Positions 1 to 21,791 of a stretch of 21,791 bases of DNA are shown piece after piece (within the stretch, counting starts at the first letter, position 1; every line of letters starts with the position of its first letter). Under the pieces are notes generated by a model. It was not told the origin of the DNA. It saw only the letters and a list, made by a program, of their open reading frames with translations, and did not search any database. The stretch is from IMG/VR virus record IMGVR_UViG_3300005613_000459, positions 1 through 21,791 of that record. One strand, given 5' to 3'. This stretch comes from a virus. Both the position numbers and the translations under genes were made by a program.

Positions 1-49
1 GAGGTGAACAAAAAGAATAATTAACAATGCCTTTGGGGGGCGCAAACAA

Positions 50-265
50 ATGGAAAAGGTGGAGGATTTTTTACGCAAACATCCGACTTTGGGTTTTGTA
101 ACTAGCTTGTGGGCGTTTTTACAGCCGTTTTTAGACACGCTAACCCCGATACTACAGTTCGTGGCATTGGTTATCGGTATTGGTATCGGTGTGCTTACGT
201 TCAGGCTAAAGTTGATGGAGTACAACGAGAAACGAGCAAAACATATAAACAATGATAACGATTGA
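50..265 (+). CDS. small single-span membrane protein, candidate holin
   Basis: A 71-residue protein with one clear membrane segment (about residues 34-51, rich in I, V, L and G), an amphipathic stretch before it (13-28) and a charged hydrophilic tail (K, R, E, D, N) after it. It lies upstream of an amidase endolysin and a spanin-like lipoprotein, the usual setting for a holin, which forms the inner-membrane lesion that triggers lysis. That role is inferred from size, topology and position; no family-specific motif is visible. The stop overlaps the next small ORF by 14 nt. It could instead be any small phage membrane protein. Confidence 0.6.
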   Translation: MEKVEDFLRKHPTLGFVTSLWAFLQPFLDTLTPILQFVALVIGIGIGVLTFRLKLMEYNEKRAKHINNDND

Positions 266-410
266 GATTAATGACATTCTAAAGGGCGACATATCGCTAG
301 GGGTTTACAACTTCGAGGGAAGCGAGCATGACGGGCGTGAGTTCTACGAACTTGTGATAGGGCTATTATTTTTTAATGTTTGCTTTACGTTTTACAATTC
401 GGAAAATTAG
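252..410 (+). CDS. 52-residue small protein with hydrophobic C-terminal half
   Basis: This short ORF begins at an ATG inside the last codons of the preceding membrane protein (14-nt overlap) and ends at TAG just before a terminator. The N-terminal half is acidic and polar (MITIEINDILKGD...); residues about 34-48 are hydrophobic (LVIGLLFFNVCFTFY) and could be one membrane span. The overlap suggests translational coupling to the candidate holin, so it may take part in lysis, for example as an antiholin or second holin. That is inference from position only. Confidence 0.5.
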   Translation: MITIEINDILKGDISLGVYNFEGSEHDGREFYELVIGLLFFNVCFTFYNSEN

Positions 411-462
411 TTTTACCTTTACGGTGTGATGCCTAGTCGAGCCCACTACTCGAAAGCATGAG

Positions 463-496
463 CCCGTAAGTGCCCTCTCGCCTTACGGGTTTTTTT
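463..496 (+). terminator. rho-independent terminator after the holin-like genes
   Basis: A perfect 8-bp stem CCCGTAAG (463-470) / CTTACGGG (482-489) with an 11-nt loop, followed directly by seven T. It closes the transcription unit of the two small membrane proteins. Confidence 0.85.
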
Positions 497-528
497 ATAT
501 ACCTATGCAACCTTTTGATTTATTATTG

Positions 529-536
529 TATCTTTG
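529..536 (+). promoter_or_regulatory. -7 box TATCTTTG at the head of the noncoding region
   Basis: An exact Bacteroidota -7 consensus, TATCTTTG, lies just after the terminator and before about 440 nt without a gene. No TTG sits at the usual -33 distance and the phage AAAAATATAC box is absent, so its strength is unclear. A start about 5-7 nt downstream would begin transcription near 542, at the edge of a hairpin (543-563) that is followed by eight T. Confidence 0.45.
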
Positions 537-950
537 ATGTACATAGACACACTTAGTGGCTATCTTTTTTTTACATAGGCAGTTGATATACTTGGTACTG
601 CTGGCAAACTGTGACGAGAGGCACACGCAAACAAAAACTAAAGTCATTTTGAAGTAGGCATAACAAGCGAAGTTTAAAATCTAGGCACTGGCATCACCCG
701 ATAACAACCTAGCCTGCACACCGATAGCTTGGATTATACAGTGGTGTATAATTATGTTAGAATAGCCCATTGCAGGATGTGGGACTTCATAGATTGACAG
801 AATAGACACCTCTATTTATTTAACTGTCTATTGCCTTATACTAACTCTAATGCTTTCCTTTTTTAAAGGATTGTCTTTTTAGAGGTAGTGCAGGATAGGC
901 GGGACTATGGTAGCAACTGAATTAATATGCATTTATTAGGGCTTTTTTAT
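537..950 (+). ncRNA. candidate structured noncoding RNA
   Basis: No ORF of 60 codons or more occurs here on either strand, in a genome that is otherwise almost fully coding. The stretch is rich in possible helices: 543-550/556-563 (7 of 8 bp, then T8); 579-583/597-601; 681-685/708-712; a perfect 8-bp hairpin 733-740/745-752 with loop GTGG; an 8-bp hairpin 801-808/825-832 whose loop (CCTCTA, 809-814) can pair with 880-885; 856-861/865-870; and a long-range CCTGCAC/GTGCAGG pair (713-719/888-894). AGCCC (764-768) can pair with GGGCT (939-943) just before a T6 tract. A TGCAGGAT...GGGACT motif occurs twice (771-786 and 889-906). It does not match tmRNA, RNase P RNA or 6S RNA as I know them. One long RNA, or a leader of the amidase gene, are both possible. 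Confidence 0.4.
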
Positions 951-965
951 TTCAATATAAATACC

Positions 966-973
966 TAACTTTA
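966..973 (+). promoter_or_regulatory. possible -7 box (TAACTTTA) right before the amidase start
   Basis: TAACTTTA ends 4 nt before the ATG at 978. This fits TAnnTTTr and would give an almost leaderless mRNA. No TTG is present at the -33 distance, so support is weak. Confidence 0.3.
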
Positions 974-977
974 TCGC

Positions 978-1454
978 ATGAGTAAACTAACCTATTTGAT
1001 AATCCATTGCACCGCCACCCCCGAAGGACGTGCCGTAACTTCCAACACTATCAGACGCTGGCACACAAGCCCACCGCCACAAGGCAGGGGCTGGAAGCAA
1101 GTAGGCTATTCAGACATGATACACCTAGACGGGCGTACCGAAAACCTAGTGCCGTATAATGAAAACGATATTGTCGAGCCTTGGGAGATAACCAACGGTG
1201 CTAAAGGCATGAACGCAATCAGTAGGCACGTTGTTTATGTAGGCGGTACGGATAAGAGCGGCAAGCCGAAAGACACGAGGACATCAGCGCAATTAACCGA
1301 ACTGGAATGCTATGTAAAAAATGTTATCTCATTGCACCCCGACATAAAGGTTGCAGGGCATAACCAATTTGCAGCTAAAGCGTGTCCAAGTTTTGACGTT
1401 CCGAAATGGCTTATTAGCATACAAGTTTCACCGAAAAACATCTACAATGAGTGA
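978..1454 (+). CDS. N-acetylmuramoyl-L-alanine amidase (endolysin, T7 lysozyme type)
   Basis: A 158-residue Amidase_2 family protein predicted to cut the amide bond between N-acetylmuramic acid and L-alanine in peptidoglycan, freeing virions at lysis. The start IIHCTATPEG gives Zn ligand His10; GYSDMIHLDGR (43-53) holds Tyr44; and AGHNQFAAKACPSFDV (126-141) gives Zn ligands His128 and Cys136 plus Lys134. These correspond to T7 lysozyme His17, Tyr46, His122, Lys128 and Cys130. Length is normal for a single-domain endolysin. There is no signal peptide, so a holin is needed for export, and a candidate lies upstream. The stop overlaps the DUF3310 start by 8 nt. Confidence 0.93.
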   Translation: MSKLTYLIIHCTATPEGRAVTSNTIRRWHTSPPPQGRGWKQVGYSDMIHLDGRTENLVPYNENDIVEPWEITNGAKGMNAISRHVVYVGGTDKSGKPKDTRTSAQLTELECYVKNVISLHPDIKVAGHNQFAAKACPSFDVPKWLISIQVSPKNIYNE

Positions 1455-1704
1455 TAACGCTACTAACAATAATGGCTTTGATAAAATTAATCCAAGCCAT
1501 TACAAAAGCTATTCTAAAGAAACTATCGAAATGATGGTTGCCGTGTTTGGAGTGCAAGCCGTTATCAACCATTGCGAGTGCAACGCATTCAAGTATAGAA
1601 TGAGAATGGGCAACAAGCCCAACGAGACCATAGAAACCGACCTTAAAAAAGAGCGTTGGTATCTTGACAAAGCAAAGGAACTACGTGATAGCTTACAGAA
1701 GTAG
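1447..1704 (+). CDS. DUF3310 family protein
   Basis: An 85-residue protein with the DUF3310 signature: INPSHYK near the N terminus, ETIEMM, then a Cys/Asn-rich helix ending in FKYRMRMGNK and a KKERWYLDKAKEL tail. DUF3310 proteins are common in tailed phages, often near nucleotide or DNA metabolism genes; their biochemical function is not settled to my knowledge. I chose the ATG at 1447 over the upstream extension to 1351, because the added residues would lie in the amidase 3' end and the family motif starts close to this ATG. The 8-nt overlap suggests coupled translation with the amidase. Confidence 0.85.
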   Translation: MSDNATNNNGFDKINPSHYKSYSKETIEMMVAVFGVQAVINHCECNAFKYRMRMGNKPNETIETDLKKERWYLDKAKELRDSLQK

Positions 1705-1729
1705 GCTATTTTCATTTTAAACCTAACCG

Positions 1730-3142
1730 ATGGAGTTTGCATTTGACGGGCAAAGCACAACCGATAAGATAAGGGCGGAACTATCCAAGTACGACAAGCC
1801 ACAAGCCAAAGACTTTAGGGCAATAGCCGAGGTAACAGGGTCAACCGCCAAGTACGTTAAGGTGGTGTATTACCGTGAGCGTGACAAAACAATAGAAGTC
1901 GAGGTCGAGGGTGGTGAAAGTTGGGAGGTAAAAAACGGTAAGTACGTTTGGGAAACGAAGCACGGGCTAATCAACTTGCCCGTTGAGTTTGTGGACCAGT
2001 TGTTTTTTGAGTACTCAACCAAAGGGCGTAATTATACACCACGTAGGATATGCCACAAGCATGGCTTAAAGCCGTGGCAATTCCATAGCATTAAAACAAG
2101 GTTGCAGCTTTTTAAGGACTCTAACGTGTTTTCGCCTTACACATGGGACAACACCCCACTAGAGGAGCGTGAGGGTATGGTTGCGGCTAAAATACGGCTT
2201 AAGCTTGAAGACACGGGTCACGTACTACAAGAACAACACGAGAAGGAAGTTTTAAAAGCTTATAAGGCAGAACTTGAAAAAGGCGCAAAGGCAAAGTTTT
2301 TCGGGGACGAACTGAAAGCCGAACTACTTGAGCACCTACCGATAATCGAGAAGTACAGGATAACACGCATACCCGAACCGCACAAGACGGATTGCATCAC
2401 CGCCACCATAACAGACCTACATATTGGCGCACAAGTGGAAGGGCTTAGAATGACCCAAGACTACAACAACGAGATTTGCAAGGCACGGCTGAAAGAAATA
2501 GCCGAAATAATCAACGAGCAAGGTGCAAGGGAAGTCCATGTGAATATACTAGGCGACTTAATCGAAAGTTTTACGGGCTTGAACCACCCGAATAGCTGGA
2601 AGTCTATGCAGCAGGGGATGTACGGTGTAACGGTTGTTAAAGAAGCATATTCGATATTGCTTGAATTTTTGTGCTCAATCAACAATTTAAGCCAAGTAAA
2701 CAGCGTAGGCGGCAACCACGACAGACCAACAGCAAGCAACAAAGAAGAAACCAACGGGGAGATAGCCGACCTTATAAGTTTCATGCTCTCTTCATCGCTA
2801 AAAACAATCAAATTTACATACAACCACAGTACTAACGCACAAGTTATTGACGGTATTAACTACATCTTGGTGCACGGCGACAAAGGACATAGCAAAGACA
2901 GCAAGATAGGGGCGTTAGTGTTCAACCACGGGCGGCAGGATATGTTCAATTTAGTACTGGCAGGGCATTTACATAGCCGTATAACGGGGTGCGACAGTTC
3001 CAAATATAGAAAGATAACCGTACCTAGCGTGTTTACTGGCAATCAATATTCAGACGACTTAGGTTTCAGCGGCACGGCAGGGTTTATTATCATATCGAAC
3101 CGTAAAGGCTTGCCACAAATTACCGATTATACACTAACTTAG
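1730..3142 (+). CDS. calcineurin-like metallophosphoesterase with N-terminal extension
   Basis: A 470-residue protein. The C-terminal half carries the full two-metal phosphoesterase motif set: TDLH (Asp229, His231), GDLIES (Asp276), GGNHDRP (Asn329, His330, Asp331), VHGD (His382) and AGHLHS (His413, His415). This fold hydrolyses phosphodiester or phosphomonoester bonds; the GNHD and GHLH spacing recalls SbcD/Mre11-type nucleases, so a DNA or nucleotide substrate is plausible but not shown. The first 220 residues resemble a DNA-binding or adaptor region (an HTH-like stretch near TPRRICHKHGLKPWQF, 101-117) followed by a charged, coil-prone helix (about 160-200). It sits between endolysin and spanin-like genes. 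The last 26 nt are repeated 92 bp downstream. Confidence 0.88.
   Translation: MEFAFDGQSTTDKIRAELSKYDKPQAKDFRAIAEVTGSTAKYVKVVYYRERDKTIEVEVEGGESWEVKNGKYVWETKHGLINLPVEFVDQLFFEYSTKGRNYTPRRICHKHGLKPWQFHSIKTRLQLFKDSNVFSPYTWDNTPLEEREGMVAAKIRLKLEDTGHVLQEQHEKEVLKAYKAELEKGAKAKFFGDELKAELLEHLPIIEKYRITRIPEPHKTDCITATITDLHIGAQVEGLRMTQDYNNEICKARLKEIAEIINEQGAREVHVNILGDLIESFTGLNHPNSWKSMQQGMYGVTVVKEAYSILLEFLCSINNLSQVNSVGGNHDRPTASNKEETNGEIADLISFMLSSSLKTIKFTYNHSTNAQVIDGINYILVHGDKGHSKDSKIGALVFNHGRQDMFNLVLAGHLHSRITGCDSSKYRKITVPSVFTGNQYSDDLGFSGTAGFIIISNRKGLPQITDYTLT
3117..3142 (+). repeat. 26-nt direct repeat, copy 1 (3' end of the phosphoesterase gene)
   Basis: AAATTACCGATTATAC followed by two variable bases and TAACTTAG. 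It encodes the last residues ITDYTLT and the stop. Copy 2 at 3209-3234 differs only in the two variable bases (AC here, GT there). Confidence 0.9.
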
Positions 3143-3208
3143 GGCTATTTAAAGTATAACTTATGCCGCTTATCGTATCAGTTAGCTTATTTATTGTATC
3201 ACTTCGAT

Positions 3209-3234
3209 AAATTACCGATTATACGTTAACTTAG
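3209..3234 (+). repeat. 26-nt direct repeat, copy 2 (promoter position of the next gene)
   Basis: A near-identical copy of 3117-3142, offset by 92 nt. It no longer codes for anything, but its last eight bases, TAACTTAG (3227-3234), match the -7 box variant used elsewhere in the window and end 4 nt before the ATG of the spanin-like gene. A local duplication seems to have moved a gene end, including its promoter-like octamer, in front of the next gene. Confidence 0.8.
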
Positions 3235-3238
3235 CATT

Positions 3239-3742
3239 ATGAGATACCTAATACTATTAATCCTGTTAAGCGGTTGCAGCGTCATGGATTTATCCAAGGC
3301 TAGAGCAATCAAAAAGATAGGCAAGCTACAAGCCAAACAGGAGCGACTAGCGGAACGGCACAATATCGGCACTAAAGACACCGTAATATTCAGAGACACC
3401 ATAATAACAGGCGGTTATAAAGTCGACACGCTAATACAATGGCGTTTTGATGTAGATACGGTTTTCAGCCAACCTAACGAGGTAATCAAGTGGAAGATAG
3501 TACGTAGTAAGGTTGACAGTATATTCGTGCCTTATAACGTCTCTATTGAGTGCCCAACTGACACCACATACATTATTAAAAAAATACCATGCCCTGATGT
3601 AAAAATTTCAGCATGGGAGCGTATTTATTCAAAAGGTTTATTAACTTTACGTAGATGGTGGTGGATAGCCATTATCGTAACTTTGGTTTACTTGGTTGCG
3701 AGGTTTTGGAAGAATATCAAACCTTTCATACCATTTATATAA
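3239..3742 (+). CDS. lipoprotein with C-terminal membrane anchor, candidate unimolecular spanin
   Basis: A 167-residue protein with membrane attachment signals at both ends. The N terminus MRYLILLILLSGC is a short lipoprotein signal with lipobox L-S-G-C (Cys13). The C terminus has one membrane segment (about 140-157, WWWIAIIVTLVYLVARFW) with flanking Arg/Lys. The middle is hydrophilic, with a basic coil-prone stretch (20-41) and a beta-like region. This is the topology of u-spanins such as phage T1 gp11, which link inner and outer membranes and fuse them in the last step of lysis. The position after the holin candidate and amidase supports this. The assignment rests on topology, not sequence similarity. 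Confidence 0.65.
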   Translation: MRYLILLILLSGCSVMDLSKARAIKKIGKLQAKQERLAERHNIGTKDTVIFRDTIITGGYKVDTLIQWRFDVDTVFSQPNEVIKWKIVRSKVDSIFVPYNVSIECPTDTTYIIKKIPCPDVKISAWERIYSKGLLTLRRWWWIAIIVTLVYLVARFWKNIKPFIPFI

Positions 3743-3772
3743 TTTCATAAGTTGGTTTAGTTGGTTAGTGAT

Positions 3773-3803
3773 GGGGTTGCTGGTGGTTCGGCAGCCCCTT
3801 TTT
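3773..3803 (+). terminator. rho-independent terminator after the spanin-like gene
   Basis: Stem GGGGTTGCTG (3773-3782) / CGGCAGCCCC (3789-3798) with two G-U pairs and a 6-nt loop, followed by five T. It separates the lysis block from the small-gene units that follow. Confidence 0.85.
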
Positions 3804-3863
3804 ATTTAAAATTATTGCGTTGATAATCAACAACTTATAATAATCTTGTAAAAAAGTTGCAAC

Positions 3864-3900
3864 AAAAATATACAAGGTAAAGTAAAAGGTTGTATCTTTG
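3864..3900 (+). promoter_or_regulatory. phage-type promoter, copy 1
   Basis: Box AAAAATATACAAGGTA (3864-3879), 13 nt, then the -7 box TATCTTTG (3893-3900). This 37-nt layout recurs six more times in the window with no change in spacing. It follows a terminator and drives the gene at 3931 through a leader also found at 18544. Confidence 0.85.
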
Positions 3901-3930
3901 TTACATCACTAACAATTAAAACTAAACACA

Positions 3931-4140
3931 ATGACAACTTTTAGCAAAAACATCAGCGACATTAAAGTAGGCAGTAAATTATTAGGTCAGTTCCCAGTAG
4001 AGGTAATTGAGTGGAACGGCAAGACCGCAAAGGTTAGGGCTTTAGGTAACAAAAGTAACTTTCAAAAGTTCTATTCTTTAAGGGCTACAGTAATACAACG
4101 TGAGATTAATAATGGCTACATAGGAATTAGCAACAACTAA
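3931..4140 (+). CDS. small protein of unknown function (69 aa)
   Basis: MTTFSKNISDIKVGSK... is a small basic protein with alternating hydrophobic residues that suggest a beta-rich fold (VGSKLLGQFPVEVIEWNGKT). I do not recognise it. It is the first gene behind promoter copy 1. Its leader from ATCACTAACAATT through the codons MTT is the same as that of the gene at 18544, and close to that at 7743, so these three genes are probably switched on together. The stop is followed by a short spacer with a 20-nt repeat shared with 10526-10545. Confidence 0.8.
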   Translation: MTTFSKNISDIKVGSKLLGQFPVEVIEWNGKTAKVRALGNKSNFQKFYSLRATVIQREINNGYIGISNN

Positions 4141-4154
4141 TAATAACCCCCACG

Positions 4155-4174
4155 GGGCGCAGCATCCTACACTG
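4155..4174 (+). repeat. 20-nt intercistronic repeat, copy 1
   Basis: GGGCGCAGCATCCTACACTG, identical to 10526-10545. Both copies are preceded by CCCACGG and followed by nAATT and then a gene start after an ACTAAAC leader. CCCC next to GGGG upstream of the repeat could form a tiny hairpin in the mRNA. Confidence 0.85.
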
Positions 4175-4203
4175 CAATTACTAACCGATAAAAACTAAAC
4201 ACA

Positions 4204-4473
4204 ATGGCAATTACTGTAAAATTTGAGAAAGGCGGTTTGGAAACATACCAACCGATGCACCCAGCAGCATTATCTGCTAACTTTACTTATAATCCTAATG
4301 AGGATAGGAAAGACCATCATTACTCATCTGAAGAGGAAGCTAAAGCAGAAGCGGAACTTTACGACCATTTAGTTACCGTTGGCAGTATGAATGGCTTAAC
4401 CGCAAACGACTTTACGCACCTTTTCCCTGCCGTGTTGCGTATGCTTAAATCAAATTCACCTTGGGCTAAATAA
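4204..4473 (+). CDS. small acidic protein of unknown function (89 aa)
   Basis: MAITVKFEKGGLETYQPMHP... is polar and acidic, with a Glu-rich helix (SSEEEAKAEAELYDHL, about 41-56) and a hydrophobic C-terminal stretch (FTHLFPAVLRMLKS). No known motif or membrane segment is visible. It is the second gene of the unit started by promoter copy 1, and the next gene begins 8 nt after its stop. The ATG has the standard AAAACTAAACACA leader, which supports the start. Confidence 0.75.
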   Translation: MAITVKFEKGGLETYQPMHPAALSANFTYNPNEDRKDHHYSSEEEAKAEAELYDHLVTVGSMNGLTANDFTHLFPAVLRMLKSNSPWAK

Positions 4474-4480
4474 CTAAACC

Positions 4481-4669
4481 ATGCAAGACGTAAAAGACCT
4501 ACACGAACAAATCATGCGCAACCTAATCCGAAACAGGTTTGATAGGTTGACAATAGGCTGGGTGAAAGACAGCAAAAACCTAATAGCCGTTGCCCGTCAT
4601 TACGGGTTCAATGATTTGGCTGATGAAATGCAGTCCGATTTGGATTTTGAATTGAGTAAAGTTCTTTAA
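4481..4669 (+). CDS. small protein of unknown function (62 aa)
   Basis: MQDVKDLHEQIMRNLIRNRF... appears all-helical, with a basic N-terminal half and an acidic C-terminal helix (DLADEMQSDLDFELSKVL). It is not recognised. It follows the preceding gene after 8 nt with the leader AACTAAACC and ends the unit; a structured noncoding stretch of 320 nt follows. Confidence 0.7.
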   Translation: MQDVKDLHEQIMRNLIRNRFDRLTIGWVKDSKNLIAVARHYGFNDLADEMQSDLDFELSKVL

Positions 4670-4675
4670 ACATAC

Positions 4676-4748
4676 GGGCAACCACGAAATGCGATAAATG
4701 CCGAACAGGGCGCAAGCCGACTGACTAGGGGCTAAAGCGTGGTTGCCT
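4676..4748 (+). ncRNA. structured RNA element closed by an 11-bp stem
   Basis: GGCAACCACG (4677-4686) pairs perfectly with CGTGGTTGCC (4738-4747), plus one G-U pair outside, enclosing 51 nt with little coding potential. Inside, GC/GCC near 4691-4703 can pair with GGCGC (4709-4713), and AGCC (4715-4718) with GGCT (4730-4733). Unpaired stretches such as GATAAAT, GCGCAA and CTAAAG recall the conserved loops of small ribozymes or riboswitches, but I cannot match a family. It may be the 3' end of the upstream transcript or a processed RNA. Confidence 0.4.
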
Positions 4749-4853
4749 ATAATACAGGGGGTAATGGCAATCTGTAAATATATGTAGCAGTTTAGAACGG
4801 TGGTTTTATCAACCCAGAAAATGATAGCTACAATGACCATTGTCCCTAATAAT

Positions 4854-4888
4854 AAAACCTCCTAATTATTGACAAATTAGGAGGTTTT
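4854..4888. terminator. bidirectional rho-independent terminator
   Basis: A perfect 14-bp stem AAAACCTCCTAATT (4854-4867) / AATTAGGAGGTTTT (4875-4888) with a 7-nt loop. The A and T ends make it work on paper for both strands. It ends the unit of the genes at 3931-4669. Confidence 0.9.
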
Positions 4889-4946
4889 GGGAATAACATA
4901 CCCTATCCGCCAATCATAGAAGCGTATTAGGTAGGTTTTTTTACCG

Positions 4947-4969
4947 CCCGTGGGCGTATTGTCCACGGG
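4947..4969 (+). promoter_or_regulatory. leader hairpin upstream of the gene at 4991
   Basis: CCCGTGG (4947-4953) pairs with CCACGGG (4963-4969) across a 9-nt loop, 21 nt before the ATG. The same CCACGGG theme appears in hairpins at 4147-4157, 5229-5270 and 10521-10528, each next to a gene boundary. Confidence 0.6.
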
Positions 4970-4990
4970 TAACTTTTTAAACTAACCACA

Positions 4991-5227
4991 ATGAACAAGA
5001 AAGAAAAACAAATTGCGCATGAATTTCCAAGGGAACAACTGGATGCAGCTATTAACAAAAGGTTTGAAAACGTAAATGCTGAAAGCCGTTTTGATTTTTT
5101 GGGCTCAATGCAGTATGTAACCAACTTTGATACCGAAGACCCCGAAATAAGGGAACAAGTAAAACAGTACATTCAAGGATTTACGGATGGTTGGATAGCA
5201 TTACGTGAAGTGTTGGAAACAAAATAA
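4991..5227 (+). CDS. small acidic protein of unknown function (78 aa)
   Basis: MNKKEKQIAHEFPREQLDAAINKRF... appears helical and charged, ending in a hydrophobic helix (VKQYIQGFTDGWIALREVLE, about 58-76). No family is recognised. The start has the usual AACTAACCACA leader. It stands alone between the 4854-4888 terminator and the hairpin and terminator at 5229-5338, so it is probably a one-gene transcription unit. Confidence 0.75.
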   Translation: MNKKEKQIAHEFPREQLDAAINKRFENVNAESRFDFLGSMQYVTNFDTEDPEIREQVKQYIQGFTDGWIALREVLETK

Positions 5228-5228
5228 C

Positions 5229-5270
5229 CCCGTAGGGCAGCTTATTTATTTAAGCTAGAACTCCCACGGG
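5229..5270 (+). promoter_or_regulatory. long mRNA hairpin after the gene at 4991
   Basis: CCCGT-A-GGG (5229-5237) pairs with CCCACGGG (5263-5270) with one bulged A, and an inner AGCTTA/TAAGCT stem (5239-5256) closes TTTATT. There is no T tract after it, so it is not itself a terminator; it may protect the 3' end of the mRNA or belong to the CCACGGG hairpin group. Confidence 0.55.
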
Positions 5271-5276
5271 CTAAAG

Positions 5277-5338
5277 CCGCTACCAGTGAATGTCGATTTG
5301 TGCAAAGGATTGTGTTTTGCTGGTGGCGGTTATTTTTT
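5277..5338 (+). terminator. rho-independent terminator with long loop
   Basis: A 10-bp stem CCGCTACCAG (5277-5286) / CTGGTGGCGG (5320-5329) with one pair of the G-U type, a 33-nt loop, then TTATTTTTTT. It separates the 4991 unit from the next promoter. Confidence 0.75.
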
Positions 5339-5343
5339 TAACT

Positions 5344-5380
5344 AAAAATATACAGGCTAAGGGTATATTTTGTAACTTAG
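5344..5380 (+). promoter_or_regulatory. phage-type promoter, copy 2 (diverged)
   Basis: Box AAAAATATACAGGCTA (5344-5359), 13 nt, then TAACTTAG (5373-5380). The spacing equals the other six copies, which shows that TAACTTAG is a working form of the -7 box. The box itself differs at its 3' end (AGGCTA in place of AAGGTA). Confidence 0.75.
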
Positions 5381-5396
5381 TGCAAACAAAAAACCA

Positions 5397-5759
5397 ATGA
5401 CATCTTACGAAATAGAGTACCACAAACAGTTGATTAAAGACAACTTTGTTAAAAACACGGCAAATAAGTTCACCTGCATCCACATAGCTATCGAATGTGG
5501 CTATAAAGACCTTGCAATTCAGTTGATTAGGCTAATGCCAATCGTAGAAAACCCGTTGAGCACCGAACAAGCGGCAATGTACTGGGGCGACCTAACCACC
5601 CGTAAAGGCACTACTGCAGCATTTAGGCAGCACGTGGCGAACTTAGGCTATACTTTCCCTAAGGAACACAAGACAGTGCCTAAAAATGGCTTAAAAGCTG
5701 AATACACATTTAAGGGCGTTTGCGATTTTGCAATCGAAACACTAAAACACGCCAAATGA
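5397..5759 (+). CDS. protein of unknown function (120 aa)
   Basis: MTSYEIEYHKQLIKDNF... is a soluble, mostly helical protein. The segment ANKFTCIHIAIECGYKDLAIQLIRLMPI (22-49) resembles a single ankyrin-like helix pair, but there is no clear tandem repeat. The second half is basic. I recognise no family. It is the first gene of the unit behind promoter copy 2, and its stop overlaps the start of a 30-residue membrane peptide by 4 nt (ATGA). Confidence 0.75.
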   Translation: MTSYEIEYHKQLIKDNFVKNTANKFTCIHIAIECGYKDLAIQLIRLMPIVENPLSTEQAAMYWGDLTTRKGTTAAFRQHVANLGYTFPKEHKTVPKNGLKAEYTFKGVCDFAIETLKHAK

Positions 5760-5848
5760 AAAGACCATTTAGACAGATTGACTTAGCCATGTTGTGTTTT
5801 TATGCACTAATACTGGCAGCCGTTTACGGCTTGACATTGATTTACTAA
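5756..5848 (+). CDS. 30-residue membrane peptide
   Basis: MKRPFRQIDLAMLCFYALILAAVYGLTLIY: a short basic N terminus followed by one hydrophobic span (about 10-30) running to the end. It is coupled to the upstream gene by an ATGA overlap. A similar peptide (MKRLLKIILAIAVLW...) is coupled in the same way at 10762. Function unknown. The overlap and membrane-like composition argue against a chance ORF, but the length leaves doubt. Confidence 0.5.
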   Translation: MKRPFRQIDLAMLCFYALILAAVYGLTLIY

Positions 5849-5864
5849 ACCTTAATTATAAGCA

Positions 5865-6239
5865 ATGAACTTTGAAATAACAGGCGTTATCCACGAGATA
5901 AGCGAAACAGTCCAAAAGACAGAGAAATTCAGAACCCGTGAGTTTGTGCTGGAAGTGCAAAAGCAGATAGGCGACCGCACCATTACCGACTATGTAAAGT
6001 TCCAATCCACAGGCGACAAGTGCGACATACTCAACCGCTATTCTACTGGCGACATCGCAACCGTGCATTTCAATATCCGTGGCAACCGTTGGGAAAAGGA
6101 CGGCAAAGTATCTTACTTCACCAATCTTGACGCTTGGCGTATTGAAAGCAGCCAACAAACAAACGACACGCCCGTAACGTACAAAGCAAAGCAAAGTGCA
6201 CCAGCTGAAGATAATTACTCTTCGGATTTGCCGTTTTAA
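5865..6239 (+). CDS. DUF3127 protein, probable single-stranded DNA-binding protein
   Basis: A 124-residue protein that fits DUF3127 well: MNFEITGVIHEI, FRTREFVLEVQ, YVKFQSTGDKCDIL, VHFNIRGNRWEKDGK and YFTNLDAWRIE occur in order. DUF3127 proteins are Bacteroidota OB-fold-like proteins. The linker after residue 97 is polar and ends in the acidic, hydrophobic tip YSSDLPF, like the SSB tail that recruits replication and repair proteins. It sits just upstream of the Erf annealing protein, so a role in coating ssDNA during replication and recombination is likely. The SSB function is inferred. Confidence 0.85.
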   Translation: MNFEITGVIHEISETVQKTEKFRTREFVLEVQKQIGDRTITDYVKFQSTGDKCDILNRYSTGDIATVHFNIRGNRWEKDGKVSYFTNLDAWRIESSQQTNDTPVTYKAKQSAPAEDNYSSDLPF

Positions 6240-6247
6240 TTTTGCCT

Positions 6248-6284
6248 AAAAATATACAAGGTAACGAAATAAACCTTATCTTTG
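6248..6284 (+). promoter_or_regulatory. phage-type promoter, copy 3
   Basis: Box AAAAATATACAAGGTA (6248-6263), 13 nt, then TATCTTTG (6277-6284). It drives the gene at 6315 and probably the Erf gene. It shows that an ORF start at 6282 would lie inside the promoter. Confidence 0.85.
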
Positions 6285-6314
6285 TATCATTCATTAACCA
6301 CTAAACCAAACACA

Positions 6315-6692
6315 ATGAGCACCGATAAACCTTTGGTAGCATTTGCACACATAACGGTTAGTCTTGAAACCAAACTAGTTATGGTCTACTCCAATGCCCA
6401 GTGGGGCGACTTGAATATGTACAACGTGGAGTTATACATATTCAAGTTAGGCGAGCCAGTGGAGTTAAATCCGTCCGCATTCTACAATCTAAAAGAGTTA
6501 ACCCGAATACCAACCACTAAACCAATCACAATGGAAAACGAAACCCCAAATTGGAAACTAGCAACGGATAAATTCAGCGAAATAACCGAGTTGCTGTTTT
6601 CAGACAACATAGACAAAAAAGCTTTAGCCAATTTAATTATTGAGTACGGCAGTCTAAAGTATCAAGATGGGCACAAGGATGGAATACGATAA
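6315..6692 (+). CDS. protein of unknown function with an internal gene-start leader (125 aa)
   Basis: MSTDKPLVAFAHITVSLETK... has a beta-rich N-terminal part (about 1-65) and a helical acidic C-terminal part (73-125, MENETPNWKLATDKF...). The two are joined by the residues PTTKPIT, whose DNA (AACCACTAAACCAATCACA before ATG 6531) is nearly identical to the leader before ATG 6315. The ORF therefore looks like two genes joined in frame, or a gene with an internal start at 6531 giving a separate 53-residue product. I chose 6315 because 6282 is in the promoter and has no ATG. It overlaps the upstream extension of Erf but not Erf from its chosen start. Confidence 0.7.
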   Translation: MSTDKPLVAFAHITVSLETKLVMVYSNAQWGDLNMYNVELYIFKLGEPVELNPSAFYNLKELTRIPTTKPITMENETPNWKLATDKFSEITELLFSDNIDKKALANLIIEYGSLKYQDGHKDGIR

Positions 6693-6714
6693 TTTAACCA
6701 CTAAACAACTAAAC

Positions 6715-7278
6715 ATGAGCAATTTAATATTCACAAAAATGGCGGCTATCCAAAAGGATATAGACGCAATCGGCAAAAACCAAACCAACGCAGGGCAAGG
6801 CTTCAAGTTTCGGGGCGTGGATGCCGTTTACAACGCACTACACCCTATCTTATCAAAACACGAGGTATTTACCACTAGCGAGATAATCAACGCTATTCGT
6901 GAGGAGCGCACCACCAAAAGCGGCAGCCCGTTACTTTACTCAATCGTGGATATGAAGTTTACGTTTTGGGCAACGGACGGCAGCAGCGTGAGCACCCAAG
7001 CCCGTGGCGAAGGTATGGACAACGGCGACAAAGCCAGTAACAAGGCAATGGCAGTAGCGCACAAGTACGCCCTTACGCAAACCTTTACAATACCATACGA
7101 GGGCATGGTTGACCCCGATGCGGAAAGCCACCAGCTAGCGGACGCAGTTGATACCGCTATTGCTGGATTGATGGATTGCGATGGACGTGCAGCCGTTGAA
7201 GCGTACTTCAAAAAGCAACCAGTAAAGGTGCAAAAGGACAAACGATTTATTGACGCTTGCAAAAACGCTTCAGTATGA
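6715..7278 (+). CDS. erf: Erf-family ssDNA-annealing recombinase
   Basis: A 187-residue Erf superfamily protein, which promotes annealing of complementary single strands in phage recombination and genome circularisation. The N-terminal part has the family pattern (IFTKMAAIQKDIDAIGKNQ, then GFKFRGVDAVYNALHPIL, 29-46), and the conserved GEGMDNGDKASNKAMAVAHKYAL block lies at 98-120. The C-terminal part (about 140-187) is variable, as usual. I chose ATG 6715, which has an AACCACTAAACAACTAAAC leader, over the 16-codon extension to 6667. The neighbours fit: an SSB-like protein upstream and NinB-like, nuclease and HNH proteins downstream. Confidence 0.88.
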   Translation: MSNLIFTKMAAIQKDIDAIGKNQTNAGQGFKFRGVDAVYNALHPILSKHEVFTTSEIINAIREERTTKSGSPLLYSIVDMKFTFWATDGSSVSTQARGEGMDNGDKASNKAMAVAHKYALTQTFTIPYEGMVDPDAESHQLADAVDTAIAGLMDCDGRAAVEAYFKKQPVKVQKDKRFIDACKNASV

Positions 7279-7319
7279 TACAAGAACTATTTACCCCTAA
7301 ACAATTAAAACCAACTAAG

Positions 7320-7586
7320 ATGAGAAAGCATGAAAATCAATTAATTGAGTATTTAAAGTCAAACCTAATACCCTACGAAATAGACCAACAAACTGGCAAA
7401 ATAATAGTCAGCCCACCAAATACTACACCAGTTAAGGGCAAGTTTTGCGTAGCATATTATTGCCCATCACAAGTGAAAATAAATAATAAGCCTTGGAGGA
7501 TTGAGTTAAAAACGGGTGAACGTGTTAAAAACGTATGGACTAGAGATGAAGCGGAAAAGTGTATTAGTGATTTTGAGAAACCCTAA
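7320..7586 (+). CDS. small protein of unknown function (88 aa), possibly nuclease-like
   Basis: MRKHENQLIEYLKSNLIPYEID... starts with a helix, then has beta-like strands ending in PWRIELKTGERVKNVWTRDEAEKCI. The WRIELKTG segment resembles the E-x-K strand of restriction-type nucleases, but the preceding acidic residue is not clear, so I leave it unassigned. Start choice is uncertain: ATG 7320 has an AATTAAAACCAACTAAG leader, while ATG 7275 overlaps the Erf stop (ATGA) and would add 15 residues. It ends just before a terminator. Confidence 0.65.
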   Translation: MRKHENQLIEYLKSNLIPYEIDQQTGKIIVSPPNTTPVKGKFCVAYYCPSQVKINNKPWRIELKTGERVKNVWTRDEAEKCISDFEKP

Positions 7587-7595
7587 ACAATGAGC

Positions 7596-7628
7596 AAACG
7601 CCCATCTCTTAATCGGGGTGGGCGTTTT
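7596..7628 (+). terminator. rho-independent terminator after the Erf unit
   Basis: Stem AACGCCCA (7597-7604) / TGGGCGTT (7619-7626), 14-nt loop, then TTTTAATTT. It ends the unit that starts at promoter copy 3. Confidence 0.8.
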
Positions 7629-7675
7629 AATTTACGGCAGTATTTATTTTGCCTTAATGGTAAAAAAAGTTGCCT

Positions 7676-7712
7676 AAAAATATACTAGGTATTATAAAAG
7701 GTTGTATCTTTG
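7676..7712 (+). promoter_or_regulatory. phage-type promoter, copy 4
   Basis: Box AAAAATATACTAGGTA (7676-7691), 13 nt, TATCTTTG (7705-7712). The centre ATAC-TAG-GTAT is a perfect dyad here. The leader TTACATCACTAACAATTAAA is shared with copy 1. Confidence 0.85.
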
Positions 7713-7742
7713 TTACATCACTAACAATTAAACACAACCGTT

Positions 7743-7967
7743 ATGACAACCGCACAAGAATTTATCAAAAAAGAAATGGATTTAAGGCTAAAATTAGTAC
7801 ACAACCCGAATTTTATAACCGCTTGTATTGAGATAGCAAAAAAGATGGGTATAACCGCTGAAGAATGGAACAATAACAAAGCAGCATTATTGTTGTTTAT
7901 GGCTAACGAAGCTATATCAAAAGATAATAAAACAGATTTTAAAATCAGGGAATGGTTAAACAACTAA
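7743..7967 (+). CDS. small helical protein of unknown function (74 aa)
   Basis: MTTAQEFIKKEMDLRLKLVHN... is an all-helical, Lys/Glu-rich protein with no known motif. It is the first gene after promoter copy 4 and, like the genes at 3931 and 18544, begins MTT behind a near-identical leader. The next gene starts 4 nt after its stop, with the leader AACTAAACC partly inside this gene. Confidence 0.75.
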   Translation: MTTAQEFIKKEMDLRLKLVHNPNFITACIEIAKKMGITAEEWNNNKAALLLFMANEAISKDNKTDFKIREWLNN

Positions 7968-7970
7968 ACC

Positions 7971-8165
7971 ATGAGCAAAGAACTATTTAACCAACAATTT
8001 GAACGGGTACTAATAGAGGGTACCCGTTCACAAGAAACCGAATTTAACAACCGCCAAAAAGAACTACGATGCTATTTACGTTCCAAGACAGTAATCTACC
8101 AGCAGGATTTGACGAAAGCGAATACACCCCAAAGCAAAAGCGCAAACCACGCCCCGAACCGCTGA
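7971..8165 (+). CDS. small protein overlapping the next gene in another frame (64 aa)
   Basis: MSKELFNQQFERVLIEGTRSQ... The first 33 residues look like a normal helical protein; the remainder overlaps 97 nt of the ORF at 8069 in a different frame and has low-complexity polar content. A run of five A (8056-8060, in CCAAAAAGA) lies just before the overlap. Either this short protein simply ends in an overlap, or a slip at the A run joins it to the next frame to make one protein of about 95 residues. I cannot tell which. Confidence 0.5.
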   Translation: MSKELFNQQFERVLIEGTRSQETEFNNRQKELRCYLRSKTVIYQQDLTKANTPQSKSANHAPNR

Positions 8166-8251
8166 CCGATGCGGAGCGTGAGGAAATGGCTAGACAGTTC
8201 GCAATCATTGACGAATACGATAAGCGCAACAAAGGGCAACAGTTCCAATGA
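8069..8251 (+). CDS. small charged protein of unknown function (60 aa)
   Basis: MLFTFQDSNLPAGFDESEYTPKQKRKPRPEPLTDAER... has a Lys/Arg/Pro-rich linker (about 22-31) and an acidic C-terminal helix (DAEREEMARQFAIIDEYDKR). No family recognised. It overlaps the preceding ORF by 97 nt and the NinB-like gene by 4 nt (ATGA), so it is probably translated by coupling. It lacks the usual ACTAAAC leader. Confidence 0.65.
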   Translation: MLFTFQDSNLPAGFDESEYTPKQKRKPRPEPLTDAEREEMARQFAIIDEYDKRNKGQQFQ

Positions 8252-8688
8252 AAAGTATCAAGATGCCATGTGAGGTGGTTAACGGGGCTATCCAAGTAAA
8301 CAGGGTAGCCCTAGACCGCCAAGTTAAAGCACTCAAAGACGGATGGTACACCCTAACCATTGAACCCGTTACGGACAACATCAGCCACCGCCAACGGAAA
8401 TACTTTTTTGGGGTTGTAATTTCGGATTTGCAATCCGGCTTTGCAAACAAAGGCATAGCGGTAAGCGTGCAAGAACTTAGGACCTTATTAGACGAACTGT
8501 TTATGTTCCGTGAGGAGTATAACCCTATACTGGACACCACGCTAAAAGCCCGTATAAGCCTATCTGACAGCCCTAAAGGAATAACCAAAGACGAGTTCAA
8601 CACGATTAAAAACGCCATTCAACAGCACGCTGCAACGGAGTGGGATATTTACGTACATGACCCTAATGAGCCGATATTTGATAAGTAA
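8248..8688 (+). CDS. NinB-like recombination protein (tentative)
   Basis: A 146-residue protein resembling the lambda NinB (Orf) type: a beta strand ending in LTIEPVTDNISHRQRKYFFGVV (36-57), where NinB has TIQERNRSLDQNRKLW, followed by a helix-rich region that includes a C-terminal block SLSDSPKGITKDEFNTIKNAIQQHA. NinB helps RecA-type recombination by binding ssDNA/SSB. The similarity is one I recognise by pattern, not by alignment. Position in the block with Erf and the SSB-like protein supports a recombination role. Confidence 0.55.
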   Translation: MKSIKMPCEVVNGAIQVNRVALDRQVKALKDGWYTLTIEPVTDNISHRQRKYFFGVVISDLQSGFANKGIAVSVQELRTLLDELFMFREEYNPILDTTLKARISLSDSPKGITKDEFNTIKNAIQQHAATEWDIYVHDPNEPIFDK

Positions 8689-8700
8689 AAACTAAACAAC

Positions 8701-9345
8701 ATGAACAATCACAAACTAAAAACTTACGCTGGTGAACACATTGAAAAAGTATTACAAGAAGCCAAAAGCCTATCTATTGAATTAGGTAAAAATGTAGAAT
8801 TTGAATTTAACGGCATCCTATGTATTGTTAATGAAGGAACAAACCGTGAACATTTATTGAGGGACTACAATAATGCCCATCTAATGGAATGGGAAACAAT
8901 CGGACCCGAATGCTATGAAGAATATCCTATTGATGTGGCTAATCTTATTGTCGAGAAAACGGCAGAGCAAGACAGGAAAGAGGCGGAGCGTCAAGCGGAA
9001 TATCATGCAAAGCAAGCCAAACGTTTAGCGGACTACGAAGCCGAAACGTTTGGAATTGTAATGGAGTATAGTGATAAGGCATTATTTGATGAATGGCACA
9101 GTAGAAACCAAGACGGTTATGGCAATGCTGTGTTTGTGTATGCCCAACAATGGGCTAAACTTATGCAAGCTAGAATGAATAGCGGATTTGGAGTAAAGGA
9201 TGTAGCGAAGCAAGCTAGCTATGACGCAGACACCGTTGGATTAAGCGGTACGCAATACGGATTTGCAGTTGCATTGCTGCAAGACACATGGGTCTATGGA
9301 AATGAATTGGCAAAATGGAATAAGCTACCATACGACCAACAGTAA
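8701..9345 (+). CDS. protein of unknown function (214 aa)
   Basis: MNNHKLKTYAGEHIEKVLQEAKSL... has three parts: an alpha/beta N-terminal domain (1-78), in which GKNVEFEFNGILCIVNEGTN looks like a beta hairpin; a highly charged helix (85-115, EQDRKEAERQAEYHAKQAKRLADYEAE), probably a coiled coil; and a helical C-terminal domain (116-214) rich in W, Y and Q. I recognise no family. It ends the unit of promoter copy 4; a terminator begins 5 nt after the stop. Confidence 0.8.
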   Translation: MNNHKLKTYAGEHIEKVLQEAKSLSIELGKNVEFEFNGILCIVNEGTNREHLLRDYNNAHLMEWETIGPECYEEYPIDVANLIVEKTAEQDRKEAERQAEYHAKQAKRLADYEAETFGIVMEYSDKALFDEWHSRNQDGYGNAVFVYAQQWAKLMQARMNSGFGVKDVAKQASYDADTVGLSGTQYGFAVALLQDTWVYGNELAKWNKLPYDQQ

Positions 9346-9349
9346 CATT

Positions 9350-9380
9350 AAAGCCCTGTAAAATATTATAGGGCTTTTTT
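9350..9380 (+). terminator. rho-independent terminator
   Basis: Stem AAAGCCCT (9350-9357) / AGGGCTTT (9370-9377), 12-nt AT-rich loop, six T. The next promoter octamer begins 3 nt downstream. Confidence 0.85.
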
Positions 9381-9382
9381 AG

Positions 9383-9390
9383 TATCTTTA
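9383..9390 (+). promoter_or_regulatory. possible -7 box TATCTTTA with near-leaderless start
   Basis: TATCTTTA fits TAnnTTTr, begins just after the terminator T tract and ends 4 nt before the ATG at 9395. Neither a -33 TTG nor the phage box is at the right distance. Confidence 0.35.
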
Positions 9391-9394
9391 AAGC

Positions 9395-9706
9395 ATGAAG
9401 CAAAGCCCACAAATAGCCAACTATTGTTTATGGCTGCAGTCCAAAGGTATTGAGTATGTACTGGAGCACAGGTTCCACCCAACACGTAAATGGAGAGCCG
9501 ATATAGCAATACCTAGTTTAAACGTGCTAGTGGAGTTTGAAGGAATAATCAGCAGCAAGTCAAGACACACAACCGTAACGGGCTTTACAAACGACTGCGA
9601 GAAGTACAACCAAGCGCAATTGACAGGCTGGAAGGTGCTACGTTACACCGTGCTCAATAAATCACAATTCTTTGATGACATTGAATTATTAACCAATAAA
9701 ACATAA
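9395..9706 (+). CDS. PD-(D/E)xK-like (Vsr/DUF559-type) endonuclease
   Basis: A 103-residue protein with the layout of small phage nucleases of the Vsr/DUF559 type: a helix, then EHRFHPTRKWRADIAIPSLNVLVEFEG (24-50), with candidate active-site residues Glu24, Asp36 and Glu47/Glu49, then His58, TNDCEKYNQAQLTGWKVLRYT (65-85) with Lys70 and the typical GWKVLR strand. Such enzymes cut DNA, often at branched or mismatched structures. Its place in the recombination block suggests work on recombination intermediates. The substrate is not evident from sequence. Confidence 0.7.
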   Translation: MKQSPQIANYCLWLQSKGIEYVLEHRFHPTRKWRADIAIPSLNVLVEFEGIISSKSRHTTVTGFTNDCEKYNQAQLTGWKVLRYTVLNKSQFFDDIELLTNKT

Positions 9707-9710
9707 ACCA

Positions 9711-9995
9711 ATGCAAGATTTTGAAAAGCTATATAATGAGCAAAAACTAAAATACCAGCGGCTTAAACTTGGCCTTATGTATGGGCTTAAAAAAATAGAT
9801 GCCGAAGCCAATAAAGTGCATGATAGATTACAACACAGACCTAATTTGAAAGGTATTGGCAAAAGGGACGGACTTGATAAGGCGCACTCTATAATGATAG
9901 AAACTATTTTAGAGCACATAAAAGATTACAATGAGACCGTTCCGACCAGTACCAAAGCCCGAACCGAAAGCCAAGAAAACACCCAAGCCGATTAA
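9711..9995 (+). CDS. helical protein of unknown function (94 aa)
   Basis: MQDFEKLYNEQKLKYQRLKLG... is strongly helical, with a likely coiled coil at 1-45 and a polar tail (PTSTKARTESQENTQAD). It starts 4 nt after the nuclease stop with an AACATAAACCA leader. Its last 65 nt overlap the start of the HNH gene in another frame, so its unstructured tail overlaps the basic N terminus of that protein. No family recognised. Confidence 0.65.
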   Translation: MQDFEKLYNEQKLKYQRLKLGLMYGLKKIDAEANKVHDRLQHRPNLKGIGKRDGLDKAHSIMIETILEHIKDYNETVPTSTKARTESQENTQAD

Positions 9996-10254
9996 ACAGC
10001 GGTCAGCTAAACGGGCAAAAGACGACAGAGTATATTTAAAGCTACGTAGCGAGTACTTAACCAACAACCCGTACTGCCAAGCTAGGTTATCCAATTGCAC
10101 GGGCGCAAGCACCGAAATACACCACACCCATTCAGGTGCTGACCGCAACAAGTATTATCTAATCACCCCGACTTGGATGGCTGTTTGCAGGAACTGCCAC
10201 AACGAGATACACGACAAGCCGAAACATGCTAAAACACTAGGGTTTTTGAAGTAA
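9931..10254 (+). CDS. HNH-type zinc-binding nuclease-like protein
   Basis: A 107-residue protein: a basic, Pro/Lys-rich N terminus (1-30) likely to bind DNA, then an HNH-like core with Cys49/Cys56, EIHH (His64, His65), and the C-terminal half AVCRNCHNEIHD with Cys86, Cys89, His90 and His94. The two Cys pairs should hold a structural zinc and His65/Asn91/His94 resemble the HNH catalytic set. Similar compact HNH proteins occur in phage recombination or packaging modules (NinG-like, Ref-like). Here it closes the recombination block, before a promoter. Catalysis is probable, not shown. Confidence 0.75.
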   Translation: MRPFRPVPKPEPKAKKTPKPIKQRSAKRAKDDRVYLKLRSEYLTNNPYCQARLSNCTGASTEIHHTHSGADRNKYYLITPTWMAVCRNCHNEIHDKPKHAKTLGFLK

Positions 10255-10282
10255 GTGAAAATAATTCTAAAAAAAGTTTTGT

Positions 10283-10319
10283 AAAAATATACTAGGTATT
10301 GCAAAAGGTTGTATCTTTG
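10283..10319 (+). promoter_or_regulatory. phage-type promoter, copy 5
   Basis: Box AAAAATATACTAGGTA (10283-10298), 13 nt, TATCTTTG (10312-10319). The dyad ATAC-TAG-GTAT is present. It serves the unit that contains the helicase-methyltransferase. Confidence 0.85.
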
Positions 10320-10358
10320 GTGTATAGTAATTCAGTAATCAACTAAAACAAACCAAAA

Positions 10359-10517
10359 ATGAAAGTTTACGTAGTAACGTTGTGGTATCCAAAAACAAAC
10401 TCTTTGATTATAGATGGTGTATTTGGCTCAAAAGAAGATGCACAAGCAAAGGCAAAAACACTAGCAAAACAGGACGGTTCTGTAATGGTAGGGATACAAA
10501 CACATTGTATAAACTAA
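10359..10517 (+). CDS. small protein of unknown function (52 aa)
   Basis: MKVYVVTLWYPKTNSLIIDGVFGSKEDAQAKAKTLAKQDG... looks like a compact alpha/beta domain: strand, strand, then a helix beginning SKEDAQAKAKTLAK. This layout (a beta hairpin ending in GVF, then a helix) occurs in small phage and bacterial proteins of unknown function. It is the first gene behind promoter copy 5, with a standard A-rich leader. An overlapping longer ORF from 10382 in another frame is not real in this part. Confidence 0.7.
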   Translation: MKVYVVTLWYPKTNSLIIDGVFGSKEDAQAKAKTLAKQDGSVMVGIQTHCIN

Positions 10518-10525
10518 CCACCCAC

Positions 10526-10545
10526 GGGCGCAGCATCCTACACTG
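10526..10545 (+). repeat. 20-nt intercistronic repeat, copy 2
   Basis: Identical to 4155-4174 and placed the same way, between the first and second gene of a unit started by a phage-type promoter. Confidence 0.85.
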
Positions 10546-10573
10546 TAATTTTTTAACCACTAAACAAACTAAA

Positions 10574-10765
10574 ATGAAAACAGCCACCAACTTAGAACTA
10601 AAGCGTATGTTGTTCGACAACGACCATTTGTTCGGTTCGCTCGACCACGTCCAAATGAGCAACAAAGAACTGCGCAAAGCATTGTTTGATATGACCGATT
10701 GCACGTTACACTACGTAGTGATTGGTGATTGCCTAATGATTTTCTCAAAACCTAACCAGCAATGA
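10574..10765 (+). CDS. small protein of unknown function (63 aa)
   Basis: MKTATNLELKRMLFDNDHLFG... is a small, mostly helical protein with a beta-like C-terminal end (LHYVVIGDCLMIFSKP). The start at ATG 10574 has the leader ACCACTAAACAAACTAAA; the longer reading from 10382 would cross the repeat at 10526 and overlap the 52-residue gene. The stop overlaps the next membrane peptide by 4 nt. No family recognised. Confidence 0.7.
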   Translation: MKTATNLELKRMLFDNDHLFGSLDHVQMSNKELRKALFDMTDCTLHYVVIGDCLMIFSKPNQQ

Positions 10766-10851
10766 AAAGACTACTAAAGATAATACTAGCCATAGCAGTC
10801 CTGTGGTTAGTGATTGATGCCGCTAACTCTATAAACCAAGTACTACAATGA
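10762..10851 (+). CDS. 29-residue membrane peptide
   Basis: MKRLLKIILAIAVLWLVIDAANSINQVLQ: a basic start and one hydrophobic span (about 4-20). It overlaps both the upstream gene and the helicase-methyltransferase gene by ATGA (4 nt each). It resembles the peptide at 5756 in its MKR start, length and coupling. Function unknown; it may mainly serve translational coupling. Confidence 0.5.
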   Translation: MKRLLKIILAIAVLWLVIDAANSINQVLQ

Positions 10852-13073
10852 ACGACTATTTAGAATTTTTAGAAAGCAAAGCCAAGACCATTATCCATAG
10901 TGGTTTTGAGCCTAAAGAATTAAACCCGTTACTATTGCCGTTTCAAAGGCATATTGTAACCACAGCTTTAATAGCTGGTAAATTTGCAATATTTGCTGAT
11001 TGTGGATTGGGTAAAACCTTTATGCAGCTTGAGTGGGCATATCGGGTTGCCGAGTATACAAATAAAAAAGTATTGATACTTGCACCGTTAGCAGTAGTAA
11101 AGCAAACAAAGCAAGAAGCTGAAAAGTTTAATATTGGTATGTCGAATATTGATATTATCAATTACGAGCAACTTGATAATATTGATGTCAGTCAGTACGT
11201 TGGTATTGTTTTAGACGAAAGTAGCATACTTAAAAACTTTACAGGCAAAACCAAAAAGAAACTAATTGACGAGTTTAGCCAAACACCCTACAAGTTAGCT
11301 TGCACCGCAACACCAAGCCCAAACGACCTTAACGAAATTGGCAACCATAGCGAGTTTTTGGATGTACTTGATGCACAAGATATGAGGGCAAAGTGGTTCG
11401 TTAGGGACGAGGGCATGAATAATTACCGTCTAAAGCACCACGCTAAAGTTGATTTTTACGGCTGGATTAGTAGTTGGGCTATAATGATTACAAACCCAAA
11501 AGACTTAGGCTTTAATGATGTTGGTTATAATCTTCCGTCATTGAACTTCATTGAACATGAGATTAAAACGGGCAACAGGAATAACGGAATGTTATTCAAT
11601 CAGTCTAATGTATCTGCTACTGAGTTCAATAAGGAGTTGAGATTAACATTAGTACCTAGATTAGATAAAGTAGCTGAGATAGTCAATAACTCGAGTGATT
11701 TTTGGATAATTTGGGTTAATCAAAATGCCGAAGAGGACGCAATACTAAAGCTAGTTCCCGATGCCGTTTCCGTTAACGGTTCAGAGCCAGCTGAAACAAA
11801 AGCACAAAAGCTATTGGATTTTAAGAATGGCAAGTTTCGAGTATTGGTAACAAAGAAAAAGATAGCACAATACGGGTTGAACTTCCAACATTGCCATAAC
11901 CAAGTATTTGCCGCCCCCGACTTTAGTTTTGAAGGTTTATATCAAGCTATTCGAAGGTCGTATAGATACGGTCAAAAAAACAACGTAAATATTTACTTCA
12001 TAACCACTGACACAATGGAAAACGTAACCAAAGCAATTGAGAGAAAACAAGCTCAATTTTTAGAAATGCAAGCTGAAATGAACAAATTTATAAATGGCGA
12101 CAAATTTGGGCTATTGAATACCTATGACTTTAAGGAGGTAAAAACAGATAAGTTCCACCTAATGAAAGGAGATAGTTGCATTGAGATTGCTAGAATACCT
12201 GACAATTCAGTTGACTTAATTATATTTAGCCCCCCATTTAGTAGCTTATTTACCTATTCTAACTACATACATGATATGGGTAACAACGAAAGCCATGACG
12301 ACTTTTTTAAGCAATACTTGTTTTTGCTCAAAGACCTATACAGGATACTGAAGCCAGGACGGTTAATGTGTTGCCATACTAAAGACTTGGCAGTTTACAA
12401 AAATTCAAGCGGCTATACAGGACTGTATGACTTTACTGGAGCGCACCACCGGGTAGTCGAAGAATCTGGCTTTAAATACCACTCTAAAATTAACATTTGG
12501 ACTGACCCCGTACTTGAAATGCAGCGAACTAAAACACAAAGACTACTATACAAACAACTGCGCAAAGATAGTAGCTATACTGGCGTAGGTTTGCCCGAGT
12601 ACGTCACAGTATTTAGGAAGTGGGATGGCAATGAAGAAGATTGGAATCCTATAAACAATAAAAACGCTACTAACTTTCCTTTGGACACATGGCAATCTTG
12701 GGCAAGTCCAGTATGGCCAGTGCAAAAAGAAGACATTGAACACTTAGCCGAGGTAGAACAGCAATATACAACTCAATCGTGGATGGATATTAAACGAACT
12801 GACGTATTGAACAACCGTGAGGGCACTGCAATGGGTGATGAAAAGCACATCGCACCTCTTCAGCTATCTGTAATACGTAGATGCGTTCAAATGTGGAGCA
12901 ATCCAAATGAAGTTGTTTTTACTCCATTTTTAGGAATTGGAAGCGAAGTTTACGAATCTGTAAAGTTAGGTCGACGTGGTATTGGAATTGAATTAAAAGA
13001 TAGCTATTTCGATGTGGCAGTAAAGAATTGTACAGCTGCGGCAAGTACTTGTAACCAACTAACACTATTGTAA
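10848..13073 (+). CDS. SF2 helicase / DNA methyltransferase fusion protein
   Basis: A 741-residue protein with two enzymes in one chain. Residues 25-420 are a Snf2-like superfamily 2 helicase: LPFQRHIV (30-37), Walker A DCGLGKT (51-57), motif II DESS (123-126), motif III TATPS (153-157) and motif VI QAIRRSYRYGQ (366-376). Residues 440-741 are an amino-methyltransferase: motif IV SPPF (461-464) comes first and the AdoMet motif FTPFLGIGSE (691-700) last, an order that fits the beta class, as in N4-cytosine or N6-adenine enzymes. Such phage fusions may modify phage DNA against host restriction. No endonuclease motif is visible. Start overlaps the membrane peptide by 4 nt; stop overlaps the next ATG by 1 nt. 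Confidence 0.9.
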   Translation: MNDYLEFLESKAKTIIHSGFEPKELNPLLLPFQRHIVTTALIAGKFAIFADCGLGKTFMQLEWAYRVAEYTNKKVLILAPLAVVKQTKQEAEKFNIGMSNIDIINYEQLDNIDVSQYVGIVLDESSILKNFTGKTKKKLIDEFSQTPYKLACTATPSPNDLNEIGNHSEFLDVLDAQDMRAKWFVRDEGMNNYRLKHHAKVDFYGWISSWAIMITNPKDLGFNDVGYNLPSLNFIEHEIKTGNRNNGMLFNQSNVSATEFNKELRLTLVPRLDKVAEIVNNSSDFWIIWVNQNAEEDAILKLVPDAVSVNGSEPAETKAQKLLDFKNGKFRVLVTKKKIAQYGLNFQHCHNQVFAAPDFSFEGLYQAIRRSYRYGQKNNVNIYFITTDTMENVTKAIERKQAQFLEMQAEMNKFINGDKFGLLNTYDFKEVKTDKFHLMKGDSCIEIARIPDNSVDLIIFSPPFSSLFTYSNYIHDMGNNESHDDFFKQYLFLLKDLYRILKPGRLMCCHTKDLAVYKNSSGYTGLYDFTGAHHRVVEESGFKYHSKINIWTDPVLEMQRTKTQRLLYKQLRKDSSYTGVGLPEYVTVFRKWDGNEEDWNPINNKNATNFPLDTWQSWASPVWPVQKEDIEHLAEVEQQYTTQSWMDIKRTDVLNNREGTAMGDEKHIAPLQLSVIRRCVQMWSNPNEVVFTPFLGIGSEVYESVKLGRRGIGIELKDSYFDVAVKNCTAAASTCNQLTLL

Positions 13074-13324
13074 TGACAAACAAAGAACGAAACGAAAAGC
13101 AAAGGGCTTACCAACTGGCAAAGCGCAAACAACTAAGCGAAAAAGCAGCACGGCAACGAGCCAATTTAGCAGCCCTGCAAGACGCTAACAGGGCAAACGC
13201 TAGGGTAATACCCAACGGACACCCGTTAAGCCCGCAAATCGAAGATAAAACGGTATTGCCTAACAGAAAACCATTATACGGTACACCCGATTACATACCG
13301 CAAAGAAAAATCAATCATGGCTAG
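13073..13324 (+). CDS. small basic protein of unknown function (83 aa)
   Basis: MTNKERNEKQRAYQLAKRKQLSEK... begins with a very basic helix (1-42, Lys/Arg/Gln/Ala), then a short motif IPNGHPLSP (46-54) and a Pro-rich tail. The GHP motif recurs in the next protein as FPKGHPMNP. The basic helix suggests nucleic-acid binding. It overlaps the fusion gene by 1 nt and the next gene by 8 nt. Confidence 0.7.
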   Translation: MTNKERNEKQRAYQLAKRKQLSEKAARQRANLAALQDANRANARVIPNGHPLSPQIEDKTVLPNRKPLYGTPDYIPQRKINHG

Positions 13325-13676
13325 GAGATTAGGACAACAGGACGTACCATACGGGAGCGACTGCATCTGCAACGAATGCAACAAGACATTGCCTAAAACC
13401 CGTGAGCACTTTTACTTCAAGAAAAGCGGTGTATTGAATTGCTACACCTGCAAGCCGTGCTACTATAAGATTGAGAAAGCACGTATCGACAGGCGTAAGG
13501 AAAAGGCAAAAGCGATGCAACGGAACATAGAGGAGTTGCTCAAAGACAACCTATTGCAGAAGTCCAATACTCGGACGTTCCCGAAAGGACACCCGATGAA
13601 CCCGACACGGGAACAACGGCAGGCATTGATTGACAAAATAGAAAGCAGGAGGGTTTACAAGAATGAGCCAATGTGA
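13317..13676 (+). CDS. zinc-ribbon protein (119 aa)
   Basis: MARRLGQQDVPYGSDCICNECNKTLP... carries a four-cysteine zinc ribbon: Cys18/Cys21 (with Cys16 nearby) and Cys45/Cys48 (with Cys42 nearby), of the kind that often precedes HNH domains, but no HNH follows. A basic helix (49-80) comes next, then PKGHPMNPTREQRQALIDKIE (88-109), which shares PxGHPxxP with the preceding protein. Probably a DNA- or RNA-binding accessory protein; its position suggests a link with the methyltransferase fusion, but nothing proves it. Confidence 0.7.
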   Translation: MARRLGQQDVPYGSDCICNECNKTLPKTREHFYFKKSGVLNCYTCKPCYYKIEKARIDRRKEKAKAMQRNIEELLKDNLLQKSNTRTFPKGHPMNPTREQRQALIDKIESRRVYKNEPM

Positions 13677-14169
13677 AATAGACAACTTCATGCGATTGCA
13701 AAAGAACGCAATTGGGAAAAGAGCCTATCCCTACAATGACCGCTACTATTTAAGTAACAGGGGACACGTTTACGACAGGCAAGATAAGAAATGGCTAACG
13801 CCAATAATGCGTAAAGGCGGCTTTTGTATGAGGTTGAAAGATGAAGATGATAAGAGCTACTACATAAGCTTATTAACTATGGTAGCCGAAACATTTTTAG
13901 CGGAAGGGAAACGGGTTACAGCGGTCAAAACAAAAGACGGCAATAAGCTAAATACCCATATTAGCAACTTGATAGTTAAGACCGTAGAAAAAGACGAAAA
14001 CGATTACTTGATGGAATACGCTTCATCACAGCGCAATCATTACTACAACAAGCCAGACTTAACCGAAAAGGAAATAGAGTTTAATCTCGAGCAAAGACTA
14101 AAAGGTTGTACCAACCCGAAATTTTTTCGCTGGCTATGCGCTGGCACTAACCAAAACTTTATAACATGA
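13663..14169 (+). CDS. NUMOD4/HNH-related protein lacking the HNH catalytic residues
   Basis: A 168-residue protein. The N-terminal part has a NUMOD4-like DNA-recognition pattern: YYLSNRGHVYD (28-38), KKWLTPIMRKGGFCMRL and a LLTMVAETFL helix (70-79). In phage homing endonucleases this is followed by an HNH motif of the type NHidgnk.N....NLE. Here it reads VKTKDGNKLNTHISNLIVKT (88-107): the framework (DGNKLN, NL) is kept, but the catalytic His pair is missing. It is likely a former homing endonuclease kept as a DNA-binding protein. The C-terminal 50 residues are of unknown type. Overlaps both neighbours. Confidence 0.65.
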   Translation: MSQCEIDNFMRLQKNAIGKRAYPYNDRYYLSNRGHVYDRQDKKWLTPIMRKGGFCMRLKDEDDKSYYISLLTMVAETFLAEGKRVTAVKTKDGNKLNTHISNLIVKTVEKDENDYLMEYASSQRNHYYNKPDLTEKEIEFNLEQRLKGCTNPKFFRWLCAGTNQNFIT

Positions 14170-14444
14170 ACTTCCAAGAGTACAACGAGCAACACCCCAC
14201 CGTTTACCCTCAATTTCTAAAAATAGCCCTAGAAATGCACGCTAAGGGCTTTAAACGCTATTCCGCTAAGGCAATACTGGAAGTGGTAAGATACTTCACC
14301 AGCGTTGCTGAAAATGGCGGTAAATTTAAAATCAATAACAACACCACTCCTATGTTCGCAAGACAGGCGATGCAGGATTACCCCGAACTGGACGGGTTTT
14401 TTGAACTTAGGAGAAGTAAATTCGATAACCGTATAAACGATTGA
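14166..14444 (+). CDS. conserved small phage protein of unknown function (92 aa)
   Basis: MNFQEYNEQHPTVYPQFLKIAL...KRYSAKAILEVVRYFTSV...FKINNNTTPMFARQAMQDYPELDGFFELR. I recognise the pattern (F-x-x-Y at the start, YSAKAI-E--R, KINN, a Tyr/Phe-Ala-Arg step, P--GFFE-R) from many phages, where it is annotated only as hypothetical. It looks like a winged-helix-sized all-helical domain. The start overlaps the preceding stop by 4 nt and the next gene begins 3 nt after its stop. Confidence 0.75.
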   Translation: MNFQEYNEQHPTVYPQFLKIALEMHAKGFKRYSAKAILEVVRYFTSVAENGGKFKINNNTTPMFARQAMQDYPELDGFFELRRSKFDNRIND

Positions 14445-14447
14445 GTT

Positions 14448-14696
14448 ATGAAACCAATACCATTATTGTTTTCTTTACTGGCAATGATAAGTTTTTCCGC
14501 AGCTATTGGAATGGCAATCGAGCGTGAGATTAACCCATGCACTTGCCCCGAAACATTGCCCAAACAAGTAACGGATATGTTCACTATCAAAGGCGACACG
14601 CTGGTAATTAAACAGGGCGTGGACTTTGTGATTAGTACCCGTGCGGTAAATGTTGACACCGCTGGCATTTTGCACCGTAAAAATTTTGCAAAGTGA
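14448..14696 (+). CDS. small membrane-anchored or exported protein (82 aa)
   Basis: MKPIPLLFSLLAMISFSAAIGMAIERE...: an N-terminal hydrophobic segment (4-24) that is either a signal anchor or a signal peptide, followed by a periplasmic-type domain with Cys31 and Cys33 (NPCTCPE) and a beta-like region (MFTIKGDTLVIKQGVDFVIST). No lipobox is seen. Function unknown. Its last codons overlap the candidate -33 region of the following promoter (TTTTG, 14684-14688). Confidence 0.7.
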   Translation: MKPIPLLFSLLAMISFSAAIGMAIEREINPCTCPETLPKQVTDMFTIKGDTLVIKQGVDFVISTRAVNVDTAGILHRKNFAK

Positions 14697-14715
14697 AAAG
14701 TAATTTGTAACTTAG
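14684..14715 (+). promoter_or_regulatory. promoter of structured leader 1
   Basis: TTTTG (14684-14688), 19 nt, then TAACTTAG (14708-14715). The octamer and its flanks (AATTTGTAACTTAG) are identical to those before leader 2 (15612-15625), and TAACTTAG also stands at the -7 position of promoter copy 2. TTTTG at this distance is close to the usual Bacteroidota -33 element. Confidence 0.65.
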
Positions 14716-14854
14716 TGCCACGATAATAAACTAAGGTTGCTGAATCGCAAAAACAGAACCGTAGTATCACAAATTAACTTATAGCCCTTTTGTTGCCGTA
14801 GCCTATTGCGATTAGGTGAAAGCGCAAAAGGGCTTCTTGTTTTATGGAAAATGA
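14716..14854 (+). promoter_or_regulatory. structured leader RNA, copy 1 (kissing-hairpin element)
   Basis: Hairpin A: GATA-CTA-GGTT-CTG (14722-14742, with small internal loops and a bulged G) pairs with CAG-AACC-TAG-TATC, presenting the 11-nt loop AATCGCAAAAA (14743-14753). Hairpin B: perfect 10-bp AGCCCTTTTG (14783-14792) / CAAAAGGGCT (14825-14834), then an inner CCTA/TAGG stem (14802-14805/14813-14816) with loop TTGCGAT (14806-14812). That loop is complementary to ATCGCAA in loop A (7 bp). Hairpin B is followed by a T-rich stretch leading into the ATG at 14844, so it could act as an attenuator or gate translation. ATGGAAAATGA at the gene start is also shared with copy 2. Confidence 0.75.
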
Positions 14855-15404
14855 CAATATAAAGCACTTTGTGCTTAACGAGCATAGCAAATATTTTTGC
14901 AATTCATATGGTTGCTGCAAAGTTCATTTCCCTACGGTTATCCAAGGTACTTTTATTCTTGTTAGTTATAATCAGTGCTTAAATACACCTTCGGAAATAG
15001 AATGGAGATTGCAATTAATAAGAGCGGCAATAAAAAACTCTAACATAGCGGCAGTATCAACCGAAAATGCCGTTAAAATTAAAAAGTTAAATAAAGAATG
15101 GTTTAAAGGTATGATGCATAAAGAATACGTTTACGAACATCATTTTTTATACCATAATAACTTTCATGGCGATATGTCCATATCAACAAAGTATAAGTTC
15201 ATAGACTATATTTTTTCCCGTGAAAAGTTATTGAATAGCATGACAAAAGCAATTCGATACATTAGGGAAAATGAATTGCCGAATTATCTTATTGAGGAAA
15301 TACAGGATTTAGCAGAAGCTAATTTGCCGCCAAAAATAAACGATTCAGTAATAGTAACGAGTATAGATGATTTTATTAATGAAATAAACCAATTAACAAA
15401 ATGA
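14844..15404 (+). CDS. protein of unknown function under structured leader 1 (186 aa)
   Basis: MENDNIKHFVLNEHSKYFCNSYGCCKVHF... The N-terminal part is rich in Cys, His and Tyr (Cys19, Cys24, Cys25, His28) and might bind a metal. The middle (85-135) is rich in aromatic residues and His (EYVYEHHFLYHNNFHGD), and the C-terminal part is helical and acidic. I recognise no family. Its leader and first 11 nt match those of the replication gene at 15746, so it is probably controlled with it and may act in replication. It overlaps the next gene by 4 nt. Codons are more AT-rich than in its neighbours. Confidence 0.75.
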   Translation: MENDNIKHFVLNEHSKYFCNSYGCCKVHFPTVIQGTFILVSYNQCLNTPSEIEWRLQLIRAAIKNSNIAAVSTENAVKIKKLNKEWFKGMMHKEYVYEHHFLYHNNFHGDMSISTKYKFIDYIFSREKLLNSMTKAIRYIRENELPNYLIEEIQDLAEANLPPKINDSVIVTSIDDFINEINQLTK

Positions 15405-15613
15405 AAAGCACAAAAGACGTAACAACGAAAGAATTATTGCGCCACACGTTTGACACAATGATGTTGCTAAAATCAAAAGCAATTGATGTAGATGAAGCAA
15501 AGGCACAGGCAAACTTGCTTAAACAGGCAAACAACCTATTCAAGTATGAACTGGATAGGGCTTGCGCTATTCAAAAATTTGAAAACCTAGAAATTAGGAA
15601 TATTGAAGATTAA
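15401..15613 (+). CDS. small helical phage protein (70 aa)
   Basis: MKSTKDVTTKELLRHTFDTMMLLKSKAIDVDEAKAQANLLKQANNLFKYELDRACAIQKFE... is one or two long helices. The pattern KELL-HTFDTM-LL--K-ID---AKAQANLLKQANNL-KYELDRA--I-KFE is familiar from small proteins of other phages and prophages in this phylum, always without assigned function. It is coupled to the preceding gene (ATGA) and lies just upstream of the second structured leader. Confidence 0.75.
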   Translation: MKSTKDVTTKELLRHTFDTMMLLKSKAIDVDEAKAQANLLKQANNLFKYELDRACAIQKFENLEIRNIED

Positions 15614-15617
15614 TTTG

Positions 15618-15625
15618 TAACTTAG
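15618..15625 (+). promoter_or_regulatory. promoter octamer of structured leader 2
   Basis: TAACTTAG within AATTTGTAACTTAG, identical to the promoter flank of leader 1. No TTG lies at the -33 distance here, so recognition may depend on the octamer and the ATTTG just before it. Confidence 0.6.
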
Positions 15626-15756
15626 CGGAACGATAATACAGTTGGCGAGTCCGAAAAACGCTATTGTATTTTAAAAGACATCTTATAACCCCTTTGTTAC
15701 CGTAGGCTATTCGGACTAGCTGAAAGTACAAGGGGGTTTCTTTTTATGGAAAATGA
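15626..15756 (+). promoter_or_regulatory. structured leader RNA, copy 2 (kissing-hairpin element)
   Basis: Same fold as copy 1 with changed sequence. Hairpin A: AATACA and TGGCG (15634-15647) pair with CGCTA and TGTATT (15659-15670), loop AGTCCGAAAAA (15648-15658). Hairpin B: ACCCCTTTGT (15688-15697) / ACAAGGGGGT (15728-15737), with one G-U pair, inner GCTA/TAGC (15706-15709/15717-15720), loop TTCGGAC (15710-15716), complementary to GTCCGAA in loop A. Every changed base in the inner stem and in the loop-loop helix is compensated relative to copy 1. ACGATAATA, CCGTAG, TGAAAG and TTCTT...ATGGAAAATGA are conserved. Confidence 0.75.
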
Positions 15757-16528
15757 AGGCAACTATTATGCTATATTGACCGCAACGGTTAGGCATGATA
15801 AACGGTTAAGTAGCGATGAAAAATTACTTTATGCTGAAATTACGGCACTATCAAATAAATATGGCTTTTGTTGGTCATCTAACGACTATCTATCAAAGAT
15901 ATTTGATTGTACGGTTCAAAGTATTAGCCGCTGGATAACTAACCTGGAAGCTTACGGATATGTAAAGCGTGAAATAGACAAAGCGGCTGGCAATAAACGT
16001 AAATTATACCCTTTAGTTACTTACCTACCCTCACAATCCTCAAAGCAAGACCTATTAACTGACCAAGCAATACCTATTAACACACAAGTTAATACCCCTA
16101 TTAATCCTACGGTTAAGTATAATACTATAATAGATAATACTATAAAAGAAAGAGAGAGCACTCGAACAATTTTTGAAAAGCCGATATACGAAAGACAATG
16201 GGAAATACCATTTGCTACCGACTTTAAAACAAAACTGGAAAGCACACAAGACGGCAAAATAGCACTAACCAAGATATCCAAACTTTGGGAAACTTGGATA
16301 GTGGTACGCTACAAAGCACATAACCGCAAATTCAATTCCGACATCAGCGAAGCGCAAGCATTGAGTAATTTTTTAAGACAATGCAAAACTACTAACCATG
16401 CCATTGCTAGCCTAAAGAAAATGATAGCAGGTGAGCACCTTAATCCCTTTGCGGTGGATTTTGAAACCACAACCGAAAAGAAACCAAAATTGAACCACTA
16501 CGGATTTGACGTAAGCAGATTAGGATAA
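15746..16528 (+). CDS. helix-turn-helix phage replication protein
   Basis: A 260-residue protein. Residues 1-85 form a winged helix-turn-helix of the HTH_36 type found in phage and plasmid replication initiators: YAILTATVRHDKRLSSDEKLLYAEITALSNKYGFCWSSNDYLSKIFDCTVQSISRWITNLEAYGYVKRE. A Thr/Asn-rich linker (95-130) follows, then a helical C-terminal domain (140-260) with two conserved-looking Trp (WETWIVVRYK). The primase-helicase starts 2 nt after its stop, so it likely binds the origin and/or loads the helicase. The start lies 8 nt after hairpin B of leader 2, so its synthesis should respond to that RNA. Confidence 0.8.
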   Translation: MENEGNYYAILTATVRHDKRLSSDEKLLYAEITALSNKYGFCWSSNDYLSKIFDCTVQSISRWITNLEAYGYVKREIDKAAGNKRKLYPLVTYLPSQSSKQDLLTDQAIPINTQVNTPINPTVKYNTIIDNTIKERESTRTIFEKPIYERQWEIPFATDFKTKLESTQDGKIALTKISKLWETWIVVRYKAHNRKFNSDISEAQALSNFLRQCKTTNHAIASLKKMIAGEHLNPFAVDFETTTEKKPKLNHYGFDVSRLG

Positions 16529-16530
16529 CT

Positions 16531-18288
16531 ATGGAATGGAAAGATATAAAGCTAGGCAACCGCACCACAGGCACTATACAAACAACTTGCCCTGAATGCA
16601 GCCACACCCGTAAGAAAAAGACGGATAAGTGTTTGAGCGTGGATTTGGACAGGGCTTTGTACAAGTGCCATCATTGCGGTGCTAGTGGAAGCAAACACAA
16701 GTTCCAGCCCAAAGAGGTGGTAGTGGTGAATATGCCAAAACTTAACACTACCGACCTTAGCGAAAAGATGTTTGCTTACTTCCAAAGCCGCCACATATCC
16801 ACAACCACAATCAAGCGCAACAAGATAACCGAGGGTATGAGGTACATACCAGCGGAAAACAAAGAAATGAATTGCATTTGGTTCAACTACTTCAAGAGTG
16901 GTCAACACGTCAACACTAAATTCAGAACCGCCAAAAAACAATTTACACAAATAAAGGGCGCACCCAAGCACTTCTACAAGATAGATGACGTAAAGGACAC
17001 GGCTATTATTTGCGAGGGCGAATGGGACGCACTTAGTTGGGAGGAAGCAGGGTTCAATTACGGCATATCCGTACCCGATGGAGCGTTACCGCCAAACGCT
17101 GAATACTCGGACACCAAGTTTGAGTACATCGATAACGACATCGACATACTTTTGGGGGTTAAGGAAATTTATTTGAGCATCGACAACGACCCAGCAGGGC
17201 AACATTTACAAAAAGAACTTAGCCGCAGGGTAGGACGTGAAAAGTGTTTTATAATCGATTTGGGCGAGTTTAAGGACGCTAACGAGGTACTGACCACACT
17301 AGGTAAGGTAGACGGGATTGAACACCTTAGAAACGCAATAATAAACGCCAAGCCTTACCCTATCGAAGGAGCGCAAACGGTCAACAACTTCAAAGACCAG
17401 CTACTTGACATTTACCATAACGGTTTCGACAGCGGCAACGGGGTTAATTTCCCTACGCTCGATAAATTCATTAGATGGGTGCCGATGTTGTACATGGTTA
17501 CTGGTGTACCCTCACATGGCAAGTCCACGTTTCTCGACCAGATAGTATGCAGGCTAATGGAATACAGCAGCTGGAAGTTTGCCGTGTATTCACCCGAGCA
17601 CCCACCACAGCTACATTTGCAAAGGTTAGCCCGTATGCTGAACAATAAAGCGTTTTTCGGTCATAACAGGATGAGCGAAAAAGAACTACTTGACACGGTG
17701 GCATGGCTTAACGAGCGTATATTTTTTATCATGCCCGACAATGACGACTTCGGACTAGAGAACATATTGGACATAGGAAAGCAGTTAGTAGTTCAAAAGG
17801 GCGTTAACTGTTTGATAATCGACCCTTGGAACACGGTAGACCATCAGATACCAAACGGCATGAATGGAAACCAATACATCAGCAAAGCACTGACAAAAAT
17901 AAAGCTATTCAATACCAAACTGGATTGTGCCGTGTTTTTGGTGGCGCACCCTACCAAGATGCTAAAGAACGAGGACGGGACGTATAAAGTGCCAACGGGT
18001 TACAACGTATCGGATAGTGCACACTTTTACAACAAAGCCGACATGGGTATAACCGTATACCGTAACTTTGACACGGGTATTGTTGACGTGCATATTTGGA
18101 AGGTAAAGTTCGAGGGTATACTAGGGCAACAAGGCGTAGTGAACTTTACCCATGACAAAGAAACTGCCACATACAAAGAGGTAAACGAATTTCAACAAAT
18201 AGAACCTATTGCCACACCAAAAATAAAGCGACCTAATGAAGACGACTTTGACCCATTTGAAGATATTACCAATGACGTTCCCATTTGA
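16531..18288 (+). CDS. bifunctional primase-helicase, T7 gp4 type
   Basis: A 585-residue replication enzyme. Zinc-binding primase domain: CPEC (Cys20, Cys23) and CHHC (Cys46, Cys49). TOPRIM primase: ICEGEWDALSW (160-170, Glu162) and SIDNDPAG (216-223, Asp218, Asp220). DnaB-type helicase: Walker A GVPSHGKST (325-333, Lys331), acidic PEH in the next strand, Walker B CLIIDPWN (427-434, Asp431) and a VAHPTK sensor (471-476). It should unwind DNA 5' to 3' and make RNA primers at the fork. Size and order match T7 gp4. It follows the replication HTH gene by 2 nt and overlaps the next small gene by 17 nt. Confidence 0.95.
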   Translation: MEWKDIKLGNRTTGTIQTTCPECSHTRKKKTDKCLSVDLDRALYKCHHCGASGSKHKFQPKEVVVVNMPKLNTTDLSEKMFAYFQSRHISTTTIKRNKITEGMRYIPAENKEMNCIWFNYFKSGQHVNTKFRTAKKQFTQIKGAPKHFYKIDDVKDTAIICEGEWDALSWEEAGFNYGISVPDGALPPNAEYSDTKFEYIDNDIDILLGVKEIYLSIDNDPAGQHLQKELSRRVGREKCFIIDLGEFKDANEVLTTLGKVDGIEHLRNAIINAKPYPIEGAQTVNNFKDQLLDIYHNGFDSGNGVNFPTLDKFIRWVPMLYMVTGVPSHGKSTFLDQIVCRLMEYSSWKFAVYSPEHPPQLHLQRLARMLNNKAFFGHNRMSEKELLDTVAWLNERIFFIMPDNDDFGLENILDIGKQLVVQKGVNCLIIDPWNTVDHQIPNGMNGNQYISKALTKIKLFNTKLDCAVFLVAHPTKMLKNEDGTYKVPTGYNVSDSAHFYNKADMGITVYRNFDTGIVDVHIWKVKFEGILGQQGVVNFTHDKETATYKEVNEFQQIEPIATPKIKRPNEDDFDPFEDITNDVPI

Positions 18289-18460
18289 TTATTGGTTGGA
18301 TAAATTACCCGTGTCGATGCACGAGGACATTTATAACGCCCGTACCGATGTGAAGGAATTTGAAAGCCTAACCGATTTTATTTTGTTTGGGTTTTATTGG
18401 AGCAAAACCGTTGGTGGCGTTAAGTTTTGGAACGATGTAGTAATTAATTGCAGCAATTAA
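18272..18460 (+). CDS. small protein of unknown function (62 aa)
   Basis: MTFPFDYWLDKLPVSMHEDIY... is acidic and rich in aromatic residues (FGFYWSK, VKFWND). No family recognised. It starts at ATG 18272, inside the last 17 nt of the primase-helicase gene, so it is probably translated by coupling. The longer reading from 18236 adds 12 residues that overlap the helicase further and look unrelated. The last codons form a small palindrome (TTAATTG/CAATTAA, 18444-18460). Confidence 0.65.
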   Translation: MTFPFDYWLDKLPVSMHEDIYNARTDVKEFESLTDFILFGFYWSKTVGGVKFWNDVVINCSN

Positions 18461-18476
18461 ATAAAAAAAGTTGCCT

Positions 18477-18513
18477 AAAAATATACAAGGTATTGAAACA
18501 AGTATTATCTTTG
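18477..18513 (+). promoter_or_regulatory. phage-type promoter, copy 6
   Basis: Box AAAAATATACAAGGTA (18477-18492), 13 nt, TATCTTTG (18506-18513). The downstream leader through ATGACAACT is identical to that of copy 1. Confidence 0.85.
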
Positions 18514-18543
18514 TTGTATCACTAACAATTAAAACTAAACACA

Positions 18544-18798
18544 ATGACAACTCACATCGTAAAAGTAGGCAATGCAACATTTGAAGTTAGCAACGTAACA
18601 GCTACCCGTACATCTCGCTACGGTCATTACAACATAGATGCGGTTATTGACGGCAGGATTTATGAAGCCACCATGAACCACAGCTATCTGTACGTTAATA
18701 TGTACCGTAAGATTAACAGTGATGAAGATGCTGAATACCAAGCCGATGCAGAGATAGCGGTAGCCCGTATTATTATCCGTGAAAACCAACTTGTATAA
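18544..18798 (+). CDS. small protein of unknown function (84 aa)
   Basis: MTTHIVKVGNATFEVSNVTATRTSRYGHYNIDAVIDGRIYEATMNHS... appears beta-rich in the first 55 residues, followed by an acidic helix (NSDEDAEYQADAEIAVARII). No family recognised. It is the first gene after promoter copy 6, beginning MTT like the genes at 3931 and 7743. Confidence 0.75.
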   Translation: MTTHIVKVGNATFEVSNVTATRTSRYGHYNIDAVIDGRIYEATMNHSYLYVNMYRKINSDEDAEYQADAEIAVARIIIRENQLV

Positions 18799-18817
18799 AC
18801 ATTAAACAATTAAAGTC

Positions 18818-19054
18818 ATGAACACACAACCAATAGCCGACACAATGGATAGCGCAATAATCCGTTTAAAGCTACTTACATCCCCTAAACAACTGGTGAC
18901 ATACCACGGAAAGCAAGACACTAAGTTAGGCTTGCAGCGCGGGGCGGTGTACCAAGCAAAGATAATCGAGGGCGTGGCTTATCTTGATGTAAAGCCTCAT
19001 GTATGTTATTATCGCACCAAAGATTACACCGTTTTAAATGCGGTAAACAATTGA
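18818..19054 (+). CDS. small protein with a module repeated at 20607 (78 aa)
   Basis: MNTQPIADTMDSAIIRLKLLTSPKQLVTYHGKQDTKLGLQRGAVYQAKIIEG...: a helical N-terminal 20-residue module followed by a small beta-rich domain. The first 24 nt are identical to the start of the ORF at 20607, and the similarity extends to about 60 nt (AIIRL-LL). Function unknown. It is the second gene of the unit of promoter copy 6. Confidence 0.75.
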   Translation: MNTQPIADTMDSAIIRLKLLTSPKQLVTYHGKQDTKLGLQRGAVYQAKIIEGVAYLDVKPHVCYYRTKDYTVLNAVNN

Positions 19055-19081
19055 TAATTAGCGGATTAATTCGTAAATTTA
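19051..19081 (+). promoter_or_regulatory. candidate promoter with TTG-N20-TAAATTTA
   Basis: TTG (19051-19053), 20 nt, TAAATTTA (19074-19081), 17 nt before ATG 19098. The spacing is that of normal Bacteroidota promoters; the octamer fits TAnnTTTr. Confidence 0.4.
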
Positions 19082-19097
19082 CTAAAAGACTAAACCA

Positions 19098-19823
19098 ATG
19101 GCAGTATTTAAAGACAATATTCACAATAAGCCACGCCCAGTAGGCGCAAATAGTGCGACAACCGAAAAGCCTACAACGGAACAGATTGCAGGTTACATAA
19201 TCGATTTGACTGTAAAAAACGTACAGCTAGAGCAAGAGAACGCCCAACTAAAAGCCCAACTAGCGGCAAAGGTTGAACCATTAAGTAATATTGAAAACAT
19301 ACATCCGATAAAAGGCGTTAACACGGATATGCACGGCAATCCTATAAGTGGTAATAATAATTTGGTTTGGAACGACAAGCAAACCCTTACCAACGCACTA
19401 GCAAGGATAGCAGAACTGGAAGCCCAACTAGCGGCAAAGAACGAACTGATAAGTAATACTGAACAGTTGCCCGTGTATGATGCTGAATGGTTGGATAGGT
19501 GCTTAATTGGATTATGTGTAAGCCCTTATAGATTTGCCCACGATTTATCTTTAGTTTCATTAAATGGATATGTGTTAGACCCCAAAGCATCAGCCGATAT
19601 AATCCTTCGTGCAGTGGCTAAAGAGCTTAACGGTGATTGGGACGGCAAAGGTGAGTACTATGGGATTCACTATGACTCAGTTCATAATGTTATAGAACCA
19701 AGCCTTTATGGGTGGTCTTATCAGTTTGGTGGTGCAAAATTCAAAGGTGAAGCCACAACTAGAGAAGCAATTGAGATACTTAACGGCATAGAGCCGCAAA
19801 TACTTAAAAACTACTTTGCATGA
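19098..19823 (+). CDS. coiled-coil protein with internal repeat (241 aa)
   Basis: Residues 1-30 are polar. Residues 31-57 form a heptad-like coil (LTVKNVQLEQENAQLKAQLAAK), and a second coil at 96-117 ends in AELEAQLAAKNEL. Both coils end with QLAAK followed by a similar tail, and the DNA AGCCCAACTAGCGGCAAAG occurs exactly in both (19253-19271, 19421-19439). The C-terminal domain (125-241) is globular, with many W, Y and G, including GYVLDPKASADIILRAVAKELNGDWDG, of a type seen in phage accessory proteins but not assigned. The stop overlaps the next gene by 4 nt. Confidence 0.75.
   Translation: MAVFKDNIHNKPRPVGANSATTEKPTTEQIAGYIIDLTVKNVQLEQENAQLKAQLAAKVEPLSNIENIHPIKGVNTDMHGNPISGNNNLVWNDKQTLTNALARIAELEAQLAAKNELISNTEQLPVYDAEWLDRCLIGLCVSPYRFAHDLSLVSLNGYVLDPKASADIILRAVAKELNGDWDGKGEYYGIHYDSVHNVIEPSLYGWSYQFGGAKFKGEATTREAIEILNGIEPQILKNYFA
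19253..19271 (+). repeat. 19-nt exact repeat within the coiled-coil gene, copy 1
   Basis: AGCCCAACTAGCGGCAAAG, encoding the end of the first coil; repeated at 19421-19439 in the same reading frame. Confidence 0.9.
19421..19439 (+). repeat. 19-nt exact repeat within the coiled-coil gene, copy 2
   Basis: Same sequence as 19253-19271; 168 nt apart, a multiple of three, so both encode AQLAAK. Confidence 0.9.
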
Positions 19824-20089
19824 CACCAATCCTAGTAAGAAACCAAATCGAATGGGACAGGCTTGCGCCCGTGCTGGAAAAGTTGGGGTATAAAAGACTT
19901 GACCTGCTTAATACATCTAAGGGCTTTGTTTTTGTTCAGAGTAACAAGAAAACATTTTCGTTCTTAAATATTTCCGACTGGTGCAATTCTTATGAGCAGC
20001 ATTATGGGAAAGTCCAAACAGTAGACGAATACCTACAAGCTAACCCCCTCGAAATCGATGGGATTAAACCCGACTCAAAGAAAAGCTAA
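19820..20089 (+). CDS. chimeric small protein with a C-terminal module shared with 20720-20950 (89 aa)
   Basis: MTPILVRNQIEWDRLAPVLEKLGYKRLDLL... The first 65 residues form an alpha/beta domain of unknown type. From residue 66 the sequence QTVDEYLQANPLEIDGIKPD is the same as in the ORF at 20720: 59 nt are identical (20015-20073 and 20723-20781). Right after this, ACTCAAAGAAAAGCTAA matches 20924-20940. The tail DSKKS and stop thus seem to come from a 142-nt deletion, with a frame change, in a copy of the longer gene. Function unknown. Confidence 0.7.
   Translation: MTPILVRNQIEWDRLAPVLEKLGYKRLDLLNTSKGFVFVQSNKKTFSFLNISDWCNSYEQHYGKVQTVDEYLQANPLEIDGIKPDSKKS
20015..20073 (+). repeat. 59-nt exact direct repeat, copy 1
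   Basis: Identical to 20723-20781. Encodes QTVDEYLQANPLEIDGIKP in both places. A second shared block of 17 nt follows directly here (20073-20089) and lies 142 nt further on in the other copy (20924-20940). Confidence 0.92.
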
Positions 20090-20108
20090 GTTAATAAATT
20101 ATTTACTC

Positions 20109-20145
20109 AAAAACATACAAGGTATTGATTTAATGATTATCTTTG
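20109..20145 (+). promoter_or_regulatory. phage-type promoter, copy 7
   Basis: Box AAAAACATACAAGGTA (20109-20124; one T to C change), 13 nt, TATCTTTG (20138-20145). It starts the last small-gene unit. Confidence 0.8.
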
Positions 20146-20168
20146 ATGTATCACTAAACAGTTAAGCT

Positions 20169-20378
20169 ATGAAAGCTCTAGTAAAATCACACATCAACAA
20201 ATGCGCTAAAGGCAACCACAATTTTTTTACAATATCTAAAAGCATACAACAACATTTTGACCTAACGGCTGATGGTGCTGCCGAGTATAAAGAATACATT
20301 GAAACTAAGCTGCAACAAAAAATGGCAAAAGAATTATCACAACCATATTATGCAGGTCGCAATATCCGTTTTCAATAA
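20169..20378 (+). CDS. small basic helical protein (69 aa)
   Basis: MKALVKSHINKCAKGNHNFFTISKSIQQHFDLTADGAAEYKEYIETKLQQKMAKELS... is basic at the N terminus, with a long C-terminal helix. No family recognised. First gene after promoter copy 7. Confidence 0.7.
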   Translation: MKALVKSHINKCAKGNHNFFTISKSIQQHFDLTADGAAEYKEYIETKLQQKMAKELSQPYYAGRNIRFQ

Positions 20379-20397
20379 CCACTAAAAACCAACAGCC

Positions 20398-20610
20398 ATG
20401 ACACCCGAGGAAATACTGCAAAAACACTACAATTCAATATGGGATAGTGATAATGAAAGCTACATCAATAGAATGGACAATGAAGCCATAGAAGCTATCA
20501 AGCAATACGCCCGTGAGATGTGCGAGGAGCAAAAAGGCATTTGTAATGCATTGGCAATACTTGCACCCGAAGAAATTTTAAACGCACCTTACCCAGAAGA
20601 ACTGTTATGA
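20398..20610 (+). CDS. small acidic protein of unknown function (70 aa)
   Basis: MTPEEILQKHYNSIWDSDNESYINRMDNEAIEAIKQYAREMCEEQKG... is acidic and helical. This kind of sequence (EEIL-KH...DNEAI-AIKQYA-EMC-EQ) occurs in many short phage ORFs linked to no function. It has the AACCACTAAAAACC leader, and its stop overlaps the next ORF by 4 nt (ATGA). Confidence 0.7.
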   Translation: MTPEEILQKHYNSIWDSDNESYINRMDNEAIEAIKQYAREMCEEQKGICNALAILAPEEILNAPYPEELL

Positions 20611-20732
20611 ACACACAACCAATAGCCGACCACCTAGACGGCGCAATAATCCGTTTGCAGCTACTCATAGTTGGAATAAGACAGAAGTTTATGAATGGGC
20701 TAGAGATGAAGGAGAACCCTTGCAAACAGTAG
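20607..20732 (+). CDS. 41-residue ORF with recycled N-terminal module, probably a recombination remnant
   Basis: MNTQPIADHLDGAIIRLQLLIVGIRQKFMNGLEMKENPCKQ. The first 20 residues copy the start of the protein at 18818. After about 20668 the DNA instead reads better in another frame (WNKTEVYEWARDEGEPLQTVDEY), which runs into the ORF at 20720 without a stop. The module seems to have been joined out of frame to the front of that gene. It may still be translated as a short peptide. Confidence 0.5.
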   Translation: MNTQPIADHLDGAIIRLQLLIVGIRQKFMNGLEMKENPCKQ

Positions 20733-20950
20733 ACGAATACCTACAAGCTAACCCCCTCGAAATCGATGGGATTAAACCCGATTACAAAGCCCTTTACGAA
20801 GCCCAAACAAAGGCTATTGAGGAAGCTATTGAAATCTACGAGGGGAATATGCTTGGTAGGGATAGAGATAGTGACTGTTGGTCTGGAGGGTATTGCGAAG
20901 GTTTTTATGTGGCAATTGAAATACTCAAAGAAAAGCTAAACCATGAGTAA
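20720..20950 (+). CDS. small acidic protein, 5' end altered by recombination (76 aa from TTG)
   Basis: QTVDEYLQANPLEIDGIKPDYKALYEAQTKAIEEAIEIYEGN...GFYVAIEILKEKLNHE: an acidic helical protein. There is no ATG at its start. The open frame extends upstream past 20720 (through WNKTEVYEWARDEGEPL) with no ATG before the module join near 20668. Translation would need the TTG at 20720, another weak start, or a frameshift from the ORF at 20607. It may be a pseudogene. The last codons overlap the next ORF. Confidence 0.5.
   Translation: MQTVDEYLQANPLEIDGIKPDYKALYEAQTKAIEEAIEIYEGNMLGRDRDSDCWSGGYCEGFYVAIEILKEKLNHE
20723..20781 (+). repeat. 59-nt exact direct repeat, copy 2
   Basis: Identical to 20015-20073; 708 nt apart. 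Confidence 0.92.
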
Positions 20951-21038
20951 GCCAGTAACAAAATTCGGAGAGCCTGTGCGTAAGTACAAGATACGAATAA
21001 AGGTAGTTAAGATAACTAAACCCACAATCAAGCCATGA
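20943..21038 (+). CDS. 31-residue very basic peptide
   Basis: MSKPVTKFGEPVRKYKIRIKVVKITKPTIKP: ten Lys/Arg in 31 residues with alternating hydrophobic residues that suggest a beta hairpin. The ATG has the AAAAGCTAAACC leader (8-nt overlap with the gene before it), and the stop overlaps the next start by ATGA. The tight coupling on both sides supports it as a real gene. Function unknown. Confidence 0.5.
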   Translation: MSKPVTKFGEPVRKYKIRIKVVKITKPTIKP

Positions 21039-21220
21039 CACACAGAGCAACCGAAATAGTCTACCTTTACCTAAAGCATAAACTAAGTAAGGCTGTTAGC
21101 GATGAAGATAAATACAAAGTATGGCTTGACGCTAGGGAATGCGAACAATGGGACTTAGCTGACGACATCGAAAAGGAGATTGAAGGCTACGTTGAACAGC
21201 AATTAAAAAACCAGCCATGA
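21035..21220 (+). CDS. small helical protein of unknown function (61 aa)
   Basis: MTHRATEIVYLYLKHKLSKAVSDEDKYKVWLDARECEQWDLADDIEKEIEGYVEQQLKNQP appears all-helical and charged, in two helical parts. It is coupled to both neighbours by ATGA overlaps. No family recognised. Confidence 0.65.
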   Translation: MTHRATEIVYLYLKHKLSKAVSDEDKYKVWLDARECEQWDLADDIEKEIEGYVEQQLKNQP

Positions 21221-21309
21221 CACCACAAGAACAATATCCCAAGTTTTATAGCCACCCCGAAAGATACCTAGGTAATGAAACAAAATACCTTAGTTCTACG
21301 TTTGAGTGA
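21217..21309 (+). CDS. 30-residue peptide of unknown function
   Basis: MTPQEQYPKFYSHPERYLGNETKYLSSTFE: polar and aromatic, no membrane segment. Coupled to the preceding gene by ATGA. It ends just upstream of a host-type promoter. The short length makes this uncertain. Confidence 0.45.
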   Translation: MTPQEQYPKFYSHPERYLGNETKYLSSTFE

Positions 21310-21320
21310 GTGTAATAAAG

Positions 21321-21351
21321 TTGACGAAAGTTGAAATTAAACTTATCTTCG
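21321..21351 (+). promoter_or_regulatory. host-type promoter (TTG-N20-TATCTTCG)
   Basis: TTG (21321-21323), 20 nt, TATCTTCG (21344-21351). It has the normal -33/-7 spacing of Bacteroidota and lacks the phage AAAAATATAC box, unlike the other unit promoters. GTGAGTGT (21306-21313) and ACACTCAC (21388-21395) form an 8-bp inverted repeat around it. Confidence 0.6.
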
Positions 21352-21355
21352 CACT

Positions 21356-21385
21356 GTATTTGTAGTAAAATTTGCTACAAAATAC
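21356..21385 (+). promoter_or_regulatory. hairpin in the 5' leader of the gene at 21411
   Basis: GTATTTGTAG (21356-21365) pairs with CTACAAAATAC (21375-21385) with one bulged A, loop TAAAATTTG. It begins about where the transcript would start, so it could shield the 5' end of the mRNA. No T tract follows. Confidence 0.55.
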
Positions 21386-21410
21386 ACACACTCACCACAA
21401 TAGAACAACC

Positions 21411-21569
21411 ATGGCAAAACCAATCAAAGAGACACCAACTCTTTATAATGATGATGCAAAGAGATTTTGGGCTCAAAAAGAAAAAGAAAACACAATAAAA
21501 GTTTCCAATACTAAATTAGAGGAGATTCGGAAAGACTATGCCCGATTATCTCAAATAGCTAAATTCTAA
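21411..21569 (+). CDS. small protein, possibly antitoxin-like (52 aa)
   Basis: MAKPIKETPTLYNDDAKRFWAQKEKENTIKVSNTKLEEIRKDYARLSQIAKF. Short proteins beginning MAKPIK-TP-L---DA--F and ending in a basic helix are frequent in Bacteroidota genomes and mobile elements, where some sit next to toxin genes; I recall this only generally. No toxin partner is visible within the window. The start is ATG 21411, not the TTG at 21372, which lies in the leader hairpin. The separate host-type promoter suggests expression independent of the phage programme. Confidence 0.6.
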   Translation: MAKPIKETPTLYNDDAKRFWAQKEKENTIKVSNTKLEEIRKDYARLSQIAKF

Positions 21570-21599
21570 TTCTAATTTAGCAAACATAAACCGTAAACT

Positions 21600-21764
21600 A
21601 TGAGCAAAAAAATAGATTTAATACTTAGCAGGATAATGGTCTTGTTAATGGTACTTACTGGCGACTTTCCAACTTGGGCTGGTGCTATTATCATACCTTT
21701 ATTGGTTGTTCAATTTATAGGCTTTTCCATTAACTTGGTGAGAAAATACAAGGCTAAACCATAA
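21600..21764 (+). CDS. 54-residue membrane protein
   Basis: MSKKIDLILSRIMVLLMVLTGDFPTWAGAIIIPLLVVQFIGFSINLVRKYKAKP: two likely membrane segments (about 7-20 and 27-45) with basic ends, a hairpin topology with both ends in the cytoplasm by the positive-inside rule. It follows the preceding gene by 30 nt in the same unit. Function unknown; a superinfection-related role or a toxin-like membrane peptide is possible but unsupported. Confidence 0.6.
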   Translation: MSKKIDLILSRIMVLLMVLTGDFPTWAGAIIIPLLVVQFIGFSINLVRKYKAKP

Positions 21765-21768
21765 GACT

Positions 21769-21791
21769 ATGCCAGTACAAACATACAGGCG
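21769..21791 (+). CDS. start of a gene cut by the window edge
   Basis: An ATG 4 nt after the previous stop opens MPVQTYR and runs off the window. GCTAAACCATAAGACT before it resembles the local start leader. Nothing can be said of its product. Confidence 0.35.

Follow-up and report, generated by a model that had tools for sequence, protein, structure and literature searches.

Two leader RNAs, each consisting of two hairpins whose loops are complementary to each other, were found in a 21.8-kb virus record (21,791 nt; IMG/VR IMGVR_UViG_3300005613_000459, positions 1-21,791; hereafter the window), and the same RNA design, about 100 nt long and placed directly behind the promoter, was found in Bacteroidota phages of at least ten genera, where it precedes the replication operon although the genera share little sequence. 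Compensatory changes among the compared sequences strongly support the conservation of the leader fold, and the leader probably decides whether the polymerase reads on into the replication genes.

As listed in Table 1, the leaders lie ahead of ATG 14844 and ATG 15746, where a first, sequence-only reading of this DNA had placed them, and their coordinates and sequences agree with that reading. The blocks described there as shared between the copies, ACGATAATA, CCGTAG, TGAAAG and the common gene start ATGGAAAATGA, are present in both, together with stems and loops that differ. Each leader is predicted to fold into hairpin A and hairpin B, with a stability better than that of nearly all dinucleotide shuffles (z = −3.3 and −2.8), and a descriptor of the full layout matches the + strand of the window solely at the two leader sites. 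In both copies, loop A is complementary to loop B, and the resulting kissing helix consists of loop bases only in the window family, with no base shared with the stems. The compensation between the two copies proposed in the sequence-only reading holds for the kissing helix, the inner stem and the 2-bp step from GC to AC, whereas some changes in the outer stem are one-sided, to G-U pairs. Hairpin B is not listed by a simple terminator scan of the window, because its long interrupted stem falls outside the definition used by the tool.

Table 1. Features of the two leaders and of the genes behind them, in window positions.
Feature	Position	Strand	Evidence or remark
Copy 1, −7 box TAACTTAG	14708-14715	+	Sequence; Bacteroidota consensus TAnnTTTG
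Copy 1, upstream TTTG	14685-14688	+	19 nt upstream of −7 box
Copy 1, leader RNA	14716-14843	+	Putative 5' end near conserved ACGATAATA (14720-14728)
Copy 1, hairpin A	14730-14765	+	Predicted fold, comparison
Copy 1, loop A, AATCGCAAAAA	14743-14753	+	Sequence
Copy 1, loop A strand of kissing helix, ATCGCAA	14744-14750	+	Covariation
Copy 1, A/T-rich linker between hairpins	14766-14782	+	Sequence
Copy 1, hairpin B, terminator-like	14783-14834	+	Internal loop CGUA/GAAA 14797-14800/14818-14821
Copy 1, loop B strand of kissing helix, TTGCGAT	14806-14812	+	Covariation
Copy 1, U-tract, TCTTGTTTT	14835-14843	+	Sequence
Gene behind copy 1, 186 aa	14844-15404	+	No Pfam or PHROG family
Copy 2, −7 box TAACTTAG	15618-15625	+	No good −33 TTTG
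Copy 2, leader RNA	15626-15745	+	Sequence, predicted fold, homologues
Copy 2, hairpin A	15635-15670	+	Loop strand GTCCGAA 15649-15655
Copy 2, loop A, AGTCCGAAAAA	15648-15658	+	Partner TTCGGAC 15710-15716
Copy 2, hairpin B	15687-15738	+	Loop strand TTCGGAC 15710-15716; internal loop 15701-15704/15722-15725
Copy 2, U-tract, TCTTTTT	15739-15745	+	Sequence
Gene behind copy 2, replication initiator, HTH_36	15746-16528	+	PF13730 3.7e-12; several PHROG replication-initiation families
Toprim primase / DnaB-type helicase	16531-18288	+	PF03796; phrog_239 1.5e-79

The homologues provide the main evidence for the fold. A pattern scan of IMG/VR with three short conserved blocks gave nine matches, two of which were true (L005 and its duplicate L008), and a second scan added L022 and L025; two further scans, one of them with 76 stretches, gave no new member. 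The remaining pattern matches were judged, by eye or with a covariance model, to be due to chance. A search with the conserved upstream protein encoded at 14166 gave L027 (duplicate L028), L029 and L032, whose leaders diverge further. The covariance-model search suggested earlier was carried out with a model built without the kissing helix; it recovered three homologues outside its training set (L032, E = 1e-27; L027, 3e-21; L029, 2e-9), and a second copy in the L022 contig, ahead of another gene, was found at E = 3e-6. Beyond the two window copies, seven further distinct homologues from related phage contigs have the same fold with different, fully compensated loops.

The kissing strands in the nine distinct sequences are AUCGCAA, GUCCGAA, AUGCGAA (twice), CUCGGAA, CUGCCA, CCGCCA, CUCGCAA and CUGACAA, and the partner always matches. 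In the model alignment of these nine sequences, 95% of the cells of the kissing helix are paired and six of its seven pairs have changed on both sides; the unpaired cells all come from L029, where loop A is shifted by one column, and by eye the L029 loops are fully complementary. The covariation score of the kissing helix is 0.675, compared with 0.197 on shuffling (0/500 shuffles) and at most 0.087 when the helix is slid; the nested stems covary as well (0/500). The re-paired loops, in which the helix between loop A and loop B is kept by compensatory change, strongly support the earlier proposal of selection on RNA structure, the kissing helix included.

The internal loop CGUA/GAAA is also conserved inside the window family, as would suit a riboswitch-like RNA in which a small molecule or protein binds this loop and the kissing helix is a scaffold. 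However, the internal loop is not conserved across the phage groups. Rfam 15 at the gathering threshold gave no family for the window, nor for ten leader-bearing loci of other phages, and a permissive Rfam search gave chance-level matches only, none to a riboswitch. We regard this reading as very improbable.

A BLASTN search with the window leader gave no match in known phages, so the wider class is visible by structure only. Weak matches of the covariance model in the cultured Tenacibaculum phage JQ and in the Polaribacter phages Freya_1 and Danklef_1 lie in intergenic gaps just before replication genes, and these sites have the same layout with new loops, AGCAUCCUACUU:AGGUAGGAUGCU in JQ and GGUGGAA:UUCCACC in Freya. 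Because the layout recurs there with new loops, a structure-only descriptor was written, which requires hairpin A (loop no longer than 17 nt), a linker, hairpin B with an outer stem, and a T-rich tract behind it, with loop A forming seven or more Watson-Crick pairs to the apical part of hairpin B. It was applied to 28 records (2.48 Mb on both strands). Nineteen of these are cultured phages that were treated as phages of Bacteroidota, eight come from IMG/VR, with the window among them, and a Staphylococcus phage served as the control; crAss001 was scanned up to its last few kb and elemoA up to its last 1 kb.

The scan gave 19 matches with a score of at least 20, TAnnTT[TA]G just upstream and an ATG within 62 nt, several of them near-duplicates. 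The sequences used to tune the descriptor were those of the window family, JQ, the first Freya copy and the second copy of L022. Under the same filters, 0.15 matches were expected from 20 rounds of dinucleotide shuffles, and none was found in 2.6 Mb of natural control DNA. The matches outside the tuning set are those in Flavobacterium phage 11b, Cellulophaga phages phi19:1 and Nekkels, Flavobacterium phage elemoA, filifjonk9-1 and morran9-1, and a second Freya copy. The layout is also present in FCL-2 and phi10:1, which do not pass the strict promoter filter, and, at a lower score, in P12002L. At least one leader is present in 12 of the 19 cultured phage genomes (Polaribacter, Tenacibaculum, Cellulophaga and Flavobacterium phages), whose sequences can no longer be aligned; this fraction is not a census because some phages were picked for a helicase related to that of the window; none was found in phi39:1, vB_RanS_PJN03 (whose record names no host), P12024S, P2559S, 6H, B124-14 and crAss001. 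By BLAST, the Freya leader occurs in 17 Polaribacter records, and the 3' part of the phi10:1 leader is matched by 30 records of Flavobacterium LMO phages, with the element present in all eight that were read. The second leader of Polaribacter phage Freya_1 (L191, 4668-4743) has the kissing pair CCGCCAAG:CUUGGCGG and lies ahead of a gene for a metal-dependent hydrolase; the DNA at this site is different in Danklef.

A scan of genome contigs, with 57 loci, gave no member (best E 0.19), and a GUGAGA loop pattern occurred at two loci in 397 Flavobacteriaceae genomes, in neither of which the descriptor finds anything. The sole match in 395 Bacteroidota genomes (model R2, E 0.011) is not this element. 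Host chromosomes and prophages are thus no visible reservoir for a model trained on one phage group.

The layout is constant in the order of a TAnnTTTG-type promoter, hairpin A, an A/T-rich linker, hairpin B with its U-tract, and the start codon, which includes the succession of promoter, hairpin with U-tract and first gene that is expected of an attenuator. The Bacteroidota promoter consensus consists of TAnnTTTG at −7 and TTTG at −33 (PMC7366714), and a −7 box of the form TAnnTT[TA]G is at the expected place in 18 of 20 leaders. The length of the linker is weakly related to that of hairpin B (rho 0.48; p = 0.03 with related copies and 0.08 without them), too weakly to count as evidence. The distance from hairpin B to the ATG varies from 7 to 46 nt among the phages, while the U-tract is always present, which favours an effect on transcription over the translational gating that had been offered as a second possibility and is now less likely. 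A structure controlling 5' stability or translation, with transcription unaffected, would accord with the window and several relatives, where hairpin B ends 7-10 nt before the ATG; nevertheless, the distance is 37-48 nt in JQ, phi10:1 and the Flavobacterium LMO phages, and the U-tract, which this role does not need, is retained there. Such a structure therefore appears improbable.

Other intergenic repeats were also observed in the window. Six copies of a repeat of about 74 nt (3851-3924, 6235-6308, 7663-7736, 10270-10343, 18464-18537 and 20096-20169) carry AAAAATATACNAGGTA upstream of TATCTTTG and apparently represent another type of promoter, specific to the phage and different from the leader promoters, whose copies have an upstream element in common. 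Two intergenic copies with 86% identity at 4144-4179 and 10515-10550 (TAACC..CACGGG..GCGCAGCATCCTACACTG) are possibly a regulatory or terminator element, and an exact 59-nt duplication (20015-20073 and 20723-20781) lies between two small genes.

The sequence-only reading had assigned the genes behind both leaders to a replication block. This is clear for the gene at 15746, a replication initiator, and is proven for copy 2 only, since the gene at 14844 has no detectable family; no relatives of the initiator were found in IMG/VR. Nearly all leaders are followed by an operon that encodes a replication initiator and a helicase. The family of the initiator differs between phages; it is HTH_36 in the window and phrog_11233, phrog_9327, phrog_4707, phrog_1701, phrog_2514, phrog_428, phrog_678 or phrog_19415 elsewhere, and DnaB-like or primase-helicase proteins come next in most cases. 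In the window family, one leader type is joined to non-homologous replication modules, and the leaders of Freya and Danklef are 97% identical with different first genes behind them. The exceptions are window copy 1 (the 186-aa gene), Freya copy 2 (the hydrolase, phrog_392) and the second copy in the L022 contig (phrog_503); these three contexts argue against the leader as a replication origin or primer.

In four phage groups, an uncharacterised gene of about 70-78 aa lies between leader and initiator (L220 16291-16524, L307 14015-14224, L230 10381-10596 and L302 8990-9214); the two that were searched against PHROG, from JQ and elemoA, gave no match. By eye, a 741-aa frame of the window (10848-13073) has a helicase-like N-terminal part and a DNA methylase-like C-terminal part, and the 782-aa DnaB-type helicase of a related phage (L005, 5780-8128) contains an apparent in-frame intein-like insertion (...GMGKCLGKGTKVIM ... 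VTHNTSLML...).

The kissing loops change together with their partners across phage groups as well. The phages filifjonk9-1, morran9-1 and elemoA have a common seed, GUGAGA, after which the next base differs and its partner has changed with it (C-G, A-U and U-A), so that one kissing position shows three pair types in three phage groups (GUGAGACG:CGUCUCAC, GUGAGAAG:CUUCUCAC and GUGAGAUG:CAUCUCAC). For 19 loop pairs, the mean energy of the cognate duplex is −11.5 kcal/mol, compared with −2.3 kcal/mol for non-cognate duplexes, and the cognate partner is the best in 18 of 19 rows. The two loop pairs had been described as orthogonal, and within a genome cross pairing is indeed weak (−0.1 to −3.1 kcal/mol, compared with −8.3 to −15.7 kcal/mol for the true partners); selection for orthogonality is not established, because unrelated loops are orthogonal anyway, as the non-cognate mean indicates, and over all sequence pairs the kissing helix does not diverge significantly faster than the stems. 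For the latter reason, diversifying selection is not claimed.

The divergence of the loops also bears on a reading in which the terminated leader is a small RNA whose loops act in trans on the leaders of sister or rival phages, for copy control or superinfection exclusion, by the logic of P4 CI RNA, c4 RNA and pT181 RNAI. The promoter and terminator would delimit an RNA of about 100-125 nt, and the loops differ in near-identical leaders; between copy 1 and L005, three of seven kissing pairs and one of 28 stem pairs have changed (p = 0.02 for that pair of sequences), although this excess is not significant over all pairs. Moreover, a tyrosine integrase (PF00589) is absent from 15 of the 17 carriers checked and found in two, so that prophage immunity is not a general role, and an antisense TAnnTTTG promoter occurs at only 4 of 20 loci, with no fixed place. 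A role in trans is thus distinctly unlikely.

The reading that we prefer, to which we give roughly an even chance, is that the leader is a transcription attenuator in which the upstream hairpin holds on to the loop of an intrinsic terminator, thereby setting how much transcription reads through into the replication operon. The transcript would begin at the host-type promoter, and hairpin A, the first in line, would fold at once; the A/T-rich linker would let it reach the apical loop of hairpin B, the putative intrinsic terminator ahead of the first gene of the operon. Pairing of the two loops over at least 7 bp would lock hairpin A beside the terminator hairpin forming at the U-tract, and this lock would set the fraction of polymerases entering the initiator-helicase operon, and with it when or how strongly the replication genes are expressed. 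Because the kissing helix of the window family shares no stem bases, the lock would coexist with hairpin B instead of acting as a strand-exchange switch. The attenuation proposed at the outset fits the constant arrangement of promoter, terminator-like hairpin and U-tract; the promoter-like sequence, the two hairpins, the kissing helix (through covariation), the U-tract and the location at replication operons are established, whereas termination at hairpin B, an influence of the kissing helix on it, with its direction, and any signal are presumed, and we lean slightly towards kissing lowering termination.

A promoter placed before a terminator implies that termination is conditional, that the terminated RNA has a role of its own, or that the RNA disables termination, and the same order would be compatible with a small RNA or with an element for antitermination. 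Among 13 leaders cut after loop B, no conserved alternative pairing was found besides the duplex of loops A and B. Many attenuators have a mutually exclusive antiterminator fold, which is not required in all. In the leaders, neither a conserved antiterminator alternative nor a ligand pocket was found, and three copies precede other genes, which counts against attenuation.

The main rival is a put-like processive antiterminator, in which the nascent two-hairpin RNA, paused at the U-tract, would bind the elongating polymerase and make it ignore this and later terminators of the operon. As in HK022 putL, two stem-loops lie directly behind a phage promoter (PMC9378689), the leaders head long operons, and some phages have more than one copy. 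On the other hand, HK022 putRNA is about 70 nt, with no kissing loop mentioned (PMC9378689), whereas a U-tract follows the RNA here, and a polymerase-binding RNA should keep its primary sequence, while the promoter alone is common to all leader families. We consider put-like antitermination unlikely. A broader proposal is a protein-free RNA device, common to the phages of the whole phylum Bacteroidota, whose nascent kissing complex directly reprograms RNA polymerase at the terminator of the device, through antitermination or a timed release, and thereby sets the timing of phage DNA replication. It would add a principle of RNA-only antitermination beside put and EAR, and is doubtful.

To our knowledge, little is known about gene timing in phages of Bacteroidota, which are major bacteria of the gut and the sea. 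Cultured carriers amenable to laboratory work are available in the Flavobacterium LMO phages, FCL-2, 11b, and Cellulophaga phi10:1 and phi19:1. Regulatory parts for Bacteroidota are scarce, and the leaders suggest terminators that could be tuned and programmed through their sequence.

Several known systems share features with the leaders. The ColE1 RNAI-RNAII kissing complex, which concerns a replication primer, forms between two molecules; the leaders resemble it in the fully paired 7-nt loops of two hairpins, but their kissing is intramolecular and some of them precede non-replication genes. P4 CI RNA and P1/P7 c4 RNA are short phage RNAs whose complementarity to leader sequences stops the expression of replication-block genes; they act in trans in lysogenic immunity, whereas the carriers of kissing leaders mostly have no tyrosine integrase. 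In pT181 and pIP501, antisense-controlled transcription attenuators of plasmid rep genes, an RNA-RNA contact decides termination (PMC5703833). The phage leaders likewise place a terminator-like hairpin immediately upstream of a replication initiator gene, but the partner in the plasmids is a separate countertranscript, whereas the phage leader carries both loops on one transcript; a countertranscript of the pT181 type is unlikely because no antisense promoter of the TAnnTTTG type is conserved. HK022 putL and putR are likewise two-stem-loop nascent RNAs of a phage just behind a promoter, and they act on transcription (PMC9378689); the put promoter is early, as the leader promoters may be. The put RNAs (about 70 nt, lambdoid, Enterobacteria) differ from the leaders, which are about 80-130 nt and have a kissing loop and a terminal U-tract, and no sequence similarity was seen. 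A search of the literature outside subscription journals and preprints gave no description of such leaders. The plasmid rep attenuators and HK022 put RNA are the nearest functional parallels, and the leaders fit neither in full; we class them as a new leader RNA family of phages, a variant among leaders of the attenuator type, for which the mechanism outlined above is a proposal.
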